This document shows, one piece after another, positions 1-64,000 of a stretch of DNA of 64,000 nucleotides (position 1 is the first letter of the stretch; each line of letters begins with the position of its first letter). The translations under genes were made by a program, and so were the position numbers. Source of the stretch: Sphaerisporangium siamense (GTDB lineage Bacteria > Actinomycetota > Actinomycetes > Streptosporangiales > Streptosporangiaceae); contig NZ_JACHND010000001.1 in NCBI RefSeq assembly GCF_014205275.1, positions 7,316,001-7,380,000 of the forward strand, read 5' to 3'. The notes beneath the pieces are model-generated. The model was not told the DNA's origin and did no database searches. It saw nothing but the letters and a program-made list of their open reading frames with translations.

Positions 1-2
1 GC

Positions 3-113
3 ATCCACCTCCGCGCCCGCGTCTTCCACAACCTGGCCTTCCCCGCCACCTACCTCGCCCTCGCCGCGGCCACCCTCATCCTCGGCGTCATGACGCCGGG
101 CTCCCAGATGTAA
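3..113 (+). CDS. C-terminal end of a membrane protein (partial)
   Basis: The window opens inside a reading frame whose last 36 codons end in TAA. The visible residues include a basic stretch (HLRARVFHN) followed by a run of Ala, Leu, Thr and Val typical of a final transmembrane helix, then a short polar tail (MTPGSQM). The body of the gene lies upstream, so the family cannot be named. The stop lies nine bases before the next start, so the two may be co-transcribed. Confidence 0.5.
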   Translation: MHLRARVFHNLAFPATYLALAAATLILGVMTPGSQM

Positions 114-122
114 CGTGCTCGC

Positions 123-479
123 ATGAGCGACCTTCAAGGCCTGGCCGAGCGGCTGCGGCAGTTCGTCCAGGCCAGGGAGTGGGAAGAATTCCACACGCCG
201 AAGAACCTGGCCATGGCCCTGGCCGGTGAGGCCGGCGAGCTCCTCGCGGAGTTCCAGTGGCTGACTCCCTCGGAGTCCTCCACCGTGATGGAGGACCCGG
301 AGGCCGCCGGCCGCGTGCGTGGCGAGGTCGCCGACGTGATGCTCTACCTCGTCCGGCTGGCCGACGCTCTCGGCATCGATCTGATCGAGGCCGCACACGC
401 CAAACTCAGCGAAAGCGAACAGCGCTACACCGTACGCGACTACCGCGGCTCCGCCAGAAAAGCCCCACCCCTCCCCTGA
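123..479 (+). CDS. MazG-like nucleotide pyrophosphohydrolase
   Basis: A 118-residue all-alpha NTP pyrophosphohydrolase of the MazG/dCTP pyrophosphatase type, expected to hydrolyse non-canonical or excess nucleoside triphosphates to the monophosphate and pyrophosphate. The metal-binding signature is visible as two helices: EAGELLAEFQW (residues about 38-48) supplies the paired acidic residues, and EVADVMLYLVRLAD (about 69-82) supplies the ExxD pair. Length and motif order match single-domain house-cleaning enzymes (DCTPP1/RS21-C6 type) rather than the two-domain MazG. Substrate preference cannot be read from sequence. It starts nine bases after the preceding gene and is followed by a 116-base gap. 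Confidence 0.85.
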   Translation: MSDLQGLAERLRQFVQAREWEEFHTPKNLAMALAGEAGELLAEFQWLTPSESSTVMEDPEAAGRVRGEVADVMLYLVRLADALGIDLIEAAHAKLSESEQRYTVRDYRGSARKAPPLP

Positions 480-595
480 ACCCCCCATCGCTTCCACTGC
501 AGGCCGCACACCAAGCCAGGGCCAAGGTTCACGACAGTCGAGAAACCCTCCGGACGACTAGGAATAACGACGGCCCGGGGCGGGTTGTCGCGGTC

Positions 596-1306
596 ATGAC
601 GACTCTGGGACTGATCGGTAGTGGCAACATCGGCGGCACCCTCGCCCGACTGGCGGTCGCGGCCGGTCTGGACGTCGTGCTGAGCAACTCCCGCGGCCCG
701 CACACGCTGGCCTCCCTCGTCGAGGAACTCGGCCCGCGCGCCCGCGCCGCCACCCCCGCCGAGGCCGCGGCCGCCGGGGACTGGGTCGTGGTCACCGTCC
801 CCTTCCACGCCTACCGCCAGATCCCGGCGGAGGCGCTGGCGGGCAAGGTCGTCCTTGACACCGGCAACTACTACCCGCAGCGCGACGGACAGATACCCGA
901 ACTGGACTCCGACCAGACGACGACCAGCGAACTGGTCCAACGCCACCTGCCGGAGTCCCGGGTCGTCAAGGTCTTCAACAACATCTACTTCAAGCACCTG
1001 GCCGCCCTTGCCCGCCCCGTGGGCGCCGCCGACCGCTCCGCCCTCCCCATCGCCGGCGACGACCCCGCCGCCAAGGCCGCCGTCACCACCCTCCTGGACA
1101 TCCTCGGCTTCGACACCGTCGACGCGGGCCCCCTGGCCGAAGGCCGCCGCTTCCAACGCGACACCCCCGCCTACGCCACCCTCTACGCCAAGAACCCCGA
1201 CGGCACCTCCCTCACCCCGGACGACCCAGGCTCCCCGGTCACCGCCGAAACCCTCCGCACCACCCTGACCTCCGTCCGCCACCACGACGACACCGCAGGA
1301 GACTGA
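596..1306 (+). CDS. NADPH-dependent F420 reductase-like / NAD(P)-binding oxidoreductase
   Basis: A 236-residue protein of the F420 oxidoreductase / dinucleotide-binding family (COG2085). It begins with the Rossmann loop GLIGSGNIGGTLARLA (residues 4-19) and the beta-2 strand VVLSNSRG that reads the nucleotide phosphate. Further on are the family motifs VVLDTGNYYPQRDG and VVKVFNNI. The reading frame is open well upstream, but the ATG at 596 places the Rossmann motif at the N-terminus as in the family, so that start was chosen. It probably transfers hydride between NADPH and F420 or reduces a small substrate; the exact partner is not determinable here. Confidence 0.85.
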   Translation: MTTLGLIGSGNIGGTLARLAVAAGLDVVLSNSRGPHTLASLVEELGPRARAATPAEAAAAGDWVVVTVPFHAYRQIPAEALAGKVVLDTGNYYPQRDGQIPELDSDQTTTSELVQRHLPESRVVKVFNNIYFKHLAALARPVGAADRSALPIAGDDPAAKAAVTTLLDILGFDTVDAGPLAEGRRFQRDTPAYATLYAKNPDGTSLTPDDPGSPVTAETLRTTLTSVRHHDDTAGD

Positions 1307-1506
1307 CGACCTCATTACCGGCGCCGGTACATGCCCTGGAAGATGTCCGGCTTCATTCGGCCGGAACAGCGGCGTGACGGATGCGGCCTTTCCAACTCGT
1401 CGCCCCGGGGACGCACCACCCCTGGAAGGAGCGCGACGGCCCGTGGGGACATTCCAGCACCGCGACGGACACCGAGCAGCGACTGCCCGGTGTCCGCCTG
1501 TGTCAC

Positions 1507-1837
1507 TCAGCCGAAGTTGATCCAGGCTCGGGTGGCGCCGTTTCGGGGGTCGGCGTCGAGGTAGTCGGCCCTGCCGTCACCGTTGAGGTCAGCCAAGCGG
1601 ATCGCGAGCCGGCCGCCCATCCCGCCGTTCTCGGTGATCTCCGCCTGTATCTCCGGGACGATGTCCCGGATCCACGGAAGGAGGTATGCCGAGGTCGGAG
1701 GCGTTGAGGGTGATGGTGACATCCCGGTCGGCCGCTCGCGCCGGCAGGGCGGGAGCGAGGCACATCACCATCGCGGTGGTCAGCACGAAAATCAGGACGC
1801 GGCGTAACAATGTTTGTAATTTGCGCGCTTGATGCAT
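1507..1837 (-). pseudogene. Frameshifted small secreted protein
   Basis: Read from an ATG at 1837, the N-terminus is a classic Sec signal peptide: basic MHQARKLQTLLRR, a hydrophobic core LIFVLTTAMVMCLAP, and a likely cleavage at ARA-AD. It is followed by DVTITLNASDLG. Near 1680-1700 the sensible frame shifts, and the protein continues as SAYLLPWIRDIVPEIQ and then RLADLNGDGRADYLD, a calcium-loop-like FG-GAP/VCBS motif. It ends in GATRAWINFG and a stop at 1507. Neither frame is a complete protein alone, so I call a single frameshift in a roughly 110-residue secreted protein. Its function is unknown. A sequencing error cannot be excluded. Confidence 0.6.
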
Positions 1838-1930
1838 ATTCCACCTACCAGAGAATTGTTGGATGGGCGTCCGATGACGACGGCGGGCGCGCCACACGCT
1901 GACGCGGCGAGCGTCAGCTGTTTCGACGAC

Positions 1931-1951
1931 CGCGTGACAACGCGTCACGCG
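1931..1951. promoter_or_regulatory. Inverted repeat, candidate TetR operator
   Basis: CGCGTGAC-aacgc-GTCACGCG is a perfect 8-5-8 inverted repeat. It lies 69 bases upstream of the tetR-like start, in the region shared with the divergent secreted-protein remnant. The size and position are typical of TetR-family autoregulatory operators. Confidence 0.45.
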
Positions 1952-2019
1952 TGTCGCGCCTCCTTCGGTCAAGACCGCTCAGGGAGAGCCCAGTCGCACT
2001 ATGGAGCACCGCTCCAAGC

Positions 2020-2575
2020 ATGGCCGTACGGAAACCTCGCTCACCGCGACGCAGGCAGGTGCTCACCCGGGAGCTCATCGTGGAGACCGCCGTCGAACTG
2101 CTGGACGTGGCGGGGAAGAACGCCCTGACGGTCCGGGTGCTGACCCGCCGCCTGGCCACCGGATCCGGCGCGATCTACTGGCACATCGGCACCATGGACG
2201 AGTTGCTGGACGCGGCGGCCGACACCGTCCTCGCCACCGCCCTGCCCACGCGACCCGCCCCGCCGGCCGAGCCCGCCGAGGGCACGGAGACCACCGATGC
2301 CGGAGCGCCACCACGCAGAACTCCCAGCACACCGGGGACGACAGCGCCCCCTCTCCGAAGCCGACCGCACCCGGTTCCTCGACACCGCGTCCAAGGCCTG
2401 GCAGGACCTCGACCCCGGCGAATACCCGTTCGTCCGGGCCATCGCCGAGCAGATGCGCGGGCACGACGACCGCGAACAGTTCCTCGCCGGCATCGACCTC
2501 GTCCTCACCGGCATCACCGCCCGCCATCCATCCAGCGAGGCGGCCGTCGATCAGACGCTTCACGATCCGCGGTGA
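2020..2575 (+). pseudogene. TetR-family transcriptional regulator, frameshifted
   Basis: The N-terminus (ATG at 2020) is a good TetR DNA-binding domain: LTRELIVETAVELLDVAG, then LTVRVLTRRLATGSGAIYWH (recognition helix with the YWH signature), then MDELLDAAADTVL. After about residue 90 this frame degenerates into Arg/Pro-rich text. The neighbouring frame (from about 2297) resumes a TetR ligand-binding domain end, including FLDTASKAWQDLD, RAIAEQM and DREQFLAGIDLVLTGI, and stops at 2575. One frameshift between about 2270 and 2330 explains both halves. The DNA-binding domain might still be made as a truncated product. Confidence 0.75.
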
Positions 2576-2590
2576 CGGCCGGGCCGCGGG

Positions 2591-3250
2591 TCAGGTCACC
2601 AGGCCCCTGCGGTAGGCGTAGACCACCGCCTGCACGCGGTCGCGCAGGTCGAGCTTGGTGAGGATGCGCGACACGTACGTCTTGACGGTCTCCTGGCTGA
2701 TCACCAGCGTGGCGGCGATCTCGCTGTTGGACCGGCCGTCGGCGATCAGTCGCAGCACCTCCAGCTCACGCGGCGTCAGCGCGGCGTGCTCCGGCGCGGC
2801 CTCGGCGGGGCGGATCCGCGACGCGTACCGGCCGACGAGCTGCCGCGTCACCTCCGGCGCCAGCAGCGCGGCGCCCGCCGCGACGATGCGGATCCCATGC
2901 AGCAGCTGCGCCGGCGGGGCGTCCTTGAGCAGGAACCCGCTCGCCCCGGCCCGCAGCGCCTCGTAGACGTACTCGTCCAGGTTGAACGTGGTCACCACGA
3001 GCACCTTGACCGGATGCTCCACCCCGGCGCCGGCCAGCAGGCGGGTCGCCTCGATGCCGTCGAGCACCGGCATCCGCACGTCCATCACCACGATGTCGGG
3101 GCGCAGCCGGTGGGCGAGATCCACCGCGGTGCGGCCGTCACCACACTCGCCCACCACCTCCAGGTCGGGCTGCCCGTCGATGATCGTCGCGAAGCCGGTG
3201 CGGATCAGCGCCTGGTCGTCGCAGACCAGGACCCGGATCGGCACGGTCAC
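2591..3250 (-). CDS. NarL/FixJ-family response regulator
   Basis: A 219-residue two-domain regulator. The receiver has the acidic pair in VLVCDDQALIRTGF, the phosphoacceptor Asp in DIVVMDVRMP, and the conserved Lys in GFLLKDAPP. The C-terminal LuxR-type helix-turn-helix starts at LTPRELEVLRLIADGRSNSE and has the recognition helix in SQETVKTYVSRILTKL. It is encoded downstream of its kinase with a GTGA overlap (GTG at 3250, kinase stop at 3247), so the pair is translationally coupled. The CPBP protease gene upstream belongs to the same transcript. Confidence 0.93.
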   Translation of the reverse strand: MTVPIRVLVCDDQALIRTGFATIIDGQPDLEVVGECGDGRTAVDLAHRLRPDIVVMDVRMPVLDGIEATRLLAGAGVEHPVKVLVVTTFNLDEYVYEALRAGASGFLLKDAPPAQLLHGIRIVAAGAALLAPEVTRQLVGRYASRIRPAEAAPEHAALTPRELEVLRLIADGRSNSEIAATLVISQETVKTYVSRILTKLDLRDRVQAVVYAYRRGLVT

Positions 3251-4404
3251 GACGGGCTCCCCGCGGGGATGCGGGCCCGTACGAGGAAGCCGCCGCCCGG
3301 CCGCCGGTCGGCGCTGAACTCGCCGCCCAGGGCCTCCACCCGTTCGCGGAGCCCGGCCAGACCCCGCCCGCTCCCACCAGGGGAGGCGGCCCCGGGGCCG
3401 ATGCCGGGGCCGGTGCCGACCTCCACGCTGATCTCCTTCTCGCCATAGCGCACCGAAACCACGGTGGGGCTGCCGCGGGCGTGTTTGAGGGCGTTCGTCA
3501 GGGCTTCCTGGACGACCCTATAGGTGACGAACTCGGCGCTGCCCGCCGATTCCGCCGGGGTCCCCTCCTCGGAGAAGTCCACCGGCTGCCCGGCCTGGCG
3601 GGTCCGCTCCACGAGGGTGTGGAGCTCACCGGCGGAAGGCATGCCGGCGTCGGTGTCGTGAGGGGCTTTGAGCAGGTCGAGCATGTGCCGCAGGTCGGTG
3701 ATGGCCCGCCGGCCGGTGTCGGCGACGTTGCCCAGCGCCGCGTCGAAGCGGTCGGGGGCGGCGGCCAGGTAGCGCGCGGCCTCGGCCTGCACGACCATCG
3801 CCGTCACGTGGTGGGTGACGACGTCGTGCAGTTCGCGGGCGATCCGGGTGCGTTCGGCGGTGCGCGTGGTCTCGGCGACGTGGCGACGGCGTTCGGCCTC
3901 GGCGGCGCGCGTGGAGCGCACCCATGCCCCGATGCCCCACGCGAGGACCAGGGCCAGGTAGAACACCACGTACCCTTCCGGCCTCTCGGTCGCGCCCAGC
4001 CGGCCGAGCGCGAGCGCCAGCGGCACGTACGCCATGGACAGGACGACCACGGTGACACGCCGGTGGCGCTCCAGGTGGGCGCCCGCGCTGATGAGCGCGA
4101 TGAGCATCGCGTTGCTCGCGAACACGTGGTAGGCGCTGAGCTGGTCGAGGACGAAGCCGAGTGACACCAGAGCCAGACTCGCGGCCGGCCACCGCCGGCG
4201 CACGGCGAGCGGAAGGCATTCCAGAGCGATCAGCACGAGCGCCGGCGCGTCGAAGGGGCGGGCCGGGAGGTCGCCGACCTGCGTCCCCTTGCCGTGGAGC
4301 GCCGGCAGGAGCGACGCGACGGCCAGCAGCAGCCCGAGCGGCAGATCCCTGACCACGACATCACACCGCCGCCACAGGTCGGTGAGCCGTCGTAGATGGG
4401 TCAT
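3247..4404 (-). CDS. Sensor histidine kinase (HisKA_3 type)
   Basis: A kinase of about 385 residues with several N-terminal membrane helices (for example LPLGLLLAVASLLPAL and the segment around YVVFYLALVLAWGIGAWV). It has the HisKA_3 dimerisation box ERTRIARELHDVVTHHVTAM, in which ELHD carries the phosphoaccepting His. The ATPase domain has VQEALTNALKHA (N box) and the late glycine box GRGLAGLRERVEALGG. The ATG at 4404 overlaps the stop of the preceding CPBP gene as ATGA, which decides the start over the upstream in-frame codon. The stimulus is unknown; linkage to a membrane protease suggests envelope or peptide sensing. Confidence 0.9.
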   Translation of the reverse strand: MTHLRRLTDLWRRCDVVVRDLPLGLLLAVASLLPALHGKGTQVGDLPARPFDAPALVLIALECLPLAVRRRWPAASLALVSLGFVLDQLSAYHVFASNAMLIALISAGAHLERHRRVTVVVLSMAYVPLALALGRLGATERPEGYVVFYLALVLAWGIGAWVRSTRAAEAERRRHVAETTRTAERTRIARELHDVVTHHVTAMVVQAEAARYLAAAPDRFDAALGNVADTGRRAITDLRHMLDLLKAPHDTDAGMPSAGELHTLVERTRQAGQPVDFSEEGTPAESAGSAEFVTYRVVQEALTNALKHARGSPTVVSVRYGEKEISVEVGTGPGIGPGAASPGGSGRGLAGLRERVEALGGEFSADRRPGGGFLVRARIPAGSPS

Positions 4405-5222
4405 TCGGCGAGCGTAACGGTCGCGCGGCGCCGGAGCGGGACCATGGTGCCGCGCCGATGGGCCATCCACATGAACACGCCCGTCAGCAGCAGGCCGGCC
4501 ACCACCGCGTACAGGCTCCCCTCCGGCCCGAACTCACCGCCCGTGAGCAGGGCGGGACCCGACGTCACGCCGTGCAGCAACCCCTCCGGCGTCCCGCTGC
4601 CCGAGACCTCGGCGCCGAAGATGCCGGCCGCCGCGAAGTTCCAGCCGAAATGCACGCCGATCGGCACCCACAGGGTGCGCGTGGCGGCGTAGGCGGCGGC
4701 GAGCATGCCGCCTGCCTCGATCGCGATGGCGATCGCGCCCCACAAGCTGGCATGTTCGTTGAACAGGTGCGACAGGCCGAACAGCACCCCGGTCAGCGCC
4801 AGCGCCAGCCACGTTCCCAAGCGTTCCTCGACGATCCTGAACAGGATGCCGCGAAACAGCAGCTCCTCCGTCACCGCGACGGCGGCCATGACGCCGAGCA
4901 GCCCGGCCGCACCCGCCGGCGAACCGGAACCGTCGACCCGGTAGCCCCCCACGAGAGCGATGTTGACGATGACGGCCGCGAACAGCGCGACCCCGACCAG
5001 CGTCCCTCGTGCGATGCCGCCCGCGGCGCCCTCCGCCGCCACCTCCATCGGCGCCCGACGCTCGGACCACCGCACCACCCGCGCGTACACGAGCACGGCG
5101 GCCACGGCCGTCGCCACGCCGAGCAGCAGCGTCAGAAGCGCGTTCCCCTGCACCGCCCCCACGACCGCGTTGCCGGCGAAGGCGACCACCGCGACGGGCA
5201 CGAGCTGTTTCAACAACCGCAT
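4401..5222 (-). CDS. CPBP-family intramembrane glutamic endopeptidase
   Basis: A 273-residue polytopic membrane protein with the three CPBP/Abi motifs: EELLFRGILF (E119, E120 and R124 of the EExxxR motif), FGLSHLF (FxxxH), and HFGWNF (HxxxN-type). These residues form the intramembrane catalytic centre in Rce1-like proteases. The ATG at 5222 follows AAGGAGTC at good spacing and begins MRLLKQL, directly before the first helix. It is the first gene of a three-gene unit with the two-component pair. Substrates of such proteins include small peptides and regulators, so a role in signal processing for the kinase is plausible but unproven. Confidence 0.85.
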   Translation of the reverse strand: MRLLKQLVPVAVVAFAGNAVVGAVQGNALLTLLLGVATAVAAVLVYARVVRWSERRAPMEVAAEGAAGGIARGTLVGVALFAAVIVNIALVGGYRVDGSGSPAGAAGLLGVMAAVAVTEELLFRGILFRIVEERLGTWLALALTGVLFGLSHLFNEHASLWGAIAIAIEAGGMLAAAYAATRTLWVPIGVHFGWNFAAAGIFGAEVSGSGTPEGLLHGVTSGPALLTGGEFGPEGSLYAVVAGLLLTGVFMWMAHRRGTMVPLRRRATVTLAE

Positions 5223-5921
5223 GACGACTCCTTGACGTGGGAGGACTCCGCGACGGCGCGCCGCCGCCACACCGGGAAACGCTAGGGATTCGCCGGTCTG
5301 GAATCGTCCCCGCGTGGTGGACACTCGCCGGTAGCTCGCATGGGGGACAAGCCGCACCTGCGATGCGCCGGACGACATCCCCGCGCGCGACGTCACCGCG
5401 GATCGCGTACATCTCCGGCGGCATCCGCACCGCCCGGCAGAGCGCGATGATCATGTCCCCCTATCCGACGGGCCGCGCTCGCCCCCCACAGGAGCCACCC
5501 TTGACGGACACACCTGACCTACCGCTGAAGCGCTGTGACCGCGCTGTCCACGCGTTTACTCACATTCCCGTAGCCGCCTGCCTGGGAAAGCACCCTCACA
5601 ACCGCCCGACGGCCGGCGAACTCATGGTGGCCATCGCGCAGTAGAACCGTGGCGGTGTCAAAGCAAGATCTCCACTATGCCTTGGCACGCAGTTCGGCGG
5701 CATGTTCGCCAGCGCAGGCTGGGCGGTTCCGCCATGCCGGCGTCCCCTTGGCATCCGGCACGGCGGTGTAGATAACGATGCCTACCGAGGCCCGGGGAGC
5801 CTCGCGAACTCCTGGCAGGGGCCCGCACCCTAGACAGTACGCATCACGTGACTCTTGGAGGGTAAGTATGCCCTCAGAAATGTCGGTCCGGTGGAGAAGA
5901 ATGCAGGGTGGAGGAGGAGAG
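5223..5921. other. Gene-poor stretch with a kinase remnant
   Basis: About 700 bases without an intact gene. The only recognisable coding trace is the kinase tail annotated separately. Minus-strand text ending in PAWRNRPACAGEHAAELRAKA (stop near 5675) has a protein-like composition but no recognisable start or family. The region looks like decayed accessory DNA at the left margin of the defence island. Confidence 0.4.
5570..5644 (+). pseudogene. Ser/Thr protein kinase C-lobe remnant
   Basis: The last 24 codons before a TAG read ...ACLGKHPHNRPTAGELMVAIAQ, which matches the end of Hanks-type kinase domains (C-x-x-K-D/H-P-x-x-R-P-T-A-x-E-L). No other kinase motif (HRD, DFG) precedes it in any frame, so this is a remnant of a larger lost gene or the junction of a deletion. 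Confidence 0.45.
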
Positions 5922-6152
5922 ATGCCCACAGAACCTCAAGGCTCTGACCTGCCCATCCCCCCACCGAACGGGTGCCGATGGTGCGGCGTGGAAGCACGTG
6001 ACCATCTACAGCGCTGGAAGGAATCCGTGGGTTGGCACCAATGGGTGGAGCCCACCTCGGAACAGCGTAAGGAGCGCATGCGTGCACGTCGGCGACAAAC
6101 GAAGCCGAATGACGCCGTCAATGGCGCGGTGGTCAGTCTGCTAGTGCCCTGA
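5922..6152 (+). CDS. Small conserved actinobacterial protein with CxxC knuckle
   Basis: A 76-residue protein starting at an ATG preceded by GGAGGAGAG. It contains PPPNGCRWCGVEARDH (one CxxC pair plus His) and GWHQWVEPTSEQRKERMRAR. The arrangement is P-x-G-C-x-x-C-G, then GWH, then a basic P-T-x-x-Q/R-x-x-R-M-R-A-R tail. I recognise this as a recurrent small hypothetical family in actinomycete accessory regions, without a known function. The Cys/His content suggests a metal-stabilised knuckle. Its last 20 bases overlap the convergent ATPase gene. Confidence 0.6.
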   Translation: MPTEPQGSDLPIPPPNGCRWCGVEARDHLQRWKESVGWHQWVEPTSEQRKERMRARRRQTKPNDAVNGAVVSLLVP

Positions 6153-7992
6153 GCTCGGCGAACATCTCTCTCAGCGCCGGCGGAACATCCTCGGGCTCCT
6201 TCAATGCCAACGCGAAATCGTACATCATGTCCGGCTTGCCCTTAGGTCCACGGTCGCTCTGCACACCCAGCATCTCCAGAACCGCTGAGCTGAACTTACC
6301 CGCTCCCCGCTTGGAAGCGAACTCGTTGGGAAGCCATTCGCCATCCTTGGGCCAGATCTGGTTCGCCACCTCGGCCCACTGCTCATCGGTGAAAAGTTCC
6401 TCGAACTCGTTTATTCCTCGATCCTCGGCGAGGAACTTCACATATTTCGCCACATCCTTGCCGAAGAAGCTTTCCAGGCGCGCCTGCTTGAAGAGGCCCC
6501 CTGTCGCGTTCCGGCTGTCCGCATCAATGGCCAGCATGACGGACCTGTTGTGGGCGACCAGATACCGGGCGAGGTGCAGCGCCCCCACGTTGTTGAAGCA
6601 GGCCCACAACGCGATGCCGGCGGACTGCAGGGACAACCCTTCGGACAGGCGGAAGAGCAGCGGAAACGCGCGCTGCTCGGTGTCGCCCTCCACGGCCAGG
6701 AAGCACCTCTCGTGCAGGAGCACAGAGTTGCGCAGGCCCAGAGCGGCCGCGATCTGCCGGAGGTGTCCGTCGATGGCCTCATGACCATCGGCGCCGAGTC
6801 GCTCGACGACCGTACGTCCGTCCTGCAGCTTCAGGTGCACGACATCGGAGATGTCGACCCCGTCGATCAGGTTCATGGAGTGCGTCGCCACCATCACGTT
6901 GACGCGGGGCATCGCGCTCTGTTCCTGGATCAGCCGCATGATCTTCCGCTGGTGTCCGTAGTCGAGATGGGTGTCCGGCTCGTCATAGATCACGATGGTG
7001 TGGAGCGGTCCCTGCGTCGGCTCTTCGTCCTCCCCCTGGGCCGCCGTCTCGCACTCGCGGCTTTCTTCGGTGAGCAGTTCGCTGGTCCACTCCCAGATGG
7101 CCAGCGAGATCCGGCGCGTGCTACCCAGGCCGGACCGGTCCAGGCTGACAGGCTGGCCGGAGGTCCGCGCGATGCGCAGCGGAGCGCCCTGGAATCCGTG
7201 AGTGAACGACACTTCTGGCTCGACGAAGACGTCGGTGAGGTCCGGGCAACGCGTCTTGATGTGGTCACACAGCAACTTCGCGTCGGTCCGGAGACGGTCC
7301 TTGACGACCGTCTCCAGCGATTGCACCTGCCCCCGCAGGTGGTCATCGTCCATGTGCGTCTGGAAGCGCCCCAACAGCGCGGACCTGACGGCGTCGTCCG
7401 GCCTTTCTGACTTGCCGCCGAACGAGAGGACGCGGGGCATGCGCTTGTACAGGGCGGAGGGCGCCGCGACCCAGCCGTGCGAGTCGGAGTTCTCACGCGC
7501 GTAGGCGAGGAGAACCTGCTCCAGGTCGCCCCGCCTCGTGCTCGGCGCGCTGAGGCCCAGTTCCTTGGCCAAAGGCTTCAGGTCGGCCACCCTGTACTGC
7601 GACAGGTCTCGGAGCCGCTCGTCGCGCGGAACGGGCATCCAGCACTCGAGATGCGAGTCGAGGTCTTCACCCGCCCTCCTGCGGATGAGCACGGTCTCCG
7701 GCAGTCCGAAGGTCGCCTGCTCCCCCTCGTCCAGAGTGAACTCTCCCTGGACCTCCGTCGACTCGCATCGAGGTGGATCAGGGAGCGCCGCCTCCCCCGG
7801 TCCGCTGGGCATGTCGTACGTGCGGTCTTCCTCGGTCAGCTTGTACGTCCCGACGAGGAAGCCCAGCGCGGCCAGCACGGCGCTCTTTCCGCCGTCATTG
7901 TGCCCGGCGAGGATGGTAGGGGCACTAATAGGAATATCTCGGACATCACTGAGCGAACGAAATCCGCTAACCGTGAAGCTGTTCAGTCGCAC
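6133..7992 (-). CDS. OLD-like ATPase with TOPRIM domain and SAP-like insert
   Basis: A 619-residue overcoming-lysogenization-defect type protein. An SMC/ABC-like ATPase head has Walker A GHNDGGKSA (residues 30-38) and Walker B IVIYDEPDTHLD followed by the switch His in VATHSMNL. The C-terminal half is a TOPRIM nuclease: FLAVEGDTEQ supplies the glutamate and MLAIDADSRN the DxD. Between the ATPase halves, residues about 133-166 (YRVADLKPLAKELGL...RGDLEQVLLAYA) resemble a SAP nucleic-acid-binding motif, an uncommon insertion. GajA and other OLD enzymes are antiphage nucleases, but no gajB/UvrD partner lies next door, so a stand-alone class 1 OLD is the best reading. It is divergent from pglW across 255 bases. 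Confidence 0.82.
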   Translation of the reverse strand: MRLNSFTVSGFRSLSDVRDIPISAPTILAGHNDGGKSAVLAALGFLVGTYKLTEEDRTYDMPSGPGEAALPDPPRCESTEVQGEFTLDEGEQATFGLPETVLIRRRAGEDLDSHLECWMPVPRDERLRDLSQYRVADLKPLAKELGLSAPSTRRGDLEQVLLAYARENSDSHGWVAAPSALYKRMPRVLSFGGKSERPDDAVRSALLGRFQTHMDDDHLRGQVQSLETVVKDRLRTDAKLLCDHIKTRCPDLTDVFVEPEVSFTHGFQGAPLRIARTSGQPVSLDRSGLGSTRRISLAIWEWTSELLTEESRECETAAQGEDEEPTQGPLHTIVIYDEPDTHLDYGHQRKIMRLIQEQSAMPRVNVMVATHSMNLIDGVDISDVVHLKLQDGRTVVERLGADGHEAIDGHLRQIAAALGLRNSVLLHERCFLAVEGDTEQRAFPLLFRLSEGLSLQSAGIALWACFNNVGALHLARYLVAHNRSVMLAIDADSRNATGGLFKQARLESFFGKDVAKYVKFLAEDRGINEFEELFTDEQWAEVANQIWPKDGEWLPNEFASKRGAGKFSSAVLEMLGVQSDRGPKGKPDMMYDFALALKEPEDVPPALREMFAELRALAD

Positions 7993-8247
7993 CGGATTCG
8001 GCCGCTCCGTTCTCTACGTTGAGGAGGCCGGGCCCTCTCACGAGCCGCACGCCCGCTGAGTGGACGCTGCCCCAACGTTCACGACACTTCCCCCGCGTCC
8101 CAGAGACCCCATCGTAGAACCTTCTCGGCAACCCCTGAGGGCTCTTCTTCTGACATGGCGCGGAGTGTGCGACCGAATCGGGACATGATTGGTCTGTGGC
8201 AGACGGGGGCCGACGTTTAGACTCTCGGCTTCGGCGAGAAAGCTGAG

Positions 8248-11200
8248 GTGGGCGTGGAGGCCGGAAACAAGCGCTGGGTGGAGGTCACGCCGTCCGAGTA
8301 TGCCCATGAGCAGGGCGGGCTGGCCGCGATCCGCGAGCTGCTGCCCGACACCGACCCCTACCGCGCCTGGTCGAACTTCACGTTCACCACGCGGAGCGGG
8401 CGTCAGTACGAGGTGGACCTGCTGGTCATCGGGCGTGCGGGCATCTATCTCCTGGAGCTCAAGCACTGGTCGGGGACGATCAGCGGTGATCACCAGACCT
8501 GGTTCCACAACCGGCGCCCGGAGGACAACCCGCGGCTTCTCACCGACCTCAAGGCCAAGCACTTCAAACAGCTTCTCGTCGACGTCTCGGGCGCGACCCG
8601 CGTTCCCTTCGTGCACGCGGGGGTCGTGCTCCACCAGCCGGGCGCGCAGGTCCAGCTCACCGACCGGGGCAGGGCCGGGGTCTACCGGATCGACGGGCAG
8701 GGCCCGGCGGGTCTGGAGGAACTGCTCGCCGACCTGGTCGCCCGCCCGCCGCGCGACAGCCGGGACCTGGTCGATCGCCAGCGATCCGTACAGCTCGCCA
8801 AGGTGATCGAACGGGCGGGCGTGCGGCGCAGCGTCAGGCATCGCACCGTGGGCAACCTGCTGCTGGACGACAACCCGCTCGCCGAGGGGCCCGGCTGGCA
8901 GGACTACCTGGCCAGGCACACCGCGCTCGACCGGGTGCGGCGCGTGCGGTTCTACATCCGCAACGCCCGTGCGTCCGACGAGGAGAAGATGGCGAGCCTG
9001 CGGGCCGCCCGCCGGGAGTTCGGCATCCTGGAGAACGTCAGCCACCCGGGCATCGGGCAGGCCATCGAGTTCTACGAGCACGAGCGCGGGCCGGCCGTGG
9101 TGTTCGCGCACGACCCGTCCGAGGTCCGGCTCGACCACTTCCTGGCCGCCAGGCCCAACGGCCTCACCATCGAGAACCAGCTCGACCTGGTCCGGGCGCT
9201 GGCCGACACACTGGGCTACGCGCACCGGCGCAAGCTGGTCCACCGGCGGCTCAGCCCCCGGTCGGTGTTCGTCCGCCCGATGGCGCAGGAAAGGCTGGGC
9301 GTCCGGGTCCGCGACTGGCACACCGCCCTGCGCATGCCCCCGGCCACGCAGGGGTCGTACGTGCCGGGCACCCGCACGCTGGAGGACCTCACCGATACCG
9401 GCGTGCGCGGCTTCCTCGCCCCGGAGACCCTGCACAAGCAGGACGCCGACCCGGTGCTGGCCGACGTGTTCGGCCTCGGCGCGCTCGCGTACATGATCTT
9501 CACCGGGTTGCCTCCCGCGGACAGCGGCGAGGCGTTGCAGCAGATCCTCGCCCAGTCGGGCGGCCTGGACATCAGCGCGGCCATGGACGGCGCGCCGCAG
9601 GCCATGGTGAACCTCGTCAGGGAGGCGACGGCCGGGGACACCGACCTTCGCCTGCAGTCGGTCGGCGACTTCGTCCGCGAGTTCACCAAGCTCGTCGCCG
9701 AGCTGTCCCAGCCCGAGGAGGCGGCCGAGCGGGTCGACCCGTTCGACGCCAAGCCCGGCCAGCGCATCGGCACCGACGACGAGCCCACGCGGTTCGAGGT
9801 GCTGCAACGGCTGGACCAGGGCTCGACGGCGCTCGCGCTGCTCGTCCGCGACGAGCGGCGTCTGCCAGGCCACGACGCCAACCGCGACACCGTCCGTGGC
9901 GAGTCCCGCGAGGTCGCGCCGAAGCGGGCTGAAGCGGTGCTGAAGGTCGCGCTGGACGAGGACGCCGCGCGGCGCCGGCTGCTCGACGAGGCCGAGGTGC
10001 TGCCGCAGGCCCGCGACACCCGGATCGCCCAGCTCCTCGAAGGCCCGCTCGTCGTCGGGGGCCGTACGGCGCTGCTGCTGGAGGACGCCGGGCGCGAGAG
10101 CCTCGCGGCGATGATCAAGCGAGAGGGACGGCTGTCCCTGGACCTGCTGGAGCGCTGGGGCAAGGACCTGCTGGAGATCCTGGTCTCCCTGGACCTGGCC
10201 GGGGTGAACCACCGGGACATCAAGCCGGACAACCTGGCGTTCCGCGAGCTGGGCAAGAGCCGTCAGGTCCACCTCACCTTGTTCGACTTCTCGCTTTCCC
10301 GCGCTCCCCTGGAGCACACGGGCGTGGGCACGGCGCCCTACCTCGACCCGTTCTTCGACCGGATCCACCGCCCGCGCTTCGACGCGGCGGCGGAGAGGTA
10401 CGCGGCGGCGGTCACGCTGTACGAGATGGCCACGGGCCAGACCCCCGAGTACGGCGAGGGCAACCGCAGCCACCCGGCCGTGATCAGCAGCGATGTGACG
10501 ATCGACCCTGCGCTGTTCGAGCCGACCGTCGGCGAGGGCCTGTCACGCTTCTTCGCGAAGGCGCTGGCCCGCGATCCGAAGAGTCGCCACGACACGATCG
10601 AGAGCATGCACACGGAGTGGCGGTCGATCTTCGCGGCCGTGCCTCCCGCGGCGGGTGACGTCCCCGCGCCCGGCGCCGCCGAGCCGGTGGCCGGTGAGGA
10701 ACTGGACGAGCGGGCCGCCGCCGCCACCTTGGAGACCCCGATAGCCGCCGCCGGGCTGACTCCCCGCGCCGTGGACGCCTTGCACCGCGTGGATGTCCGC
10801 ACTGTGGCGGACCTGCTCGCCCGTTCTCCGTTCGACATCGCCCGCCTGTCGGGAGTGTCGGAGCCGACGCGCCGCGAGGTCCGCCGCCGCGCCAAGCAGT
10901 GGCGTGCCCGCCTGCGGCCCGGGGAGACGGCCACCCCGCCGACCGAGCCGATCGACGTCCCCCTGCACAGCGTCGATGGCGTCCTCACCTCCCTCCTGCC
11001 GAAAACCGGCAGGGCGGACTCGTCCGCGTCGGCGGTGATGCGCACCTATCTCGGTTTCGCGGGCGACCATGGCCTGCTGATATGGCCGACCCAGGCGGAG
11101 ATCGCGCAGCTCCACGGCGTCACCGCGGGTCGCGTCGGGCAGATCGCGCCGCAGACCCGCAAGAGCTGGCCGCGCAACCGGGCGCTGACCGAGGTGCGGA

Positions 11201-12489
11201 CGGAGATCGTCGACCTGGTGTCCCAGGCGGGCGGGGTCGTCGCCGCGTCCGACGTGGCGGAGTCGCTGCTGACCGCGCGGGGGTCGCTCACGGACGGGCG
11301 TGAGCGGCTGAGCCGGGCGCTCGGTCTGGTCCGCGCCGTCGTGGACGTCGAGGGCGACCGCGGAGCCGAGGCCCGGCTGCTGACGCGGCGCTGCTTCGGC
11401 ACGGTCATCCTCGCCCTGGAGGTCCCCGACAACCCGGAGGCCGTCCCCGGCACCGACCTGCTCGACTACGCGGTCCGCCTCGGACGGGCCGCCGACAAGC
11501 TCGCCGCCGAGGAGTCGCTGCCGTCCGCGGCGCACTGCGAGGCGCGACTCCGTGAGGTACGGCTCGCGCCGGGCATGGCCCCCCTGTCCCCCGTACGGCT
11601 GGCCGCGCTGGCCGCCGCCGCGTCGGAGCGAGCCGCCGCCAACGGACGCGGCGAGGTCTACCCGGCCGGCCTGGACCCAGTGCGGGCGCTGCGCCAGCTC
11701 GCCTCGTCGCTGGCCGTCGTCCGGCACGGGCTCGACGTCGACCAGCTCAGGGCTCGCGTCCGGGCCAGGTACCCGCAGGTGGGCGAGCTTCCCGACCGGC
11801 CCAGGCTCGACGCCCTGCTGCGCGTGGCCGAGGTGCCGCTGGTCTTCAGCGACGGCCGCTACCTGCCGCGCGACCGCGCGTCGAGCGGCCTCGCCACCGG
11901 CCACGGCCAGACCTCGGTCACACGACTCGGAGGAGTCGGCAGGGACCGGAATCTGGCCGCCTTCGAGCAACGCCTGACCCGGTCGATCGCCGAACACGCC
12001 TTCGTCACCCTCGCCGTCGACTGGCGCTTCCACGCGCGGGCCGCGGCGGCTCTGGCCGAGCGATTCGGGGTCACGCCGGTCGACGTCACGGCCGACCTGC
12101 TGGCCGCCATGCGGCGGGAGGCGGAGGAGCACCAGGTGGACTGGTCGCTCGTACTGCGCAGCGACCGCCCGGACGCCGCGCCCCAGGACGCCGCCAACCT
12201 GCGGACTCTCGTCGCGATGGCGGCGGCGTCCCTGGAGTCGCGGCTGGAGGCCGAGACCCGTCCGTTGCTGATCGTCGAGGCCGCCCCGCTGGCCCGTTAC
12301 GACCGGCTCGCGGTGCTGGAGCGCCTCGCCGACCAGGCGACGGCCCGCCCCGCAGCCCGCTGGCTGCTCCTCCCGGTCGAACAGGACGGCGTTCCGTCCA
12401 TCGACGGCCGGCCTGCGCCCGGCGCGCTCGGAGCATTACGGCTCTCGACCACCTGGATCACCCGGCCTCGCGACGAGGCCGTCTCCTGA
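8248..12489 (+). CDS. pglW: BREX-2 serine/threonine kinase PglW
   Basis: A 1413-residue kinase of the phage growth limitation system, starting at a GTG. An N-terminal NERD nuclease-related domain shows EVDLLVIG and LLELKHWSG (residues about 54-76). A first kinase fold (about 215-500) is degenerate: the catalytic loop reads HRRLSPRSVF instead of HRDxKxxN. The second kinase (about 515-800) looks active, with VLKVALDE, HRDIKPDN (about 655-662) and FDFSLSR replacing DFG. Beyond it lie a helix-hairpin-helix-like segment (LTPRAVDALHRVDVRTVADL, about 830) and a long C-terminal region. In the Streptomyces coelicolor system PglW is an autophosphorylating kinase needed for protection. A TTA leucine codon lies at 12436. 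Confidence 0.93.
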   Translation: MGVEAGNKRWVEVTPSEYAHEQGGLAAIRELLPDTDPYRAWSNFTFTTRSGRQYEVDLLVIGRAGIYLLELKHWSGTISGDHQTWFHNRRPEDNPRLLTDLKAKHFKQLLVDVSGATRVPFVHAGVVLHQPGAQVQLTDRGRAGVYRIDGQGPAGLEELLADLVARPPRDSRDLVDRQRSVQLAKVIERAGVRRSVRHRTVGNLLLDDNPLAEGPGWQDYLARHTALDRVRRVRFYIRNARASDEEKMASLRAARREFGILENVSHPGIGQAIEFYEHERGPAVVFAHDPSEVRLDHFLAARPNGLTIENQLDLVRALADTLGYAHRRKLVHRRLSPRSVFVRPMAQERLGVRVRDWHTALRMPPATQGSYVPGTRTLEDLTDTGVRGFLAPETLHKQDADPVLADVFGLGALAYMIFTGLPPADSGEALQQILAQSGGLDISAAMDGAPQAMVNLVREATAGDTDLRLQSVGDFVREFTKLVAELSQPEEAAERVDPFDAKPGQRIGTDDEPTRFEVLQRLDQGSTALALLVRDERRLPGHDANRDTVRGESREVAPKRAEAVLKVALDEDAARRRLLDEAEVLPQARDTRIAQLLEGPLVVGGRTALLLEDAGRESLAAMIKREGRLSLDLLERWGKDLLEILVSLDLAGVNHRDIKPDNLAFRELGKSRQVHLTLFDFSLSRAPLEHTGVGTAPYLDPFFDRIHRPRFDAAAERYAAAVTLYEMATGQTPEYGEGNRSHPAVISSDVTIDPALFEPTVGEGLSRFFAKALARDPKSRHDTIESMHTEWRSIFAAVPPAAGDVPAPGAAEPVAGEELDERAAAATLETPIAAAGLTPRAVDALHRVDVRTVADLLARSPFDIARLSGVSEPTRREVRRRAKQWRARLRPGETATPPTEPIDVPLHSVDGVLTSLLPKTGRADSSASAVMRTYLGFAGDHGLLIWPTQAEIAQLHGVTAGRVGQIAPQTRKSWPRNRALTEVRTEIVDLVSQAGGVVAASDVAESLLTARGSLTDGRERLSRALGLVRAVVDVEGDRGAEARLLTRRCFGTVILALEVPDNPEAVPGTDLLDYAVRLGRAADKLAAEESLPSAAHCEARLREVRLAPGMAPLSPVRLAALAAAASERAAANGRGEVYPAGLDPVRALRQLASSLAVVRHGLDVDQLRARVRARYPQVGELPDRPRLDALLRVAEVPLVFSDGRYLPRDRASSGLATGHGQTSVTRLGGVGRDRNLAAFEQRLTRSIAEHAFVTLAVDWRFHARAAAALAERFGVTPVDVTADLLAAMRREAEEHQVDWSLVLRSDRPDAAPQDAANLRTLVAMAAASLESRLEAETRPLLIVEAAPLARYDRLAVLERLADQATARPAARWLLLPVEQDGVPSIDGRPAPGALGALRLSTTWITRPRDEAVS

Positions 12490-12538
12490 CCCGTCGCCGG
12501 GCGCACCTCTGCAAGAACCCGGTCCTAGCGGGCCGGAT

Positions 12539-12907
12539 TCACGGGTCCGACTCGCGAGGGCGGGAACGGCCCGGCTCCGGTGCCGCCTCGGTCCGGGCGG
12601 TGGCGATGTCGCGGACGGCCGAGGCGACGGCGTCGGCGCCCCGGGCCCCGACGGGCAGAGCACCTGGTTCCCTTACGAGGAACGAGGCTTCGCCGTCGCG
12701 GGGCGCGCCGGCCACGGTGACGGTCGCGATCAGGCGTCCGCCGCCATACACATCCAGCTCGGGCGGCAGCACCTCGGGCTTGCGATACCACCCCTCCATG
12801 CCGAGGCGCAGTCGTTCGACGGGACGGCAGCGTAGACCGAGGGGCTCCAGTTGTTTGGCGAGGCCACCGAGCGCACCCCGATGCCTATCGACCTGACGCT
12901 CGGGCAT
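12539..12907 (-). CDS. Conserved hypothetical protein, regulatory cassette
   Basis: A protein of about 122 residues beginning MPERQVDRHRGALGGLAKQL. It contains LRLGMEGWYRKPEVLPPELDV, then GGGRLIATVTV and DGEASFLV. I recognise the pattern (MPERQ...GALGGLAKQLE...PPEL.V.GGG..IATVTV) as a recurring small actinobacterial protein found beside XRE-type regulators; no function is known. The reading frame is open upstream to a GTG at 12943 that would overlap the preceding gene by 16 bases. The ATG at 12907 was preferred because the family begins at MPERQ. It pairs with the next gene and is divergent from the XRE regulator between pglW and pglX. Confidence 0.6.
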   Translation of the reverse strand: MPERQVDRHRGALGGLAKQLEPLGLRCRPVERLRLGMEGWYRKPEVLPPELDVYGGGRLIATVTVAGAPRDGEASFLVREPGALPVGARGADAVASAVRDIATARTEAAPEPGRSRPRESDP

Positions 12908-12927
12908 CCCGAACAGCGACCCGGCGA

Positions 12928-13467
12928 TCACGCCTGCCACCACCCGCCGACCGACGTCACCGGACCACCGATGCCGTGCGCGGCCACGGGTCTACCGGCC
13001 GCCGGGTCCCCGATGGCCCGGACCTGGCCAGCCGGGCGCTGACCCGTTCGCATCCGGCTCGCCAGGGCCTGGCTGGTCCGCGCCTGGCTCTTCCGGTGCG
13101 GACGCGCCTCGGCTTGGCGCATGAGGGCGCGCAGCTCGTCCGGGTCCGACGCCTCCACCAACCGCTCGGCGACGGTGTTCACACAGGCGATCGCGTAGAA
13201 GCGGCGGTAGTACGAACCGTACAGCACCAGCCAGCCGGGTTCGAGCAGGTCGAGCTGAGCGGCGCTGGCCTTCTGGGCGGTGTCCCACTCACGCCGGTCG
13301 GGAACGGTCGCCGCCAGGCCGTGACGGTGCCGGCCGGTGGACGGGCGGCGCGTCCGGGCCGGGCGGCCGGAACGCTGCGGGGAATCCGAACGGGCCGAAC
13401 CGCATGGACGGTCGGACGGCTGGGCGCGGCCGGAGGGGTCCCGGTGGTGGGTCTCCGTGCCGGTCAC
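12928..13467 (-). CDS. Conserved hypothetical protein, regulatory cassette
   Basis: Up to 179 residues. The conserved core is WDTAQKASAAQLDLLEPGWLV, then LYGSYYRRFYAIACV, and DPDELRALMRQAEA. The flanks are Arg/Pro/Ser-rich and probably disordered, and the first 50 residues may not be translated (start uncertain). The core pattern recurs in small actinomycete proteins encoded divergently from XRE regulators with TPR-like C-termini. The role is unknown; such partners of XRE regulators sometimes act as their targets or antagonists. It lies 226 bases from the divergent regulator, leaving room for a shared control region. Confidence 0.55.
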   Translation of the reverse strand: MTGTETHHRDPSGRAQPSDRPCGSARSDSPQRSGRPARTRRPSTGRHRHGLAATVPDRREWDTAQKASAAQLDLLEPGWLVLYGSYYRRFYAIACVNTVAERLVEASDPDELRALMRQAEARPHRKSQARTSQALASRMRTGQRPAGQVRAIGDPAAGRPVAAHGIGGPVTSVGGWWQA

Positions 13468-13693
13468 CGGGAGGTCTCCCGGAGCCGAGGACGTCCACTG
13501 CTCGTGGGGGGCTCGCGGTGGGGCATGAATCGCACTCCTGATCGGATCGGGACCGAGTTTCAGAACTGGCGCTCTGTAATTGGTCCATCATTTAGAGTTA
13601 CCTTGAGGCTCGTGGTAGGTCCCGTCCGGAGCAAGAGCTGATCTACTTCGGTGATCGGCTGGCGATTCCGGCGTCCCCCGGAGGTGAAACGGC

Positions 13694-15058
13694 ATGCCCG
13701 CACCACGTAAGAGCACGGACCGATACAGGTCGATGGCGCACTATTTCGGGGCGCTCATCCGCGACCTACGCGATTCGTACGAACTGCGCGTCGGCGAGCC
13801 GCTGACCGTCGCCCAACTGTCCATCAGAACGGGCTACTCGCCCTCGATGCTGGGCGCGATCGAACGCGGCGAAAGCCTCCCGGAGTCCGGCCTGCGCGTG
13901 CAATCCATCGACGACGCCCTACACGCGGACGGCCAGCTGAAAACCCTGTGGCCCGTGGTGCAACGCCTCGGACATTGCCCCATCGACGACCTGGCGTCCA
14001 CGACAAACCGGGCTACCGAGAGTTACCGTGAAAACGGCAGCAGCACACTCCTTCACGGAGACGATATGGAACGCCGACACCTATTTCAGCTGGCCACACT
14101 TGGACTATTGGCCCAGGCTCCGATCTTCGGCGCCGGTGAGCCGATTCGCCAGCTCCTCGAACAGTCCCTCCAAACGTCCGAAGGCCACACCATCGATGAC
14201 TGGGAGGCCGTCTGTGCCCATCACCTCTACGCCGTCAACAACCAGCCGCCCGCGAAAGTGCGTGACGATCTCCTGGTAGACCTACTCGCCGTCCAGCGGT
14301 CGCTCGCCAACGCGACCCCCGCACAGGCCGGCGAACTCCACCGAATCACGGCCTGGCTTTCGTGTCTTCAGGGCAACCTCCTGACCCGGCTGGGTGAGTA
14401 CGGAGCGGCCAGGCGCTGGTGGACGACCGCCCGTCACGCCGCCGACGCCTCGCCCGATCGAGACATGCAGGTGTGGGTTCGTGGCAGCGAAGCCGTCTTC
14501 GGGCTCTACACCCCACGCGCCACGGAGTCGATACTCCTTCTTTCCCGCAAAGCTCAGCAGCTCGCCGGCGAGCGTGTCACCCCCGGGCTCATCGGAGCAG
14601 TCTGCGCGGAAGCACAAGCACTCGCTGTCAGCGGTCATCGAGAAAAGGCCCTCGAACGCCTGAATCGTCTCCATGAACTGGCCGGACGATCCGTCAACCG
14701 GCAAGAGTTCGGCTGGAACCCCGGCTCCATGTGGTTCACCACATCTTGGGTCCACTCCTTCAGCGGCACCAGCGAAGCAGCTCGTGAGGCACGTGACAGG
14801 GCTGCCTCCTCAATGGGATACCAAGACCAGGCGAACGTGCGCCTGCACGAGGCCATCCATCTCAGCAACGAAGGCGGCCACAACGAGGGCCTCCAGCTTG
14901 CCGCGCAGGTCATCGCTACGCTTGAACCTACCTACCTCACTCACATGATCCTTCACACGGCCCGCATGGTCCTCGACACGGTCCCAATCGAGAAGCGCGC
15001 CGACCTGCCCGCCCTCGGCGACTATCGAAGCGCTCTGGACGCTCCGGTTCCCAACTGA
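13694..15058 (+). CDS. XRE-family regulator with TPR-like sensor domain
   Basis: A 454-residue protein. Residues about 17-75 form an XRE helix-turn-helix (LIRDLRDSYE...LTVAQLSIRTGYSPSMLGAI ERG), followed by a long alpha-helical region with repeat-like helix pairs (HRITAWLSCLQGNLLTRLGE, AGERVTPGLIGAVCAEAQAL, REKALERLNRLHELAG), typical of peptide- or ligand-responsive actinomycete regulators. The start follows GGAGGTGAAAC at ideal spacing. It lies between pglW and pglX, on the same strand as both, and is divergent from two small genes. By position it is the prime candidate for controlling pglX or the small genes; no operator was identified. Confidence 0.85.
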   Translation: MPAPRKSTDRYRSMAHYFGALIRDLRDSYELRVGEPLTVAQLSIRTGYSPSMLGAIERGESLPESGLRVQSIDDALHADGQLKTLWPVVQRLGHCPIDDLASTTNRATESYRENGSSTLLHGDDMERRHLFQLATLGLLAQAPIFGAGEPIRQLLEQSLQTSEGHTIDDWEAVCAHHLYAVNNQPPAKVRDDLLVDLLAVQRSLANATPAQAGELHRITAWLSCLQGNLLTRLGEYGAARRWWTTARHAADASPDRDMQVWVRGSEAVFGLYTPRATESILLLSRKAQQLAGERVTPGLIGAVCAEAQALAVSGHREKALERLNRLHELAGRSVNRQEFGWNPGSMWFTTSWVHSFSGTSEAAREARDRAASSMGYQDQANVRLHEAIHLSNEGGHNEGLQLAAQVIATLEPTYLTHMILHTARMVLDTVPIEKRADLPALGDYRSALDAPVPN

Positions 15059-15074
15059 CCGAACGAGTGTTCGG
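15059..15074. terminator. Short hairpin after the XRE regulator gene
   Basis: CCGAAC-gagt-GTTCGG, a perfect 6-bp stem with a 4-base loop, begins immediately after the stop codon. There is no T-tract, so termination would be weak; an operator function is also possible. Confidence 0.3.
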
Positions 15075-15458
15075 ACCGGAGACACAAGACCGCAGAGCGC
15101 ATGAGTAGCTGGACGCCGGTCGGCCTGAGCGAAGACCATCCCGTTGCGCCAGGTATAGGGGCCGACCGATATCAGGATCCATGCACGCCCAAACGAACTC
15201 AGGGCATCGCACACACTCAGACATGCCGAAATTGGGTGATAACGGCTCAAGCCTCACATTCGAGAATTCGAGCGTCAGTGCGATAACGTCGGCCCTGTCA
15301 CGTCACGTGGTAGTTGAGCTTTCATTCATGTATCAATCTGGAAATACCCGCTGGTCACAGGCGCTGGTAAGGCAAGATTCTGGCTTCGAGTCTTGAGCTT
15401 CCGGTGCGTTTCTCTGGTCGGTCCTGAGTGCGTACCGCCTGACGAGGGGTATTCGCCG
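15075..15458. other. Intergenic region upstream of pglX
   Basis: About 385 bases with clearly lower GC than the surroundings, especially 15220-15380. No convincing gene, tRNA or repeat was found. It probably contains the pglX promoter and would separate pglX transcription from pglW. Confidence 0.5.
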
Positions 15459-18400
15459 ATGTCTGTGGTCTCTGCGGAGATGTTGAAGGATCTTCAGAGA
15501 CAGGCTCGTCTCCTGGAAGCCGATCTGCGGGCACAGGCCGAGGAGCGCGAGGAGATCGGCGAACGACTCCGGGAGATGCACGCCAAGGCCACGTCCATCG
15601 GCCGCACCGCCGAGACCTGGAACTCCTGGCTCACCGCGCAGGCCGCGCAGGCCGCCAGCTCGTGGGTGCTCGCCTGCGTCTTCGTCCGCTTCTGCGAGGA
15701 CAACGACCTGACCGCGCACCGCTGGATCGCCTCCGCCGACTACGACTCCGATGCGTCGACCACTGACAACGCGACCGGCCGGCACACCATCGACAACGGG
15801 ACCGACTGGCACACCACGAACAACGAGGCCGGTGGACCGGCCACAGACCATCGAGTAAGCGGGCCGGCTACCGACAACGGGATAGGTGGGGCCACCAACA
15901 ACGGGATGGGTGGGCCGACTACCGACAACGAGGTGGGCGGGCCGACGATTGACACCGCGTCGGGTAGGGCGACCACGGCCGCCGCCGACGCCGAGGAAGC
16001 CTGGATCGCGGCCAACCCCCGGCTGTCCTCCCGCGAGTGGTTACGCGAGGCGTTCAGATGGCTCCGCTCCACCCGCGCCGGCCACGGCCTCTTCCCCGAC
16101 ACCGACTTCGTCTGGTGGTGGGACATCTCCGCCGACGCCGCCGACGCCCTCATAGCCAACTTCCGCCGCCGCGACCCCTCCGGCATAGGACTCGCCCTCC
16201 CCTTCCACTCCCCCACCCTGGACACCCGCTTCCTCGGCGACCTCTACCAGGACCTCTCCGAAGACATCCGCAAACGCTACGCCCTACTACAAACCCCAGA
16301 GTTCGTCGAAGAATTCATCCTCGACCTAACCCTCACCCCAGCCCTGGACGACTTCGGCCTCGAGGGCTTCAAACTCATAGACCCAACTTGCGGCTCCGGC
16401 CACTTCCTCCTAGGCGCCTTCGGCCGTCTCCTGGATGCCTGGACAGAGCACGCCCCTGGCTTAGACCCTCGCGTCCGTGTTCAAAAGGTGCTCGACAGTA
16501 TCCACGGCGTCGACATCAACCCAGCAGCCACGGCCATCACCAAGTTTCGCCTGACGGCAGCCGCGCTAAAAGCCTGCGAAATCACCAGCCTAGACGTTCC
16601 AGAAGCTCCCGCCCTCCAACTGCGCATCGGCACCGGAGACTCTCTAATCTACGGCGGGGATGGTGGTCGTCAACTGACCCTCGACGACGCCGACCCTCTC
16701 AGCGATCACCAGTACGCCTGGGAAGACCTACACCACTATCTCGGCATCCTGCACTACAACCAGTACCAGGTGGTGGTCGGCAACCCGCCTTACATCACCG
16801 TTAAAGATAAGGCGCTGAACATTGTATACCGGGACCGCTACGCATACTGCGCAGGCAAGTATGCACTGTCCGTGCCTTTCGCCGAGCTATTTTTCCGGCT
16901 GGCAATACAAGACGATCGGCGCCCTGGCTATGTAGGGCAGATTACATCCAACTCCTTCATGAAACGCGAGTTCGGCAGAAAGCTCATAGAGGAGTTTCTT
17001 CGAAACAAGGTCGATCTGACTCATGTCGTCGACACCTCCGGCGCCTTTATTCCCGGCCACGGCACCCCCACTGTGATCCTCGCTGGCAAGAACAGAGATC
17101 GGAACCGACTCTCCACAGTCCGAGGGGTTCTCGGCGTGCGTGGCGAGCCTTCCCAACCCACGGAACCAGCGAAGGGCCTTGTCTGGCGATCCATTGTAGA
17201 AAATACGGGTAACCTAGGCGACCCGCCAGTCGAGACTGAATTCGTCTCAATCAGGGACCTTCAGCGCACTCAGCTTGAGAGCTACCCTTGGTCTCTGTCC
17301 GGCGGTGGAGCATCAGCCCTCATGACGCAAGTAAATACGAGGGAATCGACTCTCCTGGGAGACACGGCGCAGGCAACTGGATTCGTGGCGATTACAGCCG
17401 AAGATGACGCATTCTTTGCGCCTCAAGATCTAGCTGGCCGTCACAGAGAGGTCGGCCAGCTACGACCAATGGTCGAGGGCGATCAAGTTCGAAACTACGC
17501 AATTGAGTTATCCACATGGACAATCTGGCCCTATGACGACTGCCTAAATCCTAAGGATATTGCACAGAATGCTGGGCTAGAAAAATGGTTCTGGCCAAAC
17601 CGTAGAATTCTGCAGAGACGGAAGCGTTTTGGGCGACCCGTGGAGGAGATCCACACACTGAGATGGTATGAGTTCGGAGAGCTATATCGCGAAAAGTTGA
17701 CAACACCCCTGTCACTTACTTTTGCCTTCGTGGCTACGCACAATCAGTTCGCGCTCGATCGAGGCGGGAAGGTATTCAAGCAGTCAGCTCCAGTGATCAA
17801 ACTCCCGGATAGGGCGACCGAGGATGACTATCTACGACTCCTAGGCGTACTCAATTCCTCCACTGCCTGCTTTTGGCTCAAACAGGTTTGCCACGATAAG
17901 GGATCTCAGGGCGTCAACGAGGGGTTCAAGTCTCAGGCATGGGAACGCTTCTACGAGTTCACCGGGACAAAACTACAAGACTTTCCACTGCCTACTAATG
18001 CATCGTCAACGCGAGCACGACTGCTTGATTCCCTGGCTCAGGCATTGGCCTTAGTTGCTTCGTATGACATCTCCACGCGAATGGCCCCAACACTGGTCTG
18101 GCTAACTGAGGCACATAGGCGCTACATAGACATCCGAGCCCAGATGATCTCGATACAAGAAGAACTGGACTGGGAGATCTATCAGCTCTACGCCATCCTA
18201 AATGAGGAGCTCACGTACAACGGAGATGATCTCCCCAAATTGAATCTCGGCGAGCGCGCCTTCGAAATCGCTCTGGCTCGCAAGATGGCAGCCGAGGAAG
18301 TTGAGACACAGTGGTTCAAGCGGCACGGGTCCGTCCCGATCACCGAGCTACCCGCGCACTGGCCACAGGTGTACAAAGACATAGTGAACCGACGGATCGA

Positions 18401-19235
18401 GATGATCGGGAGCCATCCGTTGCTTCACCTCATCGAACGCGCCGAGTGCAAGCGCCGCTGGGCGGCTGAGCCGTACGAGAAGAAGCAGGCCGAGGCCCTT
18501 CGGTCCTGGATGTTGGATCGACTGGAGGGAGAACACCTCTGGATCGACGGTGAGGATCCGCGTACAGTTTCGGTGGCGCAGCTTGCGGATCTTGTGCGTA
18601 CCGATGCAGACTTCCGGCAGGTTATGGAGCTGTACCTCAATCGGCCGGACTACGACATGACCGCCGAGTTGGGCAAGCTGCTGAAGGACGAGCACGTCCC
18701 CTACCTCGCCGCCTATCGCTACAAGGACTCCGGCCTGCTCAAGCGCAAGGACTGGGAAGGGGTCTGGGACCTTCAGCGTCGTGAGGACGCTGGTGAGAAG
18801 GTCACGATCAACGTGCCGCCCAAGTACGCCAGCGCCGACTTCAAAAACGCAAGCTATTGGAAGCACCGGGGCAAGCTAGACGTCCCGAAAGAGCGGTTCA
18901 TCGGGTACCCGAACGCCGAGCGCGACGGTGACCCGACCCCCGTGTACGGCTGGGCGGGCTGGGACCACCTGGCGCAAGCGAGAGCGCTGGCCGACCTTCT
19001 GGTGGACCGGGCCTACGAAACCGACCGGGCGACCCCGCTGCTGGCCGGGATCGCTGAGCTGGAGCCCTGGCTGCACCAGTGGCACGGCGAGTACGACGCC
19101 AAGTACAGCGGCAGCCCGGCCGCGTACCTCACCGATTTCCTCAACACCGAACTGCAGCGCCACGGCGTGACCCGTGAGCAGCTCAAGGCATGGCGTCCCC
19201 CGGCGGCGGGGCGTGGGCGCAAGAAGGGGGCCTGA
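15459..19235 (+). CDS. pglX: BREX-2 adenine-specific DNA methyltransferase PglX
   Basis: A 1258-residue gamma-class N6-adenine methyltransferase. SAM-binding motif I is DPTCGSGHFLLGAFG (about residue 307), the catalytic motif is VVGNPPYI (about 440), and a large C-terminal target-recognition/helical region follows. The ATG at 15459 (after GACGAGGGG) begins MSVVSAEMLKDLQRQARLL. Codons further upstream lack a ribosome site. Within the N-terminal domain, residues about 102-172 are a tandem nonapeptide array (separate entry). From about 16440 to 18480 the DNA falls to roughly 50% GC and uses codons such as CTA, ATA and TTA, unlike both ends. TTA codons occur at 16041, 16461, 17508 and 18051. It is the BREX modification enzyme. 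Confidence 0.95.
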   Translation: MSVVSAEMLKDLQRQARLLEADLRAQAEEREEIGERLREMHAKATSIGRTAETWNSWLTAQAAQAASSWVLACVFVRFCEDNDLTAHRWIASADYDSDASTTDNATGRHTIDNGTDWHTTNNEAGGPATDHRVSGPATDNGIGGATNNGMGGPTTDNEVGGPTIDTASGRATTAAADAEEAWIAANPRLSSREWLREAFRWLRSTRAGHGLFPDTDFVWWWDISADAADALIANFRRRDPSGIGLALPFHSPTLDTRFLGDLYQDLSEDIRKRYALLQTPEFVEEFILDLTLTPALDDFGLEGFKLIDPTCGSGHFLLGAFGRLLDAWTEHAPGLDPRVRVQKVLDSIHGVDINPAATAITKFRLTAAALKACEITSLDVPEAPALQLRIGTGDSLIYGGDGGRQLTLDDADPLSDHQYAWEDLHHYLGILHYNQYQVVVGNPPYITVKDKALNIVYRDRYAYCAGKYALSVPFAELFFRLAIQDDRRPGYVGQITSNSFMKREFGRKLIEEFLRNKVDLTHVVDTSGAFIPGHGTPTVILAGKNRDRNRLSTVRGVLGVRGEPSQPTEPAKGLVWRSIVENTGNLGDPPVETEFVSIRDLQRTQLESYPWSLSGGGASALMTQVNTRESTLLGDTAQATGFVAITAEDDAFFAPQDLAGRHREVGQLRPMVEGDQVRNYAIELSTWTIWPYDDCLNPKDIAQNAGLEKWFWPNRRILQRRKRFGRPVEEIHTLRWYEFGELYREKLTTPLSLTFAFVATHNQFALDRGGKVFKQSAPVIKLPDRATEDDYLRLLGVLNSSTACFWLKQVCHDKGSQGVNEGFKSQAWERFYEFTGTKLQDFPLPTNASSTRARLLDSLAQALALVASYDISTRMAPTLVWLTEAHRRYIDIRAQMISIQEELDWEIYQLYAILNEELTYNGDDLPKLNLGERAFEIALARKMAAEEVETQWFKRHGSVPITELPAHWPQVYKDIVNRRIEMIGSHPLLHLIERAECKRRWAAEPYEKKQAEALRSWMLDRLEGEHLWIDGEDPRTVSVAQLADLVRTDADFRQVMELYLNRPDYDMTAELGKLLKDEHVPYLAAYRYKDSGLLKRKDWEGVWDLQRREDAGEKVTINVPPKYASADFKNASYWKHRGKLDVPKERFIGYPNAERDGDPTPVYGWAGWDHLAQARALADLLVDRAYETDRATPLLAGIAELEPWLHQWHGEYDAKYSGSPAAYLTDFLNTELQRHGVTREQLKAWRPPAAGRGRKKGA
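15762..15974 (+). repeat. 27-bp minisatellite inside pglX
   Basis: Eight consecutive degenerate units encode nonapeptides: TDNATGRHT, IDNGTDWHT, TNNEAGGPA, TDHRVSGPA, TDNGIGGA (8 residues), TNNGMGGPT, TDNEVGGPT, IDTASGRAT. The DNA units share cores such as ACCGACAACG and GGTGGGCCG. Because unit length is a multiple of three, gain or loss of copies preserves the frame. It sits between CEDNDLTAHRWI and EEAWIAANPRLSS, a region expected to be folded in other PglX proteins. Confidence 0.85.
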
Positions 19236-19263
19236 CGGACATGACGAGGCGTACGAAGAGGGC

Positions 19264-22200
19264 ATGACCATGACGAAGAAGATGCTCAGGGACGTCATCG
19301 AGATCCCGGAGGAGCTGAGCGCGAACGACTTCGTGCTCAAGCTCAGCGACGGCGTCTCTCAGGTCAGGGCCACCCTCGCCAGCTACGTGGTCACCCCGCA
19401 GCTCGCCGCCTGCTTCGACGAGGCGCTCTCCTACGTCAAGGGCGCACTGGAGAAGGGCCGCAGCGACGCCGCCTTCCTGCACGGGTCGTTCGGCTCCGGC
19501 AAGAGCCACTTCATGGCCGTACTGCACGCCATCCTGCGCCACGACCCGGACGCCCGCGCGCTCGACGGCCTGGAGTGGGTGCTGGAGAAGCACGACCGCT
19601 GGCTGGCCGGCCGCAAGGTGCTGTGCCTGACGTACCACCTGATCGGCGCGCAGTCGATCGAGCAGGCGGTGCTCGGCGGGTACGTCGACCAGATCCGCCG
19701 CCTGCACCCGGACGCGCCGATCCCCGAGGTCCACCGCACCGACGGGCTGCTCAGCGACGCCGACAACCTGCGGACCAGGTTCGGCGACGAGGCGTTCTTC
19801 GCCAGCCTGCGCCCCTCCCCCGGTCAGAGCACCCCGCAGCCCGGCGGCTGGGGCAAGCTCGCCCCGAGCTGGAACGCCGAGTCGTACGCGGCGGCCCGCA
19901 ACGCCCCGGCCAGCGCCCCGGAGCGGATGCGGCTGGTCTCCGACCTGATCCGCGTCCACTTCCAGGGCTACACCGGCAACGCCGGGTACCTCAACCTGGA
20001 CCAGGGCCTCGCCGTGGTCAGCACGCACGCCCGGCAGCTCGGCTACGACTGCGTGGTGCTGTTCCTGGACGAGCTGGTGCTCTGGCTGGCCTCACGCAGC
20101 TCCGACCCGGCGTTCGTCGGCGACCAGGGCGCGCGGGTCGCCAAGCTGGTGGAGGCGTCGGACGCGCACCGCGCGGTGCCGCTGGTGTCGTTCGTGGCCC
20201 GGCAGCGCGACCTGCGCGACTTCCTCGGTGACAACGTGCCGGGCGCGGAGAAGTACGCGATCGGCGAGACGTTCCGCTGGTGGGAGGACCGGTTCAACAA
20301 GGTCACCCTGGAGGACCGCAACCTGCCGGTCATCGTCGGCCGCCGGCTGCTGCGGGCCTTACCCGGCCAGGAAGGCGAGCTGTCGGCCGCGTTCACGAAG
20401 GTGACCCGTGAGCCGAAGATCTGGAACGTTCTGCTGGAGGGCCTGGACGAGTCGGCCGACGCGGCAAGCTTCCGCCAGACCTACCCCTTCTCCCCCGCCC
20501 TGGTCTCCACGATGGTCGCCCTGTCCGGCCTGCTGCAGCGCGAGCGCACGGCGCTGCGGACCATGGCTGAGCTTCTGCGGCGCGGCAGGGCCGAGCTGAC
20601 CGTCGACGACATCGTCCCGGTCGGCGACGTGTTCGACGTGCTGATGGACGCGGGCGTGGTGCCGCTCACCGACGACATGAAGCAGCACTTCGCCAACGCA
20701 CGCACGCTGTACGCCGAGAAGCTGCTGCCCCGGCTGCTCGACCGGCACAAGCTCGCCGAGGGCGCGCAGCTCGGCTTACCCCGTACCCACCCGTTCGTCA
20801 CCGACGACCGGCTGGTCAAGACGGCGCTGCTGGCCGCGCTCGCGCCGAAGGTCCCGGCGCTGGCCAACCTGACGGCGGGCAAGCTGGCCGCGCTCAACCA
20901 CGGCACGATCGCCAGCCCGATCAGGGGCCGGGAGGCCGAACGCGTCCTCGGCCTGTTCCGTGAGCTGGCCGCGTCGGGGGTCAGCGAAATCCACCTGAGC
21001 GGCGACCACGCCAACCCGCTCATCACGGTCCAGCTCGCCGGGGTCGACTACGAGAGCGTCCTCGACCGGGTCATGTCCCAGGACAACACGGGCGAACGGC
21101 GGCGGCTGCTGCGCGAGCTGGTGTTCAGGTCGCTCGGCCTGCCGCTGAAGGAACTCGACACGATCGGCGGCGGCCTCCCGCACACGGTGACCTGGCGGGG
21201 CAGTAAGCGGACCGTGGACGTGCTGTTCGGCAACGTCCGCGACCCGCACGAGCTGCCGGACGCCTCGCTGATGGCCGAAGGCGACCGGTGGAAGCTGGTC
21301 ATCGACTTCCCGTTCGACACCGCGGGCCACGGGCCCAGCGACGACCTCGCGCGCATCGAGGACCTGGAGCGGTCGGGCGAGCGCAGCCGTACGGTGTGCT
21401 GGGTTCCCGCGTTCTTCACCGCCGCCCGGGAGACCGACCTCGGCGAGCTGGTGCGGCTGCGGTACGTCCTCGCCTCGCCCGACCGGTTCGAGTCCAACGC
21501 CAACCACCTGTCGGTGCAGGACCGGGCGACGGCCAAGGCGCTGCTGGAGAACCGCAAGCGGACGCTGGAGGAGAAGCTGCTGGGGGTGATCCAGCAGGCT
21601 TACGGGGCCGCGAGCCGCCTGGAGGCGGACATCGACGCCTCGCGCGGGCACTCGTCCTTCTTCGGCACGCTCGACCACGGCCTCAACCTGGGCGCCCCGG
21701 TGGGCCAGCGGCTGGCCGACTGCATGGAGCACCTGATCGACCAGATGCTGTCGGCGCAGTATCCGGAGCATCCGCGGTTCGCCTCGGAGGTCCGCAAGGC
21801 CGACACGGCGAAGGTGCTGGAGTACCTGGAGCAGGCAGCGGCCGAGCAGTCCGGCCGCGTGCCCGTCCAGGCCAAGGACCGCGACGTGCTGCGCAAGGTC
21901 GCCAACCCGCTCGGGGTCGGCGAGGCGCTGGAGAACGCGTTCCTGTTCACCGGGGACACGTTCTGGTGGCGCAGGCACTTCACCCAGCTCGCCGCCCAGG
22001 AGGGGCTGGGCGACGTGATCCCGGTCGCCAAGCTGCTTGCCTGGATGGACCTGCCGCAGCCACGCGGCCTGGACGCCGGCACCCGGGGTCTGGTGATCGC
22101 TGCGTTCGCGCTCATCCAGGACCGGGTCTGGTACCGGCACGGCTCCCGCACCCCCCGGCCGCCGCTGGAGCAGATCACGCCCGACTACGAGCTACGGCTG

Positions 22201-23082
22201 CCGAAGCTCCCGGACGAGGCGGCCTTCCGTACCGCCCAGGACCGCGCGGCCAAGATCTTCGGGGTGACGGTCACGCCGCTCAGGTCGGCCGCCAACGTGG
22301 GCAAGCTGGCCGGTCTGGTCCGGGCGCAGGCCCGCGCGCTCCGCGACCCGGCCCAGGCCCTGCACGACCGGCTCGCCGAGCACAAGAGCGTGCTGAGCGT
22401 CGACCCCGCCTGGCCTCGACTGTCCACCGCCGCCGAGGCGCTCGACCTGGTCAAGCTGCTGGTCGCGGAGACCGGCGACACCGAGCTGGTCGAGGTGCTC
22501 GCGGCGACGGCCATGCCGGTGAAGGAAGAGGTGCTCGCCAGGTCGCTCAAGTCCGCCCAGCAGACCGCCGAGACGCTGCGCCGGGCCCAATGGGACCTTC
22601 TGCGGCCTGTGGCGGCCATGACAGGCGACGCCCAGGCCGCGTCCATCATCGAGCGGTTGCGGGAGACGGCCCGGCGCAACGAGTTCGAGACGGTCGAACG
22701 GCCGCTGGCCGTGGCGCTCCGGGAAGCCGGCGCCGAGGCGGCCCGGTTCCTGGCGAGCCGGGTACCGGACGGTGGTTCCTCGGGTGGCGCCACCGGCGGT
22801 GGGGACACCTCGGGGACTACTGGCGGCACGGGCGGAGGCGGGAGCACGGACCCCGCCGGGACCACGGGCACCGGCACGGGTTCCGGTGGCTCCGGCAGCG
22901 TCGAAGGCGGCACGGGCGGGGGTTCCGGCTCCGGGAGCGACCCGGTTCCGGCGGGCAAGGAGCACGTCTTCCAAGCGAGCAAAGCCGAGCAGGTGCTCAT
23001 GGACGTCCTCGTCGAGCTCTCGGAGTTCGCCAAGCAGCACCCCGAGATGGAGATCACGATCACGTGGAAAGCCCACTCGTGA
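19264..23082 (+). CDS. pglY: BREX-2 ATPase PglY
   Basis: A 1272-residue P-loop ATPase of the BrxC/PglY group. The ATG at 19264 gives MTMTKKMLRDVIEIPEEL, the conserved family N-terminus, followed by DFVLKLSDGV and Walker A HGSFGSGKSHFM (about residue 73). The C-terminus has a Gly/Ser/Thr-rich linker of about 65 residues, then a small terminal domain (KAEQVLMDVLVELSEFAKQH...MEITITW). PglY/BrxC proteins couple ATP hydrolysis to BREX complex function. It follows pglX by 28 bases and overlaps pglZ by four. TTA codons lie at 20359 and 20776. Confidence 0.93.
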   Translation: MTMTKKMLRDVIEIPEELSANDFVLKLSDGVSQVRATLASYVVTPQLAACFDEALSYVKGALEKGRSDAAFLHGSFGSGKSHFMAVLHAILRHDPDARALDGLEWVLEKHDRWLAGRKVLCLTYHLIGAQSIEQAVLGGYVDQIRRLHPDAPIPEVHRTDGLLSDADNLRTRFGDEAFFASLRPSPGQSTPQPGGWGKLAPSWNAESYAAARNAPASAPERMRLVSDLIRVHFQGYTGNAGYLNLDQGLAVVSTHARQLGYDCVVLFLDELVLWLASRSSDPAFVGDQGARVAKLVEASDAHRAVPLVSFVARQRDLRDFLGDNVPGAEKYAIGETFRWWEDRFNKVTLEDRNLPVIVGRRLLRALPGQEGELSAAFTKVTREPKIWNVLLEGLDESADAASFRQTYPFSPALVSTMVALSGLLQRERTALRTMAELLRRGRAELTVDDIVPVGDVFDVLMDAGVVPLTDDMKQHFANARTLYAEKLLPRLLDRHKLAEGAQLGLPRTHPFVTDDRLVKTALLAALAPKVPALANLTAGKLAALNHGTIASPIRGREAERVLGLFRELAASGVSEIHLSGDHANPLITVQLAGVDYESVLDRVMSQDNTGERRRLLRELVFRSLGLPLKELDTIGGGLPHTVTWRGSKRTVDVLFGNVRDPHELPDASLMAEGDRWKLVIDFPFDTAGHGPSDDLARIEDLERSGERSRTVCWVPAFFTAARETDLGELVRLRYVLASPDRFESNANHLSVQDRATAKALLENRKRTLEEKLLGVIQQAYGAASRLEADIDASRGHSSFFGTLDHGLNLGAPVGQRLADCMEHLIDQMLSAQYPEHPRFASEVRKADTAKVLEYLEQAAAEQSGRVPVQAKDRDVLRKVANPLGVGEALENAFLFTGDTFWWRRHFTQLAAQEGLGDVIPVAKLLAWMDLPQPRGLDAGTRGLVIAAFALIQDRVWYRHGSRTPRPPLEQITPDYELRLPKLPDEAAFRTAQDRAAKIFGVTVTPLRSAANVGKLAGLVRAQARALRDPAQALHDRLAEHKSVLSVDPAWPRLSTAAEALDLVKLLVAETGDTELVEVLAATAMPVKEEVLARSLKSAQQTAETLRRAQWDLLRPVAAMTGDAQAASIIERLRETARRNEFETVERPLAVALREAGAEAARFLASRVPDGGSSGGATGGGDTSGTTGGTGGGGSTDPAGTTGTGTGSGGSGSVEGGTGGGSGSGSDPVPAGKEHVFQASKAEQVLMDVLVELSEFAKQHPEMEITITWKAHS

Positions 23083-25916
23083 CGGGTACCCGGGCGCCGC
23101 TGGCGGCGGCCACCCTGCCCGTGGTGCGCACCATCATGCGTAAGGTCCACCGGGGCGACCGGGACCGGCGGGTGGTGGGCATCCACGCGCGGCCCGAGTG
23201 GAACGGCGAACCCTGCTTCACGCACGACGAGGTCACCGTCCACGTGCGCGCCTGCCCGTCCGCGCTGGCCGTCCGTGAGGCCGTGGTGGAGCACGCGGCC
23301 CGCGACGGCGACTACCTTGTGGTGCTCACCGACGTCGGCGACCGTGACCTGGGCATCGGGCTACGGGCACACCTGGCCGGTGGCCACCTCATCGCGATCA
23401 AGCCGTGGGAGCTGCTGAAGCAGTCGTTCGACGCCAAGACGCTCGACCCGCTGCTTCTGGAGGAAGGCTGGGCGGCGTCCGCGCTGGCCGCCTGGCAGCC
23501 CGCCGAGAACGGCTGGCCCGCCGCTCCGGGAGGGGCGCTCACGCGCGACTTTGCTCTCGGCCGGCTCGGCGAGGTGCTGCTGGGCAGCGGGCCTGACGGC
23601 GAGCCGTACCTGACTTCGGGGCACCCCGACGCCGTCAGCCTGCTGCGCTGGACTCTCGACCCGGTGGCCATGAACCGCTTCACCGAGCTGGACGCCGACA
23701 CCCGTAAGGGCTTCGGCCGCTGGCTCGGAGAGGCGACGGGCACCACGGGCACGTGGACCCTGCGGGCCGTGCAGAGCGGCTACGGGGGGGACGCCGTGCC
23801 GCTCGGCCTGGTCGCCGGCCTGCTCGCGCATCCGGATGCGGGCGTGCGGGCGGCGGAGGCGCGCGGGCTGCTGCGCGCCCGGCTCGGCGGGGCCGACCTG
23901 CCCGCCGAGGAGGCGAGGAGCTGGGCCCGTGCCGCCGAGGCGTTGGTGACCCAGCTCGACCGGCCCGACAGCCTGCTGGAACGCGCCGAGGCGCTGCTCA
24001 GGGAGTTCAACGCCGAGGCGCTGATCGCGCTCTCCCCGCTGCTGCCCGGCGCGTACGACACGCGCCTGCGGAGCTTCGCGCAGGCCGTGAGCGACGCCTT
24101 GTCCTCGCCGACCGGACACGGGTGGGGCGCCCTGAGCGTCCCGTCGCCCGCCGCCCTCGCACGGGTCGAGGAGGCGCACACCCAGCTCGTCGCACACGAG
24201 CTGGCCGCCCAGCAGCCCCGCACGCCGACGGCCCGGATGGCGCTGCGGCTGCTCCGCTGGCTCGCCACCCCGCCCGGTCCCGCGCCGGATACGCTGGCCG
24301 GCGCGCTCTACCGGCAGGTGCAGGACGGGGCCTACGTCGAATGGGCGTACGCGGACGTGTGGACCGGGGACACCGACGACGCGGTGGGAGCCGCCTACCA
24401 GCGGCTGCTGGAGGCCGTCGACACCCGCAGGCGACCGGACGACCGGTCGCTCGCCGCCCGGTTCGCGCAGGCCGTGGCGGCCGACGAGCACCCCGGACGG
24501 CTGGTGCCGATCGAGGCGGCCATGGCGACCTTGGTACGGCCGCTCGGCCGGGTCCTGCTGGTGGTCCTGGACGGGATGACCGCCGGGAACCTGGCCGAGA
24601 TCGCGGCCGAGCTGACCCAGTGGGGGCAGCAGCGGTGGCACGAGCTGGTGGACGCCGATCTCGGGCACCGGCAGGTGCTGCTGCCCGTGCTGCCCACCGT
24701 CACCGAGGCGTGCCGGACGAGCCTGCTGACGGGCGTGGCCCGTACCGGCGGCCAGGACGACGAGCGCGCGGGCTTCCCCTCGGCCGCGGGCGACCCCAGG
24801 GCGCGGTTGTTCCACAAGGGCGACCTGCCGGGGCCGGGCGGCTCCCAGCTCGCCGCCGAGGTCAAGAACGCGATCGCGAGCGACGTCCGCGTGGTCGGGG
24901 TGGTGCTGAACACCATCGACGACGCGCTGGACAAGATGAACCCCGGAGGCATGGCCTGGACTCCGGGGCAGATCCAGTACCTGTCCGCGCTGGTGAACGT
25001 GGCCGCGACCGCCGGGCGGCTTCTCGTCCTGACCGCCGACCACGGCCACGTGGTCGAGCGGGGTGGCACCATGATCTCGGGGACGGGCGCCGCGTCCGCC
25101 CGCTGGCGGCCTGCGGGGCTTCCGGCCGGGGAGGGCGAGGTGCCGGTGCGCGGTCGCCGCGTGCTGCTCGGGGGCGGCTCAGTGGTCCTCCCCTGGAGGG
25201 AGGACATCCGTTACACCGGCAGGCGGGCCGGATACCACGGCGGGCTGGCGGCGGCGGAGGTCGCCGTGCCGTTCGCGGTGTTCAGTCCGGCTCCGGTGGA
25301 GCAGGTGGCGGGCTGGGTGCAGGCCCCGGCGCAGGAACCGGTCTGGTGGCACGCGCCGCTGGCCGTGCCGTCCGCGCCCTCCGCTTCCCCGGCGGCTCCG
25401 CCCGTCGCGGCGGCCCCCCGGGCGGCGCAGTCGCGCGTCAAGGCACGTCCCATACCGGGCCAGGACGCCATCTTCGAGATGGCCCCCGCCGTCGAGAGCG
25501 CACCCGGGTCAGGCGGCACGACGCCGGGCGAGGCTCTGGCGACGGCGCGCGCAGACGGGGGATCCTCGCCCGCCGGTACCGGTGGAGCGGCGGACAAGGT
25601 CTCCGTCTTCCTCGACGCGCTGGTCGCCAGCGCCCAGTACGCGGCCCAGCGCGAGCGGGCCGGGCGTGCGGCCCCCGACGACGCGCGCGTGGTCGCCGTA
25701 CTCGGTGCGCTGCTGCGCAACGGCGGGCGGCTGCACGAATCCGCCCTCTCCGCGGTGGCCGGGGTGCCCGCCGCGCGCATGCGGTCGGTGCTCACGGCGA
25801 TCCGGCGCCTGCTCAGCGTCGACGGCTACGACCCGGTGACCTACGATCCGGACGGGGTCACCGTGCTGCTGTCGGCGGGAGTGCTCGCCGAACAGTTCGG
25901 AGTACGGGCACCATGA
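23079..25916 (+). CDS. pglZ: BREX-2 alkaline phosphatase-like protein PglZ
   Basis: A protein of about 945 residues with a central PglZ (alkaline phosphatase superfamily) domain: LLVVLDGMTAGNLAEIAAEL, LPTVTEACRTSLLTG, and the metal-binding LTADHGHVVERGG. A C-terminal winged-helix-like segment (LLRNGGRLHESALSAVAGVP) follows an Ala/Pro-rich linker. The frame is open far upstream, but the GTG at 23079 overlaps the pglY stop as GTGA, giving translational coupling and an N-terminus TGTRAPLAAATLPVVRTI. PglZ is the BREX hallmark component, required for both methylation and phage exclusion. A run of seven Gs lies at 23784-23790. Confidence 0.95.
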   Translation: MTGTRAPLAAATLPVVRTIMRKVHRGDRDRRVVGIHARPEWNGEPCFTHDEVTVHVRACPSALAVREAVVEHAARDGDYLVVLTDVGDRDLGIGLRAHLAGGHLIAIKPWELLKQSFDAKTLDPLLLEEGWAASALAAWQPAENGWPAAPGGALTRDFALGRLGEVLLGSGPDGEPYLTSGHPDAVSLLRWTLDPVAMNRFTELDADTRKGFGRWLGEATGTTGTWTLRAVQSGYGGDAVPLGLVAGLLAHPDAGVRAAEARGLLRARLGGADLPAEEARSWARAAEALVTQLDRPDSLLERAEALLREFNAEALIALSPLLPGAYDTRLRSFAQAVSDALSSPTGHGWGALSVPSPAALARVEEAHTQLVAHELAAQQPRTPTARMALRLLRWLATPPGPAPDTLAGALYRQVQDGAYVEWAYADVWTGDTDDAVGAAYQRLLEAVDTRRRPDDRSLAARFAQAVAADEHPGRLVPIEAAMATLVRPLGRVLLVVLDGMTAGNLAEIAAELTQWGQQRWHELVDADLGHRQVLLPVLPTVTEACRTSLLTGVARTGGQDDERAGFPSAAGDPRARLFHKGDLPGPGGSQLAAEVKNAIASDVRVVGVVLNTIDDALDKMNPGGMAWTPGQIQYLSALVNVAATAGRLLVLTADHGHVVERGGTMISGTGAASARWRPAGLPAGEGEVPVRGRRVLLGGGSVVLPWREDIRYTGRRAGYHGGLAAAEVAVPFAVFSPAPVEQVAGWVQAPAQEPVWWHAPLAVPSAPSASPAAPPVAAAPRAAQSRVKARPIPGQDAIFEMAPAVESAPGSGGTTPGEALATARADGGSSPAGTGGAADKVSVFLDALVASAQYAAQRERAGRAAPDDARVVAVLGALLRNGGRLHESALSAVAGVPAARMRSVLTAIRRLLSVDGYDPVTYDPDGVTVLLSAGVLAEQFGVRAP

Positions 25917-27247
25917 CGGTCATGAACGTGAGCGAACGCCGCCGCAGGGAGGTCATCGACGCGCTGCGCCGGGGAACGGTCCCCGTGGCCGGTCTCGACC
26001 TGCTCGCCGTCGGCCTGGACCGCTTCTCCGCCGCCCTGTCCGCCGAACTGGCCACCGCCGCCGACGGCGGGTCGGTGTTCAAGGCCGTGCGCGGCGAGTA
26101 CGGGTCGGGGAAGACGTTCTTCGCCCGCTGGCTGGGCGAACAGGCGAAGCAGTCCCGGCTCGCCGTGGCCGAGGTGCAGATCTCTGAGACCGAGACGCCG
26201 CTGCACCGGCTGGAGACGGTGTACCGGCGGCTGTGCGACAACCTGAGCACGGCCGAGTTCCCGCCGAGCGCGCTGCGTGCCATCGTGGACGGCTGGATGT
26301 TCACCCTTGAGGAGGACTCGCTCGCCTCCGGGGTGTCCGAGGACGACGCCGAGGCGCTGGAGGCGGCGGTCGGCGACCTGCTGGAGCGGCGTCTGGCCGA
26401 GGTGAGCCGGGCCGCTCCGACGTTCGCCGCCGCCCTGCGCGGCTACCGTACGGCGGTCGCGGCCGGGGACATGGCGACGGCGGAAGGCGTGCTGGCCTGG
26501 CTCGGCGGGCAGCCGCACGTGGCCGCGTCCGCCAAGCGGGCGGCGGGCGTGCGCGGCGACCTCGACCACTTCGGGGCGCTCGGCTTCCTGCAAGGGCTGC
26601 TCACCGTCTTGCGGGACTCGGGCCATCCGGGGTTGTTACTGGTGCTGGACGAGGTCGAGACGCTGCAGCGGGTCCGCTCGGACGTGCGCGACAAGGCGCT
26701 CAACGCGCTGCGCCAGCTCGTCGACGAGATCGACTCGGGCCGCTTCCCCGGCCTGTACGTGCTCATCACCGGGACACCCGCGTTCTTCGAGGGACACCAG
26801 GGGCTGCAACGGCTTCCTCCGCTGGCCTCGCGGCTGGCCACCGACTTCACGACCGACCCGCGGTTCGACAACCCGCGCGCCGCGCAGATCCGCCTCCCCG
26901 GGTTCTCGCCCGAGGCGCTGCTCGAACTCGGCGGCCGGGTACGCGACCTGTACGCCTCCGGCGCGGCCGACCCGTCGCGCGTGCTGACCGCGGTGGACGA
27001 CGCCTACGTGGCCGACCTGGCGCGGGCGGTCACCGGCTCGCTCGGCGGCAAGGCGGGGGTGGCACCCAGGGTCTTCCTGAAGAAGCTGGTCGGCGACGTG
27101 CTGGACCGGGTGGACCAGTTCCCCGACTTCGACCCCCGCATGCACTACGCCCTGACCATCGCGGGCGGGGAACTGAACGAGTTCGAGCGCAACGCCGCGG
27201 CGGGCGGATCGACCTCCCCGGACGAGGTGGAGCTGGACCTGCCGTGA
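25913..27247 (+). CDS. brxD: BREX-2 ATP-binding protein BrxD
   Basis: A 444-residue ATPase unique to BREX type 2. The start ATG at 25913 overlaps the pglZ stop as ATGA and gives MTVMNVSERRRREVIDALRR. Walker A is GEYGSGKTFFARWL (about 61-74), and Walker B is LLLVLDEVETLQRVR (about 241-255). VLITGTPAFFEGHQGLQRL resembles the sensor region of AAA/Cdc6-like proteins. The biochemical role in BREX-2 is unsettled; gene order next to the helicase suggests a joint DNA-remodelling module. One TTA codon lies at 26636. Confidence 0.93.
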   Translation: MTVMNVSERRRREVIDALRRGTVPVAGLDLLAVGLDRFSAALSAELATAADGGSVFKAVRGEYGSGKTFFARWLGEQAKQSRLAVAEVQISETETPLHRLETVYRRLCDNLSTAEFPPSALRAIVDGWMFTLEEDSLASGVSEDDAEALEAAVGDLLERRLAEVSRAAPTFAAALRGYRTAVAAGDMATAEGVLAWLGGQPHVAASAKRAAGVRGDLDHFGALGFLQGLLTVLRDSGHPGLLLVLDEVETLQRVRSDVRDKALNALRQLVDEIDSGRFPGLYVLITGTPAFFEGHQGLQRLPPLASRLATDFTTDPRFDNPRAAQIRLPGFSPEALLELGGRVRDLYASGAADPSRVLTAVDDAYVADLARAVTGSLGGKAGVAPRVFLKKLVGDVLDRVDQFPDFDPRMHYALTIAGGELNEFERNAAAGGSTSPDEVELDLP

Positions 27248-29382
27248 CCGGCCTGCACCCCGTCGTGGAGCACCACATCGTCAACACGCTGGGCTGGCCG
27301 TCCCTGCGTCCCCTGCAGAGCGCGGCGGTGGAGCCGCTCGCCGGCGGTTCGGACGCGCTGCTCCTCGCCCCCACCGCGGCGGGGAAGACCGAGGCCGCCG
27401 TCTTCCCTCTGCTGTCGCGCATGGCCGCGTCGAACTGGCACGGCACGTCCCTGGTGTACGTCTGCCCCATCAAGGCGCTGCTCAACAACCTGCTGCCCCG
27501 GCTGGAGGGGTACGCGGCGTGGCTCGGCAGGCGGGTCGCCCTGTGGCACGGCGACGTGCCCACGGGCACCCGTAGGAAGATCCTGCGCGAGCGACCGGAC
27601 ATCCTGCTGACCACGCCGGAATCGCTCGAATCCATGCTGGTCAGCGTCAACGTCGACCACCGGGAGTTCTTCGCCGGGCTCCGGGCCATCGTGGTGGACG
27701 AGGTGCACGCCTTCGCCGGCGACGACCGCGGCTGGCACCTGCTGGCGGTGCTCGAACGGCTGACCCGCGTCACGGGACGGCCGCTGCAACGCGTGGGACT
27801 CTCGGCGACGGTCGGCAATCCCGGCGAGCTGCTGCGCTGGTTGCAGGGCTCGGGGGCCGGCACGCGCCCCGCGCAGGTCGTCGCCCCCGACCTGAACGGG
27901 AACGCCCCGTCCGTGACGCCTCTCGGCCCCTCCGTCAGGGACGCACCTCAGGCTCCCCCACCTGGCGACATCCGGCTCGACTACGTCGGCACGGTGTCCA
28001 ACGCGGCCACCGTCATCTCCTCCCTGCATCGCAGCGAGAAGCGGCTGGTGTTCTGCGACTCCAAACAACTCGTGGAGGAACTCGGGCACGCCCTGCGCGC
28101 CCGGGGAGTGACCACGTTCCTGTCCCACGCGTCGCTGTCTGCCGACGAGCGCCGCCGCTCGGAACAGGCGTTCGCCGAGGCCCGCGACTGCGTGATCGTC
28201 TCCACCTCCACCCTCGAACTCGGCATCGACGTCGGGGACCTCGACCGGGTGATCCAGCTCAACGCGCCCATGACGGTCGCCTCGTTCCTCCAGCGCCTCG
28301 GCCGTACCGGACGACGGCCCGGGACGCTGCGCAACTGCCTGTTCCTGGCACTGAACGAGGAGGCGCTGCTGCACGCGGCGGGCCTGCTGCTGCTGTGGGG
28401 CCGGCACTGGGTCGAGCCGGTCACCCCGCCGCCCGAACCCCGGCACATCGCCGCCCAGCAGGTGCTCGCGCTGTGCCTGCAGGAGCACCGGGTCGGCGAC
28501 CGGCTCTGGCAGGAGTGGTGGAACGGGCTCGGCCCGTTCGGAGCCACCGCCGCGCCCATCGTGAGCCACCTGATCGACGCCGGATACCTCGACCGGGACG
28601 GCGGGATGCTGTTCATCGGGCCCGAGGCCGAGCGCAGGTTCGGCCACCGGCACTTCATGAACCTCACCGCCGTCTTCACCGCCGCACCGGAGTTCACCGT
28701 ACTGGCGGGACGCACCGAGATCGGGCGCACCGACCCGGCCCTGCTGACCGAGGAGATCGAGGGGCCGCGTCTGCTCCTCCTAGGCGGCCGCACCTGGCGG
28801 GTCACCTACATCGACTGGCGGCGGCGGCGCTGCTTCGTCGAACCGTCGGACGGCCACGGCAGGGCCCGCTGGAACGGCGTCGGGATCGGCGGCCTGTCGT
28901 TCGCCATGGTCCGGGCGATGCGCTCGGTGCTCCTCGGCGCCGACCCTCCCGTCCAGCTCACCCGGCGTGCCACCGAGCGCCTCGCCGTCCTGCGCGAGGA
29001 GGCCGTCGAGTCGGTGCATCCGGGCGGTACGGTCATCACCCGCTCACCCGGCGGGGACGTCCGCTGGTGGACGTGGGCAGGCTTCCGGGCCAACGCGACC
29101 CTGGCCGCCACGCTGGCCGGAGTCGCCGACCCGGGGCAACGGGTGGAGGACGCCTTCATACGACTCCGGGAGGAACTCACCCCGGACATGTGGAAGGCCG
29201 CCACCGGGGACGCCCCGGAACGGCTCTGCCTGCCCGACGTGGACGAGAAGGCGCTGAACGGCCTGAAGTTCAGCGTCGCTCTCCCCCACCGTCTCGCCAC
29301 CGCCACCCTGGCCGCCCGCCTCGCCGACCTGAACGGAGCGGCGTCCGTCCTGCGGGAACCAGCACGGTTCAGCATGTTGTGA
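27244..29382 (+). CDS. brxHI: BREX-2 DEAD/DEAH-box helicase BrxHI
   Basis: A 712-residue superfamily 2 helicase resembling Lhr-type enzymes. It has Walker A LLAPTAAGKTEAA (about 41-53), VVDEVHAFAGDDRGWHL (DEVH motif II), VGLSATVGNP (motif III), and in the second RecA lobe STLELGIDVGDLDRVI and FLQRLGRTGRRPG (motif VI). A GTG start overlaps the brxD stop as GTGA. It is the last gene of the BREX-2 operon; the pglW-pglX-pglY-pglZ-brxD-brxHI order is the canonical type 2 layout. The final codons (LNGAASVLREPARFSML) recur just downstream as a partial duplicate. Confidence 0.93.
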   Translation: MTGLHPVVEHHIVNTLGWPSLRPLQSAAVEPLAGGSDALLLAPTAAGKTEAAVFPLLSRMAASNWHGTSLVYVCPIKALLNNLLPRLEGYAAWLGRRVALWHGDVPTGTRRKILRERPDILLTTPESLESMLVSVNVDHREFFAGLRAIVVDEVHAFAGDDRGWHLLAVLERLTRVTGRPLQRVGLSATVGNPGELLRWLQGSGAGTRPAQVVAPDLNGNAPSVTPLGPSVRDAPQAPPPGDIRLDYVGTVSNAATVISSLHRSEKRLVFCDSKQLVEELGHALRARGVTTFLSHASLSADERRRSEQAFAEARDCVIVSTSTLELGIDVGDLDRVIQLNAPMTVASFLQRLGRTGRRPGTLRNCLFLALNEEALLHAAGLLLLWGRHWVEPVTPPPEPRHIAAQQVLALCLQEHRVGDRLWQEWWNGLGPFGATAAPIVSHLIDAGYLDRDGGMLFIGPEAERRFGHRHFMNLTAVFTAAPEFTVLAGRTEIGRTDPALLTEEIEGPRLLLLGGRTWRVTYIDWRRRRCFVEPSDGHGRARWNGVGIGGLSFAMVRAMRSVLLGADPPVQLTRRATERLAVLREEAVESVHPGGTVITRSPGGDVRWWTWAGFRANATLAATLAGVADPGQRVEDAFIRLREELTPDMWKAATGDAPERLCLPDVDEKALNGLKFSVALPHRLATATLAARLADLNGAASVLREPARFSML

Positions 29383-29433
29383 TTTGAGCGGAGCCGCATC
29401 GATCCTGCAGGAACCAGAAAGGTTCAGCATGTT
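29330..29433 (+). repeat. Tandem duplicate of the brxHI 3' end
   Basis: The last 49 bases of brxHI coding (29330-29378) recur with mismatches at 29385-29433. The second copy still reads LSGAASILQEPERFSMF in frame, compared with LNGAASVLREPARFSML in the gene. Conservative amino-acid changes suggest the copy comes from a diverged brxHI homologue rather than a recent local duplication. It marks a likely recombination junction at the end of the BREX module. Confidence 0.75.
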
Positions 29434-29509
29434 CCGATCCAGCAGGACGGAGACGGCGTGGGCTCCCGGGCCGATGTCCGCGATCGAACGGGCGGGCACG
29501 CCCGCGCAG

Positions 29510-31396
29510 TCACTCCCCGAGTGTCTGCGGCTGTTGGATCATGGTGTCGAAGTACCGCTTGGTCTCCGGGTCCACGGCGTATATAGCGGTGCCGACCATG
29601 CCGCGGGTGAGCAACACCTTGTAACTGTTGCGGATCAGCCGGTCCGCCTCCGCGTCACTGACCTTCCTCGTGAGCGCAGGGTCCTTGCTCGCGGAGCGGA
29701 CCGTGATCAGCTTGCCGTCGCGGGCGACGAGGTCCGGGCCGATGATGACACCGTTCCAGTCGTACTCGAAGCCCTGGGCGGTGAAGACGCAGCCCACCTG
29801 GCCGAACCCGCCGGGCTCGGTCGCCCACAGCTCGCTCGCTGGGGCGTCACCGACGGCTCGGTCGCCCTTGACGTTCCACGGACGTTCCCATTCGCCGATC
29901 CGCACGTCAGGGACCAGCGCCCCATCCTTGGGTTCGCTCCACTTCCAGCAGTAGCCGGCGGTCATGCGAGCGGAGTAGTCACCGTCGCGCTTGGTCCGCA
30001 GCAGCGCCTCCAAGTCGTGCGGTGAGTCGGCCAGAGTGACCTCGAAGTGGTCGTCGCCCGTCCATTCCTCCGGAGTACGTCCGCCAAGTCCCAGAAGCCC
30101 CAGCACCCAGTTCTCGTACGTCCGGCTGCCTCCGCATCGGAACTGCGCGTCGAGCGACACCTCGTGAACCCGCAGCCCGAGGGACTCGGCGTGCTTCCTG
30201 ATGTCCGCGACCGTGCCGAGCTCTCCGGGACGTACGACCTGGTGCTCGTCCAGCAGAAAGACCGGAACGCGGGCGGCCGCGATCAGCTCATTCACCTGGG
30301 GGCGGCCGGTGCGGTCGCTGCGTCGCGTGAAGCGGTTCGAGGAGTTCTCGCGGATCCGGTGTGCTTCGTCACAGATCAGCACTTCGAATTCGTTCGGCTC
30401 CGTCTTCGCGAAGTCGTTGAAGTACTTGAAGAGGGACTGCACACGTTTCGACCCCTTGCCGACATAGCGGCGCATGGTCTGCGTGAACGACCTGGACCCC
30501 GTGGCGTGGAAGGCCGCCCGTCCCTGGCGCGTCAGCTCGCCCAGCAGCGCCAACGCGATGACGCTCTTTCCGCTGCCGGGCCCGCCCGACACGATGACGA
30601 CTTCCTTGGAGTTCGACCGACGGGCCTGCTCCACGTGATGCATGACGAGCTCGTACGCGAGGCGCTGTTCCGCGAGCAGCTTGAACTGCTCGCGGTCCTT
30701 GATCTCCGCGGCGGCGAGCTTCAGTAGCTGCTTGGAGGGACGCACAGCGGTGGTGAGCAGCCGGTCGGCGGCCTCCGCGCCGGGCCGCGGAGCGAACCGG
30801 TCCCGGAGGTACTCGAGGAACGCCCCCCGCCGGGTCTTGGTGAACATCCGGCTGTGATCGTCCTGGACGAGGTCATACAAGTCACGGACATCAAGGTCGG
30901 CGGCGTTGTGGAGGTAGGCGACACCTCGGACCGCCTGCTGGTCGCCTCCCAGAACGGCGGCGAAGTCGGCGATGTACTCGCAGTATCCCTGAACCTGAAG
31001 CAAAGGGTGCAGCTGGGGCCGGGACATACCCCCGACGAGGACCAGTTTGTGATCATCCTCGTAGAGATCGGCCTGGCTCCACTGCTTCAACTCCACGACG
31101 ACATAGGCGTCTTCGCCCGTGCGGCGGTCGACGCCGGCGAGCACCACGTCGGCTCGCTGGCTGGTCAGGGGAAGCTGGTACTCGACCATCATTTCGACCG
31201 CGCCCAGCCCGGCGTCGACCAAATCGTTCGCGAGCACGGGAAGGCTGCTGTCCCACGACCGGCGCTCGGCCTGCGAGGGCGTGATTCCCATGGTCATCCG
31301 CAGATGCTCGGCAAGACGCTCACTCAACCGCCGTTCCGCGAGCGACTCCGACGCGAGCTTGACCAAACCCTCGGCAGAATGCCGAAACGCCGTCAC
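29510..31396 (-). CDS. DUF2075 nuclease-helicase protein (paralogue A)
   Basis: A 628-residue protein. Its N-terminal third resembles a PD-(D/E)xK nuclease (RADVVLAGVD with D83, then VVVELKQW with E102 and K104). A superfamily 1-like DUF2075 helicase/ATPase follows, with Walker A SGGPGSGKSVIALALLG (about 270-286), LICDEAHRIREN (motif II), VPVFLLDEHQVVRPGE (motif III region) and QFRCGGS. The C-terminal FTAQGFEYDWNGVIIGPDL and SYKVLLTRGM are typical SF1 motifs V/VI. DUF2075 proteins recur in defence islands, often fused to nuclease or GIY-YIG domains. It is head-to-head with a clear paralogue across about 330 bases. Confidence 0.85.
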   Translation of the reverse strand: MTAFRHSAEGLVKLASESLAERRLSERLAEHLRMTMGITPSQAERRSWDSSLPVLANDLVDAGLGAVEMMVEYQLPLTSQRADVVLAGVDRRTGEDAYVVVELKQWSQADLYEDDHKLVLVGGMSRPQLHPLLQVQGYCEYIADFAAVLGGDQQAVRGVAYLHNAADLDVRDLYDLVQDDHSRMFTKTRRGAFLEYLRDRFAPRPGAEAADRLLTTAVRPSKQLLKLAAAEIKDREQFKLLAEQRLAYELVMHHVEQARRSNSKEVVIVSGGPGSGKSVIALALLGELTRQGRAAFHATGSRSFTQTMRRYVGKGSKRVQSLFKYFNDFAKTEPNEFEVLICDEAHRIRENSSNRFTRRSDRTGRPQVNELIAAARVPVFLLDEHQVVRPGELGTVADIRKHAESLGLRVHEVSLDAQFRCGGSRTYENWVLGLLGLGGRTPEEWTGDDHFEVTLADSPHDLEALLRTKRDGDYSARMTAGYCWKWSEPKDGALVPDVRIGEWERPWNVKGDRAVGDAPASELWATEPGGFGQVGCVFTAQGFEYDWNGVIIGPDLVARDGKLITVRSASKDPALTRKVSDAEADRLIRNSYKVLLTRGMVGTAIYAVDPETKRYFDTMIQQPQTLGE

Positions 31397-31725
31397 GAAC
31401 TACCCCCACGCAGCACGAAATCTCGTGCGGTATGGGGGCATGTCCGTGATCAGTGGATCAGCGGAAGCCCGTCGGGCCGCATCACTTATGTGTCAGGCAG
31501 GCTACAGCGATCAACCGTCAAATCCGACCCAATCTGCAGAGCCATCGGAGCTGGGCCACGGGCCGACAATGACGCGCGCGAGCACGGTCGGGCCGCGTCT
31601 CGGGGCTGCCTAGATATCAGATTGTGGGTGTACGCCGCTAAGGTACTACCTGTACCATTTAACCCGCCTTCGTCCGTGGCCACGCTGCCGACCTCTTGGC
31701 CGGCGCCGTCTTGGGGAGCGCGCTC
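31397..31725. other. Divergent intergenic region between DUF2075 paralogues
   Basis: About 330 bases separating two head-to-head genes. It must hold both promoters. The stretch 31610-31670 is AT-richer (ATATCAGATTGTGGGTGTACG and ACTACCTGTACCATTT), as expected of promoter DNA. No gene was found. Confidence 0.45.
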
Positions 31726-33600
31726 GTGGCGTTGCGGTGCCTTTACCAGGGCAGTACCGGCGAGCTTGCCACCGCGCTCACCCGCGAAGGCTTCAGTGAC
31801 GAACTGAAGCAACGCTTCCGAGACGTCTTCTGGCAGGAGCCGTCCGAGCGAGAAGTCCGCTCCTGGACCAACAGCATTCCAAGCGTGGTCGCCCTGCTTG
31901 TTGAGGCCGGCCTCGAGGACGTACAGGTGCTCCTGGAGTTGAAGGCTCCGATCACCGACGTGCGTATGGACATGGTTCTCGTCGGCACCTTCCCGCAATC
32001 GGACCTCATATCGGTCGTGGTGGTGGAGAACAAGCAGTGGTCCTGGATTCGGCCAGATGCCGGAATGGTGCGGCTGAGCAGGGACGGGATGCCGCAACTA
32101 CATCCGGCCAACCAGGTATGGGGCTACCTGCAGGTGCTGCACGGCTACGTCCCTATGCTCCGCGACGGGAGACTGTGCGGCATCGTTAACCTGCACAATG
32201 CCCCCGCACCTATGGTCGACGCCGTCAGGCCCAAAGTGCAGTGCTTGGAGGAGGTGGTGCAGCGGTGGGTGGCGATGTATGGCGCGGGAGATCAGCGCCA
32301 GGAGTTCAAGGAGGTGCTTCGCCGGCAACTGTCGGGCAGACATGCCACGGAGCAGGCCGAACTCCTGCTGCAGGCGCCGGTCAAGCCCGCCGAAGGCCTC
32401 ATGACGCACGTCGCCCGGTGCGTGCGCGAACGTACGGTATTCCCGCTGCTGGATGAGCAGCGGGAGGCCTATGACTACGTCCGCCACCTGGTGGCCGCGA
32501 GCAAGCAGGGCGTGCGTAAGGAGATCGTTGTCATTGTCGGTGGTCCTGGCACCGGCAAGAGTGTGATCGCCGTAGAACTGCTCGGCACACTGACCCGTCA
32601 GAAGGTGCACGCCCTCCATGCGACCGGCAGCCGATCCTTCACTCGGACCCTGTGGAAGTATGCGGGCCTGCCCGGCAGGCAGCGAGGAGTCTTCACCTAC
32701 TTCAACGCCTTCTCCGACGCCACCCCCAACGATGTCGATGTGATCATCGCGGACGAGGCACACCGCATCCGCAGAACCTCGCGTGACCGTATGGATGAGA
32801 GGGATCCGCGCGAGCCCCCGCCGCAGATCGACGAGCTGATCCACGCCGCCCGCGTGCCGGTGTTCTTGCTCGACGAGCACCAAGTCGTGCGCCGCGGCGA
32901 AGTCGGATCTCTTGAGCTCATCCGTAACAGGGCCAGACATCTGGGGTGCGGAATCCGCGAAATCAACCTGAGTCACCAGTTCCGTTGTGCCGGCTCACCG
33001 GAGTACATCCACTGGGTGGAGCGTTTGCTCATGCTCGCCCCCAACACGGGGCGGCCCATGTGGCAACCACTGAAGAACTTCACGCTGTACGTCGCTCGTA
33101 CCCCGCTGGCGATGGAGAACTACCTCAAGGCACGGGTGGCAGAGAATCACAAGGCCCGGATAGCGGCAGGCTTCTGCTGGCCGTGGAACAAGCCGAACAC
33201 CGACGGGGGTCTGCCGTGCGACGTGGTCATCGGAGATTGGCGGCGGCCGTGGAACTCGAAGGCCGAAGACTACGTCAACGGTGTGCCGCCATCTCCCTTA
33301 TGGGCCACCGACCCGGCCGGCTTCGGCCAGATAGGCTGCATCTACAGCGCCCAGGGGTTCGAATACGACTACGCCGGAGTCATCTTCGGCCCTGACCTGA
33401 TGTGGCGGAACGGGTGGCGGACCGAACGCCGTCATAACAGGGACCCGGACCAGATCAACGCCGATGACTTTCACACGGTCATCCGCAACACCTACCGAGT
33501 ACTGTCAACTCGCGGGATGCGAGGCACCGTCCTCCACTCCGTCGATCCCGACACCAACCAACTGCTGATCGATTTGGGTGTCCCCCCCTTGGAGGACTGA
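31726..33600 (+). CDS. DUF2075 nuclease-helicase protein (paralogue B)
   Basis: About 624 residues, paralogous to the divergent neighbour along its whole length. It has an N-terminal nuclease-like core (VRMDMVLVG, VVVVENKQW, with the middle of the ExK motif altered to ENK), Walker A VGGPGTGKSVIAVELLG, the shared HATGSRSFTRTLWKY, VIIADEAHRIRRTS, VPVFLLDEHQVVRRGE, QFRCAGS, YSAQGFEYDYAGVIFGPDL and TYRVLSTRGM. The GTG at 31726 was chosen over an upstream TTG because the resulting N-terminus aligns with the paralogue and follows GGGGAG. A TTA codon lies at 33298. It probably acts on nucleic acid in phage defence; whether the two form a heteromer is unknown. Confidence 0.85.
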   Translation: MALRCLYQGSTGELATALTREGFSDELKQRFRDVFWQEPSEREVRSWTNSIPSVVALLVEAGLEDVQVLLELKAPITDVRMDMVLVGTFPQSDLISVVVVENKQWSWIRPDAGMVRLSRDGMPQLHPANQVWGYLQVLHGYVPMLRDGRLCGIVNLHNAPAPMVDAVRPKVQCLEEVVQRWVAMYGAGDQRQEFKEVLRRQLSGRHATEQAELLLQAPVKPAEGLMTHVARCVRERTVFPLLDEQREAYDYVRHLVAASKQGVRKEIVVIVGGPGTGKSVIAVELLGTLTRQKVHALHATGSRSFTRTLWKYAGLPGRQRGVFTYFNAFSDATPNDVDVIIADEAHRIRRTSRDRMDERDPREPPPQIDELIHAARVPVFLLDEHQVVRRGEVGSLELIRNRARHLGCGIREINLSHQFRCAGSPEYIHWVERLLMLAPNTGRPMWQPLKNFTLYVARTPLAMENYLKARVAENHKARIAAGFCWPWNKPNTDGGLPCDVVIGDWRRPWNSKAEDYVNGVPPSPLWATDPAGFGQIGCIYSAQGFEYDYAGVIFGPDLMWRNGWRTERRHNRDPDQINADDFHTVIRNTYRVLSTRGMRGTVLHSVDPDTNQLLIDLGVPPLED

Positions 33601-33784
33601 CCTCGCCTGGCGAGCTAAGGGCTATAGCCTGCGCCACTCGGCCTCTTTCGCCCAACACCCGACCTGGCAGGGAGACGCCATAGCGTGTCGTCCCCGCGTG
33701 AAACAGCGGGTACTTCGTTGCCTGGCGGCGGACGACCTCACAGCAACGGCGTAAACGTCGTAGGCGTCGGTTACCGTAACCGAC

Positions 33785-34744
33785 ATGTCCGAATCTTCTT
33801 TCCTCATGGTGCATGTGAGCCAGACTGCTGCAGGGCAGGACAATCTTTCCTTCGGACTCGAGACTCGGACCTGGGGATTTCCGAACCCTCTTGAGAACTA
33901 TGCGGGCACCAAGATGGACTTCGTCATCCTCGGAACGGGCGCACCTCCGCGGGTGGGCCTCGAGATCTGGCTGCGCAACAGGATCAACCTGTATGTGTGC
34001 CAAGCAGTCGGAGACCTCTATGAGGGCACGGCTCCGCACTGGCCCGACGAGATAGAAGACCAGCACGTCAAATACCCGACGCGCTTCGGCATCGAACCGC
34101 TCGCCACGCTGGTCGACGTCCCCCTTGGCCCCACCGGCCCATTGCCCGAAGCGGCAAGCGACGCGATCCGCCGGTCAGGTGTCGATCGCGGCAACGGCAA
34201 GCCAGTCCGCTTCGATCCCGAGCAGCTGTTCAAACTCATGGGCGTCACTCCCAGGCGCACTTCCGCCGGTGCTGCGGTCATCCCGTTGAGCCGAACTCGC
34301 TTTGTCCCACCACCAGTACAACCCAAGCGACCGCGCGGATCCATACACGGTACGGGCGCAGGACGGCAGATCGACCCGCGCAAGCGCCAGGCCATCGAGC
34401 GCCACGCGGTTGATCTGGCGATACGGCACTACGAGCAGGCCGGTTGGACAGTGGAGGAGATCGGCAAGCCCTACGACCTTCGCCTGACCAAACCCGGCGC
34501 CGAACGGCACGTGGAGGTCAAGGGCACCACGGGCGCCCCCACGTCCGTGGAGTTGACGGCCAATGAAGTCCGCCACGCCCGTGAGTTCCCCGATGTCGAC
34601 CTGTTCGTGGTCAGCGACATCACCGTCAAGGGCTCTCCCCCTGACTTCACCACCAGCGGCGGCAATGTCACTTTGGTACCCAACTGGGAACCTGCTGAAG
34701 AAGACCTACGGCCCACCCGTTTCGAGTACCGCATCCCCTCATGA
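33785..34744 (+). CDS. PUA/EVE-like plus DUF3883 protein, candidate type IV restriction
   Basis: A 319-residue two-domain protein. Residues about 20-115 (TWGFPNPLENY, MDFVILGTGAPPRVG, LYEGTAPHWPDEIEDQHVKY, PTRFGIEPL) have the strand pattern and the WPDE...YPxRF signature of EVE/PUA-like modified-base readers. Residues about 205-300 are a DUF3883 PD-(D/E)xK-like nuclease domain, with IERHAVDLAIRHYEQAGW, then the Asp in PYDLRLTKPG and the ExK in RHVEVKGTTG. Readers fused to nucleases cleave modified phage DNA. The gene lies 184 bases after paralogue B, on the same strand. Family assignment of the N-terminal domain is by motif reading only. Confidence 0.7.
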   Translation: MSESSFLMVHVSQTAAGQDNLSFGLETRTWGFPNPLENYAGTKMDFVILGTGAPPRVGLEIWLRNRINLYVCQAVGDLYEGTAPHWPDEIEDQHVKYPTRFGIEPLATLVDVPLGPTGPLPEAASDAIRRSGVDRGNGKPVRFDPEQLFKLMGVTPRRTSAGAAVIPLSRTRFVPPPVQPKRPRGSIHGTGAGRQIDPRKRQAIERHAVDLAIRHYEQAGWTVEEIGKPYDLRLTKPGAERHVEVKGTTGAPTSVELTANEVRHAREFPDVDLFVVSDITVKGSPPDFTTSGGNVTLVPNWEPAEEDLRPTRFEYRIPS

Positions 34745-34826
34745 CTACCGCACCATACGGCCCCGACCAGTCGCTCGTGACATCCGGATTCGGGAGAGTG
34801 CCAGACGACCGTCCGGAGTGGCGAGG

Positions 34827-36833
34827 TCAGTTAGTCAGGGTGTTGGGGAGGTGGGGGCCTATGTGGCCGATCCAGATTTTCTTGGTGGGGCCGCCGGAGT
34901 CGTCGTGGAAGTGGATTCGGGGGGCTGGGGTACCGCCCTGGCGGAGTTTGATGTGGGCCTCCATCAGGATTTTGCCTGAAGGGTGGACCTCGGCGGGGAC
35001 GGGGAACATGCGTTTGGCGCTGTACTTGCCGTTGGTGTGGACGGTCTGGGATTCGGTCATGACGACCATGCCGGCGGGGATGGCGTGATCGGTGCTGCAC
35101 ATGCACCATTCGCGGAATCCTCCGCCGGTGAAATCGCCGCTCGAACTGGCTTTGGCGTAGGCGTTGAGGGCGCGCAGGGCGTCCCATGCCTTGCCCGCCC
35201 AAGCCCGGGCGAGGACCGGGTAGTCCAGGTCGAGTCTGGTCGCGGCCGAGTCCGTGTCACCAATGCTGACGTGCGTGAGAGTGGCGCGGGCCATGGTGAC
35301 CGCGTCCATGAGGCTGGTGGGTTCGAACCCGGGCTCATCGGGGGCCAGGCCGTAGTGGGGCTGGCCTGCGGCGGCCAGTTTGCCCTCCAGCCAGCGGATA
35401 CGCGCGCGGAGTTTCCGGGAGTCGGCCACGACTTCGGCATACTCCTCCTGCAGGATCTCGTACTCGTCCCGCAGGTCGTCGTACTCGTCCCTCTCACGCG
35501 GCCGTTCACCGTGCCGGCGGTCGATGACCGCCTCGCGCAGGCCCTCGACGTGCGCTCCGAGGACTCGCATCTGACGGAGCAGCGCTCCGTCAGACGCGTT
35601 CCCCTGGGACGAGGCCGCCAGGTTGAGCGCGGCCTCCAACTCTCCGCGTAACTCGTCGGCGACGACCTTCGCGACCCTGGGGGCGAGGTCGGAAACCTCC
35701 CACGCGGGCTCGGCCTGCGCGGCACCGGCCGGCTGTCCGAGGGGAGCCGGCTCCGAAGGCGCAGGGTTCACGTCCGGCTCCGCGTGAGCCACCACCTCGG
35801 CACGCGCGGCCGGCTCATCGTCCGCCCCTTCCGCGACCGCTGGCGTCGCCACAGATGCGCGGGCGGGGCGTGAGGCGGGAGCGGGGCGTACGGTCAGCGC
35901 CATCATGCGGCGGCGTAGTTCTTCTCTCTCGGCGTCGGGGGTGGGCTGCCGTGGAGTGACGGCGTCGTGGATGTCCTTGGGCTGGGACTTGCCGGAGAGG
36001 ATGCGGGAGACGATTCGGTAGGCGCGCAGGACGTCGTCGGGGAGGGGGCGTCGGGTGGTCTCACCGATGGCGCCTTCCGTGACGATGCGGAGGGCGTCCT
36101 GTTCCTGGGTGTGGAGCATGCCGCCGCCGATCGCGCGGTGGCGGTGGGGGGATCTTTCCGTCGCCGGGTCCAACGGCGCCAGGTAGGTGCGGATGCCGCC
36201 GCCGTACACGCGCAGGTCGCGGCCGAGGTCCTGGTTGAAGCGGTCCTGGGCGCGCAGGTCGGCGAGGCGGACGACCGCGGCGGCGCCCGCGGCGGTGGTG
36301 GCGAGGTGGCCGGCTCTGGCGGTGGCGGCGGAGGCGTCGTGCGGGTCGGGGGACACGACGACGATCGGGACGCGGCGGTCGCGCTCGGCCAGGGTGTGGA
36401 CCAGCCGGGCGATGTCGTGCTCGTCGATCACCTCGGGCGCGTCGGTCAGGTGTACGGCACCGTCGCTGACGCGCGCGGTGCGCAGGTACGCCGGGAGGAA
36501 CTCCGGCGCCCGGACGCCGCCCGCCGGGCCGTCCTCCTCGACCGTGACGACGACCCAGCCGCCGAGCCCGGGGATGGGCTCGTGGTAGGTGATCCGGGTG
36601 CGCAGCAGTCCCGCTCCGCGCGACTCCTCGACGCGGTAGCGACCGCAGTATGTGCTGCGCTCCATGCGGACGCGCAGACCGTCCGCCTCGAACTCCTGCA
36701 GCGGCATGCCGCCGTCCGGGGACGGCAGCCCTCTCGCGGCGAGCCACTCGCCGAAGGTGCGGCGGAGCCGGAGGGAGATCGGCCTCGCGCCGTCGCGAAG
36801 TACGACCTGGAACAGGCGGGTTACGTTGGGCAT
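34827..36833 (-). CDS. Large coiled-coil protein of unknown function at island edge
   Basis: A 668-residue protein I cannot assign. The N-terminal part (about 1-300) contains IVVVSPDPHDASAATARAG, then AAVVRLADL, then DLGRDLRVYGGGIRTYLAPL and RHRAIG. This order (hydrophobic strand, A-V-V, vYGGgiRtY, RHR) recurs in actinobacterial proteins near defence genes. An Ala/Pro/Glu-rich linker (about 300-400) leads to a coiled coil (ERDEYDDLRDEYEILQEEY...RIRWLEGKL). A compact C-terminal domain follows: CMCSTDHAIPAG, SAKRMFPVPAEVHPSGKILM, PRIHFHDD and KIWIGHIGPHLPN, which looks like a conserved beta domain. It is convergent with the DUF3883 gene. No catalytic motif is obvious. Confidence 0.6.
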   Translation of the reverse strand: MPNVTRLFQVVLRDGARPISLRLRRTFGEWLAARGLPSPDGGMPLQEFEADGLRVRMERSTYCGRYRVEESRGAGLLRTRITYHEPIPGLGGWVVVTVEEDGPAGGVRAPEFLPAYLRTARVSDGAVHLTDAPEVIDEHDIARLVHTLAERDRRVPIVVVSPDPHDASAATARAGHLATTAAGAAAVVRLADLRAQDRFNQDLGRDLRVYGGGIRTYLAPLDPATERSPHRHRAIGGGMLHTQEQDALRIVTEGAIGETTRRPLPDDVLRAYRIVSRILSGKSQPKDIHDAVTPRQPTPDAEREELRRRMMALTVRPAPASRPARASVATPAVAEGADDEPAARAEVVAHAEPDVNPAPSEPAPLGQPAGAAQAEPAWEVSDLAPRVAKVVADELRGELEAALNLAASSQGNASDGALLRQMRVLGAHVEGLREAVIDRRHGERPRERDEYDDLRDEYEILQEEYAEVVADSRKLRARIRWLEGKLAAAGQPHYGLAPDEPGFEPTSLMDAVTMARATLTHVSIGDTDSAATRLDLDYPVLARAWAGKAWDALRALNAYAKASSSGDFTGGGFREWCMCSTDHAIPAGMVVMTESQTVHTNGKYSAKRMFPVPAEVHPSGKILMEAHIKLRQGGTPAPRIHFHDDSGGPTKKIWIGHIGPHLPNTLTN

Positions 36834-37176
36834 GCGGGCGCTATCCCAACGTGACCGTGGATAAGCGAGCGTGGTCTTCGATCATCGGGACCTCCCTGCA
36901 GGCCGATCTCTTCCGATCACTTCCGTGGCCGTCACCGACGGTTGGATGAGATCTTCGCCCAGCGGCGCGTCCGGCGCAGCCGAGATCGGGATTTGGCGTT
37001 AGACCGAAACGGCTTCTCGCCGCCGCGCACCGCCCCGAACACGGTCCGAGCACGAAGGGGCCGGCTGCGCCTGTGGCCGTGGCTGCGGGGTTTCAGCGGC
37101 GCGTTGAGCCCGCCGCCCGGCCTGACCCTTGGCACGCCCGGGGAAGGCGTACGGATTGCTCGGTGTTGACCGAGGC
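36834..37176. other. Intergenic region at the right edge of the defence island
   Basis: About 340 bases without a supportable gene. Short open frames on both strands here are Arg/Pro-rich and lack ribosome sites. No tRNA or direct repeat suggesting an attachment site was seen. Confidence 0.5.
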
Positions 37177-37596
37177 GTGGACGATCGTTTTGCGGACGAG
37201 GTAGTGATCAAGCGGCTTCTCGGGGAGTCGGAGACGTGGGCGTTCGTGGGGTTGGGTGAGGACCCGGAGCGGACGGCCTACCAGCAGGCGCGGTTGCTGC
37301 AGGCGCGAGGGAAGAAGATCATTCCTGTTCATCCGTCCGCGACGAGCGTGCTCGGCGAGCGGGTGTACGCGTCGCTGGCCGAGGTGCCAGGGAAGATCGA
37401 CGTCGTCGGGGTGTACCGGCGGACGGAGTTCGCCGGGCAGGTGGTGGACGAGGCGATCGCGGCGGACGCGGGGGCCGTCTGGCTTCCCCTCGGCGTGATC
37501 GACGAGACGGCCGCGCGGCGCGCCCTCGACGCCGGACTCGACGTCGTCATGGACCGCTGCCCGGGAGTCGAATGGGCCCTGCGCCGAGGCGCCTGA
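37177..37596 (+). CDS. CoA-binding (YccU-like) protein
   Basis: A protein of about 139 residues with a single CoA-binding Rossmann-like domain: WAFVGLGEDPERTAYQQARLL, then GKKIIPVHPSATSVLGERVY, then KIDVVGVYRRTEF and AVWLPLGVIDETAARRALDAG, and the conserved end VVMDRCPGVEW. This matches the CoA_binding_2 / YccU family, which lacks the ligase domains of succinyl-CoA synthetase; its cellular role is unclear. The GTG at 37177 puts the family N-terminus (VDDRFADEVVIKRLL) in place; an in-frame TTG at 37129 is the alternative. It is the first ordinary housekeeping-type gene right of the defence island. Confidence 0.82.
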   Translation: MDDRFADEVVIKRLLGESETWAFVGLGEDPERTAYQQARLLQARGKKIIPVHPSATSVLGERVYASLAEVPGKIDVVGVYRRTEFAGQVVDEAIAADAGAVWLPLGVIDETAARRALDAGLDVVMDRCPGVEWALRRGA

Positions 37597-37930
37597 CCAC
37601 GTCCTTACCGCACGGCGCGGAGTTCTCTCCGTGTCGTACGGCGCGGAGTTCTCCGTATCGTGTCGCTTGCCGACGCGAGGTTGTGGGTGGGATCGCGGTG
37701 CTCAGCCACAATGGCGCCGCACGGGCGGGTTCAACACACCTCAACCACTACAAACCACCTGCCGTCAGGCCCTGTCGATCTCTGTAACGGGTGCGGCCGG
37801 GCGGTCGGGGTGGCCTGGGGGGAGGTCATGGGTGTGCAAAGCGTAGCGTTGTAGGTACTGGCAGTGGGGGCCGCGCGGGCCGGGGAGGCGGGGGCGCGGT
37901 GGACGCCGGACCTGTAGCTAGGGGGTGGCC
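37597..37930. other. Intergenic region upstream of qcrB-like gene
   Basis: About 330 bases carrying the tandem palindromic units listed separately and, near 37918, the ribosome site of the cytochrome b gene. No gene was found. Confidence 0.5.
37612..37665. repeat. Two tandem copies of a palindromic unit
   Basis: ACGGCGCGGAGTTCTCTCC (from 37612) and ACGGCGCGGAGTTCTCCG (from 37638) are near-identical units of about 26 bases, both followed by GT(A)TCGT. Each contains a small palindrome, CGGAG-TT(CT)-CTCCG. The arrangement suggests paired binding sites for a dimeric regulator of the downstream cytochrome b gene, or a double hairpin after the CoA-binding gene. Confidence 0.5.
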
Positions 37931-39565
37931 ATGACGTTCGACGGCCCGCCGAAGCTCCTCGCGGAGCGCGCGCAGTTCATCGACGACCGCCTGGGGGCGG
38001 GCTCATGGATGAAGCGCAACCTGCGCAAGGTGTTCCCGGACCACTGGTCGTTCCTGCTCGGCGAGATCGCGCTCTACACCTTCGTGATCCTGATCCTCAC
38101 CGGCGTCTTCCTGACGTTCTGGTTCAGGCCGAGCATGGGCGAGCTGGTCTACCGGGGCTCCTACCAGCCCTTGTACGGCGTACGCATGTCGGAGGCGTAC
38201 GCCTCCACGCTGCACATCAGCTTCGACGTGCGCGGAGGTCTGCTGATCCGGCAGATCCACCACTGGTCGGCGCTGCTGTTCGTGGCGGCCATCACCGTGC
38301 ACATGCTGCGGGTGTTCTTCACCGGGGCGTACCGCAAGCCGCGGGACGTCAACTGGACCATCGGCATCCTGCTGTTCGCCCTGGCCCTCGGCGAGGGCCT
38401 GACCGGGTACTCGCTGCCGGACGACCTGCTGTCGGGCGCGGGACTGCGCATCACCCAAGGGGTGATCATCGGGATTCCGGTCGTGGGCACGTACCTCTCG
38501 TTCCTGCTGTTCGGCGGGGAGTATCCCGGCGAGGTGGTCATCGAGCGGTTCTTCACCATGCACATCCTGCTGATCCCCGGCGCCCTGCTGGCGCTGGTGT
38601 CCGCCCATCTCATGCTGATGTGGGTGCAGAAGCACACGCAGATGCCGGGCAAGGGGCGCACCGAGACCAACGTGGTGGGCGGGCCGTTCTTCCCGTCGTT
38701 CATGGTCAAGTCCACCGCCTACTTCGTGGTGACGTTCGGCGCGCTGGCGCTGCTGGCGACGGCCGCCCAGATCAACCCGATCTGGTTGTTCGGCCCGTAC
38801 CTGCCGTCCAACGTCTCGTCGGGGTCGCAGCCCGACTGGTACATGGGCTTCCTGGAGGGCTCTCTGCGGCTCATGCCGTCGTGGGAGTGGAACTTCTTCG
38901 GGTACACGGTCCCGCTGAGCGTGCTCGTGCCCGCCTTCCTGCCGATCGGCATCATCTTCGTCGGCCTGCTGGTGTATCCCGCCGCCGAACGGTGGATCAC
39001 CGGGGACGACCGTGAGCACCACCTGTGCGACCGTCCCCGCAACAACCCGCACCGCACCGCGATCGGCGTCGCGGCGATCACGTTCTACGGCGTCCTGTGG
39101 CTGATGGGCACCAACGACTGGATCTCGGCGCGCTTCCACATCCCCCTCTACTCCACGACGGAGGCCGGGCGGGTGCTGGTCTTCCTCGGGCCCGTCATCG
39201 CCTACGTCATCACCCACCGCCTGTGTGTGGCCCTGCAGCGCAGGGACCTGGAGACGCTGGCCCACGGCGTCGAGTCCGGCGTGATCAAGCGGCTGCCGAA
39301 CGGCGAGTACGTCGAGGTGCACGTGCCCGCTGTGGAGGATCTGGCGGACGTGGTGCGGGGGAAGAAGCCCATCCCGGTGATCCGGGCGGCCCCGGATGGC
39401 CACGGGGTGCTGCCGGAGGTCGTACGGCACCCGCTCGGCCGGCTGCGGGCCAAGCTCAGTGAAGGCTACGCCCGGGGGACGACACCAGTCCCGCCCTCGC
39501 CGAGGGCCTCGGAGGAGCGGGAGCGGCACGAGAAGGAGATCCCTGGCCCCTCGGGGCGCTCGTAA
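37931..39565 (+). CDS. qcrB: Stand-alone cytochrome bc1-type cytochrome b (QcrB)
   Basis: A 544-residue polytopic cytochrome b of the actinobacterial bc1/aa3 menaquinol oxidase type. The first haem-ligand helices carry LHISFDVRGG and LLIRQIHHWSALLFVAAITVHMLRVFF, the second pair HILLIPGALLALVSAHLMLMW. QPDWYMGFLEGSLRLMPSWEW corresponds to the Qo-site (PEWY-equivalent PDWY) loop. A hydrophilic C-terminal tail of about 100 residues is Pro/Arg-rich. Normally qcrB lies after qcrC and qcrA; here neither is adjacent, so this is probably a second, orphan copy. The ATG at 37931 is preferred over a GTG two codons upstream because AGGGGG lies at the right distance. Confidence 0.9.
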   Translation: MTFDGPPKLLAERAQFIDDRLGAGSWMKRNLRKVFPDHWSFLLGEIALYTFVILILTGVFLTFWFRPSMGELVYRGSYQPLYGVRMSEAYASTLHISFDVRGGLLIRQIHHWSALLFVAAITVHMLRVFFTGAYRKPRDVNWTIGILLFALALGEGLTGYSLPDDLLSGAGLRITQGVIIGIPVVGTYLSFLLFGGEYPGEVVIERFFTMHILLIPGALLALVSAHLMLMWVQKHTQMPGKGRTETNVVGGPFFPSFMVKSTAYFVVTFGALALLATAAQINPIWLFGPYLPSNVSSGSQPDWYMGFLEGSLRLMPSWEWNFFGYTVPLSVLVPAFLPIGIIFVGLLVYPAAERWITGDDREHHLCDRPRNNPHRTAIGVAAITFYGVLWLMGTNDWISARFHIPLYSTTEAGRVLVFLGPVIAYVITHRLCVALQRRDLETLAHGVESGVIKRLPNGEYVEVHVPAVEDLADVVRGKKPIPVIRAAPDGHGVLPEVVRHPLGRLRAKLSEGYARGTTPVPPSPRASEERERHEKEIPGPSGRS

Positions 39566-39608
39566 TCCCCGCGACTTCTGGTGGGCGGGCTGTTAAGCTC
39601 GCGGGCTT

Positions 39609-40931
39609 GTGTCGTTCGTTGCCCTAAAGCACCACAAAACCGACGTCCGGGTGCGGGCCACCGTGGCGCTCGCGGCGGGGACGGCCCTCATGAACGCGGC
39701 CATGGCGACGGCCGGGGTCACGGCCACCTTCGCCGCCGCCGAGACCCTGGGCACCGCCTGGAGCGGCGTCCCGGTGACCGCGAGCATCGCCGGGACCGGC
39801 CTCGGCGCGCTGGTGCTCACCCGGCTGATGGAGCGGCGCGGCAGGCGCCCGGGGCTCGCGCTGGGCTACCTCGCCGCCATCGCCGGGGCCGCGCTGGCGG
39901 TCGCCGCGGTGGCGGCCCACCAGATCGTCCTGCTGTGCGCGGGAACGCTGCTGCTCGGGCTCGGCAACGCCGCCGCGCAACTCTCGCGGTACGCCGCCGC
40001 CGACTTCCACGCCCCGGAGCGACGCGGCTTCGCGATCGGCATCGTGGTGTGGGGGGCGACGGTCGGCGCGGTGGGCGGGCCGCTGCTGCTCCAGCCGGCC
40101 GCCGACGCGGCCGCCGCGCTCGGCGCGCCCCCGCTCACGGGGCCGCTGCTGTCGACGCTGCTCGCGGCGGCGGGCGCGGCGCTGGTCGTCCAGGCACTCC
40201 CCCGGAGTTCGACGGCCACGGGCACGGTGCCGTCCGATCAGGCGCCCGTCGCTCGGGCGCGCGGGCTGGCGGGGGCGAGAGTCGTGTGGCCGGCGGTGGC
40301 GACCATGGTGACCGGACAGGTGATCATGGTGGCGCTGATGACGGCCGCCCCTCTCGACATGCGCATGCACGGCCACGGGCTCGGCTCGGTGGGGGTCGCC
40401 CTGTCGGCGCACACGTTCGGCATGTTCGCCCTGTCGCCGCTCACCGGACGGCTGGTGGACCGCCTGGGGACCCGGCCGGTGATGGCCGCCGGCCTGGTCA
40501 CGCTGCTCGCCGCCGCGTTCCTGGCCGCCACCGGCGACGCGCACCCGTGGTCGCGGACGGCGGGGCTGTTCCTGCTCGGGTACGGGTGGAACCTGTGCTT
40601 CATCGGCGGCAGCGGCGGGCTGGCCCGTGACCTGCCGCAGGCGGACCGTACCCGGCTGGAGGGAGAGGTGGACGCGGTGGTCTGGGTCGTGGCGGCGGTG
40701 GCCGGGCAGAGCGCCACGATGATCCTGTCCACGGGCGGGTACGGCGTCCTGGCCGCCGCCTCGGCCGCGCTGGTCGTCCTGCCGGCGGTCCTTCTGCTCA
40801 GAGCGGGACGCCCGCCCGTCAGCACGGGACGTGATTGCGCAGGCGAAGGGGATCGGGATACGGCGACAGGTACGACTGCTCGTACACGTAGGCCGCGTTC
40901 TCGCCCCTGGCGTGGTGGCGCAGGAGAGTGA
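39609..40931 (+). CDS. MFS transporter
   Basis: A 440-residue major facilitator protein with about twelve hydrophobic segments. The MFS loop 2-3 motif is visible as LTRLMERRGRRPGLALGYL, and a second version in the other half as GRLVDRLGTRPVMAAGLV. It starts at a GTG giving MSFVALKHHKTDVRVRATV. The substrate is unknown; similarity to drug/metabolite exporters is general. It lies 43 bases after qcrB, and its last 113 bases (a hydrophilic Arg-rich tail) overlap the convergent DUF523/DUF1722 gene, so the true C-terminus may be functionally unimportant. Confidence 0.85.
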   Translation: MSFVALKHHKTDVRVRATVALAAGTALMNAAMATAGVTATFAAAETLGTAWSGVPVTASIAGTGLGALVLTRLMERRGRRPGLALGYLAAIAGAALAVAAVAAHQIVLLCAGTLLLGLGNAAAQLSRYAAADFHAPERRGFAIGIVVWGATVGAVGGPLLLQPAADAAAALGAPPLTGPLLSTLLAAAGAALVVQALPRSSTATGTVPSDQAPVARARGLAGARVVWPAVATMVTGQVIMVALMTAAPLDMRMHGHGLGSVGVALSAHTFGMFALSPLTGRLVDRLGTRPVMAAGLVTLLAAAFLAATGDAHPWSRTAGLFLLGYGWNLCFIGGSGGLARDLPQADRTRLEGEVDAVVWVVAAVAGQSATMILSTGGYGVLAAASAALVVLPAVLLLRAGRPPVSTGRDCAGEGDRDTATGTTARTRRPRSRPWRGGAGE

Positions 40932-41775
40932 CGGGCACGCTGAGCGCGACCTGGCGCGCCTGGTAGGACTCGATGACCTCGACCAGGTCGGCGCGGCGGG
41001 CGCGGTCCAGCCGTTCGCTGATCATGCCGAGGCAGTGGTGCAGGACGTTGACGTTGCGCCCGACGGTCGCCTTCCTGGCCAGCGCGGCGCGGAAGGCGCC
41101 GGCGTAGGAGCGGGCGAGCGGCTCGCGCGGGGCCGTCCCGGCGGTGGCGACGAGCCGTCCGAGCGCGCGGTACGCCTCGGGGGCGTGCGCCAGGACCTGC
41201 ATCTTGTGGCGGGCGTGGAAATCGACCAGGTCGCGCGGGCGCCACGGCTCGGCGAGCAGGGAGCGCAGCCGGGCCGCGGCGAAGATCCGTTCGACGAACG
41301 CCTCGCGCAGAGCGGCGTCGCGCAGGCGGCCCTCGTCCTCGACGGCCAGGGAGGGGTGGGCGTCGATCACCGCCCCGGCGAACAGACCGCGGTTGCGCCG
41401 GTCGACCACGCCGTCCCCGGCGTACAGGGGAATGCCGTGGATGCCGCAGCTCGGGCTCTTGGCCTTGAACACGTACCCATCCACGTCGAGCGTGGCGGCG
41501 CGGGCCGTGGCCAGGGACCTCATCGGCGCGGTGAGGTCGGCGCGGCCGCGCCGGGTGACCAGGCGCGGGCCTTCGGGCGAACGTTCAAGGCGAAGGGTCT
41601 CGCGGGGCGTGCCGAGGCCGATCTCCATCTCCGGGCAGACGCGCACCCAGTCCACGTACTCCGACAGTTCGGTGGTGAGGAACCGGTCGCGGCTGTGCCC
41701 GCCGTTGAACCGCACGGGGTCGCCGAGCAGGCAGCTCGACACCGCCAACCGGGGCCTGACGTCCGCGTTCATCAT
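40819..41775 (-). CDS. DUF523 and DUF1722 domain protein
   Basis: A 318-residue fusion. The N-terminal DUF523 has the signature LAVSSCLLGDPVRFNGGHSR, then VCPEMEIGLGTPRETLRL and YVFKAKSPSCGI, with Cys residues that could bind metal. The C-terminal DUF1722 (YbgA-like) has LVDFHARHKMQVLAHAPEAY, then VLHHCLGMISERLDRA and YQARQVALSVPVTLLRHH. Such fusions often occur beside photolyase, B12-dependent MerR regulators or carotenoid genes, which fits the divergent crtE here. Its function is unknown. It shares a 256-base divergent promoter region with the carotenoid operon. Confidence 0.88.
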   Translation of the reverse strand: MMNADVRPRLAVSSCLLGDPVRFNGGHSRDRFLTTELSEYVDWVRVCPEMEIGLGTPRETLRLERSPEGPRLVTRRGRADLTAPMRSLATARAATLDVDGYVFKAKSPSCGIHGIPLYAGDGVVDRRNRGLFAGAVIDAHPSLAVEDEGRLRDAALREAFVERIFAAARLRSLLAEPWRPRDLVDFHARHKMQVLAHAPEAYRALGRLVATAGTAPREPLARSYAGAFRAALARKATVGRNVNVLHHCLGMISERLDRARRADLVEVIESYQARQVALSVPVTLLRHHARGENAAYVYEQSYLSPYPDPLRLRNHVPC

Positions 41776-41800
41776 CTTCCCCTTGTCCCATACGAGGCAT

Positions 41801-41827
41801 GAACTTACTCAAAACCTATTCAAGTTC
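41801..41827. promoter_or_regulatory. Inverted repeat between DUF523/DUF1722 gene and crtE
   Basis: GAACTT and AAGTTC form perfect 6-bp arms separated by 15 bases, 26 bases upstream of the DUF523/DUF1722 start (minus strand), in an AT-rich patch (AACTTACTCAAAACCTATTC). Read on the minus strand it also holds the direct repeats TTGAATAG and TTGAGTAA. The spacing resembles MerR-type or light-responsive operators, but no cognate regulator is in the window. Confidence 0.4.
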
Positions 41828-42031
41828 CAGTCGTACCCCGCCACGCCCGGCCGAGGCAACCTCGCGGGCGGCACGCGGACGCCAACAGTGGTCAAAGAAT
41901 CGGGGCCGGTTCAGGGCCGGGGCGAGACGGCGGGTACGGGGGTGGCGCGGCGATGCAACCGGGACGGCGGGCGCGTACGAAAACCCAGCAAACGAGCCCA
42001 TGATCCCCGTGGGGACGAAGGAGCGGTGCGC

Positions 42032-43087
42032 ATGGTGACGTCTGCCCGAGAGAAGATCGATGTCCGGGAGCTCGTCGACCGCCGCCTCGAAGAGCTCCTC
42101 GCCCAGGAGATGCGGCGGCTGGCCTTCCTCGGGGACGCCGACCGCGAGGTGGTGGGCCGTTACCTCGCCGAGTTCGTGCGCGGCGGCGGCAAGCGGCTGC
42201 GGCCGTCCTTCGTCTACTGGGGGTACCGCGCCGCGGGAGGCCCGGAGGAGGACCTGGACGCGGTGCTGCCCGCCGCCTGCGCCGTGGAGATCCTGCACGC
42301 GTCCGCGCTGATCCTCGACGACGTGATGGACGAGGCCGGCACGCGGCGGGGCCGCACGACCGCGCACACGGGCCTGACGGCGCACCACCGCGGGCGGGGC
42401 TGGTCCGGGGACGCGGGCCGGTTCGGGGACTCCGCCGCCACCCTGCTGGGCATGCTGGCGTTCACCTGGGCCGACGCGGCGCTGCTGCACGGGACGCGAC
42501 GGCTGCGCGAGGCGATGGAGGTCTTCACCACGCTGCGCGTGGAGGTCATCTCCGGCCAGTACCTCGACGTGGCGAGCGCCGCCCGCGGCGCGGCCGGCCG
42601 CGAGGAGACCACGGTGATCGCACGGTACAAGTCCGGCAAGTACACCGTCGAACGGCCGCTGCACCTCGGCCACGCGGTCGCCGGAGGCGACCCGGCCCTG
42701 CGTGCGGCCCTGAGCGCGTACGCGCTGCCGGTGGGCGAGGCGTTCCAGCTCCGCGACGACGTCCTCGGCGTCTTCGGCGACCCCGCCGTCACCGGCAAGC
42801 CCGCAGGGGCCGACCTGCGCCAGGGCAAGCAGACCTACCTGACCGCGGTGGCACGCGAGCGGGCCGGGACGTACGGCGCGGCGGTGCTGGCGGCGGCACG
42901 GGACGACTCCGGCGTCGCGGCGGCGCGCGAGCTGATCGTCTCGACCGGCGCGCTGGAGACGGCGGAGCGCCGCATCGAGACCCTGCTGGACACCGCGCGG
43001 AACGCGCTCGTCCGGGCCGCCGTCCCACCGGACGCCGAGGCCGCCCTGCTGGAGCTCGCCGGGCTCGCCACGGCCAGGAGCGCCTGA
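42032..43087 (+). CDS. crtE: Geranylgeranyl diphosphate synthase CrtE
   Basis: A 351-residue trans-prenyltransferase. It has FVRGGGKRLRPSFVYWGYRA, the first Asp-rich motif in LILDDVMDEAGTRRG, the helix FTTLRVEVISGQYLD, and the second Asp-rich motif in FQLRDDVLGVFGDP. Chain length is inferred as C20 from the context with phytoene synthase. The ATG at 42032 is followed by MVTSAREKIDVRELV; the frame is open far upstream, but GGAG sits eleven bases before this ATG. It begins the operon crtE-crtI-crtB-plsX, whose genes overlap or nearly touch. Confidence 0.92.
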   Translation: MVTSAREKIDVRELVDRRLEELLAQEMRRLAFLGDADREVVGRYLAEFVRGGGKRLRPSFVYWGYRAAGGPEEDLDAVLPAACAVEILHASALILDDVMDEAGTRRGRTTAHTGLTAHHRGRGWSGDAGRFGDSAATLLGMLAFTWADAALLHGTRRLREAMEVFTTLRVEVISGQYLDVASAARGAAGREETTVIARYKSGKYTVERPLHLGHAVAGGDPALRAALSAYALPVGEAFQLRDDVLGVFGDPAVTGKPAGADLRQGKQTYLTAVARERAGTYGAAVLAAARDDSGVAAARELIVSTGALETAERRIETLLDTARNALVRAAVPPDAEAALLELAGLATARSA

Positions 43088-44598
43088 TGGACGGCCGGGG
43101 CCGGGCGGGCGCGCGGCGAGCCGGAGGGCCGGCGGGCGGGCGTGGACACGTCGTGGTGATCGGAGCGGGGCTGGGCGGGCTCGCGGCGGCGATGCGGCTG
43201 GCCGGAGCGGGCCGCGAGGTGACCGTCGTGGAGGCCCAGGACGTGCCGGGAGGGTGCTGCGGGACCGGCTCCGCGGGCCCGTACCGGTTCGACACCGGGC
43301 CTTCGGTGCTGACCATGCCGGACGTGCTCGCCGACACGTTCGCCGCCGCCGGCGCGGAGCTGTCGTCCTGGCTGCCGCTGCGGCGGCTCGACCCGTACTA
43401 CCGGATGACCTACCACGACGGGTCCCGCCTGGACGTGGTCGCCGGAGCCGAGGCGATGGCCGAGCAGGTACGGGAGCTGTGCGGCCCCGCTGAAGCCGTC
43501 CGCTACCTGCGCTTCCGGCGGCACCTGGAAGACATGTTCCACGTCGAATGGAACGCCTTCATCGACAGGGACATGACCCGCCTGCGGGCGCTGGCCCGGC
43601 CGTACGCGCTCGCCAGGATCGCCGCGCTCGGCGGCTTCCGCGGCCTGGACGCCCTGGTGCGCCGGCACCTGACCGACGAGCGGCTGATCAGGGCGCACAC
43701 CTTCCAGGCCCTGTACGTCGGGCTCGCGCCGCGGCGCGCCCTGGGCATCTACGCGGTGATCGCGCACATGGACACGGTCGGCGGCGTCTACTTCCCGGTC
43801 GCGGGCGGCATGCACGCGATCCCGCGCGCCATGGCGGGCGCGGCCGAGAAGGCGGGCGCGCGGTTCCGGTACGGCGTGCGTGCCACCCGCGTGGAGACCG
43901 GCGGCGCGGGGGTGACCGCGGTCCGGCTGGACACCGGCGAGCGGCTCGCGGCGGACCACGTCGTGCTCGCCTGCGACCGGCTCGCGGCGCGCGGCCTGCT
44001 GCCCCCCGAGGCCGGCGACCGCCGTCCGCGCAGGCCGCGGTTCTCGCCGTCCTGCCTGGTCGCGCACTTCGGCCTGGACCGGCCCCTGCCCGGCCGCGCG
44101 CACCACACCCTGCACTTCGGGCGGGCGTGGGCGTCCACCTTCGACGCGCTGGCGGCGGGACGCCCGCAGCCGGACCCCAGCCTGCTGGTCACCTACCCCC
44201 GGCCGGACGGCGACGCCGCCCCGGACGGCCACGCGACGCTCAGCGTGCTGGAGCCGACCGCGAACCTGACCGGCGGCGGCGACTGGGAACGCCTCACCCC
44301 GCGGCTGCTGGACCGCATGCTCGCCCGGCTCGCCGACCTCGGCTACGGAGACCTGTCCTCGGCGCCCCGCCTCGTCCTCGACCCGCCCGCGTGGCGGCGG
44401 CGCGGGCACTCGGCCGGCACCCCCTTCGCCCTCGACCACCGGTTCACCCAGACGGCCTGGTTCCGCCCGTCCGGCGCCGCCCGCCGCCTCCCCGGGCTGC
44501 ACTTCGCCGGCATGTACACCGCGCCGGGGGTGGGGGTTCCGCCGGTGCTGATCTCCGGCCGGCTGGCGGCAGAACGCATCCTGGAGAGCTCCCCATGA
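43087..44598 (+). CDS. crtI: Phytoene desaturase CrtI
   Basis: A 503-residue FAD-dependent desaturase. The dinucleotide-binding motif is VVVIGAGLGGLAAAMRLAGAG (about residues 21-41), followed by YRFDTGPSVLTMPDV, the CrtI-family substrate/FAD signature. The C-terminal FAD motif is LPGLHFAGMYTAPGVGVPPV. It overlaps the crtE stop by one base (TGATG) and the crtB start by four (ATGA), so the three are translationally coupled. It is expected to introduce up to four double bonds into phytoene to give lycopene. Confidence 0.92.
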   Translation: MDGRGRAGARRAGGPAGGRGHVVVIGAGLGGLAAAMRLAGAGREVTVVEAQDVPGGCCGTGSAGPYRFDTGPSVLTMPDVLADTFAAAGAELSSWLPLRRLDPYYRMTYHDGSRLDVVAGAEAMAEQVRELCGPAEAVRYLRFRRHLEDMFHVEWNAFIDRDMTRLRALARPYALARIAALGGFRGLDALVRRHLTDERLIRAHTFQALYVGLAPRRALGIYAVIAHMDTVGGVYFPVAGGMHAIPRAMAGAAEKAGARFRYGVRATRVETGGAGVTAVRLDTGERLAADHVVLACDRLAARGLLPPEAGDRRPRRPRFSPSCLVAHFGLDRPLPGRAHHTLHFGRAWASTFDALAAGRPQPDPSLLVTYPRPDGDAAPDGHATLSVLEPTANLTGGGDWERLTPRLLDRMLARLADLGYGDLSSAPRLVLDPPAWRRRGHSAGTPFALDHRFTQTAWFRPSGAARRLPGLHFAGMYTAPGVGVPPVLISGRLAAERILESSP

Positions 44599-45554
44599 CC
44601 TCGCATCCCCCGCCCCTCACGACCGCGCCTGTCACGCTCACCGCCAGCTACGCGCGCTGCCGCCGGCTGCACGCCGCCTACGGGCGCTCCTACTACCTGG
44701 CCACCCGCCTGCTGCCCGCCTGGAAGCGTCCGCACGTCCACGCGCTGTACGGCTTCGCCCGGTACGCCGACGAGATCGTCGACTCCTTCGCGATGACCGG
44801 CGACCGGGCCGCGGCCCTGGACGGCCTCACCGCCCGGCTGTCCGCGTGGACCACCGGTGACCGAGCGGCCGCGCGAGCCGATGACCAGGTCGGCGACCCG
44901 GTACTGCCCGCGTTCACGCACACCGTGCGGTCCTTCGCCATCGACCCGGACGACGTCGGCGCCTTCCTCGGCTCGATGCGGGCGGATCTGACCGTGACCC
45001 GGTATGCCACCTATGAGGAGCTGCTCGGCTACATGGAGGGCTCGGCCGCCGTCATCGGCACGATGATGCTGCCCGTGCTCGAACCCCTGCCGGGCGCCGC
45101 GGAGCGGGCCCGCGAGCCCGCCCGGATGCTGGGCCTGGCCTTCCAGCTCACCAACTTCATCCGCGACGTGGCGGAGGACCTCGCCCGGGGGCGCGTCTAC
45201 CTGCCGCTTGAGGACCTGGACAAGTTCGGCGTCACCGTGGGCGACCTGGCCGACCGCCGGGCGAGCCGCGCCGTGCGCGACCTCATCGCGTACGAGACTG
45301 GCCGGGCGCGCGAGCTGTACCGGCGGGCGCTGCCCGGCATCGCGATGCTCGTGCCGTCCTCGCGGCCGTGTATACGCGCGGCGTACGAGCTGTACGGCGG
45401 CATCCTGGACCAGGTCGAGGCGGCCGGGTACGACGTGCTGGCGGCGCGGGCGCGGGTGCCGGGGCGGCGCAGGCTCGCCGTGTTCGCGCGGCAGCTCGCC
45501 GCCGCCGCCTCGGCGGACCGCGCCGAGCGCCGGACGCGGGCGGAGGCGCGCTGA
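44595..45554 (+). CDS. crtB: Phytoene synthase CrtB
   Basis: A 319-residue squalene/phytoene synthase family protein. It has SYYLATRLLPAWKRPHVHAL, then YGFARYADEIVDSF (first DxxxD motif), YATYEELLGYMEGSAAVIG, and QLTNFIRDVAEDLARGRVYLP (second DxxxD motif and the RxYLP signature). It condenses two GGPP molecules to phytoene. The start ATG overlaps the crtI stop as ATGA; the next gene (plsX) follows one base after its stop. Confidence 0.93.
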   Translation: MTSHPPPLTTAPVTLTASYARCRRLHAAYGRSYYLATRLLPAWKRPHVHALYGFARYADEIVDSFAMTGDRAAALDGLTARLSAWTTGDRAAARADDQVGDPVLPAFTHTVRSFAIDPDDVGAFLGSMRADLTVTRYATYEELLGYMEGSAAVIGTMMLPVLEPLPGAAERAREPARMLGLAFQLTNFIRDVAEDLARGRVYLPLEDLDKFGVTVGDLADRRASRAVRDLIAYETGRARELYRRALPGIAMLVPSSRPCIRAAYELYGGILDQVEAAGYDVLAARARVPGRRRLAVFARQLAAAASADRAERRTRAEAR

Positions 45555-45555
45555 C

Positions 45556-46542
45556 ATGGCACACGACCCGCGGGACCTGCCGGTCGTGGTCGACGCCATG
45601 GGCGGCGACCACGGCCCGGCCGAGATCATCCGGGGAGCGGTCCTGGCGCGGCGCGAGCACGGCGTCGAGGTGATCCTCACCGGGCGGCGGGACGTGCTGG
45701 ACCGCGAGCTGGCCCGGCTCGGCGCGCGCGGCGAGGCCGACGTGGCGCACGCCGGCGACGTCGTCCCGATGACCGAGCGCGGCGCGGGGGCGCTTGCCAG
45801 GACCGGGTCCAGCCTCGCCGTGGCCTTCGACCTGCTGGGCCAGGGAGTCGGAGGGGCGTTCGTGTCCGCCGGGTCCACCGGCGCGGTCGTCGCGAGCGCC
45901 GTACGGCACCTGGGCCTGGCCGCGCCGGTGCTGCGGCCGGGGCTGGCCGTCGCGCTGCCGACGACGGGCGGCGCGGCCACCGTGCTCATCGACGCGGGCG
46001 CCACCGTGGACCCCACCCCCGAGATGATCGTGCAGTTCGCCCTGCTCGGCGCCTGCTACGCCGAACTGGTGCTCGGCGTCGCCGAGCCGTCCGTGGGCCT
46101 GCTGTCGATCGGGTCGGAGCCGGGCAAGGGCAACCGGCTCACCCGCCGCGCCGAGGAGCTGCTGCGCCGGGCGCCGCTGCGCTTCCACGGCGTCGTCGAG
46201 GGCCACGACGTGCTCTCCGGGACGGTGGACGTCATCGTGACCGACGGGTTCACCGGCAACGTCGTGCTCAAGAACGTGGAGGGGTCGGTGCGGGCGGCCC
46301 TGACGCTCGCGGCGCGTCGCGGGGCCGCCGAGCCGGAGCGGCTGCGGGAGGTCGCCCGGCTCTACCACCCCGAGACGCACGGCGGCGCCGCCCTGCTCGG
46401 CCTCACCGGCACCGTGGTCGTGGCGCACGGCTCCTCCCGCGCCGCGACGATCGCGCGCGCCTGCGTCGTCGCCCGCGACCTGGCCCGCGGCGGCGTGGCC
46501 TCCCGGCTCCGCGACCGGCTCACCGTCAGGACGGCCCCGTGA
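45556..46542 (+). CDS. plsX: PlsX-like acyl-ACP:phosphate acyltransferase in carotenoid operon
   Basis: A 328-residue PlsX homologue: VVVDAMGGDHGPAEIIRGAV at the N-terminus, then FVSAGSTGAVVASAV, then LLSIGSEPGKGNRLTRRAEE and VIVTDGFTGNVVLKNVEGS. PlsX makes acyl-phosphate from acyl-ACP, normally for phospholipid synthesis beside fabD/fabH/acpP. Here it is the fourth gene of the crtEIB operon (start one base after the crtB stop), with none of the fatty-acid genes nearby. A PlsY homologue lies 950 bases downstream. I infer that it supplies acyl-phosphate for acylating the carotenoid product. Confidence 0.88.
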   Translation: MAHDPRDLPVVVDAMGGDHGPAEIIRGAVLARREHGVEVILTGRRDVLDRELARLGARGEADVAHAGDVVPMTERGAGALARTGSSLAVAFDLLGQGVGGAFVSAGSTGAVVASAVRHLGLAAPVLRPGLAVALPTTGGAATVLIDAGATVDPTPEMIVQFALLGACYAELVLGVAEPSVGLLSIGSEPGKGNRLTRRAEELLRRAPLRFHGVVEGHDVLSGTVDVIVTDGFTGNVVLKNVEGSVRAALTLAARRGAAEPERLREVARLYHPETHGGAALLGLTGTVVVAHGSSRAATIARACVVARDLARGGVASRLRDRLTVRTAP

Positions 46543-46664
46543 CGACGCACCGGGCCGAACCCGGCCCCGGCGGGCCTACGCGTACGACCGGGGCCATTCC
46601 CGGCGGGCTGCCACGTGCGGCCGAGATCGCCTTCGGCGGGCCGTCCGGGGAATGGCGGCGCCGG

Positions 46665-47528
46665 TCAGGCCGGCGGGGCGTGGAACGTGGCCAAGGGGTC
46701 GGCGCCGTCCCAAGTGCCCTCGCTGCCGTAGGGGGTGAAGCGGGCGAACAGTTCCTCGGAGTACCAGTTCTCCGCGCGGACCCGGCCGATCACGCGGCGG
46801 TGGGCCTCGCCCGCGTAGGCGAAGGCGCGCACGGCGGCGGCGTCCCGCCACAGCGAGAACGTGGCCTGCCGGGCGAGCGGCCACTCCCCCACGCCGACGG
46901 AGGCCAGCCTGCCGTCCTGCGCGCGCAGCAGCTCGTCCACCCCGGGAACCGACCGGTAGAAGGCCGCCAGCCGAAGGGGCCGGATCGCGGCCCGCGTGAG
47001 CACCGCCACCGGCCCGCCCGCGCCGGCGGCCCCGCCGACCGGATCGGCCTCTCGCGCGAACCCAAGCCCGTCCTCCTCTCGCGCGATCCCCTCCGCGCGT
47101 CGCACCGGCCCGTCGTCCTCTCCCGCGGCGTCCTCTCTCTGTCTCGCGGGTTCGCCGCGGGAGGGGAGTGCGGGGAACGGGTCGGTGCCGCCCCAGGTGC
47201 CGCGCGAGGTCACGGGGGTCAGGCGGACCTGCCAGGACTCGGTGGCCTCGCGGCGCCAGCGCGCCGGGATGGGCGAGCGCGCCAGGAAGCGGTCCAGTGC
47301 GGTCTCGTCACGCCATACGGCGAACAGGGCCCAGCGGCGCGGGTCGGCGCCCGGCGTCATCGACGGACCCCGCCCGGTGCCGAGCAGCCGCCAGAACAGC
47401 AATCCCGGCGTGCGGCGCAGCACCGGACGGTCCAGCGCCATGTGCCGCATCGCCCCCAGGTCCGCGTACCTGGTGAGATGGAATGAAGCGATGACTCCCC
47501 TGTTGGTCCAGCTCGCGCTGCCGGTCAT
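46665..47528 (-). CDS. crtA: Spheroidene monooxygenase-like protein (CrtA-type)
   Basis: Up to 287 residues. The CrtA family pattern is visible at the N-terminus ([72 protein letters not shown]) and repeated in the second half ([55 protein letters not shown]). A Gly/Glu-rich linker of about 40 residues separates the halves. CrtA inserts keto groups at C-2 of acyclic carotenoids. The start is uncertain: the ATG at 47528 lies inside the divergent plsY-like gene, giving a 38-base overlap of 5' ends. It is convergent with plsX. Confidence 0.75.
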
Positions 47529-48099
47529 CGGCGGCTACCTCCTCGGCTCGGTCCCGGTGGCGGTGCTGGTGGCCAGGGCGCACGGCTTCGACCCCCGTGA
47601 GGTCGGGGACCGCAATCCGGGGTTCTGGAACGTGCGCGGCCGGCTCGGCGGGCGCGGCGCGGCCCCGGTGTTCGCCGGGGACATGCTCAAGGGCCTGCTG
47701 GCCGGGCTGCTCGGCCTGGTGGCGGGCGGCGCGCACACCTCCGGCCTCGGCGTGGTGGCGGGCCCGAGCGTGCCACCCGTGTACGTGGCGGTGGCGGCGG
47801 CGATGATCGGGCACGCCTGGCCGGTCTTCGCGGGGTTCCGCGGCGGACGTTCGATCCTCACCTTCGCCGGAGGCTTCGCCGTCATCTGCCCGCCCGCTTT
47901 CGCGGTCGGCCTGGCCATGCTCGGCGGGACCGCCGCGGTGACCCGGTCGTTCGCCATCGGCGCGCGGGCGGGGGTGTTCGCCCTGCCGGTGGCGCAACTG
48001 CTGTTCGCGCCGGTCGGCCAGGTCGCCGCCACCGGGGCGCTGATGTGCCTCATCGGCCTGCGCTTCGGCCAGGCGGCCCTGGCCGGCCGCCGCCGGTGA
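47491..48099 (+). CDS. Divergent PlsY-like acyl-phosphate acyltransferase
   Basis: A 202-residue integral membrane protein of the PlsY family: [20 protein letters not shown] matches motif 1 (GSxP, basic residue), and [21 protein letters not shown] corresponds to the motif around the glycine-rich phosphate loop. The canonical GSGNIGATN reads GDRNPGFWN and the canonical GGKGVAT reads GGRSILT. These changes fall in segments tied to glycerol-3-phosphate binding and catalysis, so a different acyl acceptor is plausible. Its 5' end overlaps the crtA-like gene and its 3' end overlaps the glycosyltransferase gene (48050-48099). Confidence 0.75.
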
Positions 48100-49270
48100 C
48101 GGTGCCGGCGGCGCGCGTCCGGTCGCGTGCCGGGCCGGGGTAGGTGCGGTTCCGCCAGGTTCGCGGGGGGCGGAGCGTGGCGTGGGTCAGCCGCGCCGCC
48201 GTGGCGGGGTCGAGGAGGACCGACAGGGCGACCCCGGCTCCCGGGCGGGCGTAGCTGCCCCGCAGGGCGCCGGCGAGCAGCGCCCGCACCGCGAGCAGGG
48301 TGAGGTCCAGCCGGGTCGGGCGGCCGGCGGCGAGCCGGAGCACCGGCAGCGCGGTCGTGAGCCAGACGACGGCGAGGTCGGCGGCCTGCCAGGCGGGTGC
48401 GGTGACGTCTGCCAGCGGCAGAGATCTGCCCCATTCGCGCCACACGCCGGAGGGCGACTCGTGCATGTCGACCTCCAGCAGGCCGCCCGCGTCCAGGAAG
48501 GCGACCGTCCATCCCTCGGCGGCGAGGGCGCGGGCGAGGGCGACGTCGTCGGTCAGGTGGCGGCGCACCCGGGTGAAGCCGTCGGCACGCAGCATCGCGT
48601 CGCGCCGGAAGGCGAGGCACTGGCCGTTGGCGACGATCCGGTGCGGCGGCGGCGGAGCGGGCGGGCCGATCGGGCCGAAGCGGTAGACGAGCGTGGCGAG
48701 GAACGAGGCGTGCAGGGCCTGCTCGGCCACCCCGTCGCAGACGAACCGCGGGCCCGCGCTCACCAGGTCGCGTCCGTCCAGCGCGTCCGCGAGCGCGGCG
48801 AACAGGCCGGGACGGGGCCTGGTGTCGGCGTCCAGCGTGACGACGACCGTGCCGCGCGCCCGCCGCAGCCCCTGGTGCAGCGCCCACTGCTTGCCGACCC
48901 AGCCGGGGGGCAAGGGGGCGCCCGTGACGACCGTCGCGCCGAGGGAGGCGGCGAGGGCGGCGGTGCCGTCGGTGGACTCGTCGTCCACGACGATCACCTC
49001 GGTGACGGCCGGGTCGGCGAGCACGGCCGTCAGGCAGGGCGCGACGCGCTGCTCCTCGTCCCTGGCCGGGATCACCACCGAGATCGACGGGACCGCCCCG
49101 TCGGCGTGCGACGGCGGAGCGGTCAGCGGGGGGAGGCGCCGCCGGCCTCGCCCCAGCCGTACGGCCACGGCCACGGCGGCGAGCGCCTGGGCCGCGGCGA
49201 GCAGGCGCGCGGGGGTCACAGCCGGGCGCCACGGGGAACACCGCCGGGAGGTCGAAGCCGGGCGCGTCAT
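48050..49270 (-). CDS. Family 2 glycosyltransferase, CruG-like
   Basis: About 406 residues with an N-terminal hydrophobic segment (LLAAAQALAAVAVAVRL), then the GT-A fold: ISVVIPARDEEQRVAPCL, VIVVDDESTDGTAALAA, VVVTLDADTRPRPGLF (DxD), and a LTDDVALARALAAEGW acceptor motif. Two further hydrophobic stretches lie near the C-terminus. Placement beside crtD- and cruF-like genes suggests glycosylation of the 1'/2'-hydroxylated carotenoid end, as CruG does in cyanobacteria. The ATG at 49270 is preferred to a GTG three codons upstream. A Pro/Arg tail overlaps the convergent plsY-like gene by 50 bases. Confidence 0.82.
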   Translation of the reverse strand: MTRPASTSRRCSPWRPAVTPARLLAAAQALAAVAVAVRLGRGRRRLPPLTAPPSHADGAVPSISVVIPARDEEQRVAPCLTAVLADPAVTEVIVVDDESTDGTAALAASLGATVVTGAPLPPGWVGKQWALHQGLRRARGTVVVTLDADTRPRPGLFAALADALDGRDLVSAGPRFVCDGVAEQALHASFLATLVYRFGPIGPPAPPPPHRIVANGQCLAFRRDAMLRADGFTRVRRHLTDDVALARALAAEGWTVAFLDAGGLLEVDMHESPSGVWREWGRSLPLADVTAPAWQAADLAVVWLTTALPVLRLAAGRPTRLDLTLLAVRALLAGALRGSYARPGAGVALSVLLDPATAARLTHATLRPPRTWRNRTYPGPARDRTRAAGTVTGGGRPGPPGRSAGR

Positions 49271-49304
49271 GAAGAACACCGCCGGAAGATGGGGGCCGGG
49301 CGGG

Positions 49305-50762
49305 TCACGGGGAACGCCGCCGGAAGTCGTGCTTGACGAGGTCGGCGACGATGCGGCCGCCCATGGTGACCAGGGGCAGGCCGCCGCCGGGGTGGGCGGA
49401 CCCGCCGACCAGGTACAGGCCGCGGCGGGGGCCGCGGTTGCCGGGACGCCGGAACGGGGCGAGCGGCCCGCCGTACGCGCTGCCGTAGATGGCGCCGCCC
49501 GGCGCGCCGTACCGGTCGCGGATGTCGGCCGGGGTGAACGTCTCCACGAAGCGCAGCCGGCCCGCCAGGTCGTGGCCGCGCGAGGCCAGCCGCTCCAGCA
49601 CCAGCTCGCCGTAGGCGTCGGGGGACGTGGGCCAGCGCGCGGGGTCGCCCGCGGGGACGTTGACCAGCATCACCCAGTTCTCCGCGCCCGGCGGGGCCTG
49701 GGTGGGGTCGTCCACGGCCGAGCAGCCGATGTAGACGGTCGGGTCCTCGGGCGGCCGCCGCCGGTCGAAGATGTCGCCGAACTCCTCGCGGTAGTCGGCG
49801 GAGAACACGATCGAGTGGTGCGGCAGCCCTTCGGTCCGACCTTCCACCGCCGCGAGCAGCAGGAACGCCGACGACGACAGGCCGAGCCTGGCGATCCGCC
49901 GCAGCCGGGCCCGGTCGGGCAGCAGCCTGCCGTACAGGGCGGCCGCGTCGGCGTTCACCACCACGGCGTCGGCCGCCACCGTCTCGCCGCCCGCCAGCCT
50001 CACCCCGCGCACCCGGGCGCGGTCGGCCAGCACCGCGGCGACCTCGGCGCCGAGGTGGATCTCGACGCCCGCCTTACCGAGCAGGACGGCCAGCGCCTCG
50101 GCGATCCTGGGCAGCCCTCCGGGCACGTACCAGCCGCCTTCGCCGTGCTCGATGGCGGGGACGCAGCCGAGCGCCGCGGGAGCCCGGTAGGGGCTGGACC
50201 CGGCGTAGGTGGCGTACCGGCCGACGTACTGCCGGAGGCGGGGGTCGCGGAAGAAGCGGCGCGCCAGCCCGTCGAGGGTGCGCCCGGGGGCGACGGCCCG
50301 CAGGTCGGCGGCGCGCGGCCGCTGCCGCGACGGGGGAAGATGGGTCGGCAGCGCCAGCGGCGCGGAGAAGAACGTGCGCCGGGACGCGGCCAGGCAGTCC
50401 CCGGCCCAGCGGTAGAAGGCCCGCCAGCGGTCGCCCTCTCCCGGCGCGAGCCGTTCCACCTCGGCGGCGGTCCTGCCGGGGTCCCGGTAGGCGCGCAGGG
50501 TGGAGCCGTCGGCGAACCGATAGCGGCACAGTTCATCCGGTTCGACCAGGTCGAGGGGCACGCCGAGGTCGCGGAACAGGCCGGGCAGCGTCAGCAGCGA
50601 CGGGCCGAGGGAGAAGGTGAACCCCTCCCGCCGGCGCTCGGCCAGCTTGCCGCCGAGCCGGGGCAGCCGTTCGTACAACCGGACCGCGTGCCCGTCCCTG
50701 GCCAGCAGCAGCGCGGACACCATGCCGCCCACGCCGCCGCCGACCACGATCACCTCCGCCAT
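49305..50762 (-). CDS. CrtD/CrtI-family carotenoid desaturase
   Basis: A 485-residue FAD oxidoreductase: VIVVGGGVGGMVSALLLARD (nucleotide-binding, residues 4-23), GFTFSLGPSLLTLPGLFRDL (CrtI/CrtD signature), EGGWYVPGGLPRIAEALAVL, and the C-terminal FAD motif GLYLVGGSAHPGGGLPLVTM. This second desaturase of the cluster is likely the 3,4-desaturase (CrtD) acting on a 1-hydroxylated acyclic end, because a CruF homologue lies directly upstream and overlaps its start by 13 bases. The long open frame upstream of the ATG at 50762 is not conserved-looking. Confidence 0.85.
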   Translation of the reverse strand: MAEVIVVGGGVGGMVSALLLARDGHAVRLYERLPRLGGKLAERRREGFTFSLGPSLLTLPGLFRDLGVPLDLVEPDELCRYRFADGSTLRAYRDPGRTAAEVERLAPGEGDRWRAFYRWAGDCLAASRRTFFSAPLALPTHLPPSRQRPRAADLRAVAPGRTLDGLARRFFRDPRLRQYVGRYATYAGSSPYRAPAALGCVPAIEHGEGGWYVPGGLPRIAEALAVLLGKAGVEIHLGAEVAAVLADRARVRGVRLAGGETVAADAVVVNADAAALYGRLLPDRARLRRIARLGLSSSAFLLLAAVEGRTEGLPHHSIVFSADYREEFGDIFDRRRPPEDPTVYIGCSAVDDPTQAPPGAENWVMLVNVPAGDPARWPTSPDAYGELVLERLASRGHDLAGRLRFVETFTPADIRDRYGAPGGAIYGSAYGGPLAPFRRPGNRGPRRGLYLVGGSAHPGGGLPLVTMGGRIVADLVKHDFRRRSP

Positions 50763-51550
50763 CGGCGCCTCCAGGCGAGCAGCGCGAACGTTCCCATCGC
50801 GGCGCCTCCCACGGCGGCGACCAGCGGGTCGGGCGGGCGGAACACCGCCGCGAAGGCGACCGTCTCCATCACCGCCATGACCGTGTAGAGCGCGACCAGG
50901 CCGCCGCCACGCACGGGTTCGCCCGCGACGGCGCCGATCACGACCATCACCAGCAGGGACACCACGAGCCACCCCGCGAAGTTGCTGAGCGGCACGCCCC
51001 GGTAGGGCCCCGCGTCCGCCCACTCCCACAGGCCGAGGCGCGTCATCTGCGGGTCGAGGAACAGGTCCCACGCGGTCAGCGCGAGCGCCCCCGTGGCCGC
51101 GCGCGCCGCCGCCCGGCGGCGGGACCGGCCGGGGACGATCCGGCAGGCGACCGCCCACGCCGCGAGGCCCATGCCGGCCCAGGCCAGGGCGACGATCAGC
51201 GGCACCCCGCCGGGGCTCGGCCACAGCAGGCCGCCGTAGCGGTAGTCGCCGAACGGCAGGCCGGTCCTGATGCCGATCCACTCCGCGGCGTAGCCCACCG
51301 CAGCGGCGGCGGCGAACGCGCCGGCGGCCCGGGCCGGGCCGTGGCCGGCGGCCGCGTAGGCCAGGGCGCATCCCGCGAACAGGACGACGACCAGCGTGGT
51401 CATCCGCACGTCTTCGGGGAGAAGTCCTGTCACCACCTGGGCGCAGATCATGGCGACGAGCAGGAAGGCTCCGGCGGCGGCGAACCGGCGTCCGGGGCCG
51501 CGCCGCGCGTCGCCGGTCCGCGCCTCCTCTGGCGTCTCCGTCGTCCTCAC
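50750..51550 (-). CDS. cruF: Carotenoid 1,2-hydratase CruF-like membrane protein
   Basis: A 266-residue polytopic protein of the carotenoid biosynthesis (CruF / bisanhydrobacterioruberin hydratase) family: AVGYAAEWIGIRTGLPFGDY, RYGGLLWPSPGGVPLIVALA, ALTAWDLFLDPQMTRLGLW and WEWADAGPYRGVPLSNFAGW are the family signature blocks, with seven or so hydrophobic segments. It hydrates the terminal double bond of acyclic carotenoids. It heads the minus-strand operon cruF-crtD-glycosyltransferase and overlaps the next start. Some CruF proteins act on C50 rather than C40 substrates; no lycopene elongase gene is present, favouring C40. Confidence 0.88.
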   Translation of the reverse strand: MRTTETPEEARTGDARRGPGRRFAAAGAFLLVAMICAQVVTGLLPEDVRMTTLVVVLFAGCALAYAAAGHGPARAAGAFAAAAAVGYAAEWIGIRTGLPFGDYRYGGLLWPSPGGVPLIVALAWAGMGLAAWAVACRIVPGRSRRRAAARAATGALALTAWDLFLDPQMTRLGLWEWADAGPYRGVPLSNFAGWLVVSLLVMVVIGAVAGEPVRGGGLVALYTVMAVMETVAFAAVFRPPDPLVAAVGGAAMGTFALLAWRRRWRR

Positions 51551-51635
51551 GCCCTGTCCTTCGGAGGGCGGCGGAGATCGGATGCACCGAGATCGGGTTC
51601 ACGGGATTGTCGGGGGCGGCTGGTATCTGTGGGAT

Positions 51636-51998
51636 ATGGGCGTCAGCGTGGAAGAGTTTCTGGGCATGCTCGATCGCCTGCCCGAGGTGCGGCAGGGCGA
51701 CGGGGGCGAGTGGGTCTCGCTGAAGGTGCGGGGCAAGGGCTTCGGGTATCTGTGGGAGCGCACGGAGACCGTGGGGCTGAAGGCGACCATCGAGGAGCAG
51801 ATGGCGCTGGTGGCGGAACGGCCCGAGGTGTTCGAGGTGCAGTTCACCGCCGGGCGGTTCGGCTGGGTCGTCGTCCACCTGGACAAGATCGAGCCCGACG
51901 AGCTGTTCGAGCTGGTCACCGAGGCCTGGTGCCTCACCGCCCCCCGGCCGATGGTCGAGGCGCACGAGGCCGCGCACGGCATCGGCCACTCCGTCTGA
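51636..51998 (+). CDS. MmcQ/YjbR-family protein
   Basis: A 120-residue protein of the MmcQ/YjbR fold (CyaY-like DNA-binding domain). It has MGVSVEEFLGMLDRLPEVRQ, then WVSLKVRGKGFGYLWERTET, LKATIEEQMALVAERPEVFE and WVVVHLDKIEPDELFELVTEAW. Length and motif order match the family, whose function is not established. It is divergent from cruF across 85 bases. Confidence 0.85.
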   Translation: MGVSVEEFLGMLDRLPEVRQGDGGEWVSLKVRGKGFGYLWERTETVGLKATIEEQMALVAERPEVFEVQFTAGRFGWVVVHLDKIEPDELFELVTEAWCLTAPRPMVEAHEAAHGIGHSV

Positions 51999-52017
51999 CC
52001 CCGCTACGGCCCGCCGC

Positions 52018-52187
52018 TCAGTGGCGCAGGGCCTTGGCCAGGTGGGCCCGAGGTCGGCGACGGCGGCCTGCAGCTCGTCCAGGTGCGCGTCGATCGCCTG
52101 TCAGCGGGCGATCTCTCGCTGGACCAGGGGAAGGTTGCGTCCACGGACCTCGATGAGCCGCTGGAGAGCCACCGACACTTCGGACAT
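52018..52187 (-). pseudogene. Small broken gene with nonsense and frameshift
   Basis: From an ATG at 52187, preceded by AGGAGATT at ideal spacing, the frame reads MSEVSVALQRLIEVRGRNLP and LVQREIAR, then a TGA at 52101-52103. In the same frame it continues QAIDAHLDELQAAVADLG. A one-base shift then gives HLAKALRH and TGA (52018-52020). Together these make a helical protein of about 55 residues that has acquired both a stop and a frameshift. The family is unknown; it is helical and coiled-coil-like. A strong ribosome site suggests it was once expressed. Confidence 0.5.
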
Positions 52188-52385
52188 GGAATCTCCTATA
52201 TAGATGGCTTCCATGGATCGCGCGAAGTGAGTATAGAGAACTTTCCAGCCCTCTACCATTGACTTATTTTTCAAACTAATAGAGGCCCCATCCGGCACAT
52301 CGATAACACCGTTATGGGCGGCTCCGGAATCCCACTCAGCCCCTCTCTGTGCCTCTACCCAGGGGAATGTCCCTCTTTGAGATCC

Positions 52386-52399
52386 TTTATGTACATAAA
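52386..52399. promoter_or_regulatory. 14-bp perfect palindrome upstream of ThiF/MccB-like gene
   Basis: TTTATGTACATAAA is a perfect palindrome in an unusually AT-rich 290-base region (52190-52480), 82 bases upstream of the GTG of the E1-like gene. Its position and AT-richness in a roughly 72% GC region suggest an operator or promoter element. Confidence 0.45.
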
Positions 52400-52480
52400 A
52401 GATGAAACGTGGTTATTGAAACACCCGTTCCTATGACATGATCACCGCAGATCCGGTTCCTCGGGGGAGGTGGTCACGGG

Positions 52481-53569
52481 GTGCGTCGCCCCAGGGTGAA
52501 GGCCGAGCATCGCCCGCACCGGTTCGCCGACGGGACCGTGCGCATCGGCGGCGAGATCTACGGCGTGGCGGCGGAGATCGACGATCCCGACGGGTGGGCG
52601 TGGGCGGCGCTCTCACTCATGGACGGAACCCTCCCGACCGCCGCCCTAGTGTCGCGACTAAGAACCATTTTCCCGGAAATGTCCGGCCAAGTGGCGGAGT
52701 CCGTCGTCGCCCAGCTCGTCGATTCCGGATACGTCGAGGACGCCGCCGCCGTGCCCCCGCCCGAGCTGACCCCGCGGGAAGTGGAACGCTACAGCAGGAA
52801 CCACGCCTATTTCCGGCGCGTCGACCTGACCCCGCGCGTCCACGGCTGGGAGGCGCAGCTCGCGCTCAAGAAGGCGCGCGTCGTGGTGCTCGGCCTCGGC
52901 GGCACCGGCAGCCACGCGGCCTGGGCGCTCGCCGCCGCGGGCGTGGGGCGGCTGCACTGCGTGGACCCCGACGTGGTGGAGCCGTCCAACCTCAACCGGC
53001 AGGCCCTGTACGGCGAGGCCGACATCGGGCACGGCAAGGCGGAGGTCGCCGTGCGCAGGCTGCGCGAGTTCAACTCCGCGGTGACGATCACCGGCGCCCG
53101 GCGCCGCGTCGAGACCCGGCCGCAGCTCGCCGAGCTCATCGCCGGCGCCGACATGCTGGCGTTGTGCGCCGACGAGCCGCGCGGGCACGGCCTGCGGGTG
53201 TGGGCCAACCGGGAGTGCGCGCGGGCCGGCATCCCGTGGGCGGGCGGCGGGTACAGCGGCCCCCTGGTGACGGTCGGGGTCTACGCGCCGGGCCATCCGT
53301 GCTACGAGTGCGTCAGCGCGGGCGAGCAGGCCCGGCGGCGTCCCGGCAGCCCGGCCGACCTGGGCGGGCCCGGCGTGATCGCCACCTCGGCCGGCATCTC
53401 CGGGCACCTCGTCGCGCACGCGGTGATCACGCAGCTCACCGGCGTCCCCGCCATCCCGCCGGGGCGGGTCGGCGGGCTGAACCTGATCGCGCCCGACCAG
53501 CTCATCGACGTCCGGCACCCCTCCCGGAAGGAGTGCCCCGTCTGCGGGCCCGGACGCGACGGCCATTGA
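52481..53569 (+). CDS. ThiF/E1-like adenylating enzyme, MccB-like
   Basis: A 362-residue protein. Residues about 10-85 (RFADGTVRIGGEIYGV, WAWAALSLMDGTLPTAALV, VVAQLVDSGYVED) look like a PqqD-type peptide-recognition/winged domain. The rest is an E1 adenylation domain: VVVLGLGGTGSHAAWALAAA (ATP loop), AGVGRLHCVDPDVVEPSNLN, RQALYGEADIGHGKAEVAV, and two zinc-type pairs, HPCYECV and KECPVCGP. The GTG at 52481 follows GGGGGAGG. Size and architecture match MccB, which adenylates the C-terminal Asn of the microcin C peptide; a small ORF ending in Asn follows 75 bases later. There is no YcaO, MoeB rhodanese or thiamine partner, so sulfur-carrier or TOMM roles are less likely. Confidence 0.75.
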   Translation: MRRPRVKAEHRPHRFADGTVRIGGEIYGVAAEIDDPDGWAWAALSLMDGTLPTAALVSRLRTIFPEMSGQVAESVVAQLVDSGYVEDAAAVPPPELTPREVERYSRNHAYFRRVDLTPRVHGWEAQLALKKARVVVLGLGGTGSHAAWALAAAGVGRLHCVDPDVVEPSNLNRQALYGEADIGHGKAEVAVRRLREFNSAVTITGARRRVETRPQLAELIAGADMLALCADEPRGHGLRVWANRECARAGIPWAGGGYSGPLVTVGVYAPGHPCYECVSAGEQARRRPGSPADLGGPGVIATSAGISGHLVAHAVITQLTGVPAIPPGRVGGLNLIAPDQLIDVRHPSRKECPVCGPGRDGH

Positions 53570-53644
53570 CCTCCCCCGGCGGCGCCAGGACGATCAGGTC
53601 AGTCCGTGCGGTCATGCCGCGAGGCCCCTACCGGAAGGCACCCC

Positions 53645-53773
53645 ATGAGTCACGCAGAAAGCGAGATGCAGCCTCCCGAGATCGAACGCGACGGCGAGGT
53701 CAGGCCGCCGATCGCGATCCGCAGGCTGGACAAGATCGAGACCACCGCCGACAGCTCCGGCAACTCCAACTGA
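53645..53773 (+). CDS. Candidate precursor peptide ending in Asn (42 aa)
   Basis: This small ORF of 42 codons starts at an ATG after GGAAGG (6-7 base spacing) and ends TGA. It begins MSHAESEMQPPEIERDG, is acidic then basic (IAIRRLDK), and ends IETTADSSGNSN. The final SGNSN resembles the TGNAN end of microcin C precursor MccA, and a C-terminal Asn is the defining requirement of MccB substrates. It sits between the E1-like gene and a perfect hairpin. Its codon use is normal for the region. Other RiPP classes are not excluded, but no lanthipeptide, lasso or radical-SAM enzyme is nearby. Confidence 0.6.
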   Translation: MSHAESEMQPPEIERDGEVRPPIAIRRLDKIETTADSSGNSN

Positions 53774-53786
53774 TCCAGAAGTGAAT

Positions 53787-53814
53787 CGGTAGGCGGGTGG
53801 GAATCCGCCTACCG
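53787..53814 (+). terminator. Perfect 10-bp hairpin after the precursor peptide
   Basis: CGGTAGGCGG-gtgggaat-CCGCCTACCG begins 14 bases after the peptide stop codon. It lacks a T-tract, so it may act as a partial terminator or as a 3' stabiliser of a short peptide transcript. Confidence 0.6.
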
Positions 53815-54002
53815 ACCTGGCGTCGCGCCGTCCCGGCACGCCCTTCCCGAGGTTCCCTTCCGGGGCCGCCACGCGCCCCCGCCGGACGCCCGTCCCACGC
53901 CGCCCCCTCTCGCCGGCGACGGGCCCCGTGACCGCCTCGCGCCTCCCGGCGGCGCGCCCGTACCTGACCGGCGGTCATCGACCGACAGAATGGGAGGAAA
54001 CC

Positions 54003-54617
54003 TTGGACGCGTTCCACCGGCTCCGGGCCGCGGAGGGGGAAGTGCTCGCCGTCGCCGAGTACCAGCGGGAGTTCGACGAGGTCTTCGCCTCGTCCCGCGA
54101 CACGGTGTGGAAGCTCGAACGGGCGCAGGTGTTCGACGAGACGGGCCTGGCGAGCTGGCACGCCATGGTCGAGGGCGACTGGGCGCGCTCGCTGGCGCTG
54201 ATGGAGGAGCACCGCCCGGCGCTGGCGCGCCTGTACGCGGCGCGGCCGGACTTCCGCCGGCTGCGCGTGGTGGAGAGCCCGGTCACGCCGTACCTGCAGT
54301 GGGAGATGCACTTCTTCGCGGTGCGGGCGGCGGCCGGCGAGCACATCCGGGTGATGCCGGCGAGCGCGCTGCGCGAGGCCGAGACCACGGCGCCGCTGCC
54401 GGAACTGGTGATCTTCTCGCGGTCGCTGTGTTACCAGGTGCTCTACGACGCGATCGGCGCGCACACCGGGGCCCGCAGGGTCACCGACCCGGCGGTGGTC
54501 GCCCCGTGCCTGGACGCGCTCGCCCGCCTCTACCACCGGGGCGAGGAGCTGGCCGGCTACCACGCCCGCGCGATCGCGCCGCTGCCTCCGCCGCGGCCGG
54601 GCCCCGGCCCGGGGTGA
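54003..54617 (+). CDS. DUF6879-family protein
   Basis: About 204 residues with the DUF6879 pattern: EVFASSRDTVWKLERAQVFD, then FRRLRVVESPVTPYLQWEMH, FFAVRAAAGEHIRVMPASAL and LPELVIFSRSL. The start chosen is a TTG at 54003 because GGGAGGAAA lies five bases upstream; a GTG at 53928 would add 25 residues with no ribosome site. The family is common in actinomycetes, often beside XRE regulators, and has no established function. Its position 230 bases after the candidate peptide, same strand, suggests a third gene of the ThiF/MccB-like locus. A Pro/Gly-rich C-terminus is present. Confidence 0.7.
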   Translation: MDAFHRLRAAEGEVLAVAEYQREFDEVFASSRDTVWKLERAQVFDETGLASWHAMVEGDWARSLALMEEHRPALARLYAARPDFRRLRVVESPVTPYLQWEMHFFAVRAAAGEHIRVMPASALREAETTAPLPELVIFSRSLCYQVLYDAIGAHTGARRVTDPAVVAPCLDALARLYHRGEELAGYHARAIAPLPPPRPGPGPG

Positions 54618-54622
54618 GACCG

Positions 54623-55309
54623 CTAGGGCCCGGCGCGCGGCGGGCCGAGGAGGCCGAGGTCGTGGGCGTGGACGGCGGCCTGGGTGCGGTCGCGCAGGCC
54701 CAGGCGGGTGAGGACGCGGGAGATGTGGTTCTTCACCGTGCCCTCGCTGAGGTAGAGGCGGGCGGCGATCTCCCTGTTGGTCCAGCCGAGCGCCACCAGG
54801 CGCAGCACCTCGACCTCCCGGGGCGTCAGCGCGTCCGTCGGCGGGGGCGGCGGTTCGGGGACGGCGGGTTCGGCGCGGAGCCGCAGCCCCCGGGTGAGGT
54901 GGGCGGTGGCGGCGGCGTCGAGCGGGGTGACGCCCGCGTGCGCCAGCCGCACCGCGCCGGCCAGCTCGCGGGCGGGCAGGTCCTTCAGCAGGTAGCCGCA
55001 CGCCCCCGACCGCATCGCCTCGACGACGTACTCCTCGTCGTCGAAGGTGGTCAGCATCAGCACCCGGCACGCGGGCAGGCGCCGGGCGATGACGGCCGCG
55101 GCGCGCACGCCGTCGAGGCCGGGCATCCGCACGTCCATGAGGACCACGTCGGGGGTGAGTTCCGTGGCCTTCTCGACGGCCTCGTGCCCGTCGGCGGCCA
55201 CTCCGGCGACGCTGATGCCGGGCTCGATGTCCAGCAGCGAGGCGATGCTCTCCCTGACCAGCCGCTGGTCGTCCACGACCAGGACGCGCACGGGGCCGTC
55301 CGCGCTCAC
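54623..55309 (-). CDS. NarL/FixJ-family response regulator
   Basis: A 228-residue regulator: receiver with VRVLVVDDQRLVRESIASLL, phosphoacceptor Asp in DVVLMDVRMPGLDGV, and Lys in GYLLKDLPAREL; LuxR-type helix-turn-helix LTPREVEVLRLVALGWTNRE with recognition helix SEGTVKNHISRVLTRLGLRD. A GTG start at 55309 overlaps the kinase stop as GTGA. A Pro-rich linker (PAVPEPPPPPTDA) joins the domains. It is convergent with the DUF6879 gene (5-base gap). Confidence 0.92.
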   Translation of the reverse strand: MSADGPVRVLVVDDQRLVRESIASLLDIEPGISVAGVAADGHEAVEKATELTPDVVLMDVRMPGLDGVRAAAVIARRLPACRVLMLTTFDDEEYVVEAMRSGACGYLLKDLPARELAGAVRLAHAGVTPLDAAATAHLTRGLRLRAEPAVPEPPPPPTDALTPREVEVLRLVALGWTNREIAARLYLSEGTVKNHISRVLTRLGLRDRTQAAVHAHDLGLLGPPRAGP

Positions 55310-56685
55310 GGCGTGCCTCCGGCCGGGGAAGGCGGCATTCCGGCGGGGAACGGCGGGGTCACGGCGCCGGCGTGGGCGGGCGGGGCGGGGGCGCGCGGGA
55401 TCGTGATCGTGATCCGGGTGCCCGCGCCGGGGCCGGTGGCCAGGTCGAGGTGGCCTCCGGCCAGCCGGACGCGCTCGCGCATGCCGGTCAGGCCGAAGCC
55501 CTCGGCCCCGGCGGCGAACCCGCGCCCGTCGTCGGCGACGACCAGCCGCGCCTCCGCGTCGCCGAGGGCGAGGCCGACGGACACGCGGGTGGCGCCCGCG
55601 TGGCGGCGGGCGTTGGTGAGCGCCTCCTGCGCGGCACGGTACAACGTGGTGCGCACGCGCGGGTCGTAGCCGGTCTCGTCGCCGCCGAGGTCCAGCTCGA
55701 CGGCGGGGGCCTGGCCCGCGGCGCCCGCGGCGAGGTCGGTGAGGGCGGCGAGCAGCGAGAACTCCGGGGCGGGCGCGGCGGGCGCGCGCAGCGTGCGCAC
55801 CGAGCGGCGCACGTCGTCCAGGGCGCGGCGGGTGGACTCGCGGGCGTCGGCGAGGGCCTGCCGCGCCAGGGCCGGGTCGCGCTCGCCGAAGGCGGTGGCC
55901 TTCTCCAGCAGGACGGCGACGGCGGTGAGGTGGTGGCCGAGGCCGTCGTGGATGTCGCGGGCGACGCGCACGCGCTCGGCGGCGGCGGCCAGCTCGCCCG
56001 CCTGGCCCGCGTAGGCGGCCAGCCGCGCGTTGGACTCCCGCAGCCGCGCGCGGTCCTCCTCCGCGCCGGCCGCCACGCCCGCGACCGCGAAGGAGAGGAT
56101 CAGCCCGACGCCCAGCATGAGCAGGTCGGACACGTACTCGATGTCGCCGGGCCAGCCCGGCGCCGCCCACTGGTACCCGGCCAGGACGACGGCGGCGCAC
56201 GCCACCGCCGACACCGCGCCGGCCGTGCGGCCGAAGGACAGGCGGGCGGTGAAAGGGACGAGCACCAGGAGGACGTGCGACAGGCCGGAGCCGTCGAAGG
56301 CCGTCACGAGGACGAACAGCGCCAGCCGGAGGCCGAGCAGTGCCGCGGCGACGCGCGCGGGCGGCGGGCCGGGCCGGAAGCGGCGGGATTCGATCAGGTC
56401 GAGCGCGAACAGCGCCCCGATGCCCGCGGCGAACACCACGACGGAGAGCGGCCCTCCGGGCCCCAGGGGCGCCCACGGCCCGGCCGGGAGCGGGGAGCCA
56501 CCGCCACCGTCCCCGTGGCGCAGCGCCGCGTCGTAGAGCCCCGCGAGGAGTACGGCGGCGTACACGAGGAAGGAGGCCCGCCGGGCGGCCCGCGCCGAGG
56601 ACACCGGCGACGCGACGGAGGACACCCGCCGCACGACCGGCGGCACGGCCGATGGCGCACGCCGGACGGTCCGGGACGTTGACAC
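55306..56685 (-). CDS. Sensor histidine kinase (HisKA_3 type)
   Basis: About 460 residues with an N-terminal sensor of roughly six hydrophobic segments (FLVYAAVLLAGLYDAAL, LSVVVFAAGIGALFALDLI and onward). The dimerisation box is ERVRVARDIHDGLGHHLTAV (phosphoacceptor His in DIHD). The ATPase boxes are AAQEALTNARRHAGATRV, LVVADDGRGFAAG and GFGLTGMRERVRLAGG. The start is uncertain: the GTG at 56685 is used here, but an ATG at 56751 is in frame and neither has a good ribosome site. It is coupled to the downstream regulator and divergent from a small membrane protein gene that may be its target. Confidence 0.85.
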   Translation of the reverse strand: MSTSRTVRRAPSAVPPVVRRVSSVASPVSSARAARRASFLVYAAVLLAGLYDAALRHGDGGGGSPLPAGPWAPLGPGGPLSVVVFAAGIGALFALDLIESRRFRPGPPPARVAAALLGLRLALFVLVTAFDGSGLSHVLLVLVPFTARLSFGRTAGAVSAVACAAVVLAGYQWAAPGWPGDIEYVSDLLMLGVGLILSFAVAGVAAGAEEDRARLRESNARLAAYAGQAGELAAAAERVRVARDIHDGLGHHLTAVAVLLEKATAFGERDPALARQALADARESTRRALDDVRRSVRTLRAPAAPAPEFSLLAALTDLAAGAAGQAPAVELDLGGDETGYDPRVRTTLYRAAQEALTNARRHAGATRVSVGLALGDAEARLVVADDGRGFAAGAEGFGLTGMRERVRLAGGHLDLATGPGAGTRITITIPRAPAPPAHAGAVTPPFPAGMPPSPAGGTP

Positions 56686-56931
56686 GTCCTCAGCGTACGC
56701 GGGGAGCTCCAGGGTGCGGGGGCGTGCGCGCGGGGTCTGGCCGTGCGGCACGTGCCGGATGGCACATGGGGCGCGGGCCGCGTGACGGACCCTCGCCGAC
56801 CGGCACTTACGGGCGGGTGGACGGCGTCCCTACCGTCTGCTGCGGATCTCTTCCACCCGTCGTCCGAAACCGCTCGCGCGGCCGGACCGCAGACCGTGCC
56901 CCGGCGCCGTCCGGGGATGTCAGGAGTCCTC

Positions 56932-57522
56932 ATGCAGTCGTTCATGCGTTTCAGCGCGATCACCGGGGTGCTGTGCGGCCTGTTCGTCGCCGTGCCCGGG
57001 GCGATCGAGGCGTTCACCGCCGAGACCGCGCCGACCAGCTTCGTGCTGGGTGTGGCGCCGTCGCTCGCCGTGCCGCTGGTCACCGGCCTGTACCTCGGCC
57101 AGCGGGCGCGGGCGGGAGGGTTCGGCCTGGTGGGGTACGCGGCGCAGGTCATCGGCCTCGGCCTGTTCGGCGGCGCGGCGTACACGCTGAACCTCGCGCT
57201 GTTCCATCTGGACCGCGCCGCGCTCGCCGCGCTGCTGCAGGGGCCGACGCGGGCCGCGCTGCTCGGCAGCGCGGCCGTCTTCGCCGCCGGGACGGCCCTG
57301 TTCGCGGTGTCCATGGTCAGGGCGGGCGTCCACCCGCGCGTCCCGGTGGTGGGGTACGGCGTCGCGCTGCCGCTGTTCGCCCTGCTGGCGCCGCTGCCGG
57401 ACACGGCGCTGACCAGCGCGCTGCACGTGGTCGCGGGGGCGTGCGTGGTGTGGTTGTCGGCCTCGCTGTGGACGCGGCGCGCGTGGCCGGCGGCGGCCCC
57501 GGCCGGGGCGCCGGTGGGCTGA
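56932..57522 (+). CDS. Polytopic membrane protein of unknown function
   Basis: A 196-residue protein with about six hydrophobic segments (AITGVLCGLFVAVPGAI, LGVAPSLAVPLVTGLYL, LVGYAAQVIGLGLFGGAAY, LLGSAAVFAAGTALFAVSM, VVGYGVALPLFALLAPL, LHVVAGACVVWLSASLW). The ATG at 56932 follows AGGAG with seven-base spacing, better than upstream in-frame codons. No family motif is recognised. It is divergent from the two-component system and so may be regulated by it. Confidence 0.65.
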   Translation: MQSFMRFSAITGVLCGLFVAVPGAIEAFTAETAPTSFVLGVAPSLAVPLVTGLYLGQRARAGGFGLVGYAAQVIGLGLFGGAAYTLNLALFHLDRAALAALLQGPTRAALLGSAAVFAAGTALFAVSMVRAGVHPRVPVVGYGVALPLFALLAPLPDTALTSALHVVAGACVVWLSASLWTRRAWPAAAPAGAPVG

Positions 57523-57529
57523 GGCGCGC

Positions 57530-58156
57530 TCAGCCGGCGGCGACCAGTTCCACGGCGTTCACGCCGTTGTTCCAGATCACGTTGTAGGTGGCGCCGGCGG
57601 CCGGGTCCACCTGGCCGCGGCCGACGTAGGTGTTGCGCAGGACGCCCATCGCGTCGTAGAGGTACACGGTGACCGAGTAGCCGTAGGGGCCGGTGCCGGC
57701 CAGGCGGTACGGCAGGCAGCTCCGCGGGGCCTGGGGCGAGACCTGGATGACGGCCGGCGTGGCCGGATATCCGATCAGCACGTCGGCGCGCTCGAAGGCC
57801 GCGCCCTGGGTCAGCTCGTCGCAGACGCTGACCGTGATCCATCCGGCGGTCCGGGTGGCGGGCGTGACCTCCGGCGAGGGCGTGGGGGCCGGCTTCTCGG
57901 TCGGGCCGTCCTGGGGCGGGTCGTCGTCGGGGGGAGGCGGCTCGGTCGTCCGCCGCGCGGGCGTAGGGGTGGCGGCGGGCGGCCGTCCCTCGTCCGTGGG
58001 GGGACGGGGGGCGAAGTCGCGCGCGGCGCCCGTGCCGCGGGGCTCGGGGACCGGTCCCTTCCTGACCTCGTTGACGAGCACGAGGACGGCCGTGATGAGG
58101 CCGAGGACCGCCGTGACCAGCGCGATGACCTTGACCGGGGAAGAATCGGCGGACAC
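57530..58156 (-). CDS. Single-pass membrane-anchored protein with Pro-rich linker
   Basis: A 208-residue protein with an N-terminal membrane anchor (VIALVTAVLGLITAVLVLV, residues about 10-28), a Pro/Thr/Arg/Asp-rich linker of about 70 residues (for example TTEPPPPDDDPPQDGPTEKP), and an extracytoplasmic beta-rich domain (GWITVSVCDELTQGAAFERA, VLIGYPATPAVIQVSPQ, YGYSVTVYLYDAMGVLRNTY) with two Cys that could pair. The GTG start follows GGAGG. Its function is unknown; the layout resembles actinomycete surface-exposed sensors. It is convergent with the preceding membrane protein gene. Confidence 0.65.
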   Translation of the reverse strand: MSADSSPVKVIALVTAVLGLITAVLVLVNEVRKGPVPEPRGTGAARDFAPRPPTDEGRPPAATPTPARRTTEPPPPDDDPPQDGPTEKPAPTPSPEVTPATRTAGWITVSVCDELTQGAAFERADVLIGYPATPAVIQVSPQAPRSCLPYRLAGTGPYGYSVTVYLYDAMGVLRNTYVGRGQVDPAAGATYNVIWNNGVNAVELVAAG

Positions 58157-58485
58157 GGGTCGCCTCCCGTCCGTGACTCCGGCCGCGCCGTCGCCCTGGA
58201 TCGCTCGCGTGTGAACTGGAACCCCCTAGGGACAGTGGTACGAGCCCCTGCTTGCGGCGTGGTTGTCCGTCGATTGCAGGCCGGTTTCACCCGTCGGCGC
58301 GCACCCGGAAACTCGGGGATTGACGGCTTCCGCAGGTGAGGGTAGCTTCCCGAATTGATAGGAAACTTTCTTATTCAAAACCCTCCCGACGAGCGGTCTT
58401 GCGCCGCCCGGCGGGGAGGTCGTGCAGTTGCACGCGCTTTGGGGGGACACGCACGCCCTATCTGCTCCGCTAGAGAGGAAGCCTG
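58157..58485. other. Divergent promoter region of the chitinase gene
   Basis: About 330 bases between the anchored protein and the chitinase. It contains an AT-rich patch (58350-58380) with the candidate operator listed next, and the chitinase ribosome site GAGAGGAAG just before 58486. Confidence 0.45.
58359..58373. promoter_or_regulatory. Candidate operator upstream of chitinase
   Basis: TAGGAAACTTTCTTA has inverted arms GGAAA and TTTCt around a central C, in the AT-rich patch about 110 bases upstream of the chitinase start. It does not resemble the DasR site (TGGTCTAGACCA), so another regulator of polysaccharide degradation is implied. Confidence 0.4.
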
Positions 58486-61400
58486 ATGTCCCGTCTCCGT
58501 AAATGGAGAGCGGCCGCAGTGGCGGCCGCGTACGGCGCGGCCGTCATCGGCCTGACCGCGGTCACCGCGCCGCCCGCCAGCGCGGCCGCGTCGCTGACGG
58601 CGAAGTTCACGGCCGCCGACCGCGGCACTTGGTGGCAAGGCAGCTACGAGGTCAAGAACTCGGGTGACACCGCCGCCACCACCTGGACGCTGGAGTTCGA
58701 CCTCAACTCCGGCCAGTCCATCGGGAACTGGTGGAACGGCACGCCGACGATCAGCGGCAGCCACGTCACGGTGAAGCCGGGCAGCGGCAACGCCAACGTC
58801 CCGGCGGGCGGCACGACCGGCGCCAACAGCTTCGGCTTCGTCGGGATGGGTGCGACCACGCCCCCCGCCAACTGCAAGATCAACGGCAACCCGTGTGAGG
58901 GCGGCACCCAGCCGGACACCCCGCCGACCGCGCCCGGCAAGCCCACGGGGACCTCCACCCCCACGAGCATCACCCTGAGCTGGGCCGCGTCCACCGACGA
59001 CAAGGGCATCGCCGGGTACGACGTCTACCAGGGCACCACGAAGGTCGTCTCCAGCACCACGACCTCGGCCACGGTGAACGGGCTCACCCCCGACACCGAC
59101 TACACCTTCACCGTGAAGGCGCGCGACACCGCCGGCCAGGAGTCGCCGGCCTCGCCCGCCACCACCGTGCGGACGCAGAAGCCGACGCAGACGGACCTGC
59201 CGCCGAGCGCGCCCGGCAAGCCCGTCGCGACCCCGTCCACCAACAGCGTCGCGCTGACGTGGGCCGCCGCGACCGACGACAAGGGCGTCGCCTCCTACGA
59301 CGTGTACCAGGGCTCCACCAAGGTCGCCCAGGTCGTCACGCCGTCCGCCACCGTGACCGGGCTCACCCCCGACACCGAGTACACCTTCACCGTGAAGGCG
59401 CGCGACACCGCCGGCCAGGAGGGCCCCGCCTCCCCCGCCACCACGGTCCGCACCCTGCAGGACCAGAACCCCGACACCCAGGCGCCGACCGTGCCGGGGA
59501 CGCCGTCCTCCACCGGCAAGACGACCACCAGCGTGACGCTGCAGTGGGGCGCCTCCACCGACAACCGCGCCGTCACCTCCTATGAGGTCTACAACGGCGA
59601 CACGCTCGCGGCCACGGTGACCGGGACGCCTCCCGCGACCACCACGACCGTCTCCGGCCTCACCCAGGACACCGAGTACACCTTCAAGGTGCGGGCCAAG
59701 GACGCCGCGAACAACCAGTCCGGCTTCTCCCCGACGGTGACCGTCCGGACCGACAAGCAGCCCACCGACCAGTCGGCCTGCCGTCCCGACGGGCTCTACC
59801 AGTCGCCCGGCGTGACCAACGTCCCGTACTGCAACGTGTACGACACCAACGGCCGCGAGAAGATGGGCGCCGACCACCCGCGCCGCGTCGTCGGCTACTT
59901 CACGAGCTGGCGGACCGGCAAGGACGGCTCGCCCTCGTACCTGCCCAAGGACATCCCGTGGGACAAGATCACCCACATCAACTACGCGTTCGCGCACATC
60001 GACGGCCAGAACAAGGTCTCCGTCGGCGGCGCCGGCGCGAACAACCCGTCCATCGGCATGGAGTGGCCGGGCGTGCAGGGCGCCGAGATGGACCCCGCGT
60101 ACTCCTACAAGGGCCACTTCAACCAGCTCAACAAGTTCAAGAAGCAGCACCCGAACGTCAAGACCCTGATCTCGGTGGGCGGCTGGGCCGAGACCGGCGG
60201 CTACATCGACGACAACGGCAAGCGCCAGGCCAGCGGCGGCTTCTACACGATGGCCAGCTCGCAGGCGTCCATCAACACCTTCGCCGACTCGGCCGTGAAG
60301 TTCCTGCGTGACTACGGCTTCGACGGGCTCGACATCGACTACGAGTACGCGACCTCCGCCCCGAAGGCCGGCAACCCGGATGACTTCACGTTCTCCGAGC
60401 CGCGCCGGGCCACGCTGATGGCCGGGTACGTCAACCTGATGCGCACCCTGCGTCAGAAGCTGGACGCCGCCGCCGCGGCCGACGGCAAGTACTACCTGCT
60501 CACCGCGGCCACCACCGCCTCGGGCTGGATCCTGCGCGGCAGCGAGAGCTACCAGGTCACCCAGTACCTCGACTACGCCAACATGATGACCTACGACCTG
60601 CACGGCGCCTGGAACCAGTTCGTCGGCCCGCTGCAGGCCCTGTACGACGACGGCACCGACGCCGAGATGAAGCACTGGAACGTCTACGGCACCTACAGCA
60701 ACATCGGCTACATGAACGGTGACTGGGCGTACCACCACTTGCGCGGCGCCATGCAATCCGGACGCATCAACCTCGGTCTCGGCTACTACAGCCGCGGCTG
60801 GAAGGGCGTCACGGGCGGCACCGACGGCCTGTGGGGCCTGTCCAAGCTGCCCGACCAGACCAAGTGCCCGAAGGGCACCGGCTCGGACATCGGCTCCACC
60901 GTGCCCTGTGGCGACGGCGCCATCGGCATCGAGAACCTGTGGCACGACCTGGACGCGGCGGGACAGGAGGTGCCGGCCGGCGTCAACCCGGCGTGGCACT
61001 ACAAGAACCTGCAGGAGGGCAAGCAGGGCAGCTACATCACCCAGTACGGCCTGACGCCCGACACCGACCCGAACGACCGGATCTCGGGCACCTACGCCCG
61101 CAAGTACTCCTCGTCCATGGTCGCCCCCTGGCTCTGGAACAACGACAAGAAGGTGTACCTGTCGACCGAGGACGAGCAGTCCGTCCAGGCCAAGGCCGAC
61201 TACGTGGCCAGCAAGGGCATGGGCGGCATCATGATCTGGGAGCTGGCGGGCGACTACGCCTACTACCCGGAGCGTGACGGCGGCAAGGGCGAGTACTTCA
61301 TCGGCGACACGCTCACCACGAAGATCTACAACACGTTCAAGACGGCCGCGCCGTACGGGAACCTGAAGGCCGGCACCAAGACCATGCCGACCCAGACCCT

Positions 61401-61791
61401 GAACGTCAACGCCGAACTGTACGGCTACGCGGTGGGCGACGCGAACTACCCGATCTCGCCGAAGCTGAAGTTCACCAACAACTCCACGACCACCATCCCC
61501 GGCGGCGCCACGATCGAGTTCGACTACGGCACCTCCGCCCCGCCGACCATGAACCAGCAGACGGGCTGGACGCTGTCCGTCGTGTCCACCGGGCACACCG
61601 GACCGAACGTCGGCGGGCTCAAGGGCGACTTCCATCGGGTCCGGCTGACGGTCCCGACCTACGAGAGCATCGCTCCCGGGCAGTCGAAGGAGATCCAGCT
61701 CCGCTACGACCTGCCGATCGCGTCGCCGTCCAACTGGACGATCACGTTCGGCGGCCAGAGCTACCGCATGTCCGTCGACAACCCTCGCTGA
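58486..61791 (+). CDS. Secreted multidomain GH18 chitinase
   Basis: A 1101-residue exported chitinase. The signal peptide MSRLRKWRAAAVAAAYGA...PPASA-AA is followed by a CBM2-like domain (about 34-135, with WWQGSYEVKNSGDTAATTW). Three fibronectin type III modules (about 145-430) follow, two of them sharing DTEYTFTVKARDTAGQE-like segments. The GH18 barrel has FDGLDIDYEYA (DxxDxDxE, catalytic Glu about residue 619) and ends near WELAGDYAYYP. A C-terminal chitin-binding-like beta domain (about 975-1101) closes the protein. It hydrolyses chitin outside the cell. Near-identical FN3 repeats at the DNA level suggest recent module duplication. A strong terminator follows. Confidence 0.95.
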   Translation: MSRLRKWRAAAVAAAYGAAVIGLTAVTAPPASAAASLTAKFTAADRGTWWQGSYEVKNSGDTAATTWTLEFDLNSGQSIGNWWNGTPTISGSHVTVKPGSGNANVPAGGTTGANSFGFVGMGATTPPANCKINGNPCEGGTQPDTPPTAPGKPTGTSTPTSITLSWAASTDDKGIAGYDVYQGTTKVVSSTTTSATVNGLTPDTDYTFTVKARDTAGQESPASPATTVRTQKPTQTDLPPSAPGKPVATPSTNSVALTWAAATDDKGVASYDVYQGSTKVAQVVTPSATVTGLTPDTEYTFTVKARDTAGQEGPASPATTVRTLQDQNPDTQAPTVPGTPSSTGKTTTSVTLQWGASTDNRAVTSYEVYNGDTLAATVTGTPPATTTTVSGLTQDTEYTFKVRAKDAANNQSGFSPTVTVRTDKQPTDQSACRPDGLYQSPGVTNVPYCNVYDTNGREKMGADHPRRVVGYFTSWRTGKDGSPSYLPKDIPWDKITHINYAFAHIDGQNKVSVGGAGANNPSIGMEWPGVQGAEMDPAYSYKGHFNQLNKFKKQHPNVKTLISVGGWAETGGYIDDNGKRQASGGFYTMASSQASINTFADSAVKFLRDYGFDGLDIDYEYATSAPKAGNPDDFTFSEPRRATLMAGYVNLMRTLRQKLDAAAAADGKYYLLTAATTASGWILRGSESYQVTQYLDYANMMTYDLHGAWNQFVGPLQALYDDGTDAEMKHWNVYGTYSNIGYMNGDWAYHHLRGAMQSGRINLGLGYYSRGWKGVTGGTDGLWGLSKLPDQTKCPKGTGSDIGSTVPCGDGAIGIENLWHDLDAAGQEVPAGVNPAWHYKNLQEGKQGSYITQYGLTPDTDPNDRISGTYARKYSSSMVAPWLWNNDKKVYLSTEDEQSVQAKADYVASKGMGGIMIWELAGDYAYYPERDGGKGEYFIGDTLTTKIYNTFKTAAPYGNLKAGTKTMPTQTLNVNAELYGYAVGDANYPISPKLKFTNNSTTTIPGGATIEFDYGTSAPPTMNQQTGWTLSVVSTGHTGPNVGGLKGDFHRVRLTVPTYESIAPGQSKEIQLRYDLPIASPSNWTITFGGQSYRMSVDNPR

Positions 61792-61814
61792 TCAACCCCG
61801 GTTGACCCCGGTTT

Positions 61815-61855
61815 CGCGCCGCCCGGCCCCTTCCGCCGGGCGGCGCGCCCCTTTT
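61815..61855 (+). terminator. Rho-independent terminator after chitinase gene
   Basis: CGCGCCGCCCGG and CCGGGCGGCGCG form a perfect 12-bp stem with a nine-base loop, followed by CCCCTTTT. It lies 23 bases after the chitinase stop codon. Confidence 0.85.
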
Positions 61856-61963
61856 AGGGGGTCTCGGGGGTTTCCGCGGCCCTGCGGCGCCTCGAAGGAC
61901 ATGGTCTGCGCCTAACAGTAATAGGCTTTCCGGCGATCTTTACCGTCGACTCGGAGATGTGCG

Positions 61964-62839
61964 ATGCCGCTTGCGCCTGCCGGACACGGGCCGAGGTCCG
62001 TCCTGGCCGCCTGCGCGGCCGGGCTGGTCCTGCTCGCGGGCGCGGGCGCCCTGGCGGCCGACGGGCGGGCGCCCGGCTCCGGCGCCCCCGCGCCGGGCAC
62101 GCCCGCGGCCGCCGCGCCGGTCGGTCCGGGCCCCGCGAGCCCGGCCCCCGGCCCCTCGGGCAGCCGCTCGCCCTCGGGCAGCCCCTCGCCGTCGGGGGCC
62201 GCCGACGGCGTGCCGCAGGCCCGCGCGGGCGACCCCGGCGAGGACACCCCGGCCGGCCGCGGCGAGCGCGCGCGGGTGCGGGTGCCGCGTGCGGCGCAGG
62301 GCCGGTACGCGGTGGCCCGCGGCGGCGACGCGCCGCCGAAGGGCCACAAGGGCCCGCTCGTGCGCTACCTGGTGGAGGTCGAGCGCGGGCTGCCCTTCGA
62401 CCCGGAGGAGTTCGCGGCCGAGGTGCACCGCACCCTCAACGACCGGCGCGGCTGGGGCGCCGGGGGCCGCATGCGGTTCAAGAGGGTGGACCAAGGCCCG
62501 GCGCGGTTCCGCGTCGCGCTGTCCAGCCCGGCGACGACGGACGCGCAGTGCCTGCCGCTGCGCACGCTGGGCGAGGTCTCCTGCTGGAACGGCCGGCGCT
62601 CGGTCATCAACGCCAAGCGCTGGGCCTTCGGCGTCGAAGGGTACGGCGACGACCTCGGCGCCTACCGCGAGTACGTGATCAGCCACGAGGTGGGCCACGC
62701 GCTCGGCCACGGCCACGAGCCCTGCCCGTCGCGCGGCAGGCCCGCGCCCGTGATGACCCAGCAGACCATCTCGCTGCAGGGCTGCCGCCCCAACCCCTGG
62801 CCCTACCCGCGCGCGGGCCGGAAGAAGGACCGCGGGTAG
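61964..62839 (+). CDS. DUF3152 secreted metzincin-like protein
   Basis: A 291-residue protein. An N-terminal signal/anchor (SVLAACAAGLVLLAGAGALA) is followed by a Pro/Ser/Ala/Gly-rich disordered stretch (about 35-100), then a DUF3152 domain: VRYLVEVERGLPFDPEEFAA, HRTLNDRRGWGAGGRMRFKR and the zinc-site motif ISHEVGHALGHGHEPC (HExxHxxGxxH). The motif predicts a metalloprotease fold, though no activity is established for the family. The ATG follows GGAG. Confidence 0.88.
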   Translation: MPLAPAGHGPRSVLAACAAGLVLLAGAGALAADGRAPGSGAPAPGTPAAAAPVGPGPASPAPGPSGSRSPSGSPSPSGAADGVPQARAGDPGEDTPAGRGERARVRVPRAAQGRYAVARGGDAPPKGHKGPLVRYLVEVERGLPFDPEEFAAEVHRTLNDRRGWGAGGRMRFKRVDQGPARFRVALSSPATTDAQCLPLRTLGEVSCWNGRRSVINAKRWAFGVEGYGDDLGAYREYVISHEVGHALGHGHEPCPSRGRPAPVMTQQTISLQGCRPNPWPYPRAGRKKDRG

Positions 62840-62993
62840 CCCCGCCTCCCGTCACGCACCGACACGCCGCGTCACGGACGGTGACCGGCGGCCCGTGATC
62901 TCGTAGGGTGGCCGTCGTGCTCCCGGCCCGGCGTCCCCGAGCGCGGGCGAGCCGCACGGGAGCCCGTGCCGGTCGAGCGAATCGGGGTGCCGG

Positions 62994-64000
62994 ATGCGCG
63001 CAGCGTTGACCGCCTCGGCGGCGGTGTCCCTGGTCTGGTCCCTCCTTTGGTCCCTGCTCGCCGCCCCGGCGCCCGCCGGCGCCACTCCCCCGCCCGGCGC
63101 GTCGTCCCGGCAGGAGGCGTTCCGCGCCGCGGCCTGGCGGTACGGCGTGCCGGAGAAGGTGCTGCTCGGCGTCTCGTACCTGGAGTCGCGCTGGGACGCC
63201 AACGACGGCCTGCCCAGCGTCACCGGCGGCTACGGGCCCATGCACCTCACCCTCGGCGGGCCCGCGCCGTCCACCGCCGAGCGGGCCGCCCGCCTCACCG
63301 GCATCCCCGCGGACCTGCTGACGCGGGACCCGGCCGCCAACGTGCTCGGCGGCGCCGCCCTGCTCGCCCGCCACCAGAGTGACCTCGGCGCGCCGCCGGA
63401 CGCCGGCCCCGCCCGCTGGTACGACGCCGTGGCCCGCTACTCGGGCGCCCGGGACCCCGGCACGGCCCGCCGGTTCGCCCGCGAGGTGTTCGCCGTGATC
63501 AGGCACGGGGCGAGCCGCGTCACCGACGACGGCCAGAAGGTTTCGCTGCCCCCGTCACCGGAGATCGCTCCGCCCATGGAGGAATCGCGCGGGGCCGGCG
63601 GGCGCGGCGAGGCCAAGGACGTCGACTGCCCGCGGCGGCTCGCGTGCGCCTGGATGCCCGCGCCGTACCAGAGGCTGCCGGGCGACGGCCGCACGTACGG
63701 CAACCACGACCTGTCGGACCGCCCCCGCACCCAGAAGATCCGGTACATCGTCGTCCACGACACCGAGGAGACCTTCGACAGGACCCTCGGCCTGGTCTCC
63801 GACCCGGCCTACGTGAGCTGGCACTACACCGTCCGCTCCGCCGACGGGTACATCGCCCAGCACGTCCGGGCCAGGGACGTCGCCTGGCACGCCGGGAACT
63901 GGTACGTCAACGCCACCTCGATCGGCATCGAGCACGAGGGCTACCTCGCCCGCGGCGCCTGGTACACCGAGGCGATGTACCGCGCTTCCGCCCGGCTCGT
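62994..64000 (+). CDS. N-acetylmuramoyl-L-alanine amidase (runs off window)
   Basis: The first 335 codons are visible; the frame is open at the end of the window. A signal peptide (MRAALTASAAVSLVWSLLWS...APAGA) leads into a lysozyme-like/helical domain (FRAAAWRYGVPEKVLLGVSY, LESRWDANDG). An Amidase_2 (PGRP-like) domain starts about residue 245: IRYIVVHDTEETFDRTLGLV, WHYTVRSADGYIAQHV, DVAWHAGNWYVNATSIGIEH, with His, Tyr/His and Glu residues placed to bind zinc and cleave the stem peptide from muramic acid. It is a secreted cell-wall hydrolase. Confidence 0.85.
   Translation, partial: MRAALTASAAVSLVWSLLWSLLAAPAPAGATPPPGASSRQEAFRAAAWRYGVPEKVLLGVSYLESRWDANDGLPSVTGGYGPMHLTLGGPAPSTAERAARLTGIPADLLTRDPAANVLGGAALLARHQSDLGAPPDAGPARWYDAVARYSGARDPGTARRFAREVFAVIRHGASRVTDDGQKVSLPPSPEIAPPMEESRGAGGRGEAKDVDCPRRLACAWMPAPYQRLPGDGRTYGNHDLSDRPRTQKIRYIVVHDTEETFDRTLGLVSDPAYVSWHYTVRSADGYIAQHVRARDVAWHAGNWYVNATSIGIEHEGYLARGAWYTEAMYRASARL

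Follow-up and report, generated by a model that had tools for sequence, protein, structure and literature searches.

A predicted RiPP cassette centred on an RRE-ThiF adenylyltransferase in Sphaerisporangium siamense and related actinomycetes

Several described enzymes combine a RiPP recognition element (RRE) with a ThiF-type adenylation domain, including MccB, PaaA, GrcB, EnfB and IndF. According to the accessible text of two publications, these enzymes adenylate a carboxylate, which is then captured by a nucleophile of the peptide (PMC12150305, PMC12250964), and in the case of EnfB and IndF it is the C-terminal carboxylate that is activated (PMC12250964, PMC12150305). For microcin C (McC)-like systems, the available part of a survey describes a C-terminal Asn in every precursor, as required by the N-P bond (PMC6495379). 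RRE-ThiF RiPPs have so far been characterised mainly from streptococci, enterococci and enterobacteria, as far as the accessible sources describe them, and a word search in the available text of the RRE-ThiF review found no actinobacterial example. The same available text reports a network of 27,400 proteins with RRE-ThiF fusions (PMC12150305), and the actinomycete E1 enzyme described below may well be a node in it. No description of the actinomycete E1-precursor family, and no mention of DUF6879, was found in the literature searched, most of which lay outside subscription journals.

The window, which is the whole stretch of 64,000 nucleotides analysed here, belongs to a genome of 8.5 Mb in two contigs. 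It harbours a gene for an RRE-ThiF (E1-like) adenylyltransferase of 362 aa (52481..53569, + strand), with a GTG start preceded by GGGGGAGGTGG and a Pfam ThiF match of 5.3e-45. Seventy-five bases past the E1 gene begins a small ORF, the candidate precursor peptide gene MSHAESEMQPPEIERDGEVRPPIAIRRLDKIETTADSSGNSN (53645..53773, + strand), with its ATG at 53645, the sequence GGAAGG six bases 5' of it, and 42 codons for a peptide that ends in SSGNSN. Just 3' of the precursor stop lies an RNA hairpin of 13 pairs (about 53786..53815, + strand), and a gene for a DUF6879 protein is found at 54003..54617 on the + strand (Pfam 1.7e-36). For this gene, a start at TTG 54003, right after GGGAGGAAACC, seems more likely than the alternative start GTG 53928. 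The layout given by the first-pass annotation, with a 362-aa ThiF/E1 enzyme, a small ORF, a hairpin and a DUF6879 gene, was confirmed, the hairpin being strong but without a T-run. Other genes in the window encode a YjbR protein, an amine oxidase, a glycosyltransferase, an acyltransferase, a histidine kinase and a chitinase, none of them tied to the cassette.

A PDB search with the E1 gave MccB as the best match (4.8e-27), followed by PaaA (1.4e-25). Searched by profile, the catalytic domain also ranked MccB first (163 bits, 7e-47), by a narrow margin over PaaA (158 bits) and MoeB (157 bits). The N-terminal RRE (residues 1-96, 52481..52768, + strand) is closest to that of PaaA, the enzyme of pantocin A synthesis, which was matched at 4.9e-10 by a profile of 16 N-termini, and the E1 aligns colinearly with PaaA across the RRE and the adenylation domain. 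Among the N-termini of 16 members, 10/16 matched Pfam PaaA-like_N (best 8.2e-5) and 8/16 matched PqqD (best 2.4e-4) at E<=1, a threshold at which the N-terminus of the window's own E1 matched neither. Comparison with E. coli MccB revealed no similarity in the E1 N-terminus, though RREs diverge in sequence. The earlier description of an enzyme of MccB size with an N-terminal peptide-binding domain is upheld, with the domain being an RRE. The adenylation residues GxGGxG, R173, Q174 and K186 are present in 129/129 E1s and D231 in 128/129, window included; counterparts of these residues are needed for PaaA/EnfB activity according to the accessible text (PMC12250964).

An E1 acting like ThiF/MoeB or ubiquitin-type systems, by thiocarboxylate formation or conjugation, would have Gly tails as natural substrates. 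ThiS and MoaD end in Gly, and Gly-ended tails rank second in number among the precursor classes (31/110). However, the column of ThiF C184 / MoeB C187 holds no Cys in 129/129 E1s, nor is there one within 3 columns on either side, and the tail in the window ends in Asn. In a 51-row tree, the E1 family forms a clade of 36 rows with support 96/93 (100/98 without L049), apart from a 5-row MoeB/ThiF/MoeZ clade with support 100/100. MccB has a long branch (2.84) in this tree, which leaves its placement unsure. Orthology with MoeB/ThiF was rejected on the separate clade and the missing sulfur-transfer Cys, as the first-pass annotation had expected, and a thiocarboxylate or conjugation function is very improbable. 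Taken together, the PaaA-like RRE, the intact adenylation residues, the lack of the sulfur-transfer Cys and the conserved precursor indicate, at the level of sequence, a RiPP cassette whose central enzyme is an RRE-ThiF adenylyltransferase.

The E1 profile matched 133/341 genomes of the family at E<=1e-45, including 112/283 good-quality genomes, and 26/68 genera. At the level of the class, an evenly drawn sample of 394 genomes contained 13 that matched at E<=1e-70, of which three lie outside the family. Among the E1 matches listed, most span the full length with E below 1e-120; the weaker remainder may represent other RRE-ThiF lineages. The E1 loci analysed are 130 loci scoring >400 bits, drawn from among the matches listed; flanks were fetched for 119 stretches, 1.5-kb loci were added, and 27 duplicate or overlapping loci were dropped. 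The E1-precursor system is real and widespread in soil actinomycetes, and it is related to the microcin C maker but not the same. If the assignment is true, a large actinomycete branch, present in 133/341 genomes of one family, joins the small set of RRE-ThiF RiPPs.

The small ORF is kept beside the E1 in relatives, and its last ~12 residues are the same in the nearest five. Over the last 21 codons, the window differs from L035 at 4.0/15.5 synonymous versus 2.0/47.5 nonsynonymous sites; the nearest pair, window and L034, shows 0 synonymous and 2 nonsynonymous changes and is uninformative. A profile of 17 precursors matched 24/149 related genomes, and 24/24 were also among the listed E1-positive genomes. 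Being kept beside the E1, changing mainly at synonymous sites and giving profile matches confined to E1-bearing genomes, the small ORF is more than a chance reading frame, and the proposal that an overlooked 42-codon ORF ending in SGNSN is a real gene has stood. In the window's own genome, the precursor query found one site, the locus at 53645..53773, and the plasmid search gave no precursor match at E<=0.1.

A precursor was detected beside the E1 in 110/130 loci by motif search, and the profile search recovered ten more (L044, L128, L129, L145, L146, L149, L152, L158, L159 and L173). Four of the ten are weak matches (L129, E=0.026; L173, 0.045; L149, 0.25; L159, 0.26), of which three are plainly like L146; the L173 precursor lies on the opposite strand. 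Motif and profile searches found no precursor at 10/130 E1 loci. Among these, L120, L147 and L155 carry an E1 with N170D, and L147 also D231G; such decay of the E1 in some precursor-less loci fits with enzyme and peptide working together. The loci without a detected precursor, along with four orphan precursor sites with no E1 nearby (L224-L227), could also point to a peptide with a regulatory or stress role that only happens to lie beside a housekeeping E1. However, all four orphan-bearing genomes have an E1 elsewhere, and in 117 loci the precursor lies upstream (61/117) or downstream (56/117) of the E1, yet always adjoins it, which makes a regulatory or stress peptide highly unlikely.

The precursors share a conserved leader, the putative recognition motif, which in the window is IAIRRLDKIETT (53711..53746, + strand). 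The leader motif is [IVL]x[IVL](R/K)xL(D/E)(K/R)xETT, with the window form IxIRxLDKxETT, and the pattern over 88 distinct peptides is [ILV]x[IVLF](R/K)xLxxxE(T)(T). Among these 88 distinct precursors, Leu and Arg/Lys are present in 88/88, the first Thr after the Glu in 86/88 and the second in 77/88; Glu is also present in 88/88, but it is a residue required by the search motif. A variable middle had been predicted for the peptide; this leader I-x-I-R-x-L-D-K-x-E-T-T is instead its constant part. What varies is the tail, of 6 to 13 residues past ETT. The tail in the window, ADSSGNSN with a C-terminal Asn (putative core, 53747..53770, + strand), is the same in L034, L035, L036 and L037.

With tail types set by our own regular expressions and counts uncorrected for shared descent, the 111 loci with wide flanks comprise 55 S/N-rich, 32 Gly-ended, 11 Cys-containing and 3 other tails, and 10 loci where none was found. 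The C-terminal residue in 110 distinct precursors is N in 46, G in 31, S in 12, A in 8, T in 7, Q in 2, and C, D, M and E in 1 each. Within the 72 S/N-tail loci, 54 tails end in N, 10 in S, 5 in T, 2 in Q and 1 in A. Some close relatives of the window have tails that end in NS, ST, GQ or GA, and distant ones end in Gly, beside a HExxH membrane protease. The tail GNSNS occurs in eight loci, and other tails of the S/N branch end in GNST, GQ, GS or GA; the GNSNS tails as one clade were rejected, as L108 stands apart from the others. Locus L162, with the tail CMSEA, falls inside the S/N clade in one tree and outside in another.

In its RRE-ThiF fusion, its adenylation residues and its adjacent precursor of constant leader and changing tail, the predicted actinomycete cassette fits the RRE-ThiF kind of RiPP. 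Similar to EnfB (enterofaecin), IndF and GrcB, it joins an RRE and a ThiF-type adenylation domain in one protein and has a short leader-tail precursor and no need of the sulfur-transfer Cys. These three systems, in contrast, are described from Bacillota in the accessible text and have the tails WWIVI, NWYFI and E...C, and that text reports neither DUF6879 nor PqqD-M50 as a partner; the EnfB leader motif is given there as (V/I)RKA (PMC12250964), versus IRxLDK here.

We lean, with modest confidence, towards an E1 that activates the C-terminal carboxylate of the precursor tail, followed by internal capture. The N-terminal RRE of the E1 would bind the precursor, 42 residues long, by its leader strand IxIRxLDKxETT, and the adenylation domain would use ATP to convert the C-terminal carboxylate of the short tail, ADSSGNSN in the window, to an acyl-adenylate. 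Capture of the acyl-adenylate would then take place within the peptide, with a macrocycle or imide at -18 Da as the most likely outcome, and the exact bond would follow the tail type, whether S/N-rich, Cys-containing or Gly-ended. The constant leader with its varying tail favours C-terminal activation, and the main ground for it is a subclade that keeps GxSN-COOH while ETT decays. This is a 13-member E1 clade (FastTree support 0.98) in which 13/13 tails end in Asn, 12/13 of them in GxSN, and in which ETT has decayed to EPT, ETK, ETA, EIT, GPT or SGA, the Glu being gone from L129, L149 and L159; here selection appears to keep the tail end and not the Glu. Against C-terminal activation stand the wide variation of the C-terminal residues, some nucleophile-poor Gly tails, a window without the protease and the weak E-values of four profile-recovered precursors. 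Among 46 distinct upstream-type tails, 11 offer no Ser/Thr/Cys/Lys nucleophile other than the threonines of ETT, LREGG being an example. An AlphaFold model of the E1, built with three sequences (window, L032 and L033), has a mean pLDDT of 34.1 and lends C-terminal activation no structural support.

Activation of a side chain, as PaaA does it, is possible, since the residue that varies least after the leader is the Glu and not the C-terminus. In this scheme the E1 would adenylate the side chain of the ETT Glu, followed by attack from an adjacent amide, Thr or Cys. The closeness of the E1 N-terminal domain to PaaA favours it, as does the Glu found in 88/88 precursors anchored by the motif, which itself demanded Glu; the accessible text reports that PaaA acts on Glu16/17 and that GrcB forms a link between an internal Glu and a C-terminal Cys (PMC12250964). 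Nevertheless, the Glu is replaced in four profile-found precursors (L129 and L149, by G; L159, by S or G depending on the alignment; L173, by Q), whose E1s are intact at the active-site residues checked, and L129, L149 and L159 retain the GxSN tail despite the loss. An invariant, and hence modified, Glu was rejected on these four precursors. Moreover, the window precursor has a single Glu and lacks the Glu-Glu-Asn core and long follower of pantocin A (PaaA/PaaP), and no PaaB-type oxygenase gene was found among the neighbours scanned. We consider Glu side-chain activation rather unlikely and retain C-terminal activation as the preferred reading.

The first-pass annotation saw in the locus a candidate pathway of the microcin C type. 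In this chemistry the C-terminal Asn passes through a succinimide to a nucleotide phosphoramidate and the product is a peptidyl-nucleotide. The catalytic domain, whose best PDB match is MccB, speaks for it, along with A230 and P233 (ADxP), W241 and Y258, which are common to the E1 and MccB and absent from MoeB and ThiF. The window tail SGNSN also resembles the end of MccA, given as TGNAN in the first-pass annotation, and 54/72 S/N-tail loci end in Asn. However, the published McC-like precursors are reported to end in Asn throughout (PMC6495379), whereas 18/72 S/N-tail loci do not, including the eight with GNSNS and those with GNST tails near the clade of the window. Homologous loci do have the small ORF, as had been anticipated (110/130 by motif), but not consistently its C-terminal Asn; strict conservation of this residue was rejected at 46/110 distinct precursors and 54/72 S/N-tail loci, and an Asn end is common in the S/N branch without being a rule. 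The E1 N-terminus is not detectably similar to that of MccB, although RREs can diverge in sequence, and the 7-residue MccA has no counterpart of the long RRE-binding leader. A Pfam scan of 12 window proteins beside the E1, in which four and the 42-aa precursor gave no family, found no MccC-, MccE- or MccF-like gene, in agreement with the earlier remark that these were missing, and the MFS protein of one related locus showed no similarity to the MFS in MccC position of E. coli (E=1.1, single pair). A microcin C-type pathway is thus not supported, and we regard it as distinctly improbable; the other suggestion of the first-pass annotation, that the locus represents a new type or function of this chemistry, may still apply.

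Asn-specific chemistry in the S/N branch finds its strongest remaining support in the 13-member GxSN clade. It is unlikely, although conceivable, that one RRE-E1 lineage with a single leader changed its C-terminal chemistry with the tail, as Cys thiolactone-like, Gly with membrane protease and S/N with DUF6879, and that the Asn branch independently reached an Asn-specific chemistry, succinimide or peptidyl-nucleotide, as a leader-directed Gram-positive counterpart of microcin C; this joint reading is held at that strength for all its parts. With a constant leader and several tail types, one enzyme and synthetic tails can ask how the E1 fold chooses among macrocycle, imide, thiolactone and nucleotide transfer.

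The 67-nt stretch with the hairpin folds at -33.5 kcal/mol (z=-2.8 versus dinucleotide shuffles). The 80 nt after the stop of downstream precursors have z<-2 in 28/55 loci, with a median of -2.2 (base-composition shuffles). A terminator scan found 0 where 0.5 were expected, and the hairpin is possibly a processing or attenuation element.

Partner genes were counted in 111 loci; absences are unreliable where contigs end, and these counts are therefore lower bounds. DUF6879 is a same-strand neighbour in at least 31/111 loci, 31/55 with S/N tails and 0/46 with other typed tails. Fisher values on the tail-type counts (2.7e-11 and 5.9e-8) overstate significance, since loci share descent. In our reading the protein is a partner specific to the S/N-tail branch, and our guess is a later tailoring or immunity step. 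The window genome contains six copies of DUF6879, which indicates that it also has other jobs; against PDB, its best match (E 0.16) was uninformative.

A HExxH membrane protease is found on the same strand in at least 69/111 loci, including 31/32 with Gly tails, 10/11 with Cys tails and 25/55 with S/N tails, and HExxH is present in 43/43 near-full-length copies. Comparison by hhalign relates its N-terminus to the E1 RRE (probability 61, E=8e-5), so both proteins may read the same leader, and the protease would remove the leader in many relatives. Compared with daptide and YydH/LiaK metalloproteases, the HExxH protein of L045 weakly matches the NCBIfam daptide protease (5.1e-6), at 25.9 bits versus a curated cut-off of 300, and the copies of L035 and L216 gave no match at 0.01. 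MFS genes are present in at least 16/111 loci, 15 of them on the same strand. Neither protease nor MFS lies close by in the window cluster; the sole protease homologue detected in the window genome is 30% identical and located at C1:2284781, with no precursor or E1 match around.

The leader motif is also a searchable handle on precursors missed by annotation. The Streptomyces plasmid NZ_CP107901 is an example: its annotation includes the E1 and misses two precursors.

Four of the related loci, L224 to L227, harbour orphan precursor genes (L224:8596-8880, L225:3411-3557, L226:8572-8712 and L227:8900-9040), for which the RRE-ThiF adenylyltransferase (E1) was not found in the retrieved stretches around them. 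E1 is present at another place in all the genomes bearing these orphans, and therefore it may act on them in trans. In L224, the precursor is followed by a gene whose product, as judged by eye, carries the motif of DUF6879 (WKLERAQ...GDW). The L225 precursor is located upstream of a gene (L225:4726-5940) that, from its motif CNLSCTYCY, looks like one for a putative radical SAM protein.

Tandem precursors, two to four per locus, were present in L170, L164, L165, L044 and L216, sharing one leader and differing in their tails, which are mostly Cys-containing.

SARP/AfsR-like regulators (cluster c7) were found in 10 of the 111 loci compared with wide flanks, including L046, L047, L048 and L165, close to Gly- or Cys-tail cassettes. 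The window encodes a histidine kinase and an adjoining LuxR-type response regulator (54623-56751, minus strand), the latter assigned via its L034 counterpart, and this pair is convergent to the DUF6879 gene.

In Bacillota, the Sporosarcina plasmid NZ_MN657156.1 (L218) possesses a short ORF, MKIRKLSNKQVSKTAVEPR, 5′ of an RRE-ThiF gene at 3001, which is accompanied by an ABC transporter. The leader style of this ORF resembles that of the actinomycete precursors.
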